Assembly (NCBI RefSeq): GCF_000018405.1 | Contig: NC_009943.1 | Span: forward strand, 1,367,001-1,431,000 | Length of the DNA stretch: 64,000 nt | Direction of reading: 5' to 3' | DNA from: Desulfosudis oleivorans Hxd3 | Lineage (GTDB): Bacteria; Desulfobacterota; Desulfobacteria; Desulfobacterales; Desulfosudaceae | Part shown: positions 1-64,000 of the stretch, one piece after another | How positions within the stretch are numbered: the stretch's first letter is position 1 | Layout: the number at the start of each line of letters is the position of its first letter | Translations under genes and position numbers: made by a program | The notes under the pieces: generated by a model | What the model was told of the DNA's origin: nothing | The model's database searches: none | Seen by the model: only the letters and a program-made list of their open reading frames with translations

Positions 1-368
1 ATCAGCAGGTCTTCGATGGAGGACGGCTTGGGCAGATAGTCGTCGGCCATCGTGGTGATACCATGGTGGTGGGAATATCGGGTGGAAGATACATGGTCGG
101 CCACCGCGGTCAGAAGAATCACGGGAATGGCCTCCAGCGCTTTGTTTTTCTTGAGTTCGGCGCACACCTCGTAGCCGGTCTTTTCCGGCATCATCACGTC
201 AAGAATCACTGCGTCCGGCGGGTCGTTTCGAATTTTTTCAAGGGCCTCGGCGCCGTCATAGGCGACCTCGACAACAAAACCCTGCTGTTTCAGATTTTTC
301 TGAACAATGAAGGCAAAATCGGCCTCGTCATCCACCACCAGCACGACCTTTTTGCTTTCAAGGGCCAT
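1..368 (-). CDS. Response regulator receiver-domain protein (partial, runs off left edge)
   Basis: The minus-strand frame opens with ATG at 366-368 and stays open to the window edge, giving about 122 residues of a CheY-like receiver domain. Visible landmarks are the acidic pair D13-D14, the phospho-acceptor D57 in VILDVMMP, the Thr in ILLTA and the Lys in YLPKPSS. Whether an output domain follows cannot be seen. It begins 7 bases after the stop of the FrhB-like gene and is probably the last visible gene of the metV-metF-frhB transcription unit. The partner kinase is not in view. Confidence 0.85.
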   Translation of the reverse strand, partial: MALESKKVVLVVDDEADFAFIVQKNLKQQGFVVEVAYDGAEALEKIRNDPPDAVILDVMMPEKTGYEVCAELKKNKALEAIPVILLTAVADHVSSTRYSHHHGITTMADDYLPKPSSIEDLL

Positions 369-375
369 GGCCGGG

Positions 376-1470
376 TCACAACTCTTTGCGCCGGGCCTGG
401 GCGTGCTCCGTCTTGCGACGGGAGGCCTGCCGCACCACATTCAGGGTGTCGGCCGCCGACCGGTCCAGTGCCTTGCCGTCGGAAGCGGTTTCAAGGGTCT
501 TGCCCCTGGCGTCGGCCATCACGGCCCGGCCCAGGGGGGTCCGGGTGATAACCGTGGTCCAGCCGTCCTTTGCGCCGATGCCACCAAAGGAGATGTCGGC
601 GTATTCCGCGGCATAATCCATGCAGAAGTGGCAGGCAAATCGCTTCATGAAGTCCACCTTGTCTAGGGGAATGGAGAGCACCTTGCCGTTGCTCAGGTAG
701 ACCATGAAATTGTCCTTGATGTTGATGCGGGTTACCGCATCCCACTGGAACCCGCCCACCGCCTCCATCTGGTCCTTTTCCTTGTCCGTGAAGGAAAAAT
801 TGCCTGAGCAGAACAGCCCCAGACAGAACTTGATGGAATCGGAGGGCACGATGCCCAGCACTTCGATCTTGCGCACCGCCTCGATCTGGCAGGGGGTGCC
901 CACCAGGGCAATGCGGCTCAGGCCCTTTTCCAGAACAGGCCGAAACTCCTGCACCGACGGCGAATAGGTGGAGTAGTCGTGACCGAAATGTTTCATGCCG
1001 TGGGATGTGTCCATGAAAAACCCGGCCGATGCGATAATCTCGTCCCGGGTGGTGGCCAGGTGAGGCTCACGGCTGAAGGGATCGGTGCGCCGGGTGACAA
1101 TGGCGCCGTCGATACGGCCGGTGTCAAACAGGTGGAGCAGCACGGCGGTGACAGCCCCGCCGTCGGTGGCTTTTTTGCGCACCACCGGGTCCAGCGCCCG
1201 GGCCGCGGTCAGTTCGATCACTTTTCCCATGGGCGGCTCCCAGGCCACCATCTTCTTGGTCTCCTGGTCCAGCTCGTTGATCTCCGGGCAGATGGAGTAG
1301 CAGAGACCGCACTCGATGCACTTGTCCCGGTTACCAAAGCGGGGCATGCCCTCCGGGCCAAGCTCCAGGGCGCCGTAGTTGATGGAGGTGCAGAAGGTCA
1401 CGCAGCCGCCGCAGTGGTGGCAGAGGCCCGGTTCCTGGACTTCCTTGATCAGATCTTCAAAAGTCTTCAT
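376..1470 (-). CDS. FrhB/FdhB-family iron-sulfur flavoprotein (coenzyme F420 hydrogenase beta-subunit family)
   Basis: 364 residues. The N-terminus carries two 4Fe-4S motifs (CHHCGGCVTFC near residue 17 and CIECGLCYSICP near 51), followed by the FrhB N- and C-terminal domains with conserved TPCQIEA, FCLGLFCSGNF and HFCMDY segments. The family moves electrons between ferredoxin, flavin and a partner such as F420 or NAD(P)H; in a sulfate reducer it more likely links an electron carrier to the adjacent MetVF than acts in an F420 hydrogenase. It starts 15 bases after metF, in the same operon. The actual electron donor cannot be read from the sequence. Confidence 0.85.
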   Translation of the reverse strand: MKTFEDLIKEVQEPGLCHHCGGCVTFCTSINYGALELGPEGMPRFGNRDKCIECGLCYSICPEINELDQETKKMVAWEPPMGKVIELTAARALDPVVRKKATDGGAVTAVLLHLFDTGRIDGAIVTRRTDPFSREPHLATTRDEIIASAGFFMDTSHGMKHFGHDYSTYSPSVQEFRPVLEKGLSRIALVGTPCQIEAVRKIEVLGIVPSDSIKFCLGLFCSGNFSFTDKEKDQMEAVGGFQWDAVTRINIKDNFMVYLSNGKVLSIPLDKVDFMKRFACHFCMDYAAEYADISFGGIGAKDGWTTVITRTPLGRAVMADARGKTLETASDGKALDRSAADTLNVVRQASRRKTEHAQARRKEL

Positions 1471-1485
1471 GTGCGCTCCTTGATG

Positions 1486-2415
1486 CTAAACGGAAGGACG
1501 AGGATAAAGGCCGGCCTGCTGAACGATTTCCGGAACCTTCTCCTCCCACTCGATGGCCATGATATGAAAGCCCCGCACCCCCTCGACCTCTTTGAGCCGC
1601 TGAATCGATTCGATACACATCTTGATCCCTTCTTCGGCCTGCTTGTCCTTGGGCGTGTCGGACAGCCGCTTGACCACTTCGTCGGGCACATCCATGCCCG
1701 GTACCCGGTTTTTCATGTACTTGGCCATGCCCGCCGACTTCATGGGGGTGAGGCCGGCCAGGATAAAAACCTTTTCATGAAGCCCCCGGTCCCGAATCCG
1801 TTTCATCCACTCCTCGAACTTTTCCAGGTTGTAGATGCACTGGGTCTGGATAAACTCGGCGCCGGCCGCTATCTTTTTGGCCAGCCGCGGTACCCTGATT
1901 TCAAAGGGGTCGGCAAAGGGGTTGGCTGCCGCGCCCACGAACATGCGGGGCGGCCGGGCGATGTCGTCTCCGCCTAAAAATTTGCCTTCGTCCCGCATGC
2001 GGCGGACCAGCTGCAGCAGCTGCATGGAGTCGATGTCGTGAACGTTCTGGCCGGTGGCGCAGTCGCCGAAGCTCTGGTGGTCACCGGAAAGGCAGAGCAT
2101 GTTGAAAATGTCAAAGGAGGCGGCGCCGAGAATGTCGCTCTGCAGGGCGATACGGTTTCTGTCCCGGGTCACCATCTGGAGCACCGGTTCCAGGCCCATG
2201 AGCTTTAAGTGAATGCATGAGGCCAGGCTGGACATTCGGGTCATGGAGGTCTGGTTATCGGTGATGTTGATGGCATCCACGTAGTCCTTGATCATTTCGG
2301 CCTTTTTGGTGATGGCCGCCGGGTCGCTGCCACGGGGCGGGCCGCACTCGGAGGTGACCGCAAGGTGCCCCTGGCGAAGGATCTTTTCCAGTCTGCTGGG
2401 TGTTTTTTCGCTCAT
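1486..2415 (-). CDS. metF: Methylenetetrahydrofolate reductase, MetF subunit
   Basis: 309 residues, the normal length for MetF. It is a TIM-barrel flavoenzyme that reduces 5,10-methylene-THF to 5-methyl-THF, the last methyl-branch step of the Wood-Ljungdahl pathway. Family landmarks include the N-terminal TSECGPPRGSD (catalytic Glu region), INITDNQTSMTRMSS, and the C-terminal FILAGLTPMKSAGMAKYM. The start codon overlaps the metV stop by 4 bases (ATGA), so the two are translationally coupled. In acetogens and sulfate reducers the MetVF form works with HdrABC-MvhD; that module lies upstream at 15013-20293 beyond an inserted block. Confidence 0.93.
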   Translation of the reverse strand: MSEKTPSRLEKILRQGHLAVTSECGPPRGSDPAAITKKAEMIKDYVDAINITDNQTSMTRMSSLASCIHLKLMGLEPVLQMVTRDRNRIALQSDILGAASFDIFNMLCLSGDHQSFGDCATGQNVHDIDSMQLLQLVRRMRDEGKFLGGDDIARPPRMFVGAAANPFADPFEIRVPRLAKKIAAGAEFIQTQCIYNLEKFEEWMKRIRDRGLHEKVFILAGLTPMKSAGMAKYMKNRVPGMDVPDEVVKRLSDTPKDKQAEEGIKMCIESIQRLKEVEGVRGFHIMAIEWEEKVPEIVQQAGLYPRPSV

Positions 2416-3080
2416 CGTTGTAAATCCTCCCTGACCAGTTTTCTGGGTCCGCCGGAACGTTCGTTGGACCAGTCCTTGATGGGCGCAAGCGTTTCATAGT
2501 CGTCCAGCCGGTTCAATGCCGTCAGCCGGTCGACAATCAACTGCCAGGCGCAGTCCAGGTCCTTGTTGATCTCGCACTTGCCCCTGGTGGAGCCGCCGCA
2601 GGGGCCGTTGAACAGGCGCTTGGCGCACCGGGATACCGGGCAGATGCCGCCGGTGACCGCCAGAATGCACTGGCCGCACCCCTGGCACCGTTCGGTAAAG
2701 ATGCCGGGCGCGTCCACGGCCCCCATGAAGGTGGTGTTAAGGCCCGGAAAAACCGGCGTCGTCGCCATTTTCTCGGCGGTAAACTGGACCCCCACACCGC
2801 AGGCCGTGGAGAGCACAAGGTCGGCCCAGGCCAGGTCCTCTTTGGCCGATTCGTAAAATTCGTGTTCGCACTGCCGCTCGATGCCGCCGTTTTTGATCTC
2901 CATGGCGACATTTTCCTGGGTGGCTTTCATGCGCAGCAGGGAGGCCAGAATCTCGGCCTCCTTGTTGCCGCCGGTATGGCACACGGCAACACAGGTGTTG
3001 CAGCCGAAGACCAGCACCTTCTTGTAGGGCTTGATCATCTCCCATATCTCTTCCAAAGGTTTCTGTTCACCCATGATCAT
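2412..3080 (-). CDS. metV: MetV, zinc/iron-sulfur partner subunit of methylene-THF reductase
   Basis: 222 residues of the methylene-THF reductase C-terminal (MetV) family. The N-terminal half contains VFGCNTCVAVCHTGG; the C-terminal half has a cysteine-rich domain (RCQGCGQC, GICPVSRCAK, GPCGGSTRGKCE, LDCAW). MetV pairs with MetF and is thought to pass electrons to its flavin. The ATG at 3080 has AAGGAG 7 bases upstream; a second in-frame ATG two codons later is possible. First gene of metV-metF-frhB-receiver. Its upstream neighbour is an unrelated secreted protein, unlike the usual hdr/mvhD context. Confidence 0.9.
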   Translation of the reverse strand: MIMGEQKPLEEIWEMIKPYKKVLVFGCNTCVAVCHTGGNKEAEILASLLRMKATQENVAMEIKNGGIERQCEHEFYESAKEDLAWADLVLSTACGVGVQFTAEKMATTPVFPGLNTTFMGAVDAPGIFTERCQGCGQCILAVTGGICPVSRCAKRLFNGPCGGSTRGKCEINKDLDCAWQLIVDRLTALNRLDDYETLAPIKDWSNERSGGPRKLVREDLQR

Positions 3081-3215
3081 GGTGCGACTCCTTGTTCTGA
3101 TGGTTTACCCTGAAAACTGCATCACCCTTTCGACGGGCGTGACGTCTGTCCCATATTTCATTGATTCAAATCATCCCCGAACACGTCATCCAACTGCATG
3201 GACCGGCGATTTTAC

Positions 3216-3665
3216 CTATTTTAATACCTTACAGGTTCCATAATATTGAGATGGCAGGGCCTTGTTCGTCAAATTCATGTGCCGGGACATGACGGCGCAA
3301 AACTCATCTGTTCCGGGTTTGTAAAAGGGGAACACGGTCGTAAAAATCATATTGCCGGCGCATGTGCTTTCCAAGAAAGTAAGACCGGAAGGGGACCCGA
3401 GCAGCATGACATCTGATGTCCCTTGATTCCCGATAACACGTGCCCTGGCCTGTCTGATATTCATTGCGTCAAAGACCGTTTCACTTTTCCATTGACAGGA
3501 TTCAACATTTATCTCTTTGCCGGGCCAACTTGTCGAGACGCCTTCCTGAAAATTGCACTTGAGACATTTTGCAGCCAGAAGGCGGTGAAAAACCTCATCT
3601 TCAGCGCCAACCGGGCCGGCAAAAAAAAGTGAAAGAAAAATCAGACCGATAAATAAACATCTCAT
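3216..3665 (-). CDS. Hypothetical secreted cysteine-rich protein
   Basis: I chose the ATG at 3665 (149 residues) over a longer frame because MRCLFIGLIFLSLFFAGPVGA forms a Sec signal peptide there and AAGGAAGAAAGG lies just upstream. The mature part has six cysteines (CLKC, ESCQW, ESTCAG, EFCAV, GTCKV), which suggests disulfides in the periplasm. No family recognised. It lies between metV and the ankyrin gene, on the same strand. Confidence 0.65.
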   Translation of the reverse strand: MRCLFIGLIFLSLFFAGPVGAEDEVFHRLLAAKCLKCNFQEGVSTSWPGKEINVESCQWKSETVFDAMNIRQARARVIGNQGTSDVMLLGSPSGLTFLESTCAGNMIFTTVFPFYKPGTDEFCAVMSRHMNLTNKALPSQYYGTCKVLK

Positions 3666-3693
3666 TTTGGCCTTTCTTCCTTTTTGAAAAATC

Positions 3694-3774
3694 TCATGCC
3701 CGCACCTCGGCAACGGTTTGCCGGGGCCGCTCTGCGGTCAGAAACCACCAGCAGTTGACTGAAAAGGTTCCCAT
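3694..3774 (-). CDS. Possible 26-residue small ORF
   Basis: A 27-codon frame with ATG at 3772-3774 and TGA at 3694-3696, preceded by AAGGAG about 9 bases upstream. It ends 28 bases before the start of the secreted protein at 3665 and could be a leader or a small protein. No homology recognised. The rest of 3775-3969 is AT-rich and shows nothing else I can support. Confidence 0.25.
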   Translation of the reverse strand: MGTFSVNCWWFLTAERPRQTVAEVRA

Positions 3775-3969
3775 GTCGTACCATCTCCTTATTCTCCCTG
3801 TGAGGTGGTCTTTATTTTATTCTGGTCAATAAAATCTTATCATGACCCACAAGGAGAATACTTTCAATACCCAAAACCCAATTTAAATCCGGTTTTGGAC
3901 AAGAGTGTCACCTATCACCAAAAAAACAAACGCGGTTAAGAATAGAGCCTCATCCAAAATTATGCTGAC

Positions 3970-5292
3970 TTATTCCACATTCATAAGTTGGATCTCACTT
4001 ATAGCCGTATCTTTGTATTTAGTCCCTTTATAAACTTCTAAGATTTCAAATCTTACAATATTTATTTTCTTAGCTTCAAATTTAATGCTCGGCATACTGA
4101 CGGTTTGCGTGTCATTTGTGTCTTTTAGGATTATTACAGTGTGTGGAACAGTATTGACATAGATCTTTAACTGTTTAACTCTAGAATTTGATTCCCATGT
4201 AGTACAATTTTTAGAATACCCATTATTAATTATAACTGTATTGACCGAATAATCCGATTCAGCCACCTTACTAAAATCATATCTGAACTCGATATATTCG
4301 CCGATTCCATAGCCCTTTGCTCCTTCAACCCAAGCTGTGCTCGCATTAAAGTCAGAAATTTGTTCGGCATTATATTCTATTCCCTTGTAAGTAGGTAGGC
4401 ATGATGAAGCAGTTATTTTAAGTTCTGCTCCACCATACCGGTTAAGTCTCTCGATTTTATCCTGAGCGGTTTCTTTTTTCGCGCCTGCTGTTTCAAAAAA
4501 ACTTATAATTTCTTTGTCTTTATTCCTGATAGCATAATTTAACGCGGTATCGTCATTTTTATCCTTTTTGTTAATCTTTGCTCCATTACTAAGCAAAAGA
4601 GTAGCTATATCTCTATATCCATAAGAAGCAGCATACATGAGCGGCGTTTGCCCCAAATACCCTTCTCTTAAATCACCTGCATCAACGTCAGCGCCACTTT
4701 TCAATAATAGCTGTACCATCCGTCTATCATTATTTGTTACAGCCGCTATTAAAGGCGATATTCCATGATCACTAAACCAGTTTAAATCTGAACCAGCATT
4801 AATCAGCATTTCTGCTATGTTATATTGCCTGTTTCGGCAAGCATGGTGTAAAGCTATTTCATATTGATTACCAGTATCATTTACATCTACCTCCAAGCCA
4901 TACTTCAGTATTGTTGCCGCAGCATCTGCGTTACCTTGATCAGCCGCAATCATCAACGGAGTATAGTCCCCTGTATTTACAAATGCGCCTTTTAATAGCA
5001 ATAACTTCATGACATCAATGTGGCCTTCTCGTGTGGCTATTTTTATTGGGGATTCTATTTTTTCATTCTCATGGTTAACGTCAAAACCCGCTTCCAAAAA
5101 CAGACTAACTGTTTTTAAATTACCTTTACCAATTTGAAGAAAAAAATTCTCATATGTTAAATCAACACCAATTCTCTTTAGCTCTTCTTTTGCAGGATTA
5201 GTTTCAGCAAAGGCTTCTATTAGATGAGCAGGTATATAAAAAACAGTAAAAATAATCAAAAACAACAAAAATATTATTATATTGAATTTCAT
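3970..5292 (-). CDS. Secreted ankyrin-repeat protein with C-terminal discoidin-like (NADase-type glycan-binding) domain
   Basis: 440 residues. A hydrophobic N-terminus (about residues 3-30) looks like a Sec signal or anchor. Residues ~45-270 hold about six ankyrin repeats (GADVDAGD..GQTPLMYAASYGY, DDTALNYAIRNKD). Residues ~290-440 match the beta-sandwich domain known from translocated NADases (ITASSCLP, STAWVEGAKGYGIGEYIEF, IYVNT). The gene is strongly AT-rich with AT-ending codons, unlike the GC-rich operons on both sides, a sign of transfer. Ankyrin proteins are among the immunity-like proteins found downstream of polymorphic toxins, and this gene lies downstream of the RHS gene; that role is inference. 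Confidence 0.75.
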   Translation of the reverse strand: MKFNIIIFLLFLIIFTVFYIPAHLIEAFAETNPAKEELKRIGVDLTYENFFLQIGKGNLKTVSLFLEAGFDVNHENEKIESPIKIATREGHIDVMKLLLLKGAFVNTGDYTPLMIAADQGNADAAATILKYGLEVDVNDTGNQYEIALHHACRNRQYNIAEMLINAGSDLNWFSDHGISPLIAAVTNNDRRMVQLLLKSGADVDAGDLREGYLGQTPLMYAASYGYRDIATLLLSNGAKINKKDKNDDTALNYAIRNKDKEIISFFETAGAKKETAQDKIERLNRYGGAELKITASSCLPTYKGIEYNAEQISDFNASTAWVEGAKGYGIGEYIEFRYDFSKVAESDYSVNTVIINNGYSKNCTTWESNSRVKQLKIYVNTVPHTVIILKDTNDTQTVSMPSIKFEAKKINIVRFEILEVYKGTKYKDTAISEIQLMNVE

Positions 5293-5309
5293 TTTAATAT
5301 TTCCAATGG

Positions 5310-5405
5310 TTATTCACACGGATTAGATGGATTGTCTACAATAAGCATTGTGGTTTTGTCGTAAATCATAGACGCCCCGGTTCTCCACTCATATGCTTTG
5401 CACAC
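5310..5405 (-). pseudogene. Possible remnant of a coding tail (31 codons)
   Basis: Inside the 152-base gap between the small lipoprotein gene and the ankyrin gene, the minus strand carries a short frame (GTG near 5405, TAA at 5310-5312) with protein-like composition (AYEWRTGASMIYDKTT...). An in-frame TGA lies just upstream. The upstream end of this stretch is GC-rich, unlike the AT-rich genes on either side. It could be the leftover end of a displaced RHS tip or of another gene. No family identified. Confidence 0.22.
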
Positions 5406-5444
5406 CCGTCAGGCAAGCTGCCAGTGCCATCCGCCGCTTTATTT

Positions 5445-5933
5445 CTACACACCAATTATTGCACGAAATTTCTGATAGTCTTTTTCGAAGTCAATTTTTG
5501 TGCTGTACCCCATCGAATTGCCGTTTTCTTTAAGGATAAATTTCATTTGGAGCTCAATATTTGCGTAATCAATATTTATGTTTTCAAATAAAAAAAAAGC
5601 CATATAATCCTTTGCATACTTCTTTATCACGCCCTCATGACTTGTGTCGTTTTGATATATTATTTTCTTACTTTTAATTATTTTTAATTCAGTTATTTTG
5701 ATGGTGCCCTCTTTAAGGGAAAAAGGGACAAACCAAATTTCAAGGTCATATGGTGTTCTCCTAATTATAGTATTGCCTTCTATTACCTTTTTGCCACTTA
5801 AGCTGGCTCCAACCTTACCCCAGGAGAATTCTTTTTCTTCAGACTTAAAACCATATACCTCAAATTTTTGATAACAACCTATACAAATTAGTAAACTAAT
5901 TATTATAATTGTTATGCAAAATAAATATCTCAT
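5445..5933 (-). CDS. Small AT-rich putative lipoprotein, candidate partner of the RHS protein
   Basis: 162 residues. The first 20 residues are a hydrophobic export signal ending in a cysteine within LLICIGCYQ, a weak lipobox. The rest is beta-rich and hydrophilic with no recognised domain. It starts 13 bases after the stop of the RHS gene on the same strand, the usual place for an immunity protein of a polymorphic toxin, and is much more AT-rich than its surroundings. A toxin-immunity role is inferred from position only. Confidence 0.6.
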   Translation of the reverse strand: MRYLFCITIIIISLLICIGCYQKFEVYGFKSEEKEFSWGKVGASLSGKKVIEGNTIIRRTPYDLEIWFVPFSLKEGTIKITELKIIKSKKIIYQNDTSHEGVIKKYAKDYMAFFLFENINIDYANIELQMKFILKENGNSMGYSTKIDFEKDYQKFRAIIGV

Positions 5934-5946
5934 AACATTTTCCTTA

Positions 5947-8900
5947 TTATGGGCATGGTCCGCTATATGTACCTGTCATTCTTTCCCACATATTTGTGAT
6001 TTGTGCGTCTTCGGGAGAATTTCCCCACAAATAATACGGAATCATATCATTGAAAAAATGGCCGATTCCAAAATTTGAGTTTGGGTCTGAAAAATTGTAT
6101 GTGGGCATATTAACTGGATCCGTTACAGGATTATGATTTTTATCGAAAATAGCTTCTGAATGCCCATCTGGTGAAACCATTTTAATATTATCTTGATTCT
6201 CTTGGCCTTGCTGGTGTAAGCGAGCATCTACATTATCATTCCATTTCTGCTGTCTAGCTTCCTCATAACTAACTTCTTGATTAAACTGATTCCTGCTGTA
6301 GTGAAAATCACGAGCATTAGATGTTGGAGATGCACCAGCGTGAAGTGCCCTCATAGAATCTATAAAATCAAGCCCATCCGGATCAATCAGATTCACTCCG
6401 TCGCCGAGGCAGTATCCGTATAGATCAGAACTTCCCCCCGCAAAACCGATCGGGTCCTTTGCTGTCCACCTGCCGGTATTCGGGTTGTAATCGCGATAGC
6501 CGAAGCGCACCAGGCCCGTGTCCTTGTCATACAACCCGCCTGCAAATCCAAACGGTACCGAGAATGAAGGATTCGTATCGTTGATCACAAATCCAAAGCT
6601 GTCGTAGTCGATCTGCTTGACTATGTTGCCTGAGCCATCGGTCACGGCTCGCAGGGAACCGACCTGGTCGTATGCCAGGTAATATACCACTCCTGCCTTT
6701 TCCACGGCAACAGGCATGCGGCCATCAGCATACACAAATCGCATGAGGAGGTTATCGGCACCGTCGTACACCGCCAGCAGGGTCGTCAGGCCGCTCCAGA
6801 GGTATTTCTCGGTGATCGCGCCATCAACCTTTTTGGCAATGCGCCGACCAAGGGGATCGTGAACGTAGGTGATGTCCGTGCCGTCAGGCAGATCAACGCT
6901 CAGCAGTTCCCCTCTGGAAGAATAATCATAGTATGTGGTTTCTGCACCTGATGTCTTTGATGTCAAAAACCCGTCCAGATCATACTGGTAGTCCGTCCCT
7001 CCGGCAGAAAGCAGATGATCTTCCGCATCATAATCCAGGACGCGGCCCGCAATGCCCCGAAGCGTGTTCATCTGGTATGTGCAGGTGCCGTAAGGGGTGC
7101 TGTCGTAGCTGTAGGATTCGACGAGGGTCCCGTCTTTTGTCACGGTCTCAAGCCGTCCCATCTCGTCATAGGTGTAGCCGATGGTTGTGGGGACACCGCC
7201 GATGGTCTCTGTTTTTGTCTTTATTCTGCCGTCGGCATAACGGTCTGTTACATTCCATTCATACAGATCGTAACCGGCGACGGTACTGGATTCTCTGCCG
7301 GTCTCGCCATAGCCGTTAAATGTTCTGCCCAGGCTGAAAGCGCCGTCGGTGACGTTATAAGGCAGACCGGTCTCGTTAACGCCAGGGTCATTGTACCGGG
7401 ATATGGTAAAACCACCTGCGCCGGTGAGCAGGCCGTCATTGTCGTAAACATAACCTTCCGTGGCACCGGCATAGGTGAAGGATTCCACGTTGAAGTCCTC
7501 GTTATAGGTATATGACAGGGTTTTGTTGATGGTTCCGTACAGGGTTTCAGAGGTGACCAGTTTGCCGTCATAGCCGTATGCAATGGCCTCCGTGGCAGTT
7601 GATACAGACTCGACCTTGCTCCCGCAAAGATAGGTGTAATCAATATCACCTTCCGGGGTTATCACGCGCCACAACCGGGATTTGTCTGCCGCGTCTGACG
7701 GGTTTGTATAATCCCAGTAAATGGACTGGCCGGATGGGAAGTCTTTTTGAACCAGCCGGCGGTCTTTGTCATACAGATAGCTGTAGCTGCCGCTGAGCGG
7801 CGTGGTATAAAAAGCGTTTAAGTCAACTCCATTATACCCGAACAGATGGTCCACGTTCGACGGATTGGTCAGCACGGTCATGTTGCCGTTGGCGTCATAT
7901 TCAAACCCAAGATTTGTACCGTCGGGCCGGGCGATATGCGTAACCCGGCCTGCCAGATCATTTGTAAAGTATGTGGTCAGACTTCTGGGGTCAGTGACAG
8001 ATGTCAGGTATCCATACGAATCATAGGCAAAAGAAGTCTCCCTGGTACCAGTCATGACGGATTCCAGTCGGCCGTCAGCATAGTAGCCATAAGCTGTCTG
8101 GTACAGGCCTGCCATGTCCGTACTCAGTGTGACCAGCGTATCAGGATCATAGGAGGATATAATGGCCCGGCCTTCTGGTGATGTAAGGGTGTTAACAGAA
8201 AGAAGCGCGTCCTGTTTTAAGGTTATAGTCCTGCCATTGGCCCTTAGGCTCCGGGTGATCAGATCAGGAATCTCGTCAGCATCTGTATCCTGATATGAAA
8301 CAGATTGTCTGGAGACCCTTGCAAGTCCGGATGGTGTGGTTTCTACTGCTTCTGCCAGATATGAAAACTTGTATTCCGGGTCAGTATCATAAGTAAAATC
8401 CAAATCCATGCCGCAAGGCAGTCCTTTTTGCACAGATCGCCCTGATTTTACGTAGATGGTTTCTGCACCTGCAGGGTTCGTGATAAGAGAAGCAAATTTA
8501 CCAGTGGAAGAGGTATAATTTTCGTATGTGACAACATTATTTTCTCCGGTAGTGATCCTATTATAAACTGTGCCATCTACACCAACGGTGCGATCAAATT
8601 GCCAATGTCCGCCATTCTCATCATAAGTATCGGTAATTCTTCCCTGGTCATCATATATATATTGATAAACCTTTCGGTTGGGATCGGTTTTGTTTATCAA
8701 CAAGTCCGTAAGGGAATAGCCAAGATCATATTCCCCGCCATCAGGAAGGATAATGTTTGTCAGGTTATCCTCTTCATCAACGACCAGTTGGGTGGTCAAC
8801 CCATCCGGCGATACAATGGAATAAGGGCTACCGTCCGGGTATCGGTTAATCGTTGTTACATTACCAAACTGGTCGGTTATAGAGATTAGATTGTTTTCAT

Positions 8901-11900
8901 CATCATAACCGAATGACCGAAGAACGGTGCCGGTGTCCAAATCGGCCGTCAGCTTATGCAACCCGTTGCTGTACATTACATACCCAAGTCCGTTTTTATC
9001 AACAATCGGAATCTCTCCCTCAGACAGGTTGGCAAGATTCCTCAGTGCGGGTATGGCGTTTATACGATAGACACGGCCATAATTACGGCCATGATCTACA
9101 AGATAGATGCCCGACCAATGGAAATCTATGCCTTGCCAGTTGCTGGTAACATGTTCATCATAAGGCCTCACTATTAATGTTGTTATAATGCCATGCGTGT
9201 TAACCTTGTGAATACCGCGTCCGATGCGGGAGACGATGTACAGATTGCCGGCCTCGTCTATATCAATATCTCCCGGTACGATGGAGACCCTGGTTGCTTC
9301 TTCACCGTCTTCATAGTACCCATACTCCCCATTACCGGCCACCGTTGTAATTATACCGCTGGGATCTATTTTTCTGACTTTATAATGGTCTCTTTCAGAA
9401 AAATAAAGGTTGCCTTTTACATCTACGACAATACTCTCAGGATCGTTTAGGGGTGTTGCAAGGGCCGATATCCCATCAGGGCCGTTCCCTTCTAATCCGT
9501 TACCGGCAACTGTAGAGATAATACCGTCAGGGTCAACCTTGCGGATATAATTACCGGATGAGAAGTACAGGTTGCCAGCATTGTCGAAGGCCATAGCCCC
9601 AGGGGTAATCTCAGCATTAATCGCAAGGCCATTATCCCCGTTGTTACCCATGACTCCTGTACCGGCTACGGTGGTGATAACACCATTTGAGTCCACTTTC
9701 CTGATCCGGTAACCATCTACTATATAAACATTATTAGATTTATCGACTGCAACAGTTCTTACCCATCCATCGATACGTGTTTCAATTGCCGGGCAGCCAT
9801 CTTCATTACAATACGGAGACGGATCGTCTCTCCCGGCTATACGATATATTTTACCCTCTTTGCTCACCTTCCATAAAAGATTAAGCCAGCCGGCAACCGT
9901 ATAAAAATTGCCTTGATCATCCACAGCGACATAGGAGGGCTGCCACAACTGTCCGGTCGTCGCGTCTCCACCGCTTGTGGGTGGATTGATCGCTCCATAC
10001 TGACCGGCCACATTCGTTGAGAACAGATTGTCAAAGCCTTTTAGTATGGTGCCGTCCCCTTTATGCAGGGTACCAGGGTCTGTTAGGCTGAGCTTATGAT
10101 GGGAAGACAAGGTCCACCCCTTGGCAATTCCTCCTGAAAATTTAACTGCTGGTGGAACAACTCTAAATGGACGTTCTCTCCATATGGTAATTTCCTGTCT
10201 TGCCACATTACCTTCAAAGTCCTGGGGGCCGGCCTGCCCAAAAGCCCTTTCCCATTTTTTACGGGACTTAAAATATACAGCATCGTACACAAACCCTATT
10301 CGTGTGAGACCTTTAGCCGTTGTCGTTACCCTGTTGCCACGATAGTCTCGTCCATCCCAGATAAATTGAAACTTTTGGTCCGGCACAGGATCGATAGTGC
10401 GTGTCAAAACATGTCCAGCGATCCTGAATTCAAGCAGGACACTCTTTAAGCTGTCTGGAACAAAGCTACTGGTTACAGGGACATCAATAACCATTTTATA
10501 GCCCTTGACCCTGTTTGACACATAATGAAGATTCATACCTGTACCCAAAACAGGAATATCATTATGCAAAATCTTGTCTCGGTCTCCCACATGAGAGCCG
10601 ACATCTGTTCCGCAACCTGAGTCTGCGCCACCGTCTTGTGTGTTTACTACCGGGTCTCCGGCTTTAGATTGTCTAGCATCAGCTGGCGGACCATATGGCC
10701 AGTTGCAGTCCCAGGGGGTGAAATGTCTTGTTAAAAAACGCCAGTAAGTAGTTCCTGGTTGATGGGAAGAATTGTCTAAGCCATTGACTTCCTCACTTGT
10801 TGACCCGTTTTCATTAAGGTCATCCGGCAGATCATCTCCGTCAGCGTCAAGGGCATCAACAACACCGTCTGTATCCATATCCAGAAGTTTAACAACTACT
10901 CCGTTGTCGGCGGGTATCCACTCAGCTCTATCGCGATCATAGTATCCAACGGGAACAACTTCACCCACATCAAATTCCAGAAAGTTGTTGACATAGGATG
11001 TTACTGGTTTGTCAAAAACGACTCGTTGAGCGCCATCTACTTCCAGTTCAGCACAATAAGTGAATGCAGAGTTAGGAGGAAGTTCTGCGGGCATGGATGC
11101 TGGTGTTGTATACTCGGTAGCCCGTGTTGTCAGCGTTGTCAATTCTCTTATCACATTGCCGTACTTATCCATTTCATAAGCAACATTGTCCCCGGTGAAG
11201 ACCATGGTATATGACCGGTTTCCGAACTCGGGATCAACAGTTTCTGTGCTTGTGTGGGTAGTGACGGAATCGGGGCTACCATCAAAACTTATAGTCGTTG
11301 CAGCCGGGTCCCGTGTCAGAAGAGTAACAGTATCAATAACCACAACATCATTTACCGGTGTTTCAGTTCTTCTGTGAGATGTTATGTAAGCTGGCTTAGT
11401 ATAAGAAAGCTTAATCAGTGCACCACCGTCTAAAGGGATAGAATAGCGTCCTGTGTCATCTGTCCGAACAGAACCATATTCAGGATGATCAATTATATCG
11501 ATGATTACATTCTGGACAGGATTGCCGTCTATATCTTCGACAAATCCGGTGATGACGAGAAATCGTTTCGGATCGTATGATTCAAGGCTGGCGTCTTCCG
11601 GAATAAGGTCATTATATTGTTCGCCAAATGTTCCTTCGGGTTGAGGTGAAGGGGGGGTACCAAGCACCTTGACCGAAATGCTATGATGCAGTGTCTGATC
11701 ATTGTTAATGGCTGTACAGGCATAAGTGGCCGTATAGTCCGGAGTCAGGTTCATGACTCCGCTGGGCGGCATTTCTCCGATACCGTTGTTGAAATAAACC
11801 TTCTGGGCCGGCCATGCATCCCAGGTCAACGTTACAGATTCGCCGTGGGGAATGACGGGTGAGGAGACACCCAAATACAATGTCGGCTGGCGCTTGACAA

Positions 11901-14832
11901 TTATCTCAACGCTGTCTGTCGTTATACCGCCATGGCCTTCAGCAGTGATAATATATTCTTTATTCTCTTCTGGTGTGATAACGATTGATCCGTTTGCGGA
12001 TACACCACCGATATCAGGCTCGATTGATATGGTGTAGGCGTAACTGGTTGACCATGTCAAAGTTACTGATTCACCATAATCAATGGTTTCCGGATTAGCG
12101 GTTATGCTTGCCGTGGGTGCCAGAATAGTTACCGTAACACTCTCTGTGCTTGTGCCGCCAAGACCTACGGCCGTGACAGTATAGGTCGTTGTCTCTTCAG
12201 GTATTACAGAGATTGATCCGTTTGGCGGTACTTCCCCTATACCGGGCTCAATCGTGCAGGTATCCGCATGGCTTGAAGTCCAGGTCAGGGTTGAAGATTG
12301 GCCATACTCAATGACGTCTGGGTCAGCATGTATCTCTATTGTGGGTGCATAAATAGAAACTGTGCTGTAATCATATGCTGTCCCGCCGGGGCCGGTAGCG
12401 GCGATTTCGTATGTCGTTCTTTCCACAGGACTCACTGAGATCGAACCATTTACTGGGACATCGCCGATATCAGGCTCAATTGTACAGGTGACCGCGTTCG
12501 TCGCTGTCCAGGTCAGGATTGAGGTTTCTCCAGGCCCTATTGTCTGGGGGTTGGCGGTCATGTCTACCGATGGATAAGCATAGCGGACAAAAGCGTAAGC
12601 ATAGCGTTTTCCACCGGGGCCGTCGGCCATGATTTGGTATGTCGTGTTTGTGGCAGGTGTTACTGTGATTGATCCATTTAACGGCACTTCTCCTATATCA
12701 GGTTGAATGGTACAGGTATCCGCATAGCTTGAAGTCCAGGTCAGGGTTGAAGACTGGCCGGAAGAAATGATTTGAGGGTCGGCAGTTAATGTAACAACTG
12801 GGACATGCGGTTGGACAGTTATAGTAATGGTTATATGGTTGGTATAAAAACCGTCGGTGACGGTAAAGTCAGCGTAGCACACTCCTGTCTGTCCCAATGA
12901 AGGTGTCCATGAAAAGATTTGTGTGTCCGGGTCAAAGGTCGCCCCCTGAGGGATATTTGACGCTGCGTAGGTTAACGAATCCCCGTTAGGGTCAATGGCC
13001 TGAATGGGAAACGAAAGATTCTTTTCCTCTGTTGTCGTTTTTGCTGGTATCGGAAGAAAACGCGGGGAGTTATTGTCGATTGTTACGAAATCTGAATAAT
13101 AAGAAACAACAGGATTATTCATCCCATCATCAATGACAGCATAGACGTAATATATACCGTCAGTGAGAGTTGAGGCATCCCAAACATACTTATCGTCCCC
13201 GCCATCAGAATCCTCATTGAGTCCTGATATAATAAGAGTACCGTCTGCACCTGTAGTGTCAGTGTCATAAAAAAGAGAGATCAATGCATTGTCGTCTGGA
13301 TCGGCATCATCCCATTCGATGATGGTCCCAATCTTTGCTGTCTCAAATAAAACAGCCATATTGCTGGTAACGGCAAAAGACGGTATGGTAATGCCATCTG
13401 TCCCATTTTTATTTTCTATTCCAATGATTGCAAATCTCTCCATCGCTTCTTTATATTGAAAAAGAATATCGCCATTGGGATAAAGAAGGACCTGGAAAGT
13501 GGAAGAAGATGGGAACCCTGCTACATCTGTATACTGAACAATAAAACAATTTTTTACAGTATCGTAATAATAGTAGATGCCGCCACCACCGGTGTCGAGA
13601 TCATAATAACTCCAGTAGGGTGCTATAGTATCGTTCGGCTCTACCGGGCTAGGGATACCGAGGTCGCTATAGATAGATCCATCCTGCGAACCGAACGTTA
13701 AATAACCGTTCTGACTTATAAGCACATCGGTTTTGATTCCATCGTAGAATGGAAATTCAAACGGCAACTCAATCCGGTTATCATCAGGCGCATTGCATAC
13801 CTGATGGCCAATAGTTGTAATATCAAACCATTCGTACATAGGGCCGTTTGGACTTAGACTGTCGGTATATTCATAAAGTTGATCGCTTATATAGTCTCCT
13901 ACAGATATAATATTTATCTCCGGCGGGGTATTATGAGAAACAGTCACAGGCCCTGTGCTGTATACAGTCGAAGAAGGTGTGGCTCCGTCATCGATAACAG
14001 CATAGATGTAGTAGTTTCTCTGCAAGATTGCTGACGTGTCCCATGTGAATTGGTCATCCGCACCGTCGGGATCTTCGCTGAGGCCCAGGGCAATAAGAAT
14101 GCCGTCCGCGCCTGTGTTGTCGGTATCGTAGTAAAGGGATATGGTGGCGTCGCTGTCCGGGTCTTCGTCTTCCCACTGAATGGTAAAGAATTCATCTGCA
14201 ATATCATTGAGTCCGTTTGGTTCAACAATGGTTATTGCCGGCGGGACAAGAACCGTAACCGTGGCGGTTTCGCTGACAGAGCCGTAAGCGTTTGCCGCTG
14301 TCAGGGTATAGGTTGTGGTGGCATCCGGCGCCACAGTGACCGAACCATCGGGATCCACTGGCCCGATACCCGGTTCTATGGAGACAGTGTCGGCGTTTTC
14401 CGTTGTCCAGTCCAGGGTTGCTGTTGAACCTTGCGCAAAAGACGCCGGCGTACTTGTAAAAGAGGTGATCTCTGGTTTGGGGGGAAGGATTTCAATATGC
14501 AATGCAGTGCCCGGCGCACCGAGCAGGGACACGAAAAAGGCATTGAACCGCTTAAGAGAGACCGGCTGAACAAAAGTATCATTATTGTTGAGCCAGTAGG
14601 TCCTGCCGTTAAGGACCACATAACCCCAGTATGATTTGTCCGGAGTGGTATTGGTGATCCTGAGAACTCCCTGGGCTTCGGCATCAGCGGTGAAAAGATC
14701 GGCTGATTTTGCAAAATGCAGCCAGTTGATGGAGACGGTTCTGTCTAGGAAAGATACAGCGTCTGCCTGGGCTGAAATTGCAGGCAACAGAATACAGATA
14801 GCACACAGCAGGATAACCGCTTTTTTTAACAT
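5947..14832 (-). CDS. Giant secreted RHS/YD-repeat protein with Ig-like and NHL repeats
   Basis: 2961 residues from the ATG at 14832, preferred over an upstream ATG because a signal peptide (MLKKAVILLCAICILLPAIS) starts here after GGGGAATGAC. Order: one Ig-like module (~114-195); a nidogen/beta-sandwich-like module with PFYDGI...DVLISQNGYLTF (~310-497); a cadherin-like module (~584-670); five Ig-like modules of type ADPxxIxxGxSSTLTW (~670-1060); a Ca-binding DMDTDGVVDALDADGDD segment (~1315); NHL repeats with ITTVAGxG (~1624-1887); YD repeats (~1977-2710); the RHS core with GLVRFGYRDYNPNTGRW and DPDGLD (~2757-2823). The last ~138 residues, with GHFFND and LWGNSPEDAQ, are the variable tip and candidate toxin, unidentified. 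Likely exported, possibly for contact-dependent antagonism. The 180 bases upstream hold no gene. Confidence 0.88.
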   Translation of the reverse strand: MLKKAVILLCAICILLPAISAQADAVSFLDRTVSINWLHFAKSADLFTADAEAQGVLRITNTTPDKSYWGYVVLNGRTYWLNNNDTFVQPVSLKRFNAFFVSLLGAPGTALHIEILPPKPEITSFTSTPASFAQGSTATLDWTTENADTVSIEPGIGPVDPDGSVTVAPDATTTYTLTAANAYGSVSETATVTVLVPPAITIVEPNGLNDIADEFFTIQWEDEDPDSDATISLYYDTDNTGADGILIALGLSEDPDGADDQFTWDTSAILQRNYYIYAVIDDGATPSSTVYSTGPVTVSHNTPPEINIISVGDYISDQLYEYTDSLSPNGPMYEWFDITTIGHQVCNAPDDNRIELPFEFPFYDGIKTDVLISQNGYLTFGSQDGSIYSDLGIPSPVEPNDTIAPYWSYYDLDTGGGGIYYYYDTVKNCFIVQYTDVAGFPSSSTFQVLLYPNGDILFQYKEAMERFAIIGIENKNGTDGITIPSFAVTSNMAVLFETAKIGTIIEWDDADPDDNALISLFYDTDTTGADGTLIISGLNEDSDGGDDKYVWDASTLTDGIYYVYAVIDDGMNNPVVSYYSDFVTIDNNSPRFLPIPAKTTTEEKNLSFPIQAIDPNGDSLTYAASNIPQGATFDPDTQIFSWTPSLGQTGVCYADFTVTDGFYTNHITITITVQPHVPVVTLTADPQIISSGQSSTLTWTSSYADTCTIQPDIGEVPLNGSITVTPATNTTYQIMADGPGGKRYAYAFVRYAYPSVDMTANPQTIGPGETSILTWTATNAVTCTIEPDIGDVPVNGSISVSPVERTTYEIAATGPGGTAYDYSTVSIYAPTIEIHADPDVIEYGQSSTLTWTSSHADTCTIEPGIGEVPPNGSISVIPEETTTYTVTAVGLGGTSTESVTVTILAPTASITANPETIDYGESVTLTWSTSYAYTISIEPDIGGVSANGSIVITPEENKEYIITAEGHGGITTDSVEIIVKRQPTLYLGVSSPVIPHGESVTLTWDAWPAQKVYFNNGIGEMPPSGVMNLTPDYTATYACTAINNDQTLHHSISVKVLGTPPSPQPEGTFGEQYNDLIPEDASLESYDPKRFLVITGFVEDIDGNPVQNVIIDIIDHPEYGSVRTDDTGRYSIPLDGGALIKLSYTKPAYITSHRRTETPVNDVVVIDTVTLLTRDPAATTISFDGSPDSVTTHTSTETVDPEFGNRSYTMVFTGDNVAYEMDKYGNVIRELTTLTTRATEYTTPASMPAELPPNSAFTYCAELEVDGAQRVVFDKPVTSYVNNFLEFDVGEVVPVGYYDRDRAEWIPADNGVVVKLLDMDTDGVVDALDADGDDLPDDLNENGSTSEEVNGLDNSSHQPGTTYWRFLTRHFTPWDCNWPYGPPADARQSKAGDPVVNTQDGGADSGCGTDVGSHVGDRDKILHNDIPVLGTGMNLHYVSNRVKGYKMVIDVPVTSSFVPDSLKSVLLEFRIAGHVLTRTIDPVPDQKFQFIWDGRDYRGNRVTTTAKGLTRIGFVYDAVYFKSRKKWERAFGQAGPQDFEGNVARQEITIWRERPFRVVPPAVKFSGGIAKGWTLSSHHKLSLTDPGTLHKGDGTILKGFDNLFSTNVAGQYGAINPPTSGGDATTGQLWQPSYVAVDDQGNFYTVAGWLNLLWKVSKEGKIYRIAGRDDPSPYCNEDGCPAIETRIDGWVRTVAVDKSNNVYIVDGYRIRKVDSNGVITTVAGTGVMGNNGDNGLAINAEITPGAMAFDNAGNLYFSSGNYIRKVDPDGIISTVAGNGLEGNGPDGISALATPLNDPESIVVDVKGNLYFSERDHYKVRKIDPSGIITTVAGNGEYGYYEDGEEATRVSIVPGDIDIDEAGNLYIVSRIGRGIHKVNTHGIITTLIVRPYDEHVTSNWQGIDFHWSGIYLVDHGRNYGRVYRINAIPALRNLANLSEGEIPIVDKNGLGYVMYSNGLHKLTADLDTGTVLRSFGYDDENNLISITDQFGNVTTINRYPDGSPYSIVSPDGLTTQLVVDEEDNLTNIILPDGGEYDLGYSLTDLLINKTDPNRKVYQYIYDDQGRITDTYDENGGHWQFDRTVGVDGTVYNRITTGENNVVTYENYTSSTGKFASLITNPAGAETIYVKSGRSVQKGLPCGMDLDFTYDTDPEYKFSYLAEAVETTPSGLARVSRQSVSYQDTDADEIPDLITRSLRANGRTITLKQDALLSVNTLTSPEGRAIISSYDPDTLVTLSTDMAGLYQTAYGYYADGRLESVMTGTRETSFAYDSYGYLTSVTDPRSLTTYFTNDLAGRVTHIARPDGTNLGFEYDANGNMTVLTNPSNVDHLFGYNGVDLNAFYTTPLSGSYSYLYDKDRRLVQKDFPSGQSIYWDYTNPSDAADKSRLWRVITPEGDIDYTYLCGSKVESVSTATEAIAYGYDGKLVTSETLYGTINKTLSYTYNEDFNVESFTYAGATEGYVYDNDGLLTGAGGFTISRYNDPGVNETGLPYNVTDGAFSLGRTFNGYGETGRESSTVAGYDLYEWNVTDRYADGRIKTKTETIGGVPTTIGYTYDEMGRLETVTKDGTLVESYSYDSTPYGTCTYQMNTLRGIAGRVLDYDAEDHLLSAGGTDYQYDLDGFLTSKTSGAETTYYDYSSRGELLSVDLPDGTDITYVHDPLGRRIAKKVDGAITEKYLWSGLTTLLAVYDGADNLLMRFVYADGRMPVAVEKAGVVYYLAYDQVGSLRAVTDGSGNIVKQIDYDSFGFVINDTNPSFSVPFGFAGGLYDKDTGLVRFGYRDYNPNTGRWTAKDPIGFAGGSSDLYGYCLGDGVNLIDPDGLDFIDSMRALHAGASPTSNARDFHYSRNQFNQEVSYEEARQQKWNDNVDARLHQQGQENQDNIKMVSPDGHSEAIFDKNHNPVTDPVNMPTYNFSDPNSNFGIGHFFNDMIPYYLWGNSPEDAQITNMWERMTGTYSGPCP

Positions 14833-15012
14833 GTCATTCCCCAATCGTATGACGCGGAAAGGCACTGGAGCTTTCACCTGGAAGCTGCTTTTACTTCCCC
14901 CCTGTTTCCGCTAATTCGTACCTTTTATGAAGCTTTCCGGTGCCGCCAGCCCTCCCTGCCTGACTTGTGTGAGGTGTGGCACGGGTTGTGGTTTTGTCTG
15001 TTATTCGCAGGT

Positions 15013-15513
15013 TCAGTTGCCGGTGTTTTTACTGCTCGGCCGGACAGGCGAGGGACCCAGCTGCCGGACCTGCTCGGTAAATTCGGTGCAGATCTCGGCC
15101 CATCTGGGTCCCATGGCCGCGGACAGGTTGTACATTTCGATGCGGGCCGGGTCGATGCCCACCTGCACGATCAGTTTTTTCAGGTAATCAATCCGTTTTC
15201 TTGCGTTGGTATTTCCTTCCAGGAAATGGCATTGGCCCTCCAGTCACCCGGCCACGAAAATACCGTCAAACCCCCTTTCCAAAGCCCGCAGCACGTAAAA
15301 ATGGTCCAGCTTGCCGGTGCAGGGCAGGCGGATGATCTTGACGTTGGGCGGGTAGGAGAGCCGCATCACCCCTGCCAGGTCTGCCGCGGCAAAAGCGCAG
15401 TAGTGGCAGGCAATGGCCAGAACGTTGGGTTCCCAGCCGGCAGGTGTTTCCACGGGCCGCTCAATGGGCGGCGCGGTCTCCTGTTTGCCGGCTGTTGCTG
15501 CTGGTTTGCTCAT
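15013..15513 (-). CDS. mvhD: MvhD-type [2Fe-2S] subunit with selenocysteine (UGA at 15244-15246)
   Basis: 166 residues if UGA at codon 90 is read as selenocysteine; an ordinary reading stops after 89. Both halves belong to one MvhD/VhuD protein: ACHYCAFAAADLAG, RLPCTGKLD, GIFVAG-U-LEGQCHFLEGNTN, then a conserved tail ending at TGA 15013-15015. The UGA sits exactly where the family has Cys. A 6-bp stem with loop TGGAA begins 16 bases after the UGA, matching bacterial SECIS placement. MvhD connects a hydrogenase or other electron donor to the bifurcating flavin of HdrA. It starts 33 bases after hdrA. Sec-type MvhD/VhuD proteins are known in methanogens and sulfate reducers. Confidence 0.9.
15211..15246 (-). 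promoter_or_regulatory. UGA recoding site and SECIS-like hairpin of mvhD
   Basis: In-frame TGA at 15244-15246, then 16 bases, then ATTTCC (15222-15227), loop TGGAA (15217-15221) and GGAAAT (15211-15216), a perfect 6-bp stem with a GG-containing loop. Bacterial SECIS hairpins lie inside the coding region in this window after the UGA. Confidence 0.75.
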
Positions 15514-15546
15514 CGAATGTCCTTTTTCAAAGCGGTTATTCCGGCT

Positions 15547-18500
15547 TCAGCTTATCGCGTCGATCATGGCGATAATCTGGTCATCCCTGAAGTTGTTGAC
15601 CTGGAACGCCTTGGCCGGGCAGACCCCGGCGCAGATGCCGCAGCCCATGCACTTGACCTCGTTGTGGCTGATGTGCCCTTCTTCGTCGATAAAAGGCGAG
15701 TCAAAGGGACAGACGCGGAAACAGGCCAGGCAGGACATGCAGATGTCCCGGTTGTGTTTCGAGATGATGCCTGAAACAGAGAGCCGGTCGTGGGAGAGCA
15801 GGACCCCGGCCCGGCCCGAGGCGGCCAGTGCCTGGCTGACGGTCTCGTCCAGGTTTTTGGGGGCGTGGGCCAGGCCGGCCACAAAAAGTCCCTCGCTGGG
15901 GAAGTCCACGGGCCGGAGCTTGACATGGGCCTCAAGAAAATAGCCGTCCGGGTTGCAGGTCAATTTGTACCGTCGGCCCACCTCCTCGGTGGAGGGATGG
16001 GGTCGCAGGCCGGTGGACAGGGCCAGCACATCGGCCTTCACCGTGACCGGCCGGTTGGCCAGAAAATCAAAGGCGGTGACCGTCACTCTGTCGCCGTCGA
16101 CGCGCACCTCGGGTTTGTTTTCCGGCTCAAACCGGACAAACAGCACGCCCAGGCTTCTTGCTTCCTGGTAATAATCCTCCCGCAGGCCGTAGGTGCGAAT
16201 GTCCCGGTAGAAAATGGTGACCCCGGCTTTGGGGTATTTTTTCTTGATGGCAATGGCGTTTTTAATGGCGTCCTGGCAGCAGATACGGGAACAGTAGTTG
16301 AACGGTTCCTCCCTGGACCCCACGCACTGGATCATGGCAAAGGCGGCCGTCGGCGAAAAGGTTTCGGTCTCCAGTCGTTTTTCCAGTTCCCGCTGGGTCA
16401 CAATGGAACTGCTGTTGCCGTATTCATATTCGACCGGCGCATACTCCACACCGCCGGTGGCCACGATGATGGCGCCGTGGGAAATGGCAGCGCCATCGGA
16501 AAGGGTGGTGACAAAGTTGCCCACAAACCCGTCGGTTTTTTTGATGTCTGTTCCGGTATGGACGGTGACTTTCGGGTGCTGCTCGACCTTTTGAATGCAG
16601 TCGGTCAGAAAGGACTGAACGTCGCGGCCGTCCAGGGTCCGGTAAACGTTTTTGACCAGCCCGCCCAGGGCGCTGGTTTTTTCAACGATATGCACCTCGT
16701 AGCCCTGGTCTCCCAGGGCCAGGGCCGCGGTCATGCCGGCGATGCCGCCGCCGATGATCATGGCCGCCGGCGTGACCGGCACCGAGTCAGTGTGAATGGC
16801 CTCGAACAGTTTGACCTTGGCCACCGTCATTTTGACGATGTCGATGGCCTTTTTCGTGGCCGGCTCATTCTGGCCCATGTGGCACCAGGAGCACTGCTCC
16901 CGAATGTCGGCCAGCTCAAACAGGTACTTGTTTAAGCCCGCGTCCCGAATGGTCTCCTGGAACAGGGGCTGGTGGGTTCTTGGCGTACAGGAGGCCACCA
17001 CCACGCGGTTGAGGTTGTGCTCCTGGACCAGGGCTTTAATGGCTTCCTGGCTGTCCTGGGAGCAGGCGTACATCAGGTCATCGGCAAACACCACGTTGGG
17101 CAGGGTTTTGGCCGTTTCCACCACGGCGGGAATATCCACGGTCTGGGAGATGTTGATACCGCAGTGGCATACCAGCACGCCGATGCGGGCCTCGGCCCCG
17201 GTGGTGTCGGTTTCCGGGGGCAGGGCTTTTTCCGTGATCTCCGTGCCCCGGGCCTCACCCAGCAGGGCCATGGCCTTTCCGGCCACGGCGCTGCCCTGGA
17301 TGACGGTTTCCGGAATGTCCTTGGGCCCCTGAAAGGTGCCGGTGACAAACACCCCCGGCCGGGTGGTGTCCACCGGCGCAAAGGGGGTGGTTGCCGCAAA
17401 CCCGTGTCTGTTGGATTCGATATTGAAGGTTTTCGCAAACTCAAGGGCGTCGGCGTGGGGCTCCAGGCCTATGGAGAGCACCACCATGTCAAAGGTCTCT
17501 TCCGTTATGGTGCCGTCCATCTCCGCGTACCGCAGCACCAGGTTGCCGGTGTCCGCATCTTCATGGACCGCCGATACCATGGCCCGGTGGTACCGCACCC
17601 CGTACTGGTTTTTGGCCCGGTCCACGTACTTGTCAAAGTCTTTTCCAAAGGCCCGCATCTCCATGTAAAAGATGGTGGGCTGCACAGAGGCGTCGTGCTC
17701 CCGGGCGATGACGGCCTGCTTGGTGGCGTACATGCAGCAGACCGATGAGCACCAGGGGTTGCCGTGGTTGGTGTCCCGGGACCCCACGCACTGGATCCAG
17801 GCGATCTTGTGGGGGTGCTTCTTGTCGCCGGGCCGGAGGATCTGGCCGGAAAAGGGGCCCGAGGCCGACAGGATTCGTTCGAACTGGACCGATGAGACCA
17901 CGTTGGGCCACCGGCCGAAGCCCAGCTCCGGGTGGCGGGCCGCGCTGTGGCGGGCCAGGCCCGGCGACAGGATCACCGCGCCCACGGTAAGGGAGATCTC
18001 TTTTCCCGTGTCTTCAAAATTGATGGCGCCGGCGGTGCAGAATTTTTCGCAGGCCTTGCACCGGCCCCGCTGAAAATAGAGGCAGTTGTCGTAATCAATG
18101 ACCCGGGTGTTGGGCACGGCCTGGGCCAGCAGGGAGTAGATTGCCTTGCGCTTGGTCAGGCCCTGTTCAAACTCGCTGGTCACCAGCTTGGGGCATTTCT
18201 TCTCGCAGATGCCGCATCCCGTGCATTTGTCGGGGTCCACGTACCGGGGCAGCAGCTTCACGGTGGCGGTAAAGCGGCCCGGTTCGCCGTCAATGGCCGT
18301 CACCTCGGCCAGGGTGTGAATCTCGATGTTGGGGTGGCGGCCGATCTCCACCATCTTGGGGGAGATCATGCACATGGAGCAGTCGCCGGTGGGAAAGGTT
18401 TTGTCCAGCATGACCATGGTGCCGCCCAGGGAGGAATCCTTCTGCACCATGTGCACCTTGAACCCGCTGTCGGCAAGGTCCAAGGCCGCTTGCATGCCGC

Positions 18501-18555
18501 CGATACCGCCGCCGACGATCATCACCGAACCGGATGGCTTACTGTTCTGACTCAT
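15547..18555 (-). CDS. hdrA: Large HdrA-like protein (two tandem HdrA/flavoprotein modules)
   Basis: 1002 residues, longer than single-module HdrA (~650), as in HdrA-like large proteins of sulfate reducers. The first module (~1-430) has an FAD motif IVGGGIGGMQAAL, a 4Fe-4S set CTGCGICEKKCP (~113) and CKACEKFC, but lacks an N-terminal CGxNI domain. The second starts with VCHCGINIS (~461), a second FAD motif IIGGGIAGMTAAL (~597), and ends in a two-cluster ferredoxin domain (CMSCLACFRVCP ~937, CMGCGICAGVCP ~968). HdrA carries the electron-bifurcating FAD. Its first 17 bases overlap the end of hdrB. The physiological acceptor, possibly MetVF, is inferred. Confidence 0.92.
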   Translation of the reverse strand: MSQNSKPSGSVMIVGGGIGGMQAALDLADSGFKVHMVQKDSSLGGTMVMLDKTFPTGDCSMCMISPKMVEIGRHPNIEIHTLAEVTAIDGEPGRFTATVKLLPRYVDPDKCTGCGICEKKCPKLVTSEFEQGLTKRKAIYSLLAQAVPNTRVIDYDNCLYFQRGRCKACEKFCTAGAINFEDTGKEISLTVGAVILSPGLARHSAARHPELGFGRWPNVVSSVQFERILSASGPFSGQILRPGDKKHPHKIAWIQCVGSRDTNHGNPWCSSVCCMYATKQAVIAREHDASVQPTIFYMEMRAFGKDFDKYVDRAKNQYGVRYHRAMVSAVHEDADTGNLVLRYAEMDGTITEETFDMVVLSIGLEPHADALEFAKTFNIESNRHGFAATTPFAPVDTTRPGVFVTGTFQGPKDIPETVIQGSAVAGKAMALLGEARGTEITEKALPPETDTTGAEARIGVLVCHCGINISQTVDIPAVVETAKTLPNVVFADDLMYACSQDSQEAIKALVQEHNLNRVVVASCTPRTHQPLFQETIRDAGLNKYLFELADIREQCSWCHMGQNEPATKKAIDIVKMTVAKVKLFEAIHTDSVPVTPAAMIIGGGIAGMTAALALGDQGYEVHIVEKTSALGGLVKNVYRTLDGRDVQSFLTDCIQKVEQHPKVTVHTGTDIKKTDGFVGNFVTTLSDGAAISHGAIIVATGGVEYAPVEYEYGNSSSIVTQRELEKRLETETFSPTAAFAMIQCVGSREEPFNYCSRICCQDAIKNAIAIKKKYPKAGVTIFYRDIRTYGLREDYYQEARSLGVLFVRFEPENKPEVRVDGDRVTVTAFDFLANRPVTVKADVLALSTGLRPHPSTEEVGRRYKLTCNPDGYFLEAHVKLRPVDFPSEGLFVAGLAHAPKNLDETVSQALAASGRAGVLLSHDRLSVSGIISKHNRDICMSCLACFRVCPFDSPFIDEEGHISHNEVKCMGCGICAGVCPAKAFQVNNFRDDQIIAMIDAIS

Positions 18556-19426
18556 ATGGCTCCAGCTCCTTGAAAAGATCTGTTCCGTTTATAAAATGCT
18601 TTTCGATCTCCAGCTGTTTTGTGTCCAGGCCCATGGCCATGCCCACCACTTCCGTGATGAAAAAGACCGGCAGCCGTTCGGAAATGTTGTGGGCCTGGCA
18701 GACCGCATCCTGGTAGGCGTCCAGGTTCATCTGGCACATGGGGCAGGTGGTGACCAGGCAGTTGGCGTTGCGGGCCAGGGCGTCTGAAAGGATTTTGGCC
18801 ATCAGGGCGTAGGCCACCGCCGGATCGGTAACAGCGGCGGAGGCCCCGCAGCAGCTGGTTTTGCAGTTCCAGTCAATGGGATGGATCCCCAGGGCCTCCA
18901 GGATCCGTTCCATGCCCTGGGGGTTTTCAATGTCGTCGGGCACGGGCACGGAAAAGGGGAACCGGGTCAGCATGCAGCCGTAGTAGCACACCGGCTTGAG
19001 GGCCTTGGGCTTGTATGCCAGTGTGCCGGCAAGGGTCCCGGAATCGTGAAGGGAGAGGAGCACCTCCAGGATGGAGGAGATTTTGACCGGCCCGTTGACG
19101 GGCTTTGCAACCCCGGCGTTGATCTCATCCTTCAAATTGGGATGGGCCTCCAGATAGTGCTGGGCCACCAGGGTTCGTGAGTAGCAGGCTGAACAGGGAA
19201 TGACCATCTCGGCCAGGCCGGACCGGGCCGCAATACCCAGGTTCCGGGCCGGCATGGCCATGGCCAGGAAGTCGTCGGTTTTCCCGGCCGATGTGGCGCC
19301 GCAGCAGTTCCAGTCTTCAATCTCTTTGAGCTGCACCCCGAGCCTGTCGAAAACAAGCCGGGTCTGATGATCATAAAGCGCGGAGGATTGTTTCAGCGAA
19401 CACCCCGGGTAGTAGGCTAGTTCCAT
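18539..19426 (-). CDS. hdrB: Heterodisulfide reductase subunit B-like, two CCG domains
   Basis: 295 residues from the ATG at 19426 (MELAYYPGCSLK), chosen because the family begins with this motif and AGAGG lies upstream. Two cysteine-rich CCG domains are visible: YYPGC, WNCCGATSAG and PCSACYSR in the first; CYYGC, CKTSCCGAS and TTCPMCQMNL in the second. These bind the noncubane 4Fe-4S clusters of HdrB. It overlaps hdrA by 17 bases. The gap to hdrC upstream is 255 bases, unusually wide for this operon, and is filled by a palindromic repeat. Confidence 0.92.
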   Translation of the reverse strand: MELAYYPGCSLKQSSALYDHQTRLVFDRLGVQLKEIEDWNCCGATSAGKTDDFLAMAMPARNLGIAARSGLAEMVIPCSACYSRTLVAQHYLEAHPNLKDEINAGVAKPVNGPVKISSILEVLLSLHDSGTLAGTLAYKPKALKPVCYYGCMLTRFPFSVPVPDDIENPQGMERILEALGIHPIDWNCKTSCCGASAAVTDPAVAYALMAKILSDALARNANCLVTTCPMCQMNLDAYQDAVCQAHNISERLPVFFITEVVGMAMGLDTKQLEIEKHFINGTDLFKELEPYESEQ

Positions 19427-19439
19427 GACAGACCTCTCA

Positions 19440-19590
19440 GTTTCCATCCATAAATGGCCTTTTTCCGCAATCTCTGCGTCAAACTGCGGGCTTCCTTGTG
19501 CGGTGTACAACAGTACGCCTCCTCGTCAGCCCTTGTTTTCCTTGATCTTTCGAAAAAATTCTCATTTCTGGATTGGAAACGTTTTTCGTG
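19440..19590 (-). repeat. ~150-bp imperfect palindrome, copy 1 (inside the hdr operon)
   Basis: Ends TTTCCATCC (19441) and GGATTGGAAA (19570-19579) are near-inverted; inner arms CTTTTTCCGCAATC and GATCTTTCGAAAAA also pair, and the centre is GTAC/GTAC. A second diverged copy is at 58832-58981. It starts 13 bases upstream of the hdrB start codon. Confidence 0.75.
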
Positions 19591-19681
19591 CCCTCATAAA
19601 AGATGGGTGGACACTCATTAATGTGTGGCGGGTTCGTAAAAAGTCCAATGCCGCCCTTATTCATAATTTTTTACGATATCC

Positions 19682-20293
19682 TCAGTGCGTGGTGGTTTTC
19701 GCTTTCTTGTGAAGTTGTTTTATTTCACCGCGTCCTTTTGCCGACAGAAAACCGAAGTGCATGCGGCCCAGTCGAAACATGGCCACGGCCAGCTTCAACT
19801 GCCGGGTCACTTCGGCGATAACGGCGGCAAAGTCCATTTTCTTTATGTCGGCGGCGGTGTTCTTCATCTCGTAGACGGCCATGAACTCGGTCTCGTTGAC
19901 CCGGCCCCACCGCACGCCGGACCCGACAAAGGCGTCGTGGAAATGGACCACCCTGGGATGGGGGGATGCCAGGTGGGCCTCCTTGGCCATCTTTTTCAGG
20001 GTCTCGGTGATGCGGCCGGTCTGAATGCCGTTGGGGCAACGAATACCGCAGGTGTAGCAGGAGACGCATTTCCAGATCAGTTCGTTGTTCAGCACGGTCT
20101 GGCGGTCCCCGAGAAGAATGGCGCGGATCAGACGGTCCGGGGTAAAAAAGTCCGTCTCGTCGCCCACCGAACAGGCCCCGGCGCAGCGACGGCACTGGTA
20201 GCAGGCAAGCAGGTTCTGCCCGGAACGTTCCATGACTTCAGTGATCAGGGGGGAGGCCACTTCCGGTGCTACCTCAATGGCGGATACCGTCAT
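19682..20293 (-). CDS. hdrC: Heterodisulfide reductase subunit C-like iron-sulfur protein
   Basis: 203 residues. Two 4Fe-4S motifs, CYQCRRCAGACSVG (~31) and CVSCYTCGIRCPNG (~76), are typical of HdrC, followed by a helical region rich in basic residues. HdrC passes electrons between HdrA and HdrB. First gene of the operon hdrC-hdrB-hdrA-mvhD. A possible sigma-70 promoter lies about 140-170 bases upstream. AGGAGCTAATC precedes the ATG at 20293. Confidence 0.92.
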   Translation of the reverse strand: MTVSAIEVAPEVASPLITEVMERSGQNLLACYQCRRCAGACSVGDETDFFTPDRLIRAILLGDRQTVLNNELIWKCVSCYTCGIRCPNGIQTGRITETLKKMAKEAHLASPHPRVVHFHDAFVGSGVRWGRVNETEFMAVYEMKNTAADIKKMDFAAVIAEVTRQLKLAVAMFRLGRMHFGFLSAKGRGEIKQLHKKAKTTTH

Positions 20294-20430
20294 GATTAGC
20301 TCCTTGGTTTGTGGTGTGTGAAGGCGGCTGAACCGGGTCTCGGCGGGATATTATGAAAAACAGGCCTTGGCCTGTGATGTTTTATCCTGAGAACACCGTT
20401 TCATCTTTGGGACGCCGTTCTTTATTGATA

Positions 20431-20459
20431 TTGATATATCGGGGCGGGGGATGTGTCAA
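20431..20459 (-). promoter_or_regulatory. Candidate sigma-70 promoter for hdrC
   Basis: On the minus strand a perfect TTGACA (20454-20459) is followed at 17 bases by TATCAA (20431-20436), or at 15 bases by TATATC. It lies 138 bases upstream of hdrC, next to hexamer tract 1. The remainder of 20294-20708 shows no gene. Confidence 0.45.
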
Positions 20460-20479
20460 GAATGATTTTACCCCTCATC

Positions 20480-20522
20480 AAAATCGGTATCGCTATCGGT
20501 ATCGGTATCGGCATCGAAATCA
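20480..20522. repeat. CGATNC hexamer tract 1
   Basis: Seven consecutive six-base units on the GATNCC/CGATNC theme, here in the ATCGGT orientation. Lies between the divergent hdrC and acyltransferase genes. Confidence 0.85.
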
Positions 20523-20708
20523 GAGCCGGAAAAATCAGAACCGGCAGATCTTCCGCGATTTTGTAAAATTTTTGTAAAACAGCCAAATCCGCTGTCCCAT
20601 TTTCTGGTCATCATATATAAAGAGCAGACCGACCGGCGGGCTTTTTTGCAAAGCACAGCGGGTCGATATATCAGCCCCGCAGGCTGTTTATGAGTTGAAA
20701 GGATCGAT

Positions 20709-21611
20709 ATGTCAGGCTCTGTTTTCGGCGTGGTGCGCGGATCGCTCTCCATGCTCTGTTATGTGGTTAATACCGTGTTCTGGTGTATTCCCCTCTACAC
20801 CATTGCCCTTGTGAAATTGATTGTGCCGGTTGCCTGGTTCCGCCGGATCTGCAACCGTCTGCTGATAGCCGTCTCCTTTTCATGGATTTTCTGCAACAAC
20901 ATAAACCAGAAAATTTTCAGCCGGACCCCGATCATCGCGACGGGCCTGGAAGGCCTCGACCAGAAGGGGTGGTACCTGGTGGTGAGCAATCACCAGAGCT
21001 GGGTGGATATTTTGGTGCTGCAGCGGGTCTTTTATCACAGAATTCCGTTTCTCAAGTTTTTTTTGAAAAAAGAGCTGATCTGGGTGCCTGTCATGGGGTT
21101 TGCCTGGTGGGCCCTGGATTTTCCCTTTATGAAGCGGTACTCCGGCGCCTTTCTTAAAAAATATCCCCACCTGAAGGGAAAGGACATCGAGATCACGAAA
21201 AAGGCGTGTGAAAAATTTTCCACCATGCCGGTGTCGGTGATGAACTTTCTGGAGGGTACCCGGTTTACCACGGGCAAGCACGCCCGGCAGCAGTCCCCCT
21301 ACGCCCACCTGCTGCGGCCCAAGGCCGGCGGTATCGCCTTTGTTCTTGCCTCCATGGGAGGATCGTTAAAAAGCATCGTCAACGTGACCATTGCCTACCC
21401 ACCCGGCCCCAAAAGTTTCTGGGACTTTGTTTGCGGACGGATTTCACGGATACGGGTGCACGTGGAAACCATTCCCATCACCGCAAACCTGATCGGCGAC
21501 TATTTTGAAGACGAGGCCTTTCGGAACCGTTTTCAGGTCTGGGTCAACGACCTGTGGGAGGCAAAGGAAAAGCAGATTCAGCAGCTCCACGGTGAGTATC
21601 CGCTCAACTGA
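20709..21611 (+). CDS. YihG/PlsC-type lysophospholipid acyltransferase
   Basis: 300 residues, the length of the YihG family. An N-terminal membrane segment (~5-45) precedes the PlsC domain with the catalytic NHQSWVD motif (H near residue 93, D four residues on), FLKKEL, and the acceptor-binding FLEGTR motif (~180). It transfers an acyl chain to a lysophospholipid, probably lysophosphatidic acid, at the inner membrane. It stands alone, divergent from hdrC and followed by 620 bases without a gene. Confidence 0.88.
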   Translation: MSGSVFGVVRGSLSMLCYVVNTVFWCIPLYTIALVKLIVPVAWFRRICNRLLIAVSFSWIFCNNINQKIFSRTPIIATGLEGLDQKGWYLVVSNHQSWVDILVLQRVFYHRIPFLKFFLKKELIWVPVMGFAWWALDFPFMKRYSGAFLKKYPHLKGKDIEITKKACEKFSTMPVSVMNFLEGTRFTTGKHARQQSPYAHLLRPKAGGIAFVLASMGGSLKSIVNVTIAYPPGPKSFWDFVCGRISRIRVHVETIPITANLIGDYFEDEAFRNRFQVWVNDLWEAKEKQIQQLHGEYPLN

Positions 21612-21632
21612 TCCGCCGGTGCAAGAGCGGGG

Positions 21633-21904
21633 TAGCCCGGATCTTTCATGAAATTTTTCGACATGGGTTAATTTTATATTGATACAGTGTGTTGAAATTG
21701 ATTTCAGGCGTTTTTTGAAAACACAAACTGTTATGAACGGTTTGAGGTATTTTATATCAATTTTATGCCGAAAAATTTCACCCTTCGGGCGAGTCACCTT
21801 AACCGCAGCTGCTGTGTTGCGAGACATTCGCGGTAGATTGACTACAGCTTCATGTCCCGCGCCTTGCATCTGCGGCCAAATCAACTCGTGAAATATCCGG
21901 GTTA
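21633..21904. repeat. ~270-bp palindromic (MITE-like) element
   Basis: Terminal inverted repeats TAGCCCGGATCTTTCATG (21633-21650) and, reversed, TAACCCGGATATTTCACG (21887-21904) match at 15 of 18 positions. Inside, TGAAATTTTTCG (21649-21660) and CGAAAAATTTCA (21769-21780) are perfect inverted repeats, continued by ATTTTATATTGATA and TATCAATTTTAT. No coding frame is evident. It fills most of the gap between the acyltransferase and surE. Confidence 0.6.
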
Positions 21905-21919
21905 TGCCCTGACCCTGTT

Positions 21920-21952
21920 ACGGCCGACTTCCTCACGTCGGCCGTTTTTTTT
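21920..21952 (+). terminator. Rho-independent terminator
   Basis: ACGGCCGAC (21920-21928), loop TTCCTCAC, GTCGGCCGT (21937-21945), then a run of eight T. A 9-bp GC-rich stem and T tract on the plus strand, 300 bases after the acyltransferase. Confidence 0.8.
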
Positions 21953-22126
21953 GATAACGATGCTGAACAGTTCCTTAAACTGTGCCATTGTCAGCCCACC
22001 CGCTTTTATTCTTTTCAGCGAGTGTGGTTTATGGTACTCATAAAACCGTTGTTTTTTAATGGTATGTCATTTCCGAAGTGCATCAGGATGGACGCTTCGG
22101 TCATATTTTTCAGACTTGCAGTCTAT

Positions 22127-22209
22127 CTTGCTCTTACTCGTACTCAAAAAGAGCCGGCTGAGGCCGGAACGGTATGGGGATAAAGAGTAAGATTACGAGT
22201 AAGAGCAAG
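22127..22209. repeat. Inverted repeat upstream of surE
   Basis: CTTGCTCTTACTCGTA (22127-22142) and its exact complement TACGAGTAAGAGCAAG (22194-22209) flank 51 bases that include a smaller hairpin (GCCGGCTGAGGCCGG). The right arm ends 23 bases before the surE start, so it may shape the surE leader. Confidence 0.7.
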
Positions 22210-22232
22210 AATTTAAAGGCAGAAAATTTCTC

Positions 22233-22991
22233 ATGAATATCGTATTAACCAACGACGACGGCATTGATGCCGAAGGGCTGCTGGCCCTTTACCGGGTCTT
22301 TTCCAGAGACCACCGGGTGGTGGTGGTGGCGCCGGAGGCGGAGCGCAGCGCCGTGGGCCACGGCATCAGCCTGCACCAGCCCCTGCGGGTCAATCAGCGA
22401 AACCACCCGGCCGGAGGCGAGTGGTACGCGGTGTCCGGCACGCCGGCGGACTGCGTCAAGCTGGGTATTCTGGCCCTGCTTGACCCCCGGCCCGACCTGG
22501 TCATTTCCGGCATCAACGCGGGGCTGAACCACGGGGCCTACATGCACTATTCCGGCACCGTGGCCGCGGCCCGGGAGGCGTGCGTGTACGGTGTGCCGTC
22601 CATAGCAGTTTCCATGGACGGTTATCCACCGGCCTATTTTGATGAAGGCGCCTCCCTCACCCAGACCCTGGTGGAGCGTCTTGCCGAAATGGAGATGCCG
22701 GCCAATACCTTTTTAAACGTCAACATGCCCGACCTGCCGAGAGAACGGATTACCGGTATCTGCTTCTGCAGTCAGGACGTGCTGCCCCCGGGCGACCGGG
22801 TGGACATGCGAAATGACCCCCGGGGCCTGGCCTACTACTGGTATGCCTATGACAACACCCACGGCGATGGAACCGGGGATACCGACCGGGCCATGCTGCG
22901 CAACGGCACGGTTTCCATCACTCCGGTCACCTGTGACGGCACCCATTACGGGGTTCTGGAGCGGCTGAAACAGTTTAGCCTGGATCTGTGA
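22233..22991 (+). CDS. surE: 5'/3'-nucleotidase SurE
   Basis: 252 residues. The N-terminus [15 protein letters not shown] contains the metal-binding Asp pair; [11 protein letters not shown] carries the conserved Asn and the loop typical of SurE. It dephosphorylates nucleoside monophosphates and helps in stationary-phase survival. First gene of surE - yhaM-like - tmk, separated by 13 bases from the next. Confidence 0.95.
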
Positions 22992-23004
22992 ACAGGAAGA
23001 GACG

Positions 23005-23967
23005 ATGAAGCGTCTGTTTGTTGAAAATCTTCGACCCGGCGACACTGTGGAAGAGGTGTTTCTGCTCTCGTCCAAGACCCTGGCCCGAAAGAAAGACGGC
23101 AATCCGTTTTTGCGGCTGGTGCTGTCCGACAAGACCGGCACCATTGACGCGGTGATGTGGGACAACGTGGAACCCGCCGATGCCGCCGTGGCCGAGGGCA
23201 TGTTTGTGCGGGCCGCGGGAAATGTTTCCGCCTACAAGGGAACGCCGCAGCTGACCCTGACCGGCCTCGGCCCCTGCGATCCCGGGCAGGTGGATGCCGC
23301 TGATTTTCTGCCGGTCACCACCGGCGACGTCAACGCCATGTTCCGGCGCCTGCTGGCCATGACCCGGGCCATGACCAGCCCGGACCTCAAGCAGCTTCTG
23401 GAACGGTTCTGGGATGATGACGATTTTGTGGAAAACCGGTTCAAGCGGGCCCCGGCGGCCAAGCTGATGCACCACGCCTACCTGGGCGGGTTGCTGGAAC
23501 ACACCGTGGCCGTGGCGGAACTGGCCCTGGCGGTGGCCGACCGGTACGGCGATCGGCTGGACAGAGACATGCTGCTGGCCGGCGCCATTCTTCACGATAT
23601 CGGCAAGACCCGGGAGTTTGTCTACGACGTGGTCATCGACTACTCCGACGAGGGACGGCTGCTCAACCACATGGTGCTGGGCATCATGATGGTGGAGGAG
23701 AGAATCGCCCAGGTGGAGAACTTCTCCCCGGAGCGGGCCAACCTTGTCAAACACCTGGTGGCCAGCCATCACGGCACCCGGGAGTTCGGCGCGGTGGAAC
23801 CGCCCAAGACCCTGGAGGCCCTGGTGCTGAACCATATCGACGAGGTGGACTCCAAGGTGGTGGGCATCGGCACCTTCATGGACAGCCAGGATCCCCGCCA
23901 GAAGTGGACCGCCTACCATCGGCCCATGGAGCGCTATTTTTACATGGGTAACGGGAAAGAATCTTAG
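23005..23967 (+). CDS. YhaM-type 3'-5' exoribonuclease (OB-fold plus HD domain)
   Basis: 320 residues. Residues ~10-100 form an OB-fold nucleic-acid-binding domain (FLRLVLSDKTGTIDAVMW); ~150-290 an HD phosphohydrolase domain with HHAYLGGLLEHT, the HD pair in GAILHDIGK, HHG in ASHHGTREFG, and HIDEVDSK. This arrangement is that of YhaM, which degrades RNA and single-stranded DNA 3'-5'. SD GAAGAGACG precedes the ATG. It shares one base with the tmk start (TAGTG). Confidence 0.85.
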   Translation: MKRLFVENLRPGDTVEEVFLLSSKTLARKKDGNPFLRLVLSDKTGTIDAVMWDNVEPADAAVAEGMFVRAAGNVSAYKGTPQLTLTGLGPCDPGQVDAADFLPVTTGDVNAMFRRLLAMTRAMTSPDLKQLLERFWDDDDFVENRFKRAPAAKLMHHAYLGGLLEHTVAVAELALAVADRYGDRLDRDMLLAGAILHDIGKTREFVYDVVIDYSDEGRLLNHMVLGIMMVEERIAQVENFSPERANLVKHLVASHHGTREFGAVEPPKTLEALVLNHIDEVDSKVVGIGTFMDSQDPRQKWTAYHRPMERYFYMGNGKES

Positions 23968-24611
23968 TGTTTATCACGCTTGAAGGTATCGAAGGGGCCG
24001 GCAAAACCACCCAGCTTCCCCGCCTGGTCGATTTTCTGGAACAGCACGGACATACCTGTGTAGTCACCCGGGAACCGGGGGGCACCGGCATGGGGCAAAA
24101 GATCCGGTCCCTGCTGCTGGATCCGGACAACAGTGATATGTCGCCGGAGACCGAGTTGTTTCTTTACGCGGCGGACCGTGCCCAGCATGTGCGCCGGCTG
24201 ATCGAACCGGCCCTGGCCGAGGGAAAAACCGTGGTGTGTGACCGGTTTGCCGACGCCACCGAGGTTTACCAGGGGTGGGCCCGGGGCCTTGACATGGAGC
24301 TGGTCCAGGTGTTGAACCGGGTCGCCACCGGGGGCCGGAAACCCGACATCACCCTTCTGTTTGACCTGCCGCCGGAGGCAGGCCTGAAAAGGGCCTGGCA
24401 GCGCATTGCGCGGAACGGCAAGGAGGCGGCCGACTGCCGGTTTGAAAATGAAAAGATGGCCTTTCATGAGCGGGTGCGGCATGGCTACCTGGACCTGGCC
24501 CGGCGGGAACCGGAGCGGTTTGTGGTGATCGACGCGCTCGGGCCGGCGGCCGAAGTGGCCGGCCGGATGATCGCGGCCCTGGAACGGGTGCCGGATATCA
24601 ATCGCCCGTGA
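23967..24611 (+). CDS. tmk: Thymidylate kinase
   Basis: 214 residues from a GTG start overlapping the preceding stop. P-loop GIEGAGKTTQ at residues 7-16, REPGGTGMGQ, and the DRFADATEVYQG dTMP-binding segment are all present. It makes dTDP from dTMP. Last gene of the surE-yhaM-tmk unit. Confidence 0.95.
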   Translation: MFITLEGIEGAGKTTQLPRLVDFLEQHGHTCVVTREPGGTGMGQKIRSLLLDPDNSDMSPETELFLYAADRAQHVRRLIEPALAEGKTVVCDRFADATEVYQGWARGLDMELVQVLNRVATGGRKPDITLLFDLPPEAGLKRAWQRIARNGKEAADCRFENEKMAFHERVRHGYLDLARREPERFVVIDALGPAAEVAGRMIAALERVPDINRP

Positions 24612-24695
24612 GTCTTCCCGCCACGGAATAATGCGGTTGACGGGGAAAACGGCGTGGGGTAAGAAAAGTGGCGAGGTGCGGCATGTTTGTTGGGT

Positions 24696-24747
24696 CGATA
24701 CCGATTTCGATACCGATACCGATACCGATACCGATACCGATTTGGAT
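24696..24747. repeat. CGATNC hexamer tract 2
   Basis: CGATAC units repeated, interrupted once by CGATTTC and ending CGATTTGGAT. It ends 8 bases before the ATG of the cysK-cysS fusion, occupying the place where a ribosome binding site would be expected. Confidence 0.9.
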
Positions 24748-24755
24748 AGATTGAT

Positions 24756-27071
24756 ATGGACCATACTCTGTTAAACAAGATCGGCAACACTCCTTTGGTG
24801 GAGATTCGGCGGCTCTCCCCGAATCCGAGGGTTAAAATTTTTGCCAAGCTGGAGTACATGAACCCCGGCGGATCGATCAAGGACCGGGCCGCTGTTGCCA
24901 TGATCGAAGACGGTGAAGCCTCCGGCCGCCTGACAAAAGAGAAGATCGTGCTGGAGGCCACCAGCGGCAACACCGGCATCGGACTTGCCATGGTGTGCGC
25001 CATCAAGGGGTACCGGCTGCTGTTGGCCATGTCCGAGCGGGCCAGTGAAGAGCGCAAGAAGATTCTGCGGGCCCGGGGAGCCGAGATTCTGCTCACGCCC
25101 GGCCATCTGGGAACGGACGGCGCCATTGAAGAGGTCTACCGGCTGGCCCGGGAAAACCCGGAAACCTATTTCTGTACCGACCAGTTCAACAACGAGGCCA
25201 ACTGGAAGGCCCATTACACCGGCACGGCCCAGGAGATATGGGATCAGACCGAGGGAAAGGTGGACGTGGTGGTGGCCACCCTGGGCACCAGCGGAACAGC
25301 CATGGGCCTTTCCCGGCGCCTTAAAGAACTCAAACCGGATATTCGCATCGTGGGGGTGGAACCGTTTCTAGGGCACAAGATTCAGGGGCTCAAAAACATG
25401 AAGGAGTCCTACCGCCCGGAAATTTTTGAACAGAAGCGGCTGGACGCCAAACCCAACATCGAGGATGAGGCCGCCTACGAAATGACCCGCCGCCTGGCCA
25501 GGGAAGAAGGGCTGCTGGTGGGCATGAGCAGCGGGGCCGCCATGCACGTTGCCGCAGAAGAGGCCCGGGCCATGGAAGCCGGCATCATCGTGGTGATCCT
25601 GCCGGACAGCGGCGAGCGTTATCTTTCCACCACGCTGTTTGTGGAGCCCGAGAAGAGCGGTGTGGTGCTGTTCAACACCCTGACCCGGGAAAAGGAGGCG
25701 TTTGCGCCCCTGGCGCAGGGAAAGGCCTCCATCTATTCCTGCGGCCCCACGGTCCACGCCCGCATGGACCTGGGCCAGTGCCGTCGCATGGTGTTTGCCG
25801 ATCTGCTTTGCCGTTACCTGGTCTACAGGGGATTCGAGGTCCGGCATATTGTCAATATTACCGATTTTGACGACAGGACCATAGAGGGCGCCCAGAAGGC
25901 GGGCATGGACCTGGCCGCGTTTACCGGCACCTACATCGATCTTTTTAAAGCGGATCTCAAGACCCTGCGGGTCCATCCGGCCGACGCCTATCCCCTGGCC
26001 AGCCAGGAGGCGCCGGAGATGGTGGCCCTGGTCGAAAAGCTGGTGGACCGAGGCGTGGCCTATGAAAAACTGCGGTCGGTCTATTTTGATATTGCCAGCG
26101 CCGAAGGGTATGGCGGGCTTTCCAACATAGACACCAACAAAATTCGGCTGGGCGCCACAGTGGACCTGGACGAATATGAAAAGGAGAACCCCCGGGACTT
26201 TACCCTGCTCAAGCGGGCCAAGATGTCCGAGCTCAAGCAAGGATGGTATCTGAAGACCCGTTGGGGCAATGTGCGGCCGTCGTTGCACATTCAATGCGCC
26301 GCCATTTCCAGAAAATACCTGGGGGACCGGTTTGATATTCATACCGGCAGCCGGGATCTGGTGTTTCCCCACCATGAAAACGAGATTGCCATTGCCCGGG
26401 CCGCCACCGGCCGGGAGCCGGCCCGTTATTGGGTTCACTGCGACAGCGTGCTGGAGTCGGACGACAGTGTGCACTGGAAGACGGCCCGCACCACCCTAGA
26501 GCAGGCCCTGGACATGGGGTTTACCGGTCGCCAGCTGCGGTACTGGCTGATTTCCGGCCATTACCGGAAGGCCCTTTCTTTTTCCGCCGATCGTATTGCG
26601 GCCGCGGCATCGGCCCTGGCCCGGCTGGACGGCTGCGTCCGGTCGCTGGCCGACCTGGCGGCGAACCCGTCCGCGGAAAGTGCCCGGCAAATGGAAGGCG
26701 CGGAACAGGATGTGGACCAGCTGCTCTATGATATCCGGCAGGGATTTGTCGACGCCATGGACGATGACCTGAATGTGTCGGCGGCCCTGGCCAACATTTT
26801 TAAAAATGTGAAAACCGTCAACGTGATGCTGGACCAGTCGCGCCTGGACGGCCCGGCCGCGGAAAAGATACAGGACGCCTTTGCCGGCATCGATAGCGTG
26901 CTGCAGGTGTTTGATTTTGACCAGACCCCGGCCGACGATCTTTTGCCCGAAGTAAAACAGCTGATGGAACAGCGGGAAGCGGCCCGGAAAGCAAAGGACT
27001 GGGAACTGGCGGACCGCCTGCGGGAGACGTTGCGCGACATGGGCGTTTCCGTGACCGATGAAAAGTTGTAA
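24756..27071 (+). CDS. Fusion: cysteine synthase (CysK/CysM) + CysRS-like domain lacking HIGH and KMSKS
   Basis: 771 residues. Residues 1-~300 are a PLP cysteine synthase: PLP lysine K42 in GGSIKDRAA, TSGNTGIG, and the GTSGTAMG phosphate loop. Residues ~306-771 align throughout with cysteinyl-tRNA synthetase (FNTLTREKEAF, CGPTV, HIVNITDFDD, DLVFPHHENEIA, ISGHYR). The zinc ligands are kept (Cys in CGPTV, Cys in LHIQCAA, His and Glu in PHHENE). HIGH is replaced by DLGQ (338-341), and the KMSKS position reads SVHWK (571-575). Both ATP-binding signatures are gone, so normal aminoacylation is unlikely; a real cysS should exist elsewhere. No clear Shine-Dalgarno because hexamer tract 2 ends 8 bases upstream. 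The new function is unknown. Confidence 0.9.
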   Translation: MDHTLLNKIGNTPLVEIRRLSPNPRVKIFAKLEYMNPGGSIKDRAAVAMIEDGEASGRLTKEKIVLEATSGNTGIGLAMVCAIKGYRLLLAMSERASEERKKILRARGAEILLTPGHLGTDGAIEEVYRLARENPETYFCTDQFNNEANWKAHYTGTAQEIWDQTEGKVDVVVATLGTSGTAMGLSRRLKELKPDIRIVGVEPFLGHKIQGLKNMKESYRPEIFEQKRLDAKPNIEDEAAYEMTRRLAREEGLLVGMSSGAAMHVAAEEARAMEAGIIVVILPDSGERYLSTTLFVEPEKSGVVLFNTLTREKEAFAPLAQGKASIYSCGPTVHARMDLGQCRRMVFADLLCRYLVYRGFEVRHIVNITDFDDRTIEGAQKAGMDLAAFTGTYIDLFKADLKTLRVHPADAYPLASQEAPEMVALVEKLVDRGVAYEKLRSVYFDIASAEGYGGLSNIDTNKIRLGATVDLDEYEKENPRDFTLLKRAKMSELKQGWYLKTRWGNVRPSLHIQCAAISRKYLGDRFDIHTGSRDLVFPHHENEIAIARAATGREPARYWVHCDSVLESDDSVHWKTARTTLEQALDMGFTGRQLRYWLISGHYRKALSFSADRIAAAASALARLDGCVRSLADLAANPSAESARQMEGAEQDVDQLLYDIRQGFVDAMDDDLNVSAALANIFKNVKTVNVMLDQSRLDGPAAEKIQDAFAGIDSVLQVFDFDQTPADDLLPEVKQLMEQREAARKAKDWELADRLRETLRDMGVSVTDEKL

Positions 27072-27080
27072 GGACCTGTG

Positions 27081-28088
27081 ATGATACCTATCTATTTTCC
27101 TTTTTCCGTTTTGTCCGACCGGACCATGGCCCGCCTGGTCGTCTGTTTTCCGGTCATGGGAATTTACCTGCCTGCAGAAAGCGCCAGGGAACCGGTCCTG
27201 GGACTTTGCGGCCAGCCGGAATATCTGGAAACCCGTGTGCCGGCGGCCGACCTGGATGGAGCAGTGGAAGACCTTTACCGGGCCGCCATTCAGTGGAAGG
27301 AGGCGACCCTCGGCGCTGACATGTCGTTTGTCAAAACATGGGAAAAGGGTCGCGCCCCCTTTTTTGATGAAACCACCATCTCCTATGTCCGCAATGAGAT
27401 TTTGAGGCAAAAGAGCGCTGCGGCAACAGCAGCAGATGATCTGGTGGAAGCCAAGCTCTTTATGCGCCTGGCCCTGGACCACGACCTTGGGGAGGCGGAG
27501 GTGGCCCGGGGGGTCGGTGCCCTGGAGGCCAGGGAAAAAGCCATTTTTGACACCCTTCGCGGCGAAAGCGGGGATGACGACGATCTTTCCCAGGAGGTGC
27601 TGGGCCTGAGTGTTGCCGGTCCGGCGGAAGATGCGGGCACCCGCATGACGGGCCAGCGAATGCGGGCCTGGGCCATGGTGGCGGCCCGCGACACCCTGCC
27701 GTCCGCGGTTTTTATCACAGACAGCGAGGCAGTGATAGCCCACATTGAGGCCTGTTTCCCCTCCATGGCACCGGTCGCGGAAATCCCCGGCATTCCTTTT
27801 CTGGACGCAGTCACCGATCCGCTGGCCTTGAAAGACTGGCAGGGTGAGCTCTCAGACTTTCTGGAAAAACTGGCCCGCGGCAGGGGAGATGAACGCCTTC
27901 CGGCGCCCGCCGCTTTTTTCCATGGCGGCCCGGAGTGGAGTGAAGCCGTCCTGTCCCTTTTTGTTCTTCCCGATACCGGGCCCCGCGCTTTTTTTGAGTT
28001 TTTTGCGCCCCGGGTTGCCGGGCACGATGATGTTCCGGACGGGAAAGATATAAAAAATATTATTATCGGAAGGTTAAAAACAGTGTAA
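27081..28088 (+). CDS. Conserved hypothetical protein
   Basis: 335 residues from the ATG at 27081 (a GTG immediately before is possible). AAGGACC precedes. It starts 10 bases after the cysK-cysS fusion and is probably cotranscribed. The sequence is acidic, has no signal peptide or membrane segment, and I recognise no domain. The central part (~115-175) looks helical. Composition matches the GC-rich core genes. Confidence 0.75.
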   Translation: MIPIYFPFSVLSDRTMARLVVCFPVMGIYLPAESAREPVLGLCGQPEYLETRVPAADLDGAVEDLYRAAIQWKEATLGADMSFVKTWEKGRAPFFDETTISYVRNEILRQKSAAATAADDLVEAKLFMRLALDHDLGEAEVARGVGALEAREKAIFDTLRGESGDDDDLSQEVLGLSVAGPAEDAGTRMTGQRMRAWAMVAARDTLPSAVFITDSEAVIAHIEACFPSMAPVAEIPGIPFLDAVTDPLALKDWQGELSDFLEKLARGRGDERLPAPAAFFHGGPEWSEAVLSLFVLPDTGPRAFFEFFAPRVAGHDDVPDGKDIKNIIIGRLKTV

Positions 28089-28126
28089 CCGGCCCGGCGA
28101 ATTTTCCATAACCGGCTTATAAATCC

Positions 28127-28154
28127 TTGACTTTGGTTTTTGAAGTGGTATAGA
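28127..28154 (+). promoter_or_regulatory. Sigma-70 promoter of the ferredoxin gene
   Basis: TTGACT (28127-28132), 16 bases, TATAGA (28149-28154), about 90 bases before the ferredoxin start. With the terminator at 28460 this defines a monocistronic unit. Confidence 0.65.
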
Positions 28155-28241
28155 AAATTTTGAATTTCGAATATGGCAAGGTCTTTGGGCGTGCAGCTTT
28201 GAGGCCGACACACGGATAATCATAAATAAGGAGGCTTTACA

Positions 28242-28430
28242 ATGGCTTGGCAAGTGACTGTGGATGAGGACAAGTGCAAGGCGTGCGAAGAGTGCGTGGA
28301 CAACTGCCCGGTGGAAGTGTTTGAGATGGTGGATGGCAAGGCCAATCCTGTCAACATGGACGAGTGCCTGGGTTGCGAGACCTGCGTTGAGGTGTGTGAA
28401 GAAAACGCCATCACCGTGGAAGAGATATAG
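28242..28430 (+). CDS. 2[4Fe-4S] ferredoxin
   Basis: 62 residues. Two clusters are bound by CKACEECVDNCP (residues 12-23) and CLGCETCVEVCE (~43-54), the clostridial-type arrangement. The protein is very acidic. AGGAGG lies 8 bases before the ATG. It is a soluble low-potential electron carrier, a likely partner for the bifurcating Hdr-Mvh system. Confidence 0.95.
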   Translation: MAWQVTVDEDKCKACEECVDNCPVEVFEMVDGKANPVNMDECLGCETCVEVCEENAITVEEI

Positions 28431-28459
28431 TTAAAAGCAAATCGATTTTTACGGCATGC

Positions 28460-28505
28460 AATCCCGGCTTTGAAACCCCGTTGTTTTAAAGCCGGGATTT
28501 TTTGT
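28460..28505 (+). terminator. Rho-independent terminator after the ferredoxin
   Basis: AATCCCGGCTTT (28460-28471) pairs over 12 bp with AAAGCCGGGATT (28488-28499), followed by a T run. Confidence 0.9.
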
Positions 28506-28577
28506 TTAAAGGGCCCCTGGGCCCCTTGAACCCTTCAAAAAACGCAACGCCTTTTACAAAAACGCGAGGCCCTTTAA

Positions 28578-29852
28578 ATGGACAGCCGGGCAACCACATC
28601 CTTTCCTTCCATGGCTCTCATCCGCCAGGCTCTTTTGCGGGCGCCGATCGTCGATCTGGCAGACGCGGTTGAGCGGGCAATCGGTCCGTACCTGTCGGCC
28701 CGGCCGGTAAAACCGGGGGCACGGGTGGCCCTGGCCGTTGGCAGCCGGGGCATTTTCGGCATCGACACCATTGTGCGGGTCTGCGTAAAGGCACTAAAGG
28801 ACAGGGGACTTGAGCCGTTTATCGTGCCGGCCATGGGCAGCCATGGCGGGGCCACGGCCGACGGCCAGAAAAAGGTGCTGGCCGGTTACGGCATCACCGG
28901 GGAAGCCATGGGCGTGCCGGTTGTTTCCGATATGGATACCATGGAGATCGACCGGCTTTCCTGCGGCATGCCGGTACGGGTGTCCAAAACCGCGCTGGAA
29001 GCGGATTACATTCTTCCGGTCAACCGCGTCAAACCCCACACCAAGTTTTCCGGCCCCATTGAAAGCGGCCTTGCCAAAATGCTGGCCGTTGGCCTGGGAA
29101 AGGCCGATGGCGCGGCCACCATTCACCGGTTTGCAGTGGCCCACTCCTTTGGCGTGATTGAGCAGGCGGCGGAAGTGATCCTGCAACACTGCAACGTGCT
29201 GTGCGGACTTGCCCTGGTGGAGGACGGCTGCGGCAATGTATCGCGCATTGAGGCGGTGGCGCCAGAAGAGATGATGGAAAGAGAAAAGGTTCTTTTAAAA
29301 GAAGCGTACGCCACGATGGCCCGCATTCCATTTGATCTCCTGGATATTTTGATCGTTGACCGCATCGGCAAGAACATCAGCGGCATCGGCATGGACGCTA
29401 ATGTGACGGGCCGTCACCGGGACATCACCGGCGATTTTTTTGTCGCTCCCCATGCCCGGCGCATCTTTGTAAGGGATCTGGCTCCCGAATCAGCGGGCAA
29501 CGCCAACGGCATTGGCCTGGCCGATTTTACCACTTCCCGGCTGGTTTCCGCCATGGACCGGGAAAAGACCTATGCCAACGCTTTGGCCGCCATATCCCCG
29601 GAAAAGGCGGCTGTCCCTCCCTGGTTTGACACCGACCGGGAGGCCCTGGCCGCCTGTGGCCGGACCTGCGGGTGCGAGTCGTTTGACACGGCCCGCATCG
29701 TTCGCATTTGCGATACCTTCCACCTTGAAACGTTCTGGGTCTCCAAAGCCCTGGAATCGGACATGGCCCGGATCGACGGCCTGGAACGCCTTATCGATTG
29801 GGCCCCCATGGCTTTTGATGCCGAGGGCAACCTGTCCGACGGGTTTGAGTGA
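28578..29852 (+). CDS. LarA-like protein (DUF2088, lactate racemase N-terminal family)
   Basis: 424 residues. It shows LarA-type landmarks: AMGSHGGATADGQ, NRVKPHTKFSGPIESGLAKMLAVGLGKADGA split over the metal/cofactor region, and IHRF. The conserved His and Lys sites of the nickel-pincer family are present by eye. LarA relatives isomerise alpha-hydroxy acids; the substrate here is unknown and no larB/C/E cofactor genes are adjacent. It stands alone, with the ferredoxin terminator upstream and 350 bases of repeats downstream. Confidence 0.75.
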   Translation: MDSRATTSFPSMALIRQALLRAPIVDLADAVERAIGPYLSARPVKPGARVALAVGSRGIFGIDTIVRVCVKALKDRGLEPFIVPAMGSHGGATADGQKKVLAGYGITGEAMGVPVVSDMDTMEIDRLSCGMPVRVSKTALEADYILPVNRVKPHTKFSGPIESGLAKMLAVGLGKADGAATIHRFAVAHSFGVIEQAAEVILQHCNVLCGLALVEDGCGNVSRIEAVAPEEMMEREKVLLKEAYATMARIPFDLLDILIVDRIGKNISGIGMDANVTGRHRDITGDFFVAPHARRIFVRDLAPESAGNANGIGLADFTTSRLVSAMDREKTYANALAAISPEKAAVPPWFDTDREALAACGRTCGCESFDTARIVRICDTFHLETFWVSKALESDMARIDGLERLIDWAPMAFDAEGNLSDGFE

Positions 29853-29865
29853 TTACCGCAGCTTA

Positions 29866-29891
29866 TCAAAATCGGTATCGGGATCGAACGG
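29866..29891. repeat. CGATNC hexamer tract 3 (short, degenerate)
   Basis: AAAATCGGTATCGGGATCG, the reverse orientation of the tract seen elsewhere, 14 bases after the LarA-like gene. Confidence 0.6.
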
Positions 29892-29985
29892 GTAAGGGGT
29901 TTTGACCTTAAATGGGTGGTACGGGCCAAGGCCGAAAAGCCTTGCCCGTGGGTCTGTTTGGAGTGGCCGGCCGCGCTCCCCCGTC

Positions 29986-30008
29986 ATCGCCGGGCTTGAC
30001 CCGGCGAT
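29986..30008. repeat. REP-like hairpin
   Basis: ATCGCCGGG (29986-29994), loop CTTGA, CCCGGCGAT (30000-30008), preceded by CCGTC and followed by CCAG, a common dispersed bacterial palindrome. Confidence 0.75.
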
Positions 30009-30066
30009 CCAGAATAAAAATGGCCCAATACCCAATCAATAAGGTGGAAAGTCAATTTTACGCTGG

Positions 30067-30119
30067 ATTGCCCGATTCCGCCGTCGCCAAGGCTATGGCG
30101 GACACGCAAGCCGGGCAAT
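30067..30119. repeat. Second palindromic repeat
   Basis: ATTGCCCG (30067-30074) pairs with CGGGCAAT (30112-30119); inside, TCCGCC (30077) pairs with GGCGGA (30097). No gene is seen in 29853-30202. Confidence 0.6.
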
Positions 30120-30202
30120 GACGTATGCGGCGGGTGGCATTCGATAAGGCAGAATAAACTTTAATGGATATCACCCGTTAAACGTAATCTAAACAGGATC
30201 GC

Positions 30203-30757
30203 ATGACCAGACAAAAAGCAGAAACTGCCGAAACCGTCACTGTGATGGTCGACACCGCCTTTGGAAAATGCGGTCTGGTCTTTCGGGAAAACCCTTTTAC
30301 CATTGTGCGGGTTTTTCTGCCCGGCGTATCCATAAGGGGCCGGCAGGGCAGGGCAGGAGGTCATCCTGAAGAGGCCCAGGCCGTGGCCCAGGCCCTGGTT
30401 GACTATTTTGACGGCAAAAAAGTAAAACTCCCCTGGCGCTGGTTTGACATGAGCGAGGCAACCCACAATCAGCAAAAAGTGCTGCGAGCCGTGTTTGACA
30501 TTGCCTATGGAACGGTGCAAAGTTACGGCGAGGTCGCCCGGCGGGCCGGGTTTACCGGCGGGGCCCGGTTTGTGGGAAACACCATGGCAAACAACCGGTT
30601 TCCCATATTGATTCCCTGCCACCGGGTGATACGGGCCGACGGTGCTCTGGGCGGATTCGGCGGCGGCACGGACCTGAAAAAGAGAATGATTGAGTTGGAG
30701 CAAAAGACGGTTTTGCGTGCCGTCAAATATAATGCGTCTCGATTTCGATCCCGATAG
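30203..30757 (+). CDS. Methylated-DNA-protein cysteine methyltransferase (Ogt/AGT family)
   Basis: 184 residues. The C-terminal half has QKVLRAVFDIAYGTVQSYGEVA, the helix-turn-helix with RFVGNTMANN, and the active site IPCHRVI, whose cysteine takes the alkyl group from O6-alkylguanine. The N-terminal ribonuclease-like domain is present but diverged. The last five codons (RFRSR) and the stop lie inside hexamer tract 4, so the repeat has become part of the gene's 3' end. Confidence 0.88.
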   Translation: MTRQKAETAETVTVMVDTAFGKCGLVFRENPFTIVRVFLPGVSIRGRQGRAGGHPEEAQAVAQALVDYFDGKKVKLPWRWFDMSEATHNQQKVLRAVFDIAYGTVQSYGEVARRAGFTGGARFVGNTMANNRFPILIPCHRVIRADGALGGFGGGTDLKKRMIELEQKTVLRAVKYNASRFRSR

Positions 30758-30786
30758 CGATCCCGACCCCGATTTCGATTTGGATA
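30740..30786. repeat. CGATNC hexamer tract 4
   Basis: CGATTTC, CGATCC, CGATAG, CGATCC, CGACCC and CGATTTCGATTTGGAT in series, overlapping the 3' end of the methyltransferase gene. Confidence 0.9.
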
Positions 30787-30842
30787 GAGCATCGCCAGCG
30801 TCGGTTTTTTTGTTTTTCTAAAACAGGTTTTGGACAAACACA

Positions 30843-33800
30843 ATGCGTTACATAGCGGACCTGCATATTCATTCAGCCTACTCACGGGCCACTTCGTCGG
30901 ACCTGGATTTTGAGCATCTTTACATCTGGGCCCAGATCAAGGGCATCACCGTATTGGCCACCGGGGACTACACGCACCCGGCCTGGTTTGCCCAGATCTC
31001 TGAAAAGCTGGTGCCTGCCGAACCGGGCCTGTTTAGGCTCAAAGATGATCTGGCAAAGGTGTGTGATGCAGAGGTGCCGGCTGCGTGCCGAAGACCGGTG
31101 CGGTTTGTGCTGTCCACGGAGATCAGCAATATCTATAAAAAAGCCGGGGCCGTTCGAAAAAACCACAACCTGGTTTTCATGCCCGGTCTGAAGGCAGCGG
31201 CCCGGTTTAACGCGAAACTTGGTGCCATTGGCAACATTCAGTCCGACGGCCGGCCCATTCTTGGCATGGATGCCAGAAATCTTTTGGAAACGGCCCTTGA
31301 GGTCTCTTCGGACGCCTTTTTTGTGCCGGCCCATGTCTGGACCCCCTGGTTTTCCCTGTTCGGCTCCAGGTCGGGGTTTGACGCCATCGAAGCGTGTTTT
31401 GAGGACCTGACCGATCAGGTGTTTGCCCTGGAGACCGGGCTCTCGTCGGACCCGCCCATGAACTGGCGGGTGTCCGGCATTGACGGCCGGACCCTGATCT
31501 CCAACTCCGACGCCCACTCTCCGGCCAACCTGGGCCGGGAAGCCAACCTGTTTGACACCGAACTCTCCTACGGCGCCATGATAGATGCCATGAAAACCGG
31601 CGACCCGGACCGGTTCCTGGGCACCTACGAGTTTTTCCCGGAAGAGGGCAAGTATCACCTGGACGGGCACCGGGACTGCGGTATTCGCCTGCATCCGGCC
31701 CAGACCCGCCAGCACCAGGGGCTCTGCCCGGTGTGCGGAAAACCCCTGACCCTGGGCGTGCTCTACCGGGTGGAGGAGCTGGCCGACCGGGACGAGGGCA
31801 GCCTGCCCGCAAAGAGCCACCCCTTTTACAGCATCATTCCCCTGCCGGAGATAATTTCCGAACTGGTGGGGGTGGGCCCCAAGTCCAAAAAGGTGGTCCA
31901 GGCCTACCGGTCGGTGCTGGAGCGCCTGGGGCCGGAGTTTGACATTCTTTACCGGCTTCCCGCAGAAGAGATCGTTCAAAGCGGATTGCCCCTGCTGGAT
32001 GTCGCTGTATCGCGCATGCGGGAGGGCAAGGTAACACGGTCTGCCGGTTATGACGGCGCCTACGGCCGGGTGACCCTTTTTTCAGACGGTGAGATCGAAC
32101 GGCTCAAAGGCGAACAGCATCTTTTTGCCGTGCCAAATGCTCCTGCGCCGGCAAAACAGGTCCCGCTGGTTGCGGCTCCCCGCCAGGCCTCTCTTTTTGA
32201 GGCGCCGGACGTTGTTCCAGCCCCGGTCGTGGCCGAACCGGAAAACATAACCGCCGGTCTTAGCACGGCCCAACTGGCCGCAGTTAATCACGGCGCCGGC
32301 CCCATGGTGATCGTGGCCGGGCCGGGCTCGGGCAAGACCCGGACCATCACCTGCCGTATGGCCCACCTGATACAGGCACGGCAGGTGCCGGCCGGTGCGG
32401 TTCTGGCCATTACCTTTACCAATCGGGCGGCCCGGGAGATGGCCGATCGCCTGGCCGCCATGCTGGGCGGCAACACCGATCTTCCCTTTGTCTCCACCTT
32501 TCACGGGTTTTGCCTGGGCCTGCTGCGGGAGCAGGGCGGTTTTGACGCCGTGGTACTGGATGAGTATGACCGGCGTATCCTGGCAAAAACGGTGCTCAAA
32601 CGGGCCGCGGCCGGCAAGGCGGATGGCCTGCCCGGTCCGGACCGGCTGCTGGACATGATTGCGTCGGCCAAGCAGGCCATGCTGGGGCCCGGTGATGACC
32701 TGTCGGGTGTGGCACGGGAGACGGCCCCCGATCTTCTGGCAACCCTTTACGGCGACTACCAGGCGTTGCTGGCCGAAAACAGCGGCTGCGATTACGAAGA
32801 CCTGATCTGCCGGGCCGTGGACCTGCTGGAAGGCCATAAGGATGTGCGGCAGACCGCGCAGCAGCGGTTTGTTTATATATTCGTGGATGAGTACCAGGAT
32901 GTGAACCACGCCCAGTACCGCCTGATCCAGGCACTGGCGCCGGCCGGCGGCAACATCTGCGTGATCGGGGATCCGGACCAGGCCATCTATGGGTTTCGCG
33001 GTGCCAGCGCCGCCTATTTCCAGACCTTTGAAACCGACTACCCCGGGGCCGCCCGCTTTTTTCTGGAAAAAAATTACCGCTCCACCCAGACCATTGTGTC
33101 CGCCGCTTATCATGTGATCACCGGTCAGGACGATGACCCGGGCCGGGTTCGGGTTTACTCGGACATTGCCGGTGTTCCCGTTGTCACCGTGGCAAGGCTT
33201 GCCTCGGAGCGGGCCGAGGCGGTTTTCGCGGGCCGGACCATTGAGCGAATGGTGGGGGGGCTCGGTTTTCATTCCGTTGATTTTGGCAAGGCCGGATACG
33301 AGGCCCCTGCCGGGCTCGGGTTTGCCGATTTTGCCGTGCTGTGCCGGACCCGTCGCCAGACGGAAGTTTTTGCCGATGTCCTTGAGTCAGCGGGCATTCC
33401 CTGCCACGTGGTGAGCAAACAGAGAATTTACGCGGCCCGGGGCGTGGGCGAAGCGATTTCCCTGCTGCGGCTGGCAGAAGGGCAGGCCACCTTTATCGAC
33501 CTGGAAAAGGCCGGAGGAGTGCTTTACGGCGCCACCGCGGCAAAAAAGCAGGCTGTGATTTCCGCGTGGGCAAAAGAGCGCAACCTGCCGGCGGCCGAGG
33601 TCCTTGCCGCCACCGAGCGGTTTCCGGTGCCCGGCCTTTCCCAGGCGGCCCAGCGCCGGCTGGCCGGGGCGGCCCGCACCGTGGCGGAGTTAAAGGCCCG
33701 AACCGGCCATCTTCCGGTTGCCGGGCGGCTGCGCTTTCTGATAGAAAACATGGAACCGCTTGCGACCCTTGTAAACGGGAGTAAAAAGAATCGGGAAGCT

Positions 33801-34241
33801 TTTGACGCGGCGGTTGAAGCGGCCCGGCCCGCGGGCACGGACGCAACCGCTTTTTTTGATACCGTGGCCCTGGCCGCGGATGCCGATGCCGTTATGCCGG
33901 GTGTGGACCGGGTGCGGCTAATGACCCTGCACGCGGCCAAGGGCCTTGAGTTTGCCGTGGTGTTTGTGGCCGGCTGCGAAGAGGACCTGGTTCCGTTTTC
34001 GGGATATGGCGACAGGGCGACGGATATTGACGAGGAGCGGCGGCTTTTTTACGTGGCCATGACCCGGGCAAAAGAGCGGCTTTTTTTGACCTGGGCGAAA
34101 AACCGCACCCTTTACGGCAAAAGAAAGGCCTGCACCCTTTCCCGGTTCGTGGCGGATATCGAAGGCGACCTGAAGGAGCAGGCCGAGGTGGAAACAGGCA
34201 GGCCGCCCAAAGACGGGCATGTACAGATGGAACTGTTTTAA
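30843..34241 (+). CDS. PHP-domain / UvrD-family helicase fusion
   Basis: 1132 residues. Residues 1-~420 form a PHP phosphoesterase-like domain (DLHIHSAYSR metal ligands, TGDYTHP, ISNSDAHS) followed by a CPVCGKPL zinc-knuckle-like motif (~298) and a helix-hairpin-helix-like stretch (SELVGVGPKSKKV). From ~470 a superfamily 1 helicase follows: Walker A AGPGSGKTRT (~490), ITFTNRAAREM, VDEYQDVNH (~680), GDPDQAIYGFRGA, NYRSTQTI, LMTLHAAKGLEF and YVAMTRAKE. The helicase motifs look intact. The PHP part may hydrolyse phosphate esters at DNA ends; role inferred. A structured repeat starts 2 bases after the stop. Confidence 0.9.
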   Translation: MRYIADLHIHSAYSRATSSDLDFEHLYIWAQIKGITVLATGDYTHPAWFAQISEKLVPAEPGLFRLKDDLAKVCDAEVPAACRRPVRFVLSTEISNIYKKAGAVRKNHNLVFMPGLKAAARFNAKLGAIGNIQSDGRPILGMDARNLLETALEVSSDAFFVPAHVWTPWFSLFGSRSGFDAIEACFEDLTDQVFALETGLSSDPPMNWRVSGIDGRTLISNSDAHSPANLGREANLFDTELSYGAMIDAMKTGDPDRFLGTYEFFPEEGKYHLDGHRDCGIRLHPAQTRQHQGLCPVCGKPLTLGVLYRVEELADRDEGSLPAKSHPFYSIIPLPEIISELVGVGPKSKKVVQAYRSVLERLGPEFDILYRLPAEEIVQSGLPLLDVAVSRMREGKVTRSAGYDGAYGRVTLFSDGEIERLKGEQHLFAVPNAPAPAKQVPLVAAPRQASLFEAPDVVPAPVVAEPENITAGLSTAQLAAVNHGAGPMVIVAGPGSGKTRTITCRMAHLIQARQVPAGAVLAITFTNRAAREMADRLAAMLGGNTDLPFVSTFHGFCLGLLREQGGFDAVVLDEYDRRILAKTVLKRAAAGKADGLPGPDRLLDMIASAKQAMLGPGDDLSGVARETAPDLLATLYGDYQALLAENSGCDYEDLICRAVDLLEGHKDVRQTAQQRFVYIFVDEYQDVNHAQYRLIQALAPAGGNICVIGDPDQAIYGFRGASAAYFQTFETDYPGAARFFLEKNYRSTQTIVSAAYHVITGQDDDPGRVRVYSDIAGVPVVTVARLASERAEAVFAGRTIERMVGGLGFHSVDFGKAGYEAPAGLGFADFAVLCRTRRQTEVFADVLESAGIPCHVVSKQRIYAARGVGEAISLLRLAEGQATFIDLEKAGGVLYGATAAKKQAVISAWAKERNLPAAEVLAATERFPVPGLSQAAQRRLAGAARTVAELKARTGHLPVAGRLRFLIENMEPLATLVNGSKKNREAFDAAVEAARPAGTDATAFFDTVALAADADAVMPGVDRVRLMTLHAAKGLEFAVVFVAGCEEDLVPFSGYGDRATDIDEERRLFYVAMTRAKERLFLTWAKNRTLYGKRKACTLSRFVADIEGDLKEQAEVETGRPPKDGHVQMELF

Positions 34242-34242
34242 T

Positions 34243-34450
34243 GTCCTTTTCTTTGGCGCAAAGAAAAGGACCAAAAGAAACATGCCCTTGCAGCTTGGCC
34301 TCTGGCTCGCCACGCCACAGGCGTGGCTGCCCTCGCGCAAACGCTTTTTTTGGCGCGGTCAGGAACTCGTTCGCCCGCGGCGAACTCAGACAGCCTGACC
34401 GCTTTCTTCCGAAAAAAGCATTCGCGCTCGGCTGCGCTGCAACGGGCGGG
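34243..34450 (+). repeat. Structured dispersed element, copy A
   Basis: Helices: GTCCTTTTCTTTG/CAAAGAAAAGGAC (34243-34255/34259-34271, 3-base loop); TTGCAGC/GCTGCAA (34288/34436); GCCACGCC/GGCGTGGC (34309/34320); GCTTTTTT/AAAAAAGC (34343/34412); GCGGTCAGG/CCTGACCGC (34355/34394); GTTCGCC/GGCGAAC inside the last loop. Copies B, C and D differ by paired changes. It fills the gap before the next gene; the short frames across it are not credible proteins. Confidence 0.85.
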
Positions 34451-34505
34451 ACAACCGTTTCTGCCATTGAGGAGTGAAACGGCTAATGGAATAATGAGGA
34501 GCAAC

Positions 34506-34877
34506 ATGGAAGAGCGGATGATTGAGACAAAAACACTGGCCAACGGCCTTGAGATGAGCATCTATGACGCCTCCCGGAAAATAGCCGGAGACCGGTGGTA
34601 TGTGGTGCTGCTGGCCAGGGTGGTGGTGCCGGTGCGGGAGGGTTTCCTGGGGCAGGGCGCTGATGCCATGGACCCGGCCGATGTGCAAAAAGCCCTGGGA
34701 GAAATCGTGGTGTTTGAACAGCGGCGGGAGCGTAATTTTGTCGATGATAATGACAAAACAGCGGTGTTCGACAACCTTTACCAGACCTTTTCATCCGGTA
34801 CCGGTTCATATGTGGCCCATCCTGATTTCCCGGCGCGGTTTATCAAAAAACGGCTTTCAGAATGTTTGGCAGGATAG
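34506..34877 (+). CDS. Conserved hypothetical protein
   Basis: 123 residues from the ATG at 34506, chosen because GAGGAG lies 5 bases upstream; a longer frame would translate the repeat element. No signal peptide, membrane segment or recognised domain. It has an alpha/beta appearance (LANGLEMSIYDASRKIAGD, WYVVLLARVVVPV). Function unknown. Confidence 0.7.
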   Translation: MEERMIETKTLANGLEMSIYDASRKIAGDRWYVVLLARVVVPVREGFLGQGADAMDPADVQKALGEIVVFEQRRERNFVDDNDKTAVFDNLYQTFSSGTGSYVAHPDFPARFIKKRLSECLAG

Positions 34878-34955
34878 ATTTCCCGTGCTAAAATAATACA
34901 TCATTTATGAGATGGAAAATGGCGTCAACGGGACGATCAGGCGGCAGGTGACGGA

Positions 34956-35543
34956 ATGACACATTACAGGATCATAAGAGGGCCGGCAGGGCGGATGCTT
35001 CTGGCACTTCTTTTTGTTGTTGCCGGGCCGTCGTTTCTGAATGCCGATGTCTACAAGCACATCGACAAGGACGGTGTGCTCCATTTTACCGACCGGCCCG
35101 GGGGTGACGGATTTTATCTTTACCTGTCGGTGGACGAAAAGGGTTCCACCGCTTATGACCGATCCGACTATGACACCTGGATTCAGGAGGCGGCGGGAAA
35201 ATACCGGATCTCTTTCGGTCTGCTCAAGGCCCTGATCAAGGTGGAATCCAATTTCAACGCCCGGGCCGTCTCTCCGGCCGGCGCAAAGGGGCTGATGCAG
35301 ATCATGCCCCACAATTTCCGGGCACTCGATATTCGTGACCCCTTTGACCCCTACCAGAACATCATGGGCGGCGCCCGGTATCTTCGAGAAATGCTCAACC
35401 GGCATAACGGCAACCTGCAACTGGCCCTGGCCGCCTACAATGCCGGGCCCAATGCCGTGGCCCGGTATGGCCGCGTTCCTCCCTATACCGAGACCATGGA
35501 CTACGTCCGGAAGGTGATGAAGTATTATATCGTTTACAAATAA
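34956..35543 (+). CDS. Lytic transglycosylase (SLT domain) with N-terminal DUF4124-like segment
   Basis: 195 residues. A signal peptide or anchor (~13-30) is followed by DVYKHIDKDGVLHFTDRP, a DUF4124-like motif, and then an SLT catalytic domain: KVESNFNARAVSPAGAKGLMQIMP with the catalytic Glu, and ALAAYNAGPNAV. It cleaves peptidoglycan glycan strands in the periplasm. Single gene after the hypothetical at 34506. Confidence 0.9.
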   Translation: MTHYRIIRGPAGRMLLALLFVVAGPSFLNADVYKHIDKDGVLHFTDRPGGDGFYLYLSVDEKGSTAYDRSDYDTWIQEAAGKYRISFGLLKALIKVESNFNARAVSPAGAKGLMQIMPHNFRALDIRDPFDPYQNIMGGARYLREMLNRHNGNLQLALAAYNAGPNAVARYGRVPPYTETMDYVRKVMKYYIVYK

Positions 35544-35625
35544 ACGGTCGCCTTCCATCTCTCCCCCGGTTATTTCATCCGGCTGATTTTTGCCTCGAAA
35601 GGCCCGAAAAGCACCGGCAAACGCC

Positions 35626-35654
35626 TTGCAATCCGCCGGTCTCTGGACTACAAT
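35626..35654 (+). promoter_or_regulatory. Sigma-70 promoter of uppP
   Basis: TTGCAA (35626-35631), exactly 17 bases, TACAAT (35649-35654), 68 bases before the uppP start. Confidence 0.65.
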
Positions 35655-35722
35655 CAGCGCAATGATTTTTCGAAAAACGGCGGGGCTTTATCCGTAGCGA
35701 ACCGGAAGGATGGCAAAACGGG

Positions 35723-36544
35723 ATGGAACCGATTCAGGGCGTTGTGCTGGGCATCATTCAGGGGCTGACCGAGTTTCTGCCGGTGTCCAGCTCCGGTCAT
35801 CTGGTGCTGGTCCAGCACCTGTTCGGCATCACCGAACCGGCCCTCTTCTTTGACGTGAGCCTGCACATGGGCACCCTTCTGGCGGTGCTGATCGTCTTTC
35901 GCAAGGACCTCGGAATGATGGCGGTATCGGTGGGGCGGGGTATTGTCGCCATGTTCGGCGGCATTGCCCCCCGGTCCGACCGGGACGCCGAAGGGCTGAA
36001 ACTGGCGCTGCTGATCGTTGTGGGGTCGGTGCCGACAGCCATTCTGGGGCTCGGGCTCAAACAGGTAGACCACCTGTTTTTCTCCCTGCCCCTGGTGGGG
36101 GCCATGCTTCTGGTCACCGGCACCCTGTTGTGGCTGACCCGGGATCGGGACACCGGAGGCGTCGGCGTGTCCGGGTTTTCAAAGGGCCGTGCCTTCTGGA
36201 TCGGCATGGTCCAGGGGCTGGCCGTGCTGCCCGGCATCTCCAGGTCCGGGGCCACCATTGCCGCAGGGCTTTTTCTGGGGCTGGATCGGGCCACTGCGGC
36301 GCGGTTTTCTTTTCTGCTCTGCATTCCGGCCATTGTCGGCGCTGAACTGCTTTCCGCCGTAGACCTGTTTTCCGGGCATGCACGGCTGGATCTGGCCACG
36401 GTGCTGGGCTCCCTGACCGCGTTTGTCGTGGGCTATGGCGCATTGAAAGTGCTGATCCGGATTGTGCAGCAGGGCCGGTTCTATCTTTTTGCCCCGTACT
36501 GTTTCATTCTGGGTGGCGTGACGCTCTGGATCGGTATGAGGTAA
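35723..36544 (+). CDS. uppP: Undecaprenyl-diphosphatase
   Basis: 273 residues, about eight membrane segments. The BacA/UppP motifs GLTEFLPVSSSGHLVLVQ (~14) and PGISRSGATIAAGLFLGLDR (~172) are intact. It recycles the undecaprenyl carrier for peptidoglycan synthesis in the inner membrane. Preceded by a good promoter and followed by hexamer tract 5. Confidence 0.96.
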   Translation: MEPIQGVVLGIIQGLTEFLPVSSSGHLVLVQHLFGITEPALFFDVSLHMGTLLAVLIVFRKDLGMMAVSVGRGIVAMFGGIAPRSDRDAEGLKLALLIVVGSVPTAILGLGLKQVDHLFFSLPLVGAMLLVTGTLLWLTRDRDTGGVGVSGFSKGRAFWIGMVQGLAVLPGISRSGATIAAGLFLGLDRATAARFSFLLCIPAIVGAELLSAVDLFSGHARLDLATVLGSLTAFVVGYGALKVLIRIVQQGRFYLFAPYCFILGGVTLWIGMR

Positions 36545-36580
36545 AAGGGGCCGATGGGAGCAAGGCGGTTTTTTTTGAGG

Positions 36581-36613
36581 CGATTTTGATCCCGATCCCG
36601 ATAACGATTTCGG
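36581..36613. repeat. CGATNC hexamer tract 5
   Basis: GCGATTTTGATCCCGATCCC followed by GATAACGATTTCGG, 40 bases upstream of the phosphomannomutase start. Confidence 0.8.
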
Positions 36614-36653
36614 AAGAGGGAATATTTTTTAAAAGGACACAAGGAGGGACCTG

Positions 36654-37997
36654 ATGGACGCAAAAATTTTCAGGGAATATGACATTCGCGGCGTAGCCGG
36701 CACTGATCTTACTGAAGCCGACGTGCTGCTGATCGGCAAGGCCGCCGGCACCTACCTGCGGAACCACGGCAAGTCTTTTGCCGCCGTGGGCCGGGACTGC
36801 CGCCTGACCTCACCCTCCTACGCGGAGAAAATCATTGAGGGACTTCGGTCCACCGGGTGCGATGTGCTGGATCTGGGCATTTGTCCCACACCGGTGTTCT
36901 ATTTTGCCATTCACCATTTTAAAACCGGGGGCGGGGTCATGATAACGGCCAGCCACAACCCGCCCGAGTACAACGGGTTCAAGCTCTGCATCGATCTGGA
37001 TTCCATTCACGGCAAGGACATTTTAAAACTCAAGAAGATCATTGACTCAGGGGATTTTGTCTCCGGGTCCGGTTCCCTGGAGTCCGCCGATCCGGTGGCG
37101 CCCTACCGTCAATACGTGGAGTCCAACATCTCTATTTCGCGGAAGCTCAAGGTGGGGGTGGACGCCGGCAACGGCACGGCCGGCGTGGTGGCGGTGCCGG
37201 TTCTCAAGGCCCTGGGCTGCGAGGTCCATGACATTTACTGCGATATGGACGGCACCTTTCCCAACCACGAGGCCGACCCCACGGTGCTCAAGAACATGGC
37301 TGATCTCATCACCATGGTGCGCGAGAAAAAACTGGACGTGGGCATCGGGTATGACGGCGACGGGGACAGAATCGGCGTGGTGGATGAAAACGGTAACATT
37401 GTATACGGCGACAAGCTGATCATTCTGTTTGCCCGGGAGATCCTCTCCCGCAAACCCGGCGCGGTCTTTGTGTCCGAGGTCAAGTGTTCCAAGGTGATGT
37501 ACGACGACATTGAGAAGCACGGGGGCCGGGCCATCATGTGGAAAACCGGCCACTCCCTGATCAAGGCCAAGATGAAGGAAGAAAAAGCGGCCCTGGCCGG
37601 GGAGATGAGCGGCCATATCTTTTTTGCCGACCGGTACCTGGGCTATGACGACGCCATCTATTCCTCCTGTCGTCTGCTGGAGCTGATCGCCGACGCGGGC
37701 AACCCGATCTCCTCCCTGCTGTCCGACATTCCCAAAACATTTACCACCCCGGAAATCCGCGTGGAGTGCCCGGACGACAAGAAGTTTGACCTGGTAAAAA
37801 GGGTCACCGAGCATTTTCGAAAGACCCACAAGGTGGTGGACATCGACGGTGTGCGGGTGCTCTTTGACGACGGTTGGGGGCTGGTGCGGGCCTCCAACAC
37901 CCAGCCGGCCCTGGTGATGCGATTTGAAGCCATGTCCGAAGACCGGTTGGCCGAGATTCAAAAACTGGTGGAAGACGCGGTGGATCTCTTTAAATAG
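36654..37997 (+). CDS. Phosphomannomutase/phosphoglucomutase
   Basis: 447 residues, alpha-D-phosphohexomutase family. The phosphoserine loop TASHNPPEYNGFK (~100), metal loop GYDGDGDRIG (~231), sugar loop GEMSGHIFFADR and C-terminal phosphate-binding RASNTQPALVMRFEA are all present. It interconverts hexose 1- and 6-phosphates for polysaccharide or LPS precursors. ACAAGGAGG lies upstream of the ATG. It closely resembles AlgC-type bifunctional enzymes; the preferred sugar is not readable. Confidence 0.93.
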   Translation: MDAKIFREYDIRGVAGTDLTEADVLLIGKAAGTYLRNHGKSFAAVGRDCRLTSPSYAEKIIEGLRSTGCDVLDLGICPTPVFYFAIHHFKTGGGVMITASHNPPEYNGFKLCIDLDSIHGKDILKLKKIIDSGDFVSGSGSLESADPVAPYRQYVESNISISRKLKVGVDAGNGTAGVVAVPVLKALGCEVHDIYCDMDGTFPNHEADPTVLKNMADLITMVREKKLDVGIGYDGDGDRIGVVDENGNIVYGDKLIILFAREILSRKPGAVFVSEVKCSKVMYDDIEKHGGRAIMWKTGHSLIKAKMKEEKAALAGEMSGHIFFADRYLGYDDAIYSSCRLLELIADAGNPISSLLSDIPKTFTTPEIRVECPDDKKFDLVKRVTEHFRKTHKVVDIDGVRVLFDDGWGLVRASNTQPALVMRFEAMSEDRLAEIQKLVEDAVDLFK

Positions 37998-38013
37998 GCG
38001 ACTCTTTGCTTTT

Positions 38014-38060
38014 ATCCAAATCGGGATCGGTATCGGTATCGGAATCGCATCGATCTCGAC
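38014..38060. repeat. CGATNC hexamer tract 6
   Basis: Reverse orientation: ATCCAAATCGGGATCGGT followed by further ATCGGN units. It ends 16 bases before the ridA start. Confidence 0.85.
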
Positions 38061-38075
38061 TTTGATTATCACAGG

Positions 38076-38468
38076 ATGGCTACAGCCCTTATGGATTATA
38101 TATCAACAGACGCGGCGCCGGCGGCAGTGGGCCCTTATTCGCAGGCGGTCAAAAGCGGAAACCTGCTTTTCTGTTCCGGTTCGATCGGGCTGGTGCCCGG
38201 CGCGAAAATGCTGGCGGGAACCGATACGGCAAGCCAGGCCCGGCAGGCCCTGGAAAACATGGGCGCCGTGCTGAAGGCCGCCGGCCTGGGACCGGATCAG
38301 GTGGTTAAAACAACGATCTTTCTTGTGGACATGGCTGATTTTGCCCTGGTCAATGACATTTATGCCGGTTTTTTCGGGGGCCACAAGCCGGCCCGTTCCA
38401 CGGTCCAGGTGGCGGGCCTGCCCCTGGGGGCCCGTGTGGAGATTGAGTGTATGGCCGTCTTTTCATAA
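38076..38468 (+). CDS. ridA: RidA-family reactive intermediate deaminase
   Basis: 130 residues. Family motifs GPYSQAVKSGNLLFCSG, QARQALENMGAVLKAAG, VVKTTIFLVDMADF and ARVEIECMAV are present, including the conserved Arg before the acidic C-terminal strand. RidA hydrolyses enamine/imine intermediates released by PLP enzymes. The start is uncertain: there is no good Shine-Dalgarno at 38076, which sits next to the repeat. Confidence 0.88.
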   Translation: MATALMDYISTDAAPAAVGPYSQAVKSGNLLFCSGSIGLVPGAKMLAGTDTASQARQALENMGAVLKAAGLGPDQVVKTTIFLVDMADFALVNDIYAGFFGGHKPARSTVQVAGLPLGARVEIECMAVFS

Positions 38469-38499
38469 TCATGGCGGCTTATAGGGGCAGAAAAAGTAC

Positions 38500-39123
38500 A
38501 TGACAACACTGATTCAAAACGGCTTGCTGGTGCTGGCATCCGCCTCGCCGCGGCGTAAATACCTTCTGGAACAGGCAGGACTCTCTTTTACCGTTCAGGA
38601 AAGCAGCGTGGACGAAGCGGCTGAACCCTGGACCGGGAACCCGGAAAAATACACCACCACCCTGGCCCTGGCCAAGGCCAATGACGTGGCTGTCGCGCGG
38701 CCGGACAGCTGGGTGGTGGGGGCCGACACCATCGTGGTGATGGACGGCGACCTTCTGGGAAAGCCGGACTCCGTGGCCGATGCCCGGCGCATGCTGGGCC
38801 GGCTTTCCGGCGCCACGCACCGGGTCTATACCGGGTTTGCCGTGGTGTGCCGGAACAGGGACCATGTTTATACCGAGGTGGTGGAAAGCCAGGTGACCTT
38901 TAAACCACTTTTCAATGACGAGATAGAGTGGTATGTTTCCACCCGTGAACCTTATGATAAGGCCGGTGCGTACGCCATTCAGGGACTTGGAACCTTTTTC
39001 ATCCAATCCGTCAACGGCTCCTACACAAATGTTGTGGGGTTGCCTGTCTGTGAAGTGATGACCCATCTGCTGGCCCATAAGGTCGTCGGTCTTCCCCGTA
39101 CCGGGAAGCTCCAATCTACATGA
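38500..39123 (+). CDS. Maf-type nucleoside triphosphate pyrophosphatase
   Basis: 207 residues. Begins LVLASASPRRKYLLEQAG, the Maf signature, with VVGADTIVVMDGDLLGKP and EPYDKAGAYAIQGLG further on. Maf enzymes hydrolyse non-canonical or canonical dNTP/NTPs to monophosphates. Downstream of ridA by 31 bases and followed 15 bases later by the radical SAM gene. Confidence 0.93.
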   Translation: MTTLIQNGLLVLASASPRRKYLLEQAGLSFTVQESSVDEAAEPWTGNPEKYTTTLALAKANDVAVARPDSWVVGADTIVVMDGDLLGKPDSVADARRMLGRLSGATHRVYTGFAVVCRNRDHVYTEVVESQVTFKPLFNDEIEWYVSTREPYDKAGAYAIQGLGTFFIQSVNGSYTNVVGLPVCEVMTHLLAHKVVGLPRTGKLQST

Positions 39124-39138
39124 CAAAGGTGTTCTAAA

Positions 39139-40458
39139 ATGAAAAAGCTGTTGCTGGTTCTGCCCCGCCATGAGCAGGGGTTCTGGGGCCATGTTTCCAA
39201 ATCCGGCAAGGCGGGAATGGTCCGGTTGAGCCTGTCCACTGTGGCGGCCCTGACCCCGGACCACTGGCAGGTGGAGATTCTCGACTCACGGGTGACGCCG
39301 GTGAATTATGACGCACCGGTGGACCTGGTGGGGATCACCGCCTTTACCGCCGAGATTCCCAGCGCCTATAAAATCGCCGACGGCTTTCGGCAAAAGGGCA
39401 CCCCCGTGGTCATGGGCGGGTTTCACGTGTCGGCCCTGCCGGACGAGGCCCTTGAACATGCCGACAGCGTGGTGGTGGGCGAGGCCGAGCCGGTGTGGAA
39501 GCGAGTGCTGGCCGATGTCGAAGCAGGGCACCTGCAACCGGTTTACAAGGCCGAACGGGTAGTTGACATGAACCACATGGCCGTTCCCTGCCGCCACCTG
39601 CTGAGCCGAGACATGTATTCCACCGGGTTTTACACCATTCAGGCGACCCGGGGGTGCCCCTACAACTGTGAGTACTGCGCGGTCTCCGCCTTTTTCGGGC
39701 GGACCTACCGGACCCGGCCCGTTGACCAGGTGATCGAAGAGATCAAAGGGTTTGACACGAAAAATTTCTTTTTCGTGGACGACAACATCACCGGCAAGGT
39801 CGATTATGCCAAAAAACTTTTTCGCGCGCTGACACCCTTAAAGCGTACCTGGGGGGGGCAGACCGCCATCACCATCGCCAAGGACGAGGAGCTGCTCTCC
39901 CTGTACGCGAAAAGCGGGGGGCAGTATGCGTTTATCGGGTTTGAATCGCTGTCTGAAAAAAATCTTGCCCGCATGAACAAGTCCTGGAATTCACCGGAGA
40001 CCTATGTGAAGGCGATCGCCAAGATTCATAAAAAGGGCATCAACATTCTGGGCAGCTTTATCTTCGGCCTGGATGATGATGATCCGGGCGTGTTTCAGCG
40101 CACCGTGGAGTTTGTTCGCAAAAGCAAGATTGACGCGGCCCAGTTTCATATTCTGACCCCTTTTCCCGGCACGCGGCTTTTTGATAAGATGGCCGCGGAC
40201 GGCCGTATCACCAGCCGGGACTGGGGCCGGTACCACACCAGCGATGTGGTGTTTTCCCCGTCCGCCATGAGCGCGGAGGAGCTTCAGAACGGTTACTGGT
40301 GGGCCTTTCGCAAAAGCTATTCCATCGCCAACACCTTAAAACGGTGCCTGCGAAGCCCGCGCAATATCAAGTCCCGGGTGGCCCTGAACCTGGGTTATCG
40401 GAAAAAAGCCATGCAGATGCCGAACCCGGATATCCATAAAATTTTTCAACATTCCTGA
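39139..40458 (+). CDS. B12-binding-domain radical SAM protein
   Basis: 439 residues. Residues 1-~150 resemble a cobalamin-binding domain (LVGITAFTAEIPSAYKIAD, VVMGGFHVSALPDEAL, VVGEAE). The radical SAM cluster motif is CPYNCEYC (~174), followed by FFVDDNI and FGLDDDDPGVF. The C-terminal ~80 residues look like the usual accessory region. It could be a methyltransferase or a cyclase; the substrate is unknown. Confidence 0.85.
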   Translation: MKKLLLVLPRHEQGFWGHVSKSGKAGMVRLSLSTVAALTPDHWQVEILDSRVTPVNYDAPVDLVGITAFTAEIPSAYKIADGFRQKGTPVVMGGFHVSALPDEALEHADSVVVGEAEPVWKRVLADVEAGHLQPVYKAERVVDMNHMAVPCRHLLSRDMYSTGFYTIQATRGCPYNCEYCAVSAFFGRTYRTRPVDQVIEEIKGFDTKNFFFVDDNITGKVDYAKKLFRALTPLKRTWGGQTAITIAKDEELLSLYAKSGGQYAFIGFESLSEKNLARMNKSWNSPETYVKAIAKIHKKGINILGSFIFGLDDDDPGVFQRTVEFVRKSKIDAAQFHILTPFPGTRLFDKMAADGRITSRDWGRYHTSDVVFSPSAMSAEELQNGYWWAFRKSYSIANTLKRCLRSPRNIKSRVALNLGYRKKAMQMPNPDIHKIFQHS

Positions 40459-40505
40459 ATGCGATTTCCGGGTTGAGGCGGCGATGTATGGAATAGGGAT
40501 GTGAC

Positions 40506-41189
40506 GTGAAGGACAAGCTGGAACAGATAAGAGAACGGATTCAAGCCGCAACCGAGGCGTGCGGCCGGGATCCGGCAACCGTCCGGCTGGTGGCGGTAAG
40601 CAAGACCCAGCCGGTTTCCCGTATCGCGGAGGCCATTGCCGCCGGCGCCACCGACCTGGGTGAAAACTACATTCAGGAAGCCAAAGAGAAAATCGAATCC
40701 CTGGCCGGCCATTCGGTCTGCTGGCATTTTATCGGCCACCTTCAATCCAACAAGGCAAAAATCGCGGTGTCCCTGTTTGACTGGATTCATACCGTGGATT
40801 CGGTCAAGCTGGCCGCGGAGATCGACAAGCACGCGGCCAAACTGGGGAAAGTCCAGAAAATTCTCATCCAGGTCAACACCGGGCAGGAAAGGTCCAAATC
40901 GGGGGTGGCCCCCGAAGACATGGCCGGCCTGGTGACCGAGATCAGCCGGTTCGCGCACGTTACCGTTCAGGGTCTGATGGCCATCCCCCCGTTTTACGCC
41001 GATCCCGAGGCGGTGCGGCCCCATTTTAAAAAGCTGCGCATGCTGCGGGACGCGATTGAAAAACAGCAAATTCCCAATGTTGTCATGGAAGAACTCTCCA
41101 TGGGCATGAGCGGCGATTTTGATGCGGCTATCGCGGAAGGGGCCACCATGGTCCGCATCGGCACGGCCATATTCGGAGCCCGGCAATGA
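40506..41189 (+). CDS. YggS-family PLP-binding protein (PLP homeostasis)
   Basis: 227 residues, full length. VRLVAVSKTQP holds the PLP-binding Lys; GENYIQEAKEK, WHFIGHLQSNK, HTVDSVKLA and ELSMGMSGDFDAAI are all typical. The protein binds PLP without known catalysis and controls its supply. The stop overlaps the queH start by 4 bases. Confidence 0.94.
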   Translation: MKDKLEQIRERIQAATEACGRDPATVRLVAVSKTQPVSRIAEAIAAGATDLGENYIQEAKEKIESLAGHSVCWHFIGHLQSNKAKIAVSLFDWIHTVDSVKLAAEIDKHAAKLGKVQKILIQVNTGQERSKSGVAPEDMAGLVTEISRFAHVTVQGLMAIPPFYADPEAVRPHFKKLRMLRDAIEKQQIPNVVMEELSMGMSGDFDAAIAEGATMVRIGTAIFGARQ

Positions 41190-41719
41190 AGGTCCTGATT
41201 CACATCTGCTGCGCGCCCTGTTCCATCTATCCGGTACGGGTGCTGCGGGAAGCGGGCATGGAGGTAATGGGGTTTTTCTACCGGTATAACATTCACCCCT
41301 TTACCGAGTGTCTGAAACGGGAGAATGCCCTGAAAGACTATACCCCGTCCATTGACCTGCCCGTGATCTATCAGCAGGGCTACGACATCGAGCAGTTTTT
41401 TCGCAGCGCGGTTTACCGGGAGTCCCGGCGGTGCCTGGGCTGCTACCACGAACGGCTCAGGACCACGGCCCGCATGGCCAAAAAGGGAAAATTCGACGCG
41501 TTCACCTCAACGCTTCTTTACAGCAAGTTTCAGAACCACGAGGCCATTCGGGAGATCGGCGAATCCGAGGGCAAAGCCGCGGGCGTGCCGTTTTATTACC
41601 AGGATTTTCGTGACGGGTGGAAAGAGGGCATTGCCGTGTCAAAGGAGCTGGGCATGTACCGCCAGCAGTACTGCGGCTGCATCTACAGCGAAAAGGAGCG
41701 GTACTACGACAAGTCGTAA
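41186..41719 (+). CDS. queH: Epoxyqueuosine reductase QueH
   Basis: 177 residues, DUF208 family. The N-terminal HICCAPCSIYPV and internal CLGCYHERL plus QYCGCIYSEKERY give the paired cysteines that bind the 4Fe-4S cluster and a second metal. It performs the last step of queuosine synthesis in tRNA and is the non-B12 alternative to QueG. Translationally coupled to the yggS-like gene. It converges with the minus-strand DUF456 gene. Confidence 0.93.
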   Translation: MKVLIHICCAPCSIYPVRVLREAGMEVMGFFYRYNIHPFTECLKRENALKDYTPSIDLPVIYQQGYDIEQFFRSAVYRESRRCLGCYHERLRTTARMAKKGKFDAFTSTLLYSKFQNHEAIREIGESEGKAAGVPFYYQDFRDGWKEGIAVSKELGMYRQQYCGCIYSEKERYYDKS

Positions 41720-41730
41720 GAAAGAAGGGC

Positions 41731-42216
41731 TCAGAACATCTCTTTAAGATAGAAAAAAAGCACCGTGATGCAGTAGGCCAGCTTGAGGGCCATGCCCACG
41801 ATGTTGCCCACCACCACGCCCCACCCGGCACGCAGGGCAAGGCTTGTCGTTTTGCCGGCCACCATCTCGCCGATCACCGCGCCTGCCACGGCTCCCAGGA
41901 AAATACCAAAGGGCGGAAAAATAAAAAGGCCGATCAGCATGCCGCCGGCAGACCCCCATATCCCCGCCTTTGTGGCCCCGTACCGCCGGGCCCCGGCAAT
42001 GGAGGCCACGTAATCCAGCACCACGGAGAGCAGGACCGCCAGCACCCCCATGACCACCAGAAAGGTAAGGCCAAAGGGCTGCCACTCTTTTGCCATGCTG
42101 AGAAGGATCAGGGCCAGATAGCTTAACACCGGGCCGGGCACCACCGGCAGCAGGCAGCCGGCAATACCGGCCAGTGCCAGCAGAATACCGAGAATGATCA
42201 AAGTAACGGATGCCAT
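41731..42216 (-). CDS. DUF456 membrane protein
   Basis: 161 residues, four to five hydrophobic segments with the DUF456 glycine-rich hairpin (GATKAGIWGSAGGMLIGLF, GAVAGAVIGEMVAG). Function unknown. It starts 9 bases after the nitronate-monooxygenase-like gene and is likely the last gene of that operon. Confidence 0.85.
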   Translation of the reverse strand: MASVTLIILGILLALAGIAGCLLPVVPGPVLSYLALILLSMAKEWQPFGLTFLVVMGVLAVLLSVVLDYVASIAGARRYGATKAGIWGSAGGMLIGLFIFPPFGIFLGAVAGAVIGEMVAGKTTSLALRAGWGVVVGNIVGMALKLAYCITVLFFYLKEMF

Positions 42217-42225
42217 GATAAAACC

Positions 42226-43194
42226 TTATCCCGTAAGTCCGATGCGTTTTCCGGCCGCCTCTGCCTGGGCCACAATCCGGTTAAAAAGGTCTGCCACCGT
42301 GGGAATATCATGCACCAGGCCGATGCCCTGGCCGCAGGAGATCACCCCGGCATCCAGGTCTCCGGTGGCATACATGTGCCGGGCCTTGTCGCCGGCCACC
42401 ACACTGATCACCTCGTTGAAATCACCGCCTTCAGCCTCTATTTTGGCGCATTTTTGGGCTGCGGCATTGTCCCACACCCGGTGGGTGGCGCCGATGGAGC
42501 GCATGATCAGCCGGGTCTCCAGCTCGGTGGCGTTCATTAACGCCTTTTTCAGGTTTTCGTGAATGGGGCATTCCCGGGTCACCAGCAGGCGGCTGCCCAT
42601 GATCACGGCCCCGGCCCCCAGGGCCAGAACAGCCAGCAGGCCCCGGCCGTCGGACACGCCGCCCCCGCCGATCACCGGCACCTTGACCGCGTCCACCACC
42701 GACGGCACCAGCACCAGTGTGCCGATGTCCAGCTTGCCGGTGGCGCCGCCGTTTTCATACCCCACCACGGTGATAATGTCGGCCCCCAGCGTTTCCGCCT
42801 TCTGCGCGTACCGGATGCCCACGCACTTGTGTATCCAGGTCATGCCCGCGCTCTTGAACCGGCCGCACAGATCCTCGGGGGCCGAGTGACCCGAGGTCTC
42901 CACGACCCTGACGCCCTTTTCAATCATCACGTCGAGGTAGATGTTGTTGTCAATGGCGGTCATGGCCGGAAACAGGTTGATGTTCACGGCAAAGGGCTTG
43001 TCCGTGAGCTGCTGCACCTCGTCCACGGCCGCGGCAAAATCTTCCCGCGTCTTGTAGATGGCCGAGGCCAGAATGCCCAGTCCCCCGGCATTGGAAATGG
43101 CGGCGGTAAACCGGGCGTCGGTGATTGACATCATGGTGCCCCCGAGAATCGGGTGGGCAATGCCCAGCATTTTTGTAACAGCGGTCTGAATCAT
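42226..43194 (-). CDS. Nitronate monooxygenase-like / enoyl-ACP-reductase-II-like FMN protein
   Basis: 322 residues from the ATG at 43194, which overlaps the upstream stop (ATGA); a longer start is unnecessary. TIM-barrel motifs: HPILGGTMMSITDARF, SNAGGLGILAS, HKCVGIRYAQKAE, and the FMN phosphate loop GGGVSDGRGLLAVLALGAGA with IMGSRLL. The family includes nitronate monooxygenases and FabK-like reductases; the substrate cannot be assigned here. Confidence 0.85.
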   Translation of the reverse strand: MIQTAVTKMLGIAHPILGGTMMSITDARFTAAISNAGGLGILASAIYKTREDFAAAVDEVQQLTDKPFAVNINLFPAMTAIDNNIYLDVMIEKGVRVVETSGHSAPEDLCGRFKSAGMTWIHKCVGIRYAQKAETLGADIITVVGYENGGATGKLDIGTLVLVPSVVDAVKVPVIGGGGVSDGRGLLAVLALGAGAVIMGSRLLVTRECPIHENLKKALMNATELETRLIMRSIGATHRVWDNAAAQKCAKIEAEGGDFNEVISVVAGDKARHMYATGDLDAGVISCGQGIGLVHDIPTVADLFNRIVAQAEAAGKRIGLTG

Positions 43195-43724
43195 CCTGCC
43201 TCCTCTATTTCCACGGTATCCAGGTATATTTTCACCGTGGTCAGGGTGTTGACAAACATATGTTTTCCCGCCTGCGCCAGGGTCTGCGGGTCGGTATCGC
43301 CGCACAACTGTGAAAAGGTGGCGCCCACCACGTCGGTGGGGTCGGCCTCGGTCATGTTGGCGTTCATGGCGTCAATATAACACCGGGTCCGTTCCCGGAT
43401 TGCCTCAAAATAGTCAATGGCCGTACCAGCGGCACCGGCCGAGGCCAGGGCCGATATTTTTCCGGAAAACTCGTGCATGGAAAACCAGAAGGCCTGGGCC
43501 AGTTCGTTTTTCGCGGGATGGTCGGCCATGAAATAAGAGACGGCCCACCCGGTAAAAACGATTCGCAGGAGCTGAATTTCGTACTCCACAGCGGTTTTGT
43601 TGATGCGCGGGTCGTCATCGGGCAGTTTTGCCAGCTCACGCTTGATCTCTTCCCGGTTCATGGCCACCCCGGTCAGCACCTCAACGGCCTGATCGATGGT
43701 GGCGGCTGCTTTTTCATCGGTCAT
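43191..43724 (-). CDS. Conserved hypothetical protein in nitronate-monooxygenase operon
   Basis: 177 residues, mostly alpha-helical and soluble, no recognised domain. It is the first gene of the three-gene minus-strand unit, coupled by a 4-base overlap to the FMN protein, so it may assist the same reaction. AAGGAGTTTG lies upstream of the ATG. Confidence 0.75.
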   Translation of the reverse strand: MTDEKAAATIDQAVEVLTGVAMNREEIKRELAKLPDDDPRINKTAVEYEIQLLRIVFTGWAVSYFMADHPAKNELAQAFWFSMHEFSGKISALASAGAAGTAIDYFEAIRERTRCYIDAMNANMTEADPTDVVGATFSQLCGDTDPQTLAQAGKHMFVNTLTTVKIYLDTVEIEEAG

Positions 43725-43837
43725 TACAAACTCCTTATCCGGCTATTTTCTTGACACTTCCTGTCAGTCTATTTCATACTGATCCATATTTGTAAATACC
43801 ATTGTGGGGAAGAACGTTCTGCCAAACTCTGCTCTGT

Positions 43838-43927
43838 GATCGCTATCGGGATCGCTATCGAAATCGGTATCGAAAAACAAAGGCGCATCGATCCCGATCC
43901 CGATAGCGATAGCGATTTCGATTTGGC
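43838..43927. repeat. CGATNC hexamer tract 7, two arms in inverted orientation
   Basis: Left arm 43838-43874 reads ATCGCTATCGGGATCGCT and onward; right arm 43888-43927 reads CGATCCCGATCCCGATAGCG then CGATTTCGATTTGG. The arms are near-complementary around about 13 bases, so the locus can fold into a long hairpin. No gene is seen in 43725-44007. Confidence 0.88.
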
Positions 43928-44007
43928 CGGGACAGGCTTAAAGCAAGAGAAAAGGGCCGGCGTTTATAATACCTTCGGGCCGACGCGGCCGCCAGGGAGA
44001 CATACCA

Positions 44008-44478
44008 ATGATCCAAATCACCATTCCCGGATACAAAACCCTTCACCTGTCTCATCTTGTCATGGACTACAACGGCACTCTGGCCTGCGACGGAAAGCTG
44101 ATTGATGGTGTGGCCGACCTCTTGCACCGGCTTTCAAAGGAGCTGTCGATTCATGTACTGACCGCCGACACCTTTGGCCTAGCCAAGGCCCAGTTGGAAG
44201 GGTTGCCGCTTTCCCTGTGCATACTGCCCGAGGAAAAGCAGGACAAGGGAAAGCTGAACCACATCCAGCAGCTCGGGGCCGACACCGTGGTGGCCATTGG
44301 CAACGGCCGTAACGACAAGCTCATGCTGGAGCACGCGGCCCTGGGTATTGCTCTGCTTCAGGAAGAAGGCGCCTGCGCTGAAACCCTGACCGCCGCCCAC
44401 ATGGTGTGCCGCACCATCATCGACGCCTTGAACCTGCTCACCAATCCCAAGAGGTTGATTGCCGGGTTGAGAAGGTGA
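44008..44478 (+). CDS. HAD-superfamily soluble P-type-ATPase-like phosphatase
   Basis: 156 residues. DYNGTLACDGKLIDGV is HAD motif I, VLTADTFGLAKAQLEGL motif II, KGKLNHIQQLG carries the motif III Lys, and VVAIGNGRNDKLMLEHAALGIAL motif IV, as in the P-domain of P-type ATPases but without membrane segments. Small stand-alone phosphatase of unknown substrate. Confidence 0.85.
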   Translation: MIQITIPGYKTLHLSHLVMDYNGTLACDGKLIDGVADLLHRLSKELSIHVLTADTFGLAKAQLEGLPLSLCILPEEKQDKGKLNHIQQLGADTVVAIGNGRNDKLMLEHAALGIALLQEEGACAETLTAAHMVCRTIIDALNLLTNPKRLIAGLRR

Positions 44479-44537
44479 GGGGGGGGGCGTAAAATTTTAC
44501 GCTCTTAAAAATTTATTCTTCTACCATGCTTTTCCGT

Positions 44538-44707
44538 GTACTTTTCTTGGCGCCAAGAAAAGTACCAAAAGAACATGCCCGTGCAGCTTGGCCTTCGGTT
44601 TCCCTCGCGCAAACGCTTTTTTGGCGCGGGCAGGAACTCGCTTCGCTCAGACAGCCTGCCCGCTTTTTCCGAAAAAAGCACTCGCGCTCGGCTGCGCTGC
44701 AATGGGC
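44538..44707 (+). repeat. Structured dispersed element, copy B
   Basis: Starts with a perfect 28-base palindrome, GTACTTTTCTTGGC and its complement (44538-44565). Then TGCAGC/GCTGCA with GCCC/GGGC (44577-44587/44696-44707), GCTTTTTTGG/CCGAAAAAAGC (44615/44669), GCGGGCAGG/CCTGCCCGC (44626/44655). The middle GCCACGCC hairpin of copy A is missing. Lies 60 bases after the HAD gene and left of the TPR cassette. Confidence 0.85.
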
Positions 44708-44868
44708 GGACCTTACCATTGATGCCCGGCCTGGCAAGTTCCTTTGGGTGCGAATCGGTGTGAGAAAAGGTTTGCTGTTAAGAAAAGCATGATGTTCCCG
44801 TAATTCTCAAAGAACAAACCCCGATGATTTTTGCCCCCACTTGCCAGAAGCGCGACTTTTAAATATAC

Positions 44869-44897
44869 TTGACAGAATACATAAGTGAATGTTAATC
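44869..44897 (+). promoter_or_regulatory. Candidate sigma-70 promoter of the TPR cassette
   Basis: TTGACA (44869-44874), 17 bases, TTAATC (44892-44897), 52 bases before the first cassette gene. The DNA from 44830 on turns AT-rich. Confidence 0.5.
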
Positions 44898-44948
44898 AAA
44901 AATTTTAAATAGTTATTTCCTACCATCGAAAAAGTAGCACATGAAGAA

Positions 44949-46013
44949 ATGATGACTTCATCTTCAAATACATTGGTTAATTTGCCCTTTCTGTTCGACC
45001 GTGGTCGGACGGCCCATCCTTGGCTATCCTCGTTAGGCGAACTGGAAAAAAGTCCGGCTCCAGGCCATGCCCCTTTGGCGAAAAACTGGCGTATGGACTC
45101 GCGAGTGGATACAGCCCGGGAGAAACATATCGAAAAGTCAGGCTGTTTTCCAAATGGGGATGGAACCCCATCTTTTGAGGCGGCTATTTGGGATTATTTT
45201 GCTCATTTTCAATGCCGCCCCCCTGTGGATCCTCTCTGTGCGGCATATGCCGAAGCGGTGAATTCCTGCAATGTGGTCCCCGCAGATAAAAGACCTTCCC
45301 GAAACCATTATTTACTGCATTTGGCATCGGTGAACCGTTTGCTGAAATTTATTTATCGTGGTGGAAACGAGAATCTTGCAGATTTTCAGATTGCGCTTCG
45401 GCGATTGACAGGGCTGCGCTCGTCCTTTGGCATGAACGATGCTGAGATTGATAAGCTGGCTGTTGCTGTACAATCGAATGGTGAAGAAGCAGTAAAAAAA
45501 TTTGCGCGGTTGATTTCCGATACACTGGGGAATTCCGAACCGCTTTGGTGGGCGGCATTTGCTCACGAAATTGGCGAGTTGGCGGATTTAACCGACTGGA
45601 CGGATGCCGTACAGAAAACAGGACTTGGCCACCTTGAGCGTGATACATGGTTGATAGCATGGCGCTATTCACCTGAAATCGCAGGAAGGTTATACCGGCC
45701 GACAGTGGCCGAGGCTGGCCTTAATGGTTTTCATTTTCCTTCCCCTCCCAAAGCAGCTTACGGTATTACCATGCCGCTTGAGGAAGGACAACCTGCTGTG
45801 CGGGAGCTGATCCACCCGCCACTCAAAGGCGAGGTCAGCGAAGAAGCCTGTATCGGCTGTTTTGGGAAAATAGAACGCGATCCGGTCGAACTCCATGACG
45901 TCGATGATGCCTTACTCTGGTTTAAGAAGAGGCGACGCGCGCATGGCGAATATTTGGCGCTGCATCACCGGCTTGCCAAGGCCTGGCTGCAACGACATCG
46001 GGAAATTGTATGA
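44949..46013 (+). CDS. Accessory protein of unknown function, first gene of two-gene cassette
   Basis: 354 residues, soluble, no signal peptide. I recognise no domain. Visible features: a Trp-rich acidic middle (SEPLWWAAFAHEIGELADLTDW), EEACIGCFGKIERDP, and a basic C-terminus (WFKKRRRAHGEY). Its stop overlaps the next start by 4 bases, so the two products are probably made together and may act together. Codon use is less GC-biased than the core genes around it. The start is uncertain; no strong Shine-Dalgarno at 44949. Confidence 0.7.
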   Translation: MMTSSSNTLVNLPFLFDRGRTAHPWLSSLGELEKSPAPGHAPLAKNWRMDSRVDTAREKHIEKSGCFPNGDGTPSFEAAIWDYFAHFQCRPPVDPLCAAYAEAVNSCNVVPADKRPSRNHYLLHLASVNRLLKFIYRGGNENLADFQIALRRLTGLRSSFGMNDAEIDKLAVAVQSNGEEAVKKFARLISDTLGNSEPLWWAAFAHEIGELADLTDWTDAVQKTGLGHLERDTWLIAWRYSPEIAGRLYRPTVAEAGLNGFHFPSPPKAAYGITMPLEEGQPAVRELIHPPLKGEVSEEACIGCFGKIERDPVELHDVDDALLWFKKRRRAHGEYLALHHRLAKAWLQRHREIV

Positions 46014-49000
46014 ACATTACCGAAACTGCAAATGCTTTTCTCTATAATCGTCTGGTAACAATTGCCAAAAGCGGTAATGCGGAAGCCTTGCAATCACTTC
46101 TGGCGGGTACAGGGTTACCTGCCTTGGCACGGGATGACGAACCTGCGGAACAAATTTTCAATGCTTTGGAATCTGGAGACTATGGTAATCTTGCGCGCCG
46201 GATTACCCGTCTGCTTGCAAAATTGCTCCATCAGCGAGCGGAGTCATTGGAACGCAGCCTTGCCGCAATGGGGGGTGCAGCCATAGGCGGGCGCAATGCG
46301 CAGATGGTTTCAAGCCCGTATCTGGAAGACGAAACTTATGTTTATAATTTATTCCTTCTATCTTCCAGGCTACCGCGTGACGAAGCACTATTTGGTGGTT
46401 TGAGGCGTTTTTTCGATATTGGTTTTACACGTGGCGTGATCATTACCACCACGGGCAACAGGGCAGGTTTTCAACTTCGGCGTGCACTGGCGGAGCAGCA
46501 GACAGACCTCAGCCTGCGAGACTATTTTCAGGATTTGCTCGAAGATAAAAAACGCCCGTGGAATCCAGGCAGGCGAACCGAGTTGCTGGAGGCATGGCGT
46601 GGGCTACTCGGCTCACTTAATTTTGACAAAGATCGTGATGATACCTTGCGAACCATCGACAGGGGTTTGCGCGCAATTCATGATACTGTGGAGCCTCATC
46701 CTGAAAGTATTGACCTTCTTACACTGGCACTGTGGCATCTGGATAACAGCTTCCCGCTGGATTCACCGACCTGGGTCAGTTATCTGGAAAGCTACTGGGC
46801 CGACTGGCCGGAATTGTTGCGCGACATCGCCGCTGAAACCTGGCCGGGGTTGGACCCCCAGCCGCTTGATGAACTTCCTTCGTTACCGGAAGACATGGTG
46901 AAGGTCTGGGATGCGTTTGGCGATGAAGAACAGGCAAATTTTCGTGACATTATCAGGCGCAATGCTGCGGAGGAGGGGCAAAGTTTTATCAATCAGCTCC
47001 TTTTTAAGCCTTTTGTCGTTAGTGATCTGCCGCTCCAAGAGGTGCGTAATTTGCTGATGCGGCTGGCGGACCATTTTTGGCCGAAGAAGGAAAGCCCTAA
47101 AATCAACACGCCTGATGAACCCGAGCAAAGGCTGGATATCAATAGCCAGCAGTCAAAGCGAAGAGTATCGATGGACCGGCTTTCCAGAATGGAAGCGGTC
47201 AACCGGACTTTGACTGAGATTGAGCGCCATCTGGCGGAAGGGCATGAATCAATTGCCCGTCGTTTTGTTGAGGAGTTGATAGAACAGCAGCGTAAAGCTG
47301 TTGTGGCGGATAGCTATCAACATACCGCCAAGACGCTCTCTAAAGCAGCGACTATAGCCCAGCGTTACGGCTTGCTGGAATGGGCGGAAAACTTGCTTCG
47401 GGAGGCGTGTGAGGAAAATCCTAACGACGAAGTATCGGCCAATGGCCTGGCGGATGTGCTGAAAGCACGCGGGGAACTGGAGGCTGCGGAGCAACAATAT
47501 CGCCAGAACACCGCCCGCTGGCCTAACGACGAAGTATCGGCCTGTGGCCTGGCGGATGTGCTGAAAGTACGCGGGGAACTGGAGGCTGCGGAGCAACAAT
47601 ATCGCCAGAACACCGCCCGCTGGCCTAACGACGAAGTATCGGCCTGTGGCCTGGCGGATGTGCTGAAAGCACGCGGGGAACTGGAGGCTGCGGAGCAACA
47701 ATATCGCCAGAACACCGCCCGCTGGCCTAACGACGAAGTATCGGCCTGTGGCCTGGCGGATGTGCTGAAAGCACGCGGGGAACTGGAGGCTGCGGAGCAA
47801 CAATATCGCCAGAACACCGCCCGCTGGCCGAACGACGAAGTATCGGCCTGTGGCCTGGCGGATGTGCTGAAAGCACGCGGGGAACTGGAGGCTGCGGAGC
47901 AACAATATCGCCAGAACACCGCCCGCTGGCCGAACAACGAAGTATCGGCCTGTGGCCTGGCGGATGTGCTGAAAGCACGCGGGGAACTGGAGGCTGCGGA
48001 GCAACAATATCGCCAGAACACCGCCCGCTGGCCTAACGACGAAGTATCGGCCTGTGGCCTGGCGGATGTGCTGAAAGCACGCGGGGAACTGGAGGCTGCG
48101 GAGCAACAATATCGCCAGAACACCGCCCGCTGGCCGAACGACGAAGTATCGGCCTGTGGCCTGGCGGATGTGCTGAAAGCACGCGGGGAACTGGAGGCTG
48201 CGGAGCAACAATATCGCCAGAACACCGCCCGCTGGCCGAACAACGAAGTATCGGCCTGTGGCCTGGCGGATGTGCTGAAAGCACGCGGGGAACTGGAGGC
48301 TGCGGAGCAACAATATCGCCAGAACACCGCCCGCTGGCCTAACGACGAAGTATCGGCCAATGGCCTGGCGGATGTGCTGAAAGCACGCGGGGAACTGGAG
48401 GCTGCGGAGCAACAATATCGCCAGAACACCGCCCGCTGGCCTAACGACGAAGTATCGGCCAATGGCCTGGCGGATGTGCTGAAAGCACGCGGGGAACTGG
48501 AGGCTGCGGAGCAACAATATCGCCAGAACACCGCCCGCTGGCCTAACGACGAAGTATCGGCCAATGGCCTGGCGGATGTGCTGAAAGCACGCGGGGAACT
48601 GGAGGCTGCGGAGCAACAATATCGCCAGAACACCGCCCGCTGGCCTAACGACGAAGTATCGGCCAATGGCCTGGCGGATGTGCTGAAAGCACGCGGGGAA
48701 CTGGAGGCTGCGGAGCAACAATATCGCCAGAACACCGCCCGCTGGCCTAACAACGAAGTATCGGCCTGTGGCCTGGCGGATGTGCTGAAAGCACGCGGGG
48801 AACTGGAGGCTGCGGAGCAACAATATCGCCAGAACACCGCCCGCTGGCCTAACGACGAAGTATCAGCCAATGGCCTGGCGGATGTGCTGAAAGCACGCGG
48901 GGAACTGGAGGCTGCGGAGCAACAATATCGCCAGAACACCGCCCGCTGGCCTAACGACGAAGTATCGGCCAATGGCCTGGCGGATGTGCTGAAAGCACGC

Positions 49001-49603
49001 GGGGAACTGGAGGCTGCGGAGCAACAATATCGCCAGAACACCGCCCGCTGGCCTAATAGTCATTTTGTTGTAAACGGACTGGCTAATGTATTGAGAAAGT
49101 TGAAACGTCACCCCGAGGCTTTGAGTCTGTTGTCGTCATGCCAGTCTCCAGATTGCCACGATTTACATTTGCGTGCGATGATTTTGCTGGATTTGGGTAG
49201 GATAGAAGATGCGCGCATATCTCTCATTGAAGGGCAGCATTTGGCTATCACCCCAGTTCAGAAAGAATATTTTCAGCGCGGTTTGGCGCTGCTGGAAATT
49301 CGAGCGCGTCAGTATGACTCCGCCAGAGAGATATTAGCCAGATTACCCGGAAATGTCATTCCCCTTGATTTGTTCCGACTTCACACAGAAGTGGCGCAAG
49401 GAGAAACCGCCAAGGCAAGCGAGTTATTGCATTCGTTGGAGGCACGCAGATCGCGCATGAATTTCAATGAATGCAAGGTGTTCGAACTGGTGCGGCAAGG
49501 TTTTGGTCTAAACGTCAGCAGCCACGGACATCAGCCGAATGAAAGTGAATTGGAAAAAATTTTTGACGCCGAAATGGAACTCCAATTAGCGGTTAATTTT
49601 TGA
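46010..49603 (+). CDS. TPR-array protein with unknown N-terminal domain, second gene of cassette
   Basis: 1197 residues. Residues 1-~430 are a unique region (SSRLPRDEALFGGLRRFFDIGFTRG, LEAWRGLLGSLNFDKDRDD, YWADWPELLRDIA) with no family I recognise. Then one degenerate TPR, 16 nearly identical 34-residue TPRs (consensus NDEVSANGLADVLKARGELE followed by AAEQQYRQNTARWP; codons 472-1015), and a degenerate tail of TPR-like helices. TPR arrays are protein-binding scaffolds. Coupled to the gene upstream. Codon use and the flanking repeat copies suggest horizontal acquisition; a defence or surface role is possible but not shown. Confidence 0.8.
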   Translation: MNITETANAFLYNRLVTIAKSGNAEALQSLLAGTGLPALARDDEPAEQIFNALESGDYGNLARRITRLLAKLLHQRAESLERSLAAMGGAAIGGRNAQMVSSPYLEDETYVYNLFLLSSRLPRDEALFGGLRRFFDIGFTRGVIITTTGNRAGFQLRRALAEQQTDLSLRDYFQDLLEDKKRPWNPGRRTELLEAWRGLLGSLNFDKDRDDTLRTIDRGLRAIHDTVEPHPESIDLLTLALWHLDNSFPLDSPTWVSYLESYWADWPELLRDIAAETWPGLDPQPLDELPSLPEDMVKVWDAFGDEEQANFRDIIRRNAAEEGQSFINQLLFKPFVVSDLPLQEVRNLLMRLADHFWPKKESPKINTPDEPEQRLDINSQQSKRRVSMDRLSRMEAVNRTLTEIERHLAEGHESIARRFVEELIEQQRKAVVADSYQHTAKTLSKAATIAQRYGLLEWAENLLREACEENPNDEVSANGLADVLKARGELEAAEQQYRQNTARWPNDEVSACGLADVLKVRGELEAAEQQYRQNTARWPNDEVSACGLADVLKARGELEAAEQQYRQNTARWPNDEVSACGLADVLKARGELEAAEQQYRQNTARWPNDEVSACGLADVLKARGELEAAEQQYRQNTARWPNNEVSACGLADVLKARGELEAAEQQYRQNTARWPNDEVSACGLADVLKARGELEAAEQQYRQNTARWPNDEVSACGLADVLKARGELEAAEQQYRQNTARWPNNEVSACGLADVLKARGELEAAEQQYRQNTARWPNDEVSANGLADVLKARGELEAAEQQYRQNTARWPNDEVSANGLADVLKARGELEAAEQQYRQNTARWPNDEVSANGLADVLKARGELEAAEQQYRQNTARWPNDEVSANGLADVLKARGELEAAEQQYRQNTARWPNNEVSACGLADVLKARGELEAAEQQYRQNTARWPNDEVSANGLADVLKARGELEAAEQQYRQNTARWPNDEVSANGLADVLKARGELEAAEQQYRQNTARWPNSHFVVNGLANVLRKLKRHPEALSLLSSCQSPDCHDLHLRAMILLDLGRIEDARISLIEGQHLAITPVQKEYFQRGLALLEIRARQYDSAREILARLPGNVIPLDLFRLHTEVAQGETAKASELLHSLEARRSRMNFNECKVFELVRQGFGLNVSSHGHQPNESELEKIFDAEMELQLAVNF
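47423..49054 (+). repeat. 16 tandem 102-bp coding repeats (TPR units)
   Basis: Units start every 102 bases from 47423 to 48953. Differences are confined to a few positions: CCT/CCG before the unit, AAC-GAC/AAC-AAC, AAT/TGT (N/C), one A-to-V in unit 2, one TCA in unit 15. Units 4-6 equal units 7-9, a 306-base higher-order duplication. Confidence 0.97.
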
Positions 49604-49652
49604 TGATTTGTCGAATGCGAGTATCCTGAATTTCGGGGACGATACCAAATAG

Positions 49653-49738
49653 AGAAAAAGCGTTTGCGCGAGGGAAGCCGAAGGCCAAGCTGCGGGGCGC
49701 GCTTCTTTTGGTACTTTTCTTGGCGCCAAAAAAAGTAC
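49653..49738 (-). repeat. Structured dispersed element, copy C (truncated, inverted)
   Basis: On the minus strand it starts with the GTACTTTT...AAAAGTAC palindrome (49711-49738, one mismatch), continues through GCAGCTTGGCCTTCGG and CTCGCGCAAACGCTTTTT, then stops matching copy B. The right half with the closing helices is absent. It lies 50 bases after the TPR gene, opposite in orientation to copy B. Confidence 0.8.
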
Positions 49739-49777
49739 ACGGAAAAGCAGGGGGAGAAAAAAAGATTTTAGTGGAAA

Positions 49778-49851
49778 AGATTGCTTCGCTGCGCTCGCAA
49801 TGACGCAAGTATGTTCAAGATTGCTTCGTCGCTGGCGCTCCTTTAATGACG
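49778..49851. repeat. Two short dispersed repeats of the CGTCATTGCGAGGAGCG type
   Basis: AGATTGCTTCGCTGCGCTCG...AATGACG (49778-49805) and AGATTGCTTCGTCGCTGGCG...AATGACG (49818-49851), a tandem pair; another copy in the opposite orientation is at 60651. Found widely in bacteria. Confidence 0.7.
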
Positions 49852-49886
49852 CACGGTGGGGCGCTCCCGCTTTTTGCCACGGCCGG

Positions 49887-49930
49887 ATCCCGATCCCGAT
49901 CCCGATCCCGATCCCGATTTCGATTTGGAT
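49887..49930. repeat. CGATNC hexamer tract 8
   Basis: Five identical GATCCC units, then CGATTTCGATTTGGAT. It lies 20 bases beyond the stop of the CvfB-like gene. Apart from the repeats, 49604-49950 shows no gene. Confidence 0.92.
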
Positions 49931-49950
49931 AAACTGGGAGACGAACCAAT

Positions 49951-50406
49951 TTATTTAACAAGTTCGATCCCGTTATCGGTAATTTTTATTTTATGCTGTT
50001 TATACAGCCTGCCGATTGCCTGCTTAAACACCTTCTTGCTTACCTGAAACTCCTTTTTTATCGCTTCAGCGGAACTTTTATCGTTAAACCCGGATTTCCC
50101 ACCAGCGGCTTTAAGGTGTTCCATAATTTTGTCGGTAATGGAAGCAACATGCCGGATCTGTTTCGGCTGCAGGGAAACATCTATCTTTCCATCTTCTCTG
50201 ACAAATTTTATATATGCCTTGAGTTTTTGGCCCTCATGGTAATCGCCATAAACCTGATTCCCATAAACCAATCCTGTATACTCATTATTTATTGCTACTT
50301 TCATTCCCAAATCAGTAAAGGCGTATATCTCCACATCAACCTCTTGCCATTGCGTAAACACCCCCGGCTCCACGGTTTCTTTTAAATGCTTATAACTGTT
50401 TTTCAT
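49951..50406 (-). CDS. CvfB-like RNA-binding protein (short: S1-like domain plus winged helix)
   Basis: 151 residues, about half the usual CvfB/YitL length. Residues ~15-85 form an S1-like domain (VEIYAFTDLGMKVAINNEYTGLVYGNQVY, split over strands); ~88-150 the C-terminal winged helix (SAEAIKKEFQVSKKVFKQAIGRLYK). The first S1 domains of CvfB are missing. More AT-rich than neighbours. Probably an RNA-binding regulator; own gene, 58 bases after holA. Confidence 0.75.
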   Translation of the reverse strand: MKNSYKHLKETVEPGVFTQWQEVDVEIYAFTDLGMKVAINNEYTGLVYGNQVYGDYHEGQKLKAYIKFVREDGKIDVSLQPKQIRHVASITDKIMEHLKAAGGKSGFNDKSSAEAIKKEFQVSKKVFKQAIGRLYKQHKIKITDNGIELVK

Positions 50407-50464
50407 CTTTTTACCTTAGATTAATGTTTTGTATCTTTGCAGCCTGGCAGGAGGATCCCCCGTG

Positions 50465-51910
50465 TTATCGGTTCCGGCAGAGGGTTATGACCAGGTGCTC
50501 CAGGGCCAGCTGGGGATCGGTGGCGCTTTTTAAGCGCCGGTCGGTGTCGGCCAGAAGGGCAAAGGCGGCAATCAGTTCGGCCATGGGAAAGCGGGCCGCC
50601 TTTTCAAAGGTTTTGTAGACGGGATAAAGGTTTCTGGCATCGGCCCCGATGGTCAGGTCGGTGGCTGTTTTAGCGCTTTTCACGGTTTTCTTGTCGGCTG
50701 TCTCGGCCAGCACGGCGTCCCGCCGGCTGCTCTGCGCCTGAAGATCCGCGTCGTAGGCCTCGATGGCGGGCAGCACCCTTTCCTTGAAGGACTGAAAGGT
50801 CATGCCGTTTTTCCATGCCTTTCCGTGGCGGCTTTCCATAAAGTCCCGGATCACGGCCAGTTTTCGCGTCTGGTTGGCAATGGCGGCCAGGATCTGGAGG
50901 GGATAGAGGGGTTCCGGGCCGTTCAGCAGGCTGTTTAAATAGAAAAGTGCCTGGTCTGTGTTTTTCTCTCCAACAGCGTTGGTCAGTTCAAAGACCGGAT
51001 CTACCCGGGTCCGGACCATCACGGCCTTTACATCCTTTGCGGTAATGGCCTTCCGGTCTCCCACGTAGGTGCACAGTTTTTCAAGGCCCCCGGCAAAGGT
51101 GCGCAGGTCAAACCCCGTGGTTTCGCACAGCAGGGTGAAAGCGGCCCCGTCCATGGTTTTGTTCTGGTTTTTGAGCGTGTCGCGCATCACCTCCTGAAGG
51201 GTGGCGGCCTGGGCCTTTTTGTCCGCCGCTGACGCGCCTTTGGCCACGGAGCAGTCCACCACCACGCCGTGCTCTTTGATGGCCTTGTAGAGCTTGCGCC
51301 GCTTGTCCACCATGTCGGTGGTGATCACCAGATGGTTGTTCGGGGCAAACCCCTTTTCAATGGCAGCCACCAAGGCCTCTGCCGCGTCAATGCCGGTACT
51401 GGCCGAAAGGTCCCGTCCGGCGCAGGCATCAATCAGGGTGTCAGGCCATTCGGCCTTGACCACGGTGTCGTCATCCAGGGCCCGGGCCAGGGCCTTTTTG
51501 TCCAGGTCTTTGTCACCGGTAAGCGCAATGTCCAGCAGGCCGATCAGTTTGACAAAACCGGCCACGGCCTTGGTCTTCCGGTCGGCGGCCACGGCTTCCC
51601 GGATTTTTTCCACCAGGTCGGCCCGGTTCTCTTTTGCGTAGAAAATCTTTGCGTCGACCAGGCCCACCACCTTGGCACTGCCGTCCAGGGAGAAGGTGTT
51701 GACCTGCTCAATGGCGTCTGTCACGTTGTCGTCCGTGCCCTCCAGTTCTTCTACGTTGAAGGCCTTCTGGTTCTGGGGCACGATTTTCGACACCACTAGG
51801 TCAAAGGCGGATTTGTAGAGATACTCCTCTCCGAAAATCAGAAAGACCGGGGCAGGGGGGGCAGTCTGCTTGAGATGGGCTTCCAGATTGTTTGTGGTGA
51901 TTTCGGCCAT
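50465..51910 (-). CDS. holA: DNA polymerase III delta subunit (HolA)
   Basis: 481 residues, ~140 longer than typical. The N-terminus VFLIFGEEYLYKSAFDLV and the C-terminal clamp-loader-like domains (KLCTYVGDRKAITAKDVKAVM, DPVFELTNAVGEKNTDQALFYLN, PLYPLQILAAIANQTRKLAVIRD) fit HolA. The extra length lies at ~105-185 and ~385-430. It shares one base (TAATG) with the lgt stop upstream. Confidence 0.88.
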   Translation of the reverse strand: MAEITTNNLEAHLKQTAPPAPVFLIFGEEYLYKSAFDLVVSKIVPQNQKAFNVEELEGTDDNVTDAIEQVNTFSLDGSAKVVGLVDAKIFYAKENRADLVEKIREAVAADRKTKAVAGFVKLIGLLDIALTGDKDLDKKALARALDDDTVVKAEWPDTLIDACAGRDLSASTGIDAAEALVAAIEKGFAPNNHLVITTDMVDKRRKLYKAIKEHGVVVDCSVAKGASAADKKAQAATLQEVMRDTLKNQNKTMDGAAFTLLCETTGFDLRTFAGGLEKLCTYVGDRKAITAKDVKAVMVRTRVDPVFELTNAVGEKNTDQALFYLNSLLNGPEPLYPLQILAAIANQTRKLAVIRDFMESRHGKAWKNGMTFQSFKERVLPAIEAYDADLQAQSSRRDAVLAETADKKTVKSAKTATDLTIGADARNLYPVYKTFEKAARFPMAELIAAFALLADTDRRLKSATDPQLALEHLVITLCRNR

Positions 51911-52686
51911 TACCGGTCAGCCCGCTTGTTGCGGATATGCAGGACCACCAGAAGAAGGGCGGCCACGGTTGCGGCGGTCAGGCCCAGGGCCTGGGAGGTG
52001 GAGAGCATGCCGTCAAACAGAAAGCCCCTGGGGTCGCCGCGGAATATTTCAATGATGGCCCGGGCGATGCCGTAGACCATCACGTAAACCAGAAAAAGGC
52101 GATTGGCAAATTTTTTCCTGTGGTACAGGGCAGACAGCAGCGCAAAAATCAGCAGGTTGGCGAATGCCTCGTAAAGCTGGGTGGGATGCAGGGGAACCCC
52201 CACCGGATGGGCCAGGGTCATGGGATCGGTAAAGGTGACGGCCCATGGCAGGTCACAGACCTTGCCGTGGCAGCACCCGGCGAAAAAGCAGCCGATGCGG
52301 CCGATGGCATGGCCCAGGGGCGCGGCCACGGCAAGGATGTCAAAAATCGTTCCGCCTGCCAGCCGGTGCCGGCGGATATATACAAGGACGGCGGTCAGGG
52401 CACCGATAAACCCGCCGTAAAACACCAGCCCCCCTTCCCATACGCGCAGGATGCCCAGCCAGTCGCCGCGAAACAGGGAGGGGTTTAAAAGAACATAGAA
52501 CAGGCGTGCCCCGGCCAGGCCGGCCAGTACCGCGTAAAAGGTGAGGTCCATCACCTTTTCCGGCGAAATCCCACGGGCCTTTGCCAGGCGGGACCCCATC
52601 CACACAGCTGCCAGGATGGCGCCGGCCACGAAAAGGCCATAGGTGTGAAAGGTCAGGGGACCGATTTTAACCAGTACGGGATGCAT
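51910..52686 (-). CDS. lgt: Prolipoprotein diacylglyceryl transferase
   Basis: 258 residues, about seven membrane segments. Lgt motifs GGLVFYGGFIGA, GRIGCFFAGCCHGK and LHPTQLYEAFANL are intact. It attaches diacylglycerol to the lipobox cysteine of prolipoproteins. Lies between lspA and holA in the ileS-lspA-lgt-holA order; together with lspA it processes the lipoproteins encoded nearby (e.g. 59056, 60702, 61698). Confidence 0.96.
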   Translation of the reverse strand: MHPVLVKIGPLTFHTYGLFVAGAILAAVWMGSRLAKARGISPEKVMDLTFYAVLAGLAGARLFYVLLNPSLFRGDWLGILRVWEGGLVFYGGFIGALTAVLVYIRRHRLAGGTIFDILAVAAPLGHAIGRIGCFFAGCCHGKVCDLPWAVTFTDPMTLAHPVGVPLHPTQLYEAFANLLIFALLSALYHRKKFANRLFLVYVMVYGIARAIIEIFRGDPRGFLFDGMLSTSQALGLTAATVAALLLVVLHIRNKRADR

Positions 52687-52690
52687 GGAA

Positions 52691-53203
52691 TCAGAACGGC
52701 ACCTTTTTAAAGAGAATGTGAAACACCAGCACGGTCATGCCCACGGTGATGGCGCTGTCCGCCACGTTAAAGGCGGGCCAGTGAAGGCCCTTTACGTAAA
52801 AGTCGAGAAAGTCCACCACCACGCCGAACCGGATGCGGTCGATCAGGTTGCCCACGGCCCCGCCAAAGATCAGGGCCAGGGCTCCCAGCAGCCAGGGAAG
52901 GGTCCGGGGCGTGGTCTTGTAAAGGTAGAGCACAAATGCCGCCGCCAGGGTCGAGACCACCAGAAAGAGCACGGCCCGGACACCCTGGGGCTGACCGGCC
53001 ATGAACCCGAAGGCCCCGCCCGGATTGTGAATATGGGTCAGGCTGAAAAATCCGGGAATCACCTCAATGGTTTCATGCAGGGCCATGGTCGCCAGGATCA
53101 CCTGCTTGGTCGCCTGGTCGGCGATCACCGTGACAAGGGTGATGATGGCCAGCATTTGGTATTTTGCCGTCAAAGGTCCAGTCTCCCCGGCCGTATTTGT
53201 CAC
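52691..53203 (-). CDS. lspA: Lipoprotein signal peptidase (signal peptidase II)
   Basis: 170 residues from GTG at 53203, whose GTGA overlaps the ileS stop; a TTG ten codons in and an ATG at 53158 are alternatives. Four membrane segments; the catalytic Asp residues are in [10 protein letters not shown] and [11 protein letters not shown], and NPGGAFGF is conserved. It cleaves prolipoprotein signal peptides after Lgt has acted. Confidence 0.93.
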
Positions 53204-55989
53204 AGTTTTTTCAGCACCGACACGCACCGCTTGCAGGCTGTGGGGTGATCCGTGTAGTCTCCCACCGATGTGTCGTAGACCCAGCACCGTTCGCACTTGG
53301 TGCCCGGGGCCTGCTCCACCATCACCCGCACGCCCTTGGGCGCCGGGCTTTCCGACGGGCCGGCGCCGCTTTCCTCATCCACTACCACGTCTGAAACGAT
53401 GAGGATGGCCCGCAGGTCGTCGTCAAGGGAGCGCAGGAGTTTGGCCAGGCTTTTTTCCGCGATAATGATGACCCTTGCATCCAGGGGATGGCCGATCTGT
53501 TTTTTTGCCCGGGCCTCTTCCAGGGCCTTGGTCACTTCGCCCCGCACGTGCAGAATGCGTTCCCATTTCTGGGCCAGCTGCTTGTCGTCCCACAGCGGGT
53601 CCGCTTCGGGAAGGGAGGCCATGTGAATGCTGACCGGGCGAGCCGCCGCGGGCAGAAATTTCCACACCTCTTCCGCGGTAAAAGGCAAGATCGGGGCCAT
53701 GAGCCGGGCGATGCCCTCCACCAGGGTGTACATGACGGTCTGGGCGCTGCGCCGCTCCTTTGAGCCGGGCAGGGAGGTGTAGAGCCGGTCCTTGACAATG
53801 TCCAGATAAAAGGCCGACAGGTCCAGGGTGCAGTAGTTGTAGAGCCGGTGGTAGACCACGTGAAATTCGTAGGTGTCGTAGGCGGTGCGCAGCTTTTCCG
53901 CCAGCCGGCCGAAGCAAAGAAGGGCAAACCGGTCGAGCTCGGGCAGATCGCTGTAATCGACCGCGTCCTTTTCCGGCGAAAAGTCGTACAGGTTGGCCAG
54001 CATGAACCGGCTGGTGTTGCGGACCTTTTTGTAGGCGTCACTGAGCTGGTTCACAATGGGGTCGGAAATTCGAATGTCTTCCCGGTAGTCTGATGCCGCC
54101 ACCCACAGCCGCAGGATCTCCGCGCCGTATTTTTTGATAATGGCATCCGGCGCGATTACATTGCCCATGGACTTGGACATCTTCTTGCCGTTGCCGTCCA
54201 CCACGAACCCGTGGGTCAGCACCGATTTATAGGGGGCCCGGCCCCGGGTGCCCACGGCCGTTAGCAGGGAGCTGTGAAACCATCCCCGGTGCTGGTCGCT
54301 TCCCTCCAGGTAGAGATCGGCGGGCCATCCCAGGTCTTGACGCTGTTCCAGAACAGCGGCGTGGCTGACGCCCGAGTCGAACCAGACGTCCAGGATGTCG
54401 GTCTCCTTGACCAGTTCTTTGCTGCTGCACGCCGGGCAGCGGGCGTCGTCGCCCAGCAGATCCTTCATATCGGTGTCGAACCAGATGTCGGCCCCGTGTT
54501 CCGTAAACAGCGCAAATATTCTGTCCCGAATGGCCTCGTTCATGATCACGGCGCCGCAGTCTTTGCAGAAAAACACGGTAATGGGAACGCCCCAGGAGCG
54601 CTGCCGGGAGACGCACCAGTCCGGCCGATGGGCGATCATGTTGTAAATCCGTTCCCGGCCCCAGGCCGGTATCCAGGTCACCGCGTCGATCTCTTTTAAC
54701 GATTTTTCCCGCAGCCCGGTGTTGTCCATGGAGACAAACCATTGGGGCGTGGCCCGGAAGATCACCGGTTTTTTGCACCGCCAGCAGTGAGGATAGGAGT
54801 GGGTGAATTTTTTCTGCGCGATCAGGGCGCCGTTTTGCTTCATGGCGGCGATGATGTCCGCGTCGGCATCAAACACGAACTTTCCGGCGAACTGCTCCAC
54901 CTTGTCGATAAACCGGCCGTTGTCATCCACCGGGGAGTAAATCTCCAGGCCGTAGGCCAGGGCCGCCTCGTAGTCTTCGGCGCCGTGGCCCGGAGCCGTG
55001 TGCACGCACCCGGTGCCTGCCTCCAGGGTGACATGGTTGGCGTTGATCACCAGGGAGTCCCGGTCGTAAAAGGGGTGGCGCACCTTTGTCCTGTCCAGCA
55101 GGGTGCCTGGAAAGGTTTTCAGGGCCGTGTATTCGGAAATGCCGAAAATCTCCATGCACTGTTTGACCAGCTCGGCGGCCAGGATCAGCACGCCGTGCTC
55201 CTTTGTCTCGATGGCCACGTATTCCAGCTCCGGGTGAAGGGCAACGGCCAAGTTGGCCGGCAGGGTCCAGGGCGTGGTGGTCCAGATGACCACGGCCGTG
55301 GGCTTGCCCGCTGTTTCCGGGATCAGGCGGGCCAGGTCTTCGGTGGCCGGAAACTTGACGAAAATGGAGGGCGAGCGTTCATCGGCGTATTCGATCTCCG
55401 CCTCGGCCAGGGCCGTGTTGCAGCTGCAGCACCAGTAGATGGGCTTCTTGTGGCGGAACAGGCTCTTGTTGATGGCGCAGTTGCAGCACTCACGGGCGAT
55501 GATGGCCTCGTATGCAAAGTTCATGGTCAGGTAGGGGTTCTCCCATTCGCCCATCACGCCCAGCCGCTTGAACTCCTCCCGCTGAATGGAGATAAACTTT
55601 TGGGCATACTGCCGGCAGATGCCCCGTTTTTCCAGCAGGGACACCTCCTTTTTCCGAGGCCCCAGCTCCTTGTCCACGTTGTGCTCGATGGGCAGGCCGT
55701 GGCAGTCCCAGCCCGGCACATAAGCCACGCGAAAACCGGCCATTCGCTTGCTTCGGGTGACAAAGTCCTTGAGAATCTTGTTTAAGGCCGTGCCGATGTG
55801 AATATGGCCGTTGGCATAGGGCGGGCCGTCATGCAGGACAAAGGGTTTTTTGTCCCGGGCCTCGTCCTGAATGGCGCGATAGAGATCGGCCTCTTCCCAG
55901 GCCTTTATCTGCAAGGGTTCCCGCTGGACCAGGGACGCCTTCATGGGAAAGTCAGTGGTCGGCAGGTTTAACGTCTTTTTATAATCCAT
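53200..55989 (-). CDS. ileS: Isoleucyl-tRNA synthetase
   Basis: 929 residues from the ATG at 55989 ([10 protein letters not shown]), after GGAGG. Class I signatures GHIHIG (HIGH) and KMSKSMGN are intact, with the [13 protein letters not shown] editing domain and a C-terminal zinc finger ([12 protein letters not shown]). First gene of ileS-lspA-lgt-holA. A 7-bp hairpin (CATGTGC/GCACATG, 56009-56028) lies in its leader. The intact HIGH/KMSKS here contrasts with the CysRS-like fusion at 24756. Confidence 0.97.
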
Positions 55990-56103
55990 GGTATGTGATC
56001 CTCCGTAGCATGTGCATGTCCGCACATGAAATATGGGCGATACTATCCCTTCATGTCACTGTTTGTAAAGGAAAAAACCCGGCAGCCGCGTGAAAAACAG
56101 GGG

Positions 56104-56844
56104 TTAAACACCGGGGGGCCGCTGTTTTTTCAGAATGATCAGGGCGCGCCGGGCCTTTGAAAAGGGAAGGTGGTATTCGTGAATACGGATGTCAAAGCGG
56201 TCGGAGGCGAACGCCGGTTCACCGGCAGGACCGCTGAATGACTGGTGTTTCAGGGTATCCAGCTCTTTTTTGTAGCCGCCTCCCTTCATGGCGATCAGTT
56301 GTCCCTTTTCGCTGAGCAGGGGCAGGGCCGCTGCCACAAAGGCGGGCAGGGCGGTAAAGGCCCGGCAGATGATGGTGTCAAAGGGCCGGGCCGCCGGCGG
56401 CCGTTCCATCTGCTCCATTCGCCGGTGCAGAACGATTGTCCGCTCAAGACCCAGCAGCCGCAACACCTGCAAAAGAAAGGTCACCCGCTTGAGGGCCGAA
56501 TCCAGCAGGGTCAGATCCAGAGAGGGAAACACCACCTTAAGGGGAATACCGGGAAACCCGGCCCCGGTCCCGATGTCCAGTAAAGTGCCGTCCGGGGGGA
56601 TAAAGGTGGCCGGAACAATGGAATCCAGAAAATGTTTTTCCGCCGATTCGGCCGGATCTGTGATGGCCGTGAGGTTGACGGTCCGGTTCCACCGGGCCAG
56701 CTCTTCGGCGTGAAGAGAGAAAGACTCCAGGTGACGGTCGGTTACCGCAATCCCCAGGGCCTGTGCCCCTTCCCGCACCCGGCTGCGCCACTGTTCCGAA
56801 TCAGGAGAACCATCGGACGGCAGAAAGGTCATTGGCCCGGACAT
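56104..56844 (-). CDS. rsmG: 16S rRNA (guanine527-N7)-methyltransferase RsmG
   Basis: 246 residues. SAM-binding GTLLDIGTGAGFPGIPLKV, NLTAITDPAESAEKHFLDS and SRAF-like CRAFTALPAF segments are typical. It methylates G527 of 16S rRNA. It begins one base after the stop of the CoA-transferase gene, so they are probably cotranscribed; ileS follows 114 bases later. Confidence 0.93.
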   Translation of the reverse strand: MSGPMTFLPSDGSPDSEQWRSRVREGAQALGIAVTDRHLESFSLHAEELARWNRTVNLTAITDPAESAEKHFLDSIVPATFIPPDGTLLDIGTGAGFPGIPLKVVFPSLDLTLLDSALKRVTFLLQVLRLLGLERTIVLHRRMEQMERPPAARPFDTIICRAFTALPAFVAAALPLLSEKGQLIAMKGGGYKKELDTLKHQSFSGPAGEPAFASDRFDIRIHEYHLPFSKARRALIILKKQRPPGV

Positions 56845-56845
56845 T

Positions 56846-58717
56846 TTACTCCTCGAAGTCCATGATTACCGTGACTTCGTTGCCGTTGCGGGAGAGTACG
56901 GCGTTTTTGTAGTGTTTCTTGAAGATGTGAAGCATGGCGGTGTTTTCGGCTAGCACCGTGGCGCTGAACCGCTTATAGTCGTTTTCCTTTGCGATCTGTT
57001 CAAGGGCCTCCAGCAGGTAGGAGGTGATGCCCATGTTCTGGAAATCCTCCCGCACCACGAAGGCCACCTCGGCGGTGTCTTTTTCGTCGGACTGGGCATA
57101 GGAGCCGATGGCCATGAACTCCTTGCGGCCCTTTTGTCGGACCAGCCCGATGAGAGACATGTTCTTCCGGTAATCCACCACGGCCCACTGCTTCTGGAGC
57201 ATCTCGTGGGAAAAGATGCGCTTCTTGTGAAAAAACCGGTAGTAGATGGTCTCTTTTTTCAGCGAGTAATAGAAGTTGCGATAGGAGAACTCATCCGACG
57301 GCAGCAGGGGCCGGAACTCCACCACCCGTCCGTCTTTCAGGGTGAGGGTGCTTTTGTAAGTTTCCAGAAACAGCAGGTCCTCCTGGGCCGGAGAGAGCTG
57401 GTCCGGGAAAATATAGTGATGTTTCTTGGCGACCTCGACCAGCTCCTCCCTGAACTTGGGGTGGGCGATCTGGGCCAGCTCAATGGTACGCTGGTAGATG
57501 CTTTTGCCGTGAAGTTCGGCAATGCCGTATTCCGTGACAACAAAATGGATATCACCGCGGGTGGTGGCCACGCCCGCGCCTTCGCTTAAGTGAGAGACGA
57601 TACGGGAGACCGCGCCGTTCTGGGCCGTAGAGGGCAGGGCAATGATGGAAAATCCACCCCTGGACATGGCGCTGCCCCGCAGGAAATCGACCTGGTCGCC
57701 GATGCCACTGTAGAAAAGGTATCCCATGGAGTCGGAACAGACCTGGCCGGTGAGGTCCACTTCCAGGGCCGAGCTGATGGAGACCAGCCGGTCGTTGCGG
57801 GCGATCACCGTGGGAGCGTTTACATAATCCGACGACAGGAACATGAAGGCCGGGTTTTTGTCCACGTAGCGGTAAAGCTCGGCCGACCCCATGCACAGGG
57901 AGGCCACGGCCCGGCCCTTGAGCAGGGTTTTTTTCCGGTTGGTGATCACCTTGTTTTCAAACAGCGGAATCATGCCGTCGGTGATGAGCTGGGTGTGCAG
58001 GCCCAGGTCGTTCTTGTTGCCCAGGTGATCGAGAATGGAGTTGGGCAGCTGGCCGAACCCGATCTGTAACGTGGCGCCGTCGGGAATCAGCTGGGAAACA
58101 TAGTGGCCGATCCGCTGGGCCACTTCGTTCTCTTTTGACTCCCGGAATCCCACCACCAGGGGCTCTTCGTGAAGCACCAGGTAGTCGATGTCATCCACGT
58201 GAATAAACCCGTCGCCGTAGGTCATGGGCATGTGCGGGTTGACCTGGGCGATGACCAGGTCCGCGTTTTCCGTTCCAGACCGGGTGATGTCAACCGATAC
58301 GCCCAGGCTGCAGAAACCGAAGTTGTCCGGTGGGCTCACCTGGATCAGGGCCACGTCCAGGCCGATGTTTTTGTTGGCAAACAGGGAGGGAATCTGGGAC
58401 AGGTAGGCGGGAATGTAATCAATTTTTCCGTCAAAAGCCGCTTTCCGCATGTCCCGGCTGATAAAAAAGAGCTTGAGAAAAAAGCGCCGCAGAAAAGAGG
58501 GATCGTTGACAAATTGAGCAAAGGTGGACGACAGCATCTGGTAGACCATGATGTCCTGGATGGTTTCATCCTTGACCATGGTCTTGATCAGGTGCTGGGG
58601 CTCGCCGCAGCCGGTGCCGATAAAGACCCGGTCCCCGCTGCGGATATGGGATATGGCAGCCTCGGCATCAACGACTTTTGCGGCGCAGTGGGTATCAAGC
58701 CAGTTTACATAGTCCAT
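56846..58717 (-). CDS. Acetyl-CoA hydrolase/CoA-transferase fused to a GNAT acetyltransferase domain
   Basis: 623 residues from the ATG at 58717, chosen because GGAG lies 11 bases upstream; ATGs at 58732 and 58771 have poor sites. Residues ~1-440 are a 4-hydroxybutyrate/acetyl-CoA CoA-transferase (RSGDRVFIGTGCGEPQHLI, LQIGFGQLPNSILDHL, VVTEYGIAELHGKS). Residues ~460-623 are a GNAT domain (FRPLLPSDEFSYRNFYYS, EVAFVVREDFQNMGITSYLLE with the acetyl-CoA loop). The GNAT part may acetylate a protein, perhaps the enzyme itself, in response to acetyl-CoA; that is inference. Such fusions occur in anaerobic Desulfobacterota. Confidence 0.88.
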   Translation of the reverse strand: MDYVNWLDTHCAAKVVDAEAAISHIRSGDRVFIGTGCGEPQHLIKTMVKDETIQDIMVYQMLSSTFAQFVNDPSFLRRFFLKLFFISRDMRKAAFDGKIDYIPAYLSQIPSLFANKNIGLDVALIQVSPPDNFGFCSLGVSVDITRSGTENADLVIAQVNPHMPMTYGDGFIHVDDIDYLVLHEEPLVVGFRESKENEVAQRIGHYVSQLIPDGATLQIGFGQLPNSILDHLGNKNDLGLHTQLITDGMIPLFENKVITNRKKTLLKGRAVASLCMGSAELYRYVDKNPAFMFLSSDYVNAPTVIARNDRLVSISSALEVDLTGQVCSDSMGYLFYSGIGDQVDFLRGSAMSRGGFSIIALPSTAQNGAVSRIVSHLSEGAGVATTRGDIHFVVTEYGIAELHGKSIYQRTIELAQIAHPKFREELVEVAKKHHYIFPDQLSPAQEDLLFLETYKSTLTLKDGRVVEFRPLLPSDEFSYRNFYYSLKKETIYYRFFHKKRIFSHEMLQKQWAVVDYRKNMSLIGLVRQKGRKEFMAIGSYAQSDEKDTAEVAFVVREDFQNMGITSYLLEALEQIAKENDYKRFSATVLAENTAMLHIFKKHYKNAVLSRNGNEVTVIMDFEE

Positions 58718-58831
58718 CTTCTTGTTCTCCATCGGTTGGGTGGCCGGCGCCTTTTGGCAAAAAAAGCCCATTCTCCGGCATCTTGAAAATATTCGGGTAT
58801 CCTACCCCAGATCAGCATGAAATCAAACAAG

Positions 58832-58981
58832 TTTTCATCCATACATAGCCTTTTTCCGCAATCTCTCTGTCAAGCGGCAGGGCTGCTTGAGCACGTACGT
58901 TCAGTACGCCCCCTTACAGTCCCTTGTTTCCCTTGATCGTTCGGAAAAATTCGCATTTCTGGATGGGAAACGTTTTTCGTG
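58832..58981 (+). repeat. ~150-bp imperfect palindrome, copy 2
   Basis: TTTTCATCC (58832-58840) and GGATGGGAAA (58961-58970) form the ends; CTTTTTCCGCAATC and GATCGTTCGGAAAAAT pair; the centre is CGTAC/GTACG (58894-58908). About 75% like copy 1 at 19440 by eye. It lies between the divergent CoA-transferase and AttH-like genes. Confidence 0.75.
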
Positions 58982-59055
58982 TCCTTTGATCCTTCTTGAC
59001 TTTCATGCCCTGTTTCGGTAACAAAATATTTTTCAATAAACATTCAGGAGGGTTC

Positions 59056-60171
59056 ATGATCTACCAGAAAAGGGTTTTGACGACAGGCGCAGGGCGCTGG
59101 ATGGCCCTGCTTTTTTTATGGTGCGTGGTGACGCTGGCCGGATGTGCCGGCAACCGGGTGCCCATTGACACCGCCTATCCCACCAGGCCCATGTCGCTGC
59201 CGGCCGACCTGGCGGCCCATGACGGGGCTGAAACCGAATGGTGGTATTATACCGGCCACCTGGAAGATGCCGAAGGCGGCCGTTACGGGTTTGAGCTGAC
59301 CTTTTTCAAGCGCCGCATCGACAATGACAAGCCCTGGGGCATTCCCGTGGGATGGATCGACGACACGGCCCTGATGGCCCATTTTTCCGTGACCTGTGAA
59401 GAGACCGCCGAGTTTGTTCAGGACGGCCGGACCTGGTTTTCCAACAAAAATATTTATGCCCGGACCGATCGGTACGAGGTGGCCTATAAGGACTGGAAGG
59501 CCGGAGGCGACATGGAACGGCACACGCTGACGGCCCGGACAAAAGATACCGCCATCGACCTTTCGGCCACTCCCGTCAAGCCGCCGGTGCTGCACGGCAC
59601 GGACGGCATTGTGCCCAAGGGAGAGAACCGGGCCAATTACTACATGTCTTTTACCCGGCTGGCTCTGGCGGGTACCCTGGTCTTTAAAGGCAAAGAGATT
59701 CCTGTTACCGGCACTGCCTGGTTTGATCACGAGTTCGGTTACATGGGCACCACCGCGGTTTCCGGATGGGACTGGTTTTCCCTTCAGATGGAGGACGCCA
59801 CCGAGTACATGCTCTACGCGCTTCGTCTTAAGGACGGCACCATCGATCCGGTAAGCCATGCCTTTCGCATCGACCCTGAGGGAAAGTCGGAAAACCTGCC
59901 CCTGTCCGACCTTGATATCACGGTTCTTTCCAGGTGGAAAAGCCCCCACAACGGGGCCGTCTATCCGTCGGCATGGCGCATCGTGGCCGATCCCTGGGGC
60001 CTTGATGTGATCGTGATTCCAACGGTGGCCGACCAGGAGTTCCGGTATCATGACATCGTCTACTGGGAGGGAAGCTGCGGCGTATATGGCGAGCCGGCCA
60101 ATGGCCGGGCCTATGTGGAACTGGTGGGCTACTGCCCCTGGAAGGCCATGGCCGACCTGCTGGAGGAGTAG
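59056..60171 (+). CDS. AttH/CrtC-family (lipocalin-like) lipoprotein
   Basis: 371 residues from the ATG at 59056, chosen for AGGAGG 5 bases upstream and a signal ending in the lipobox LAGC (Cys ~30). Family signatures: HDGAETEWWYYTGHLEDAEG, GYEL-like FELTFFK, WFDHEFGYMG, GWDWFSLQM. The AttH/CrtC fold is two lipocalin-like barrels that bind or act on hydrophobic molecules; the ligand is unknown. Anchored outside the inner membrane. Ends 10 bases before repeat copy D. Confidence 0.85.
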   Translation: MIYQKRVLTTGAGRWMALLFLWCVVTLAGCAGNRVPIDTAYPTRPMSLPADLAAHDGAETEWWYYTGHLEDAEGGRYGFELTFFKRRIDNDKPWGIPVGWIDDTALMAHFSVTCEETAEFVQDGRTWFSNKNIYARTDRYEVAYKDWKAGGDMERHTLTARTKDTAIDLSATPVKPPVLHGTDGIVPKGENRANYYMSFTRLALAGTLVFKGKEIPVTGTAWFDHEFGYMGTTAVSGWDWFSLQMEDATEYMLYALRLKDGTIDPVSHAFRIDPEGKSENLPLSDLDITVLSRWKSPHNGAVYPSAWRIVADPWGLDVIVIPTVADQEFRYHDIVYWEGSCGVYGEPANGRAYVELVGYCPWKAMADLLEE

Positions 60172-60181
60172 GACGGCTTGT

Positions 60182-60373
60182 GTCCTTTTCTTTGGCGCAA
60201 AGAAAAGGACCAAAAGAAACATGCCCCGCGGCTTGGCCACACCACAGGTGTGGCTTCCCTCGCGCGAAGAATTTTTCGGCGCGAAAATGAATTCGCCCCG
60301 CTTCCGGCGTGGCTCAGACAGCATTTTCGCTTTTTCCGAAAAATCCTTCTTGCTCGGCTGCGCCGCAATGGGC
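60182..60373 (+). repeat. Structured dispersed element, copy D
   Basis: GTCCTTTTCTTTG/CAAAGAAAAGGAC (60182/60198); GCCC/GGGC and GCGGC/GCCGC (60223-60232/60362-60373); GCCACACC/GGTGTGGC (60236/60247); GAAGAATTTTTCGG/CCGAAAAATCCTTC (60266/60336, one mismatch); GCGAAAATG/CATTTTCGC (60281/60322). Both strands of several helices differ from copies A and B, yet pairing is kept. Confidence 0.87.
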
Positions 60374-60554
60374 GAAGGGGCTCGTTGATGTGCCGCCCGT
60401 AACAAAATATCGGGTCTGTAGTGTGCCCGTAAGGGCATTCGGCAGGACGGTATCAAACGACCGGTCTTTGACGGGTGCCACGGCCGAAGCGTCAGCTTGC
60501 CCGTGGCGTATTCCCGGGTTGTCTCATAACCCTTTCGATATTTCCTGTAAACAG

Positions 60555-60586
60555 AAACGCACCGGCCGTGAAAAGCCGGTGCGTTT
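60555..60586. terminator. Bidirectional hairpin, possible terminator
   Basis: AAACGCACCGGC (60555-60566), loop CGTGAAAA, GCCGGTGCGTTT (60575-60586), a perfect 12-bp stem between the convergent AttH-like and CsgG-like genes. The T tract is short on both sides. The rest of 60374-60701 shows no gene. Confidence 0.6.
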
Positions 60587-60650
60587 GTGCTTTGTGCCTT
60601 TTTACCGTTGGCGTAATTTCAAGACGGCACACCGTCGCGCCGCTCACCTT

Positions 60651-60686
60651 CGTCATTGCGAGGAGCGAATGCGACGAAGCAATCTT
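60651..60686. repeat. Short dispersed repeat (CGTCATTGCGAGGAGCG type)
   Basis: CGTCATTGCGAGGAGCGAAT followed by GCGACGAAGCAATCTT, the opposite orientation of the pair at 49778-49851. It sits 16 bases after the CsgG-like stop. Confidence 0.75.
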
Positions 60687-60701
60687 CGTCGCCAATGGAA
60701 A

Positions 60702-61649
60702 CTATTTCATTTTCACCAGGTCATTGACTCTGAAGCCCGTGCCGGAGCGGACCATGGCCACGGAGCCGTCGTTGCCGAAAAAGGCGGTGACCATCAGTTC
60801 ACCCTTGATCCGGCCCGGCGCGTAACCGATGGCGACCCGTGTCTGGGGATCATAGATCATGTCGCCCAGTTCCTGGACCACCAGGATGTCGCCCACCTTG
60901 AGTCCGGTCTTCTTCCCGGCATTGACGTAGACGGTCTGTCCCTTGACCTCGGCGATGCGGCCGTTCCAGTCGGTCTCTTCCAACTGTTTGAGCATGTTGA
61001 CCATGGCCTTGGTCAGGGCGTCCCGCAGTGCCCCGTCCCGCAGGTCCGCGTCATAAGTGGACCTGGAGCCCAGTCCCAGCGCGCCGCCGGTTGACTTGGC
61101 ATATTCGCCCTGGCCAGAATCAGCCATGATCTGAATGCCGGTGGTGGTGTCCACGATACGATAGTCCACCGTGACCCGGGCGATCTGTTTTTTCTTCTGA
61201 TAGATCAGCAGGTCCTGTCCCTCTTCCGCCTCGGAATAAGCGGTGATGGCGCCGGTGACAATGGCGTTGAGGCCCAGCACCTTGCCCATTTTGGCCGCGG
61301 TGGTGGGGTCAATCACCCCTGAAGCGCCCATGGACTGCTGATTCAGGATCGAAGACATGTCCTGCTGAGGAATGATAATAAACCGATCGGTTTTCTGCAG
61401 AATGGTGCCCAGAATGTCAGCCGCCGCCTCGCCGATGCCCAGGACCCGGGAAGGGGTCTTGTTCTGGAAATTAACCACACCCACCCGCAGCTTGGGCCCG
61501 GTGTAGCCGCCTGTGGGCGCCAGCTCGTCCTTGATGCCCGTGCGGGAGGAGTCGTCCTTGACCGCGCCGGAAATTTTCGGGGCGCATCCGCTGACTGCCA
61601 GACAGAGGGCCAGCAGGGCCATCGCAACGATTGAAGATGTGCGTCTCAT
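60702..61649 (-). CDS. CsgG-family lipoprotein
   Basis: 315 residues. The signal peptide ends in the lipobox VSGC (Cys ~22). The CsgG-like domain is at ~55-220 (LRVGVVNFQNKTPSRVLGIGEAA split, LNAIVTGAITAYSEAEEG, VTVDYRIVDTTTGIQIMAD), with a C-terminal ~70-residue beta domain (GKKTGLKVGDILVVQELGD). CsgG relatives form outer-membrane pores or periplasmic scaffolds. Third visible gene of the minus-strand envelope group. Confidence 0.85.
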   Translation of the reverse strand: MRRTSSIVAMALLALCLAVSGCAPKISGAVKDDSSRTGIKDELAPTGGYTGPKLRVGVVNFQNKTPSRVLGIGEAAADILGTILQKTDRFIIIPQQDMSSILNQQSMGASGVIDPTTAAKMGKVLGLNAIVTGAITAYSEAEEGQDLLIYQKKKQIARVTVDYRIVDTTTGIQIMADSGQGEYAKSTGGALGLGSRSTYDADLRDGALRDALTKAMVNMLKQLEETDWNGRIAEVKGQTVYVNAGKKTGLKVGDILVVQELGDMIYDPQTRVAIGYAPGRIKGELMVTAFFGNDGSVAMVRSGTGFRVNDLVKMK

Positions 61650-61697
61650 TTTTTCTCCTTCACCTTTTTGGGGTTTTTATGCGATTTATTTTCCAGT

Positions 61698-63047
61698 TTA
61701 CCGTCCCGCCGCCGGTACAATGGCGTGTTCCGTACGAGTGTAGTCCGGCGGCACATCAAACAGGGAGGAAGGCGGCGTCTTGAGCCGGATGTTTTTCAGC
61801 AGGGTGGTGTGGATACCTTCTTTCTGTTCCATGCGGGTCTTGATGGTCATGTTGCCCAGGTCGGTGGCGTTCCATATAAAACCTTCATGGATGCTGCCGT
61901 CTGTCAGGGTGACACGCATTTTAAACTTTTCCGTGGGGTGGTCGTCAATTTTTTCGGTGCCGACCTTTTCAATTGTCATTTTCGGTTTCTGAAAGGTCCT
62001 GTCCCCGGTTTCGGAACATTCAATATACTCTTTTTTGTCCGGGTAGAGGGCATAAGTGGCCTTTTTGTCTTCCCGGTGAATCATGATCATGGGTTGTACA
62101 GCCCCTGGCGGCATATCCGGAAACGCCTTGGCATAGTCCACGTCCATGCGGATTTTCCGGCCGGCCTTGGCAATGGGTATTTCCCATGAAAAGGATTCAT
62201 TGTCCGTCCTGCCTTCCCATGTGGTCATCATCACGGCGGTAAAATTTTTCTTTCCCAGGTCCATGTGGCCGACAGCCGGGCAGGGCGGCAGAACGATGGG
62301 CGGAAGTGTCAGATCGGAAACAAGGGCGGAAAAGGCAGCTGTGCCCCCCGGACCCGCGGGAAGGGTTTCCAGGACACGCTTCAGCATCTCCCCGGTTTCA
62401 TAGGCCAGGTGGGTGCCGGTGGCCTTGGAAAGCAGCTTGATGGCCATGTTGAGAGCAAATACCTTGCGCGCGTCCTCCTCTTCGGTGGTGTTGCTGGCCA
62501 GGGTAATCCAGGGCACCTCCTGGTCCTTGCTGTCGGATACGTCAGAGGCGATATCGGCGATCAGGCCGGCGGTGCCGGACATCTTCTCCTCGGTTTTCAC
62601 GCCCAGGCCGTTTTCCCAAACCGTTCGGCCGGTGGCTGTCTCCACCATGTGAAACCTGGCCCGCACCTTTTTTTCATTGTAAAGCCCGGTGGTTTTTTCG
62701 GAAAAATCCATCAGTGTGCCGTAGACCAGGCCGTCTACCTGGAGTTCCCGGCGCAGCGCATCCAGGGGGGCCGTGTCCAGCTGGCCGCCCAGGGTGACGC
62801 CCAGGCGGTCCCGCAGGATCCGGTCTGTATCGGCAATCGGCATGACGGCGTAGTGGCGGGAGGCAATGGCTGCCGCCAGTTTTTCACGGACCATCTGGGG
62901 TGCCCCCACATCAGTGGTGTTGTTGACCAGGGGCAGAACGGCCACGGTCTGTATCGGGTTGGCGGGGTTGGGCGGGATCAGGGCCGGCAGGCACCCGGCA
63001 AACAGGGCGAGTCCCAACAGCCCGGCAAGTAAAAACAAACGTCTCAT
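61698..63047 (-). CDS. GNA1162-family (DUF799) lipoprotein with DUF4412-like C-terminus
   Basis: 449 residues. The signal ends in FAGC (lipobox Cys ~19). Residues ~30-230 match the GNA1162/DUF799 family (VAVLPLVNNTTDVGAPQMVREKL, LQVDGLVYGTLMDF). Residues ~260-430 look like DUF4412 (GRKIRMDVDYAK, TEKFKMRVTLTDGSIHEGFIWNATDLG split). GNA1162 proteins occur with CsgG- and LPP-type partners in outer-membrane assemblies of unknown role; the same grouping is here. Confidence 0.78.
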   Translation of the reverse strand: MRRLFLLAGLLGLALFAGCLPALIPPNPANPIQTVAVLPLVNNTTDVGAPQMVREKLAAAIASRHYAVMPIADTDRILRDRLGVTLGGQLDTAPLDALRRELQVDGLVYGTLMDFSEKTTGLYNEKKVRARFHMVETATGRTVWENGLGVKTEEKMSGTAGLIADIASDVSDSKDQEVPWITLASNTTEEEDARKVFALNMAIKLLSKATGTHLAYETGEMLKRVLETLPAGPGGTAAFSALVSDLTLPPIVLPPCPAVGHMDLGKKNFTAVMMTTWEGRTDNESFSWEIPIAKAGRKIRMDVDYAKAFPDMPPGAVQPMIMIHREDKKATYALYPDKKEYIECSETGDRTFQKPKMTIEKVGTEKIDDHPTEKFKMRVTLTDGSIHEGFIWNATDLGNMTIKTRMEQKEGIHTTLLKNIRLKTPPSSLFDVPPDYTRTEHAIVPAAGR

Positions 63048-63077
63048 GGCAGCTCCTCCTGAAAACCTGTTAACCCG

Positions 63078-64000
63078 CTAGAATGTAGTGGCGCTGTCGG
63101 TCACTTTCAGGGTGACGCTGTTCTGGGTGGCGCCGCTTACGGTCACAGCGAATCCATTAAAGTCGGCCCGGGAGACACCGTCGGCAAACTCCTGGGCCGA
63201 ACCTGAAAATTCCACATCAAGCAGGGCTTTTTGTCCTTCGAAGCTGCGCTGGTGAATGGCCCGTACGCCCCGGACCTGGGCCTGAATGGTGTCTTTCAGG
63301 CCCACCAGACGGCTGTAGGTCACATTCCCGGTCACCGTGACCTGGATCAGGCCGGCGCCGCTCACCTCGTTGCTCCAGCGTTCCACAATCTGGGTGATGA
63401 TTTGATCTGCCGCCTGTTCGGTAACGTTTTTCAGGGCATTGGCGCCGGCGGTCATCTCATCGGGATGGGCCGCCGCGGCATTGGCCGTGGTGGTGGCCAG
63501 CACCGCGCCGTTATCGGTGTTGACGACCCGCAGGGAGATATTGGCCATGGCCGACTGCATGGCCGTGCCCAGTACCGAGCCCCGCAGCTTGGCATAGGCC
63601 TTTCCGTAGATCACCACCTCGGCGCCATAGAGCTGCCCAACCTTTTGCATGGCGTCATTGGTCAGGTCCGCGATTTTATAGGCACTGGAAAGTTCAACGG
63701 TTCTGTCCGCTACGGTATGGTCCACCACGTTGAACCCCTTTCCCGAGAGTTTTTCCATCAGGGTGTTTTCCGTGATGGTCATGTCGGTCTGGGTGGTCAT
63801 GCTGCGGTCCCACCAGTAGGCATAAGTGGTCTGGCCGATGTTCTGCTCGGCCACCATGATCATGACGCGGGGCATGTTCTTTCTGGCCATCAGCAGGCCC
63901 AGGGCCGACAGATCATTCTGAATATCCGCCTTTGAGACTTCGGCCTTGACCGTTACCCGGTAAAGCTGGGTCTCCGGCATCTCCGACAGCACCTCGTAAT
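63078..64000 (-). CDS. FlgT-like / envelope assembly protein (partial, runs off right edge)
   Basis: The frame is open to the window edge, leaving at least 307 residues of the C-terminal part. The sequence has two CsgG/FlgT-like alpha-beta modules (ADIQNDLSALGLLMARKNMPR with VMIMVAEQNIGQ; GAEVVIYGKAYAKLRG) and a C-terminal module (VTVTGNVTYSRLVGLKDTIQ). It resembles FlgT-type or LPP20-like assembly proteins. Upstream of, and in line with, the DUF799 and CsgG genes. The true start is outside. Confidence 0.65.
   Translation of the reverse strand, partial: YEVLSEMPETQLYRVTVKAEVSKADIQNDLSALGLLMARKNMPRVMIMVAEQNIGQTTYAYWWDRSMTTQTDMTITENTLMEKLSGKGFNVVDHTVADRTVELSSAYKIADLTNDAMQKVGQLYGAEVVIYGKAYAKLRGSVLGTAMQSAMANISLRVVNTDNGAVLATTTANAAAAHPDEMTAGANALKNVTEQAADQIITQIVERWSNEVSGAGLIQVTVTGNVTYSRLVGLKDTIQAQVRGVRAIHQRSFEGQKALLDVEFSGSAQEFADGVSRADFNGFAVTVSGATQNSVTLKVTDSATTF

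Follow-up and report, generated by a model that had tools for sequence, protein, structure and literature searches.

In at least 150 of 395 genomes sampled from the phylum of Desulfosudis oleivorans Hxd3, a cysteine synthase is carried on one chain with a cysteinyl-tRNA synthetase (CysRS) that appears to have lost amino acid activation and that keeps the residues used to read tRNA. In many of these genomes, no cysteine synthase other than the fusion was found and no CysE accompanies it. We tentatively propose, giving the whole reading slightly less than an even chance, that the fusion is a CysE-independent synthase, likely fed with O-phosphoserine, whose non-activating CysRS-like half docks tRNA-Cys, and that the docked tRNA switches cysteine synthesis.

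The fusion gene and its product

The gene occupies positions 24756..27071 of the window, the 64-kb stretch of DNA analysed here; this and all features below lie on the + strand. It starts with ATG and encodes 771 aa with no internal stop. Residues 1-300 (24756..25655) form the CysK/CysM-type PLP cysteine synthase half, linker included, with a PALP match at 7-284 (240.5 bits) and a score of 354.9 bits that passes the cysKM cut-off of 344.15. Residues 303-771 make up a full CysRS-like half, composed of a catalytic domain (residues 316-618, 25701..26609; PF01406, tRNA-synt_1e, 250.4 bits) and of two further Pfam domains, DALR_2 (residues 664-716, 26745..26903) and the anticodon-binding CysS_C (residues 727-770, 26934..27065). 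The cysS model TIGR00435 covers residues 305-769. The open reading frame and the Pfam and TIGR00435 matches bear out a first-pass annotation of the sequence, which had described a CysK-to-CysRS-like fusion whose C-terminal 465 or so residues align with CysRS from end to end.

The predicted structure of the query fusion (mean pLDDT 87.3) resembles O-acetylserine sulfhydrylases in its CysK half and 8qhp, the tRNA complex 1u0b and MshC in its CysRS-like half, 1li5 being a further match of the catalytic domain. Its pTM of 0.64 makes the relative orientation of the two halves uncertain, and the linker between them (residues 286-299) has a pLDDT below 50.

By its motifs, the CysK half is an intact PLP cysteine synthase. 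K42 in NPGGSIKDR (24879..24881), the PLP Schiff-base lysine by analogy with its family, is a lysine in 139/139 fusions, in keeping with the lysine that the first-pass annotation had seen retained, and the columns of the SGNTG and GTxGT motifs (70-74 and 177, 178, 180, 181) are at 100% across the fusions.

Distribution of the fusion

The 150 phylum genomes listed with a match into both halves show 45-64% identity, the query apart. Three of the 150 matches are shorter, two of them at contig ends (G078, G305) and one through a frameshift (L240 in genome G014, broken near residue 588 and left out of the family set); for five further genomes of the phylum, beyond those with listed places, the best E-values ran from 4e-184 to 5e-192. 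Of the best 80 loci kept when 84,980 species genomes were scanned, 9 are full-length fusions, under titles naming Desulfobacterales, Desulfobacteraceae, Desulfocapsa, Desulfobulbus or Deltaproteobacteria. The family set used throughout comprises 139 distinct proteins, namely the query and 138 full-length relatives (the 9 just mentioned, plus 29 loci and 100 of 120 other rows from the phylum scan). It was compared with 72 stand-alone CysRS, 71 from the same best 80 loci and the query genome's own. In a FastTree phylogeny of these 211 sequences the 139 fusions form one group with a local support of 0.695, a grouping taken after re-rooting and used as a guide only.

No operon partner is common to the 139 loci compared; the most frequent neighbour, an unnamed protein, occurs at 17 of them, lying downstream in 13 and upstream in 4, and in 15 cases no more than 400 bases away. 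The only tRNA gene inside the window is a tRNA-Asn. Full-text searches of open papers, aimed at the fusion and at Desulfovibrio cysteine synthesis, brought up no account of it.

The former ATP site has eroded and the zinc site is unevenly kept

We mapped the active site by aligning the query to E. coli CysRS 1LI5 and to the 72 CysRS sequences. The former HIGH site reads DLGQ (residues 338-341, 25767..25778) and the former KMSKS site reads SVHWK (residues 571-575, 26466..26480; pLDDT below 50 at 571-573), exactly where the first-pass annotation had placed them. Across the family, KMSK is found in 0/139 fusions versus 69/72 CysRS, the other three CysRS carrying an xMAK variant, and HxG in 61/139 fusions versus 72/72 CysRS. 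The two query motifs are themselves rare, DLGQ being present in 2/139 fusions and SVHWK in 1/139, so that the conservation among homologues that the annotation proposed to look for is lacking and both are probably drift rather than new chemistry. Its suggestion of a new ligation chemistry fared no better: the former ATP site drifts without any conserved motif taking its place, the tree of the CysK half requiring no fewer than 16 changes at HxG and 14 at KMS, next to 11 across the zinc ligands, counts that on their own do not separate loss from gain. In the query's order, the 12 relatives listed have KMS in 0/12, HxG in 6/12 and the four zinc ligands in 9/12. All three sites are lost in one divergent member (L221), where HIGH has become DPDA, KMSKS has become KLARE and the zinc ligands have become IIHL, with the anticodon readers (RRFDD) and the new signature described below intact. 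A CysRS-type persulfide synthase is not favoured either; this activity relies on the KIIK and KMSKS lysines, and the fusions have lost KMSKS, while position 374 is a lysine in 40% of them.

All four zinc ligands are present in the query, as had been noted from its sequence: C329 (25740..25742; C in 107/139 fusions), C514 (26295..26297; C in 122/139), and H539 and E543 in HHENE (26370..26384; 139/139 and 81/139, respectively), which correspond to C28/C209/H234/E238 of E. coli CysRS. The complete set is nevertheless found in just 71/139 fusions, versus 72/72 CysRS.

A canonical cysS, for which the first-pass annotation had advised a search, does exist in the query genome, a single contig of 3,944,167 bases: a second cysS at C1:1982622-1984046 scores 565.8 bits and has HIGH and KMSKS intact. 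Of the contrary case named there, the first element, a genome with no other cysS, did not arise. A cysS match separate from the fusion was found in each of the 50 fusion genomes tested; it is full-length in 49 and partial in one (G040, where it covers positions 1-251 of a frame of 318 residues). Against the cysS model, scores range from 141 to 457 bits for the fusion halves and from 432 to 605 for the separate full-length proteins, HIGH and KMSKS of the latter having been inspected in the query genome alone. The earlier view that this half probably cannot activate cysteine is thus strengthened by the complete absence of KMSK from the family and by the separate cysS in the genome, and we consider that the CysRS-like half is most probably unable to do so.

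Anticodon readers and a new signature are conserved

Residues R740, R744, W749, D753 and D768 (26973..27059) align with R423, R427, W432, D436 and D451 of E. coli CysRS, the last of which is, we assume, an anticodon reader too. The other four touch the anticodon base G34 (PMC12684709). All five are kept in 139/139 fusions, counting as kept a K at R744 (4% of fusions) and an F or Y at W749 (32%). Among 129 representatives below 90% identity, the anticodon readers are kept in 129, KMSK in 0, HxG in 57 and all zinc ligands in 66. CysRS has 77 invariant columns (>=95%), of which 31 reach the same level in the fusions and 19 are shared by all 139. A random set of four from these 77 was kept equally well in 0.28% of draws, a test that counts R439, not a named contact, as its fourth column; for the three CysRS-invariant contact columns alone the chance is about 0.015, (19/77)^3. 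These figures suggest, though not decisively, retention for tRNA binding; needs of the fold might also explain it. The first-pass annotation had supposed that the half could bind cysteine or tRNA. The tRNA part of this proposal is supported by the 139/139 readers; cysteine binding through zinc fits the query's order (9/12) better than the family (71/139). Conservation thus favours, at the level of sequence, tRNA binding over catalysis for the CysRS-like half.

The fusions have also acquired invariants of their own. R344 (25785..25787), adjoining the former HIGH site, is found in 99% of the 139 fusions, where the 72 CysRS have P (53%) or A (17%). A fusion signature at residues 470-496 (26163..26243) consists of D470, Y474, R487 and the insert L493-K494-x-G496, in columns conserved at 97-100%; positions 493, 494 and 496 are gaps in 72/72 CysRS in the alignment. 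R344, R487, K494 and G496 occur jointly in 136/139 fusions and in 0/72 CysRS.

On dN/dS estimates, purifying selection is acting on both halves: 21 close pairs (85-98.5% identity, saturated pairs skipped, four of the 21 with dS >1 in at least one half) gave 0.017-0.150 for the CysK half and 0.044-0.211 for the CysRS-like half. The latter range and a length of 458-490 in 139/139 fusions led us to reject a passenger domain in random decay. Mean identity within the fusions is 45% for the CysRS-like half and 64% for the CysK half, against 48% among the 72 CysRS of many phyla; the spread of the CysRS-like half within this one phylum thus equals that of CysRS over many.

The fusion as a probable CysE-independent synthase

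Substrate supply was surveyed in 80 of the 395 genomes, chosen by us mostly for completeness, 50 with the fusion and 30 without, using E<=1e-50 for cysKM, E<=1e-15 for cysE and E<=1e-30 for MetX-type acyltransferases. A second cysKM match occurs in 23 of the 50 fusion genomes, the other 27 having the fusion only. The query genome belongs to the latter, since the fusion is its only cysKM match, three other PALP genes all being more distant. Each of the 23 genomes that carry a second cysKM also has a cysE match, which in 18 of them lies no more than 500 bases from that second gene; at this threshold, a cysE match is absent from 26/27 fusion-only genomes, including the query's; the exception (G052) has a partial CysE-like match in a 576-residue frame. 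The association of CysE with the second cysKM is strong (Fisher p 2e-13) and holds when phylogeny is taken into account: among 9 independent pairs on supported tree branches, onto which 47 of the 50 fusion genomes could be mapped, 8 agree, 0 oppose and 1 shows no difference (p 0.008). With about 145-171 bits, the cysE matches of the 23 genomes fall short of the curated cut-off (210.65), and they are putatively named CysE from their similarity and their position beside cysK. That cut-off is passed by 6/80 genomes, none of them carrying the fusion, and the model finds matches in 10/14 control genomes.

A MetX-type acyltransferase is likewise absent from 25/27 fusion-only genomes (E<=1e-30). The query genome is one of the two that have a MetX-like enzyme (475 bits, for a model cut-off of 500 that 0/14 control genomes reach), and this enzyme could perhaps acylate serine. 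The fusion is probably a cysteine synthase independent of CysE. Since no known O-acylserine maker was found in most fusion-only genomes when cysE and MetX-type genes were searched for, O-phosphoserine, which is made by SerC (PMC9855970), would be the likely acceptor substrate.

CysE independence looks like a trait of the CysK half that needs no CysRS-like half, because 6 of the 30 non-fusion genomes (G010, G016, G039, G054, G090 and G119) also have a cysteine synthase and no cysE match. The loop HKIQGLKNMKESY of the fusion (residues 207-219, 25374..25412), in which K213 is found in 139/139 fusions, belongs in the alignment to a short-loop type shared with stand-alone CysKs from CysE-less genomes: GLK[NH] is present in five of those six enzymes, that of G010 being the exception. 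The short loop alone is not diagnostic, because the same type also occurs in CysE-bearing genomes (L236, L237, L239, L241). K213 may be the equivalent of Arg220 of M. tuberculosis CysM, a putative correspondence that we assume here. E. coli CysM uses O-acetylserine. In solved structures of cysteine synthase B, the loop that lines up with GLKN is GIRRW. C. jejuni CysM accepted only O-acetylserine (PMC9855970). The loop is therefore no proof of O-phosphoserine use. Such use could not be read directly from the sequence, although 3dki, a solved O-phosphoserine sulfhydrylase, is among the listed structural matches. Synthesis of cysteine on tRNA through SepRS was also considered and set aside for the query genome, the sole genome searched, in which the best SepRS match has 23.6 bits for a cut-off of 380.65.

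A model for the fusion and its alternatives

We propose that activated serine comes from a source other than CysE, most likely the O-phosphoserine of the serine pathway, and that the CysK half would add sulfide to it, yielding cysteine. The CysRS-like half, no longer forming cysteinyl-adenylate, would dock tRNA-Cys through its GCA anticodon, and the docked tRNA, most simply when uncharged, would switch the synthase half. Cysteine would then be produced when tRNA-Cys lacks it, the tRNA acting as the demand signal. The anticodon domain of E. coli CysRS is documented to be coupled to the active site (PMC9976931), so docking could be relayed to the former active site and from there to the synthase. 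We infer both the actual binding of tRNA and the switching by tRNA-Cys from comparison of the proteins. The more specific idea of a dead synthetase gating the biosynthetic enzyme on its own chain, by the anticodon and the charging state of the cognate tRNA, is in our judgement possible but doubtful, and formation of cysteine on or beside tRNA-Cys is far less likely.

Part of these data would also suit a sensor of the HisZ type: free cysteine would bind to the zinc site of the dead CysRS half, which would in response inhibit the synthase by feedback, independently of tRNA. HisZ does transmit histidine inhibition without adenylation (PMC9437257), the query and most of its listed order relatives have all four zinc ligands, H539 never varies, and position 510 is W in 97% of fusions but L in the query. 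Such a sensor leaves the invariant anticodon readers unexplained, however, and must accommodate a zinc set that is complete in only about half of the family and that changes no fewer than 11 times on the tree; we hold it to be rather unlikely. The readers, together with purifying selection, would be equally expected if the half served as a hub, docking tRNA-Cys and perhaps the real CysRS, for which every fusion genome tested has a cysS match, beside the synthase and delivering cysteine straight to charging without any switching. This gives no reason for the invariance of R344, R487 and LKxG, and we find it unlikely.

Slightly less plausible again is a structural or oligomerising tail that merely stabilises the synthase. 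The erosion of both the zinc and the ATP sites, the lower identity of this half (45% versus 64%) and the occurrence of this loop type in CysKs that stand alone would all agree with it, but five anticodon positions kept in 139/139 fusions would not, and some 470 residues held at a dN/dS of about 0.04-0.21 are a costly stabiliser. We finally consider it very improbable that the half still activates cysteine, as a second CysRS or an MshC-like ATP-dependent ligase. HxG, KMSR and all zinc ligands do occur jointly in 18/139 fusions, lineages in which activity may persist, and HxG in half of the order relatives listed; the loss of KMSK from the whole family (present in 69/72 CysRS), of KMS from the query and 12/12 of these relatives, and the separate cysS match in 50/50 fusion genomes all argue against activity.

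Relation to known systems

Gating by tRNA, if correct, would tie cysteine synthesis to the demand of translation by direct contact, with no transcription factor or riboswitch, and would add a class I, covalent case alongside HisZ. HisZ is a HisRS paralogue without adenylation that regulates HisG (PMC9437257), and the fusion likewise links a synthetase paralogue, putatively without adenylation, to the enzyme that makes its own amino acid. HisZ, however, is a separate subunit that senses free histidine, whereas the fusion is a covalent class I synthetase with anticodon readers. The HisRS-like domain of GCN2, which is non-charging, fused to an enzyme and reads tRNA charging, is similar in being a synthetase-like domain fused to an enzyme, the reading of tRNA by the fusion being our proposal; GCN2 is a kinase of eukaryotes with translation as its target, while the partner in the fusion is the biosynthetic enzyme itself.

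Two other CysRS derivatives are worth comparing. MshC (Cys:GlcN-Ins ligase), to our knowledge without an anticodon domain, derives from CysRS, and the query reaches 170.2 bits with its model, below the cut-off of 485.1. Unlike MshC, an ATP-dependent ligase (PMC9437257), the fusion has the CysS_C domain and lacks the ATP signatures. The same source describes CysRS* (Mukai 2017b), which like the fusion is an additional CysRS of Desulfobacterales. CysRS* charges SelC* and has no anticodon-binding domain, whereas the fusion has CysS_C and has lost its ATP site. SepRS-SepCysS resembles the fusion in linking cysteine synthesis with tRNA-Cys, but makes cysteine on the tRNA, whereas the query genome has a CysRS and no SepRS that we could find. 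The O-phosphoserine sulfhydrylases (A. pernix OPSS, M. tuberculosis CysM) exemplify a cysteine synthase fold able to work without CysE, as proposed for the fusion; we know of no CysRS-like half in either.

The fusions also matter for annotation. The query passes the TIGR00435 cysteine--tRNA ligase model, barely (340.6 bits for a cut-off of 340), yet on its motifs very likely charges no tRNA, and 'multifunctional fusion protein' is, we believe, the UniProt label given to such proteins.

The fusion gene is followed directly on its 3' side, on the forward strand, by an ORF of 336 residues (27078-28088) for which a comparison with Pfam returned no match. Relatives of this ORF lie on the same strand as the fusion at 17 of the 139 fusion loci, 13 of them downstream and four upstream, and 15 of the 17 are within 400 bases of it.

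Profile searches with cysKM (E<=1e-50) and cysE (E<=1e-15) found no match for either in G351, a 97% complete genome of genus g3; the only other sampled genomes of this genus, G072 and G370, both contain the fusion. In the single-contig genome G014, the sole cysKM match is a fusion gene (L240) split by a frameshift near residue 588 of the fusion. Third cysS-like matches were seen in two genomes (G134:C61:164356-165615 and G020:C1:594025-595398), one with two in-frame TAA codons and the other with a frame of 742 residues. Four stand-alone, short-loop cysteine synthases (L228, L236, L239 and L241) have in common a C-terminal tail bearing CxxCPP.

The window also has three short hexanucleotide repeat arrays, with ATCGGT or CGATAC as the unit, at 20483-20516, at 24696-24748, immediately ahead of the fusion gene, and at 38020-38047. 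A longer tandem repeat (47420-49056) comprises 16 copies of a 102-base unit with 98% matches; the unit corresponds to 34 codons, as long as one TPR repeat.
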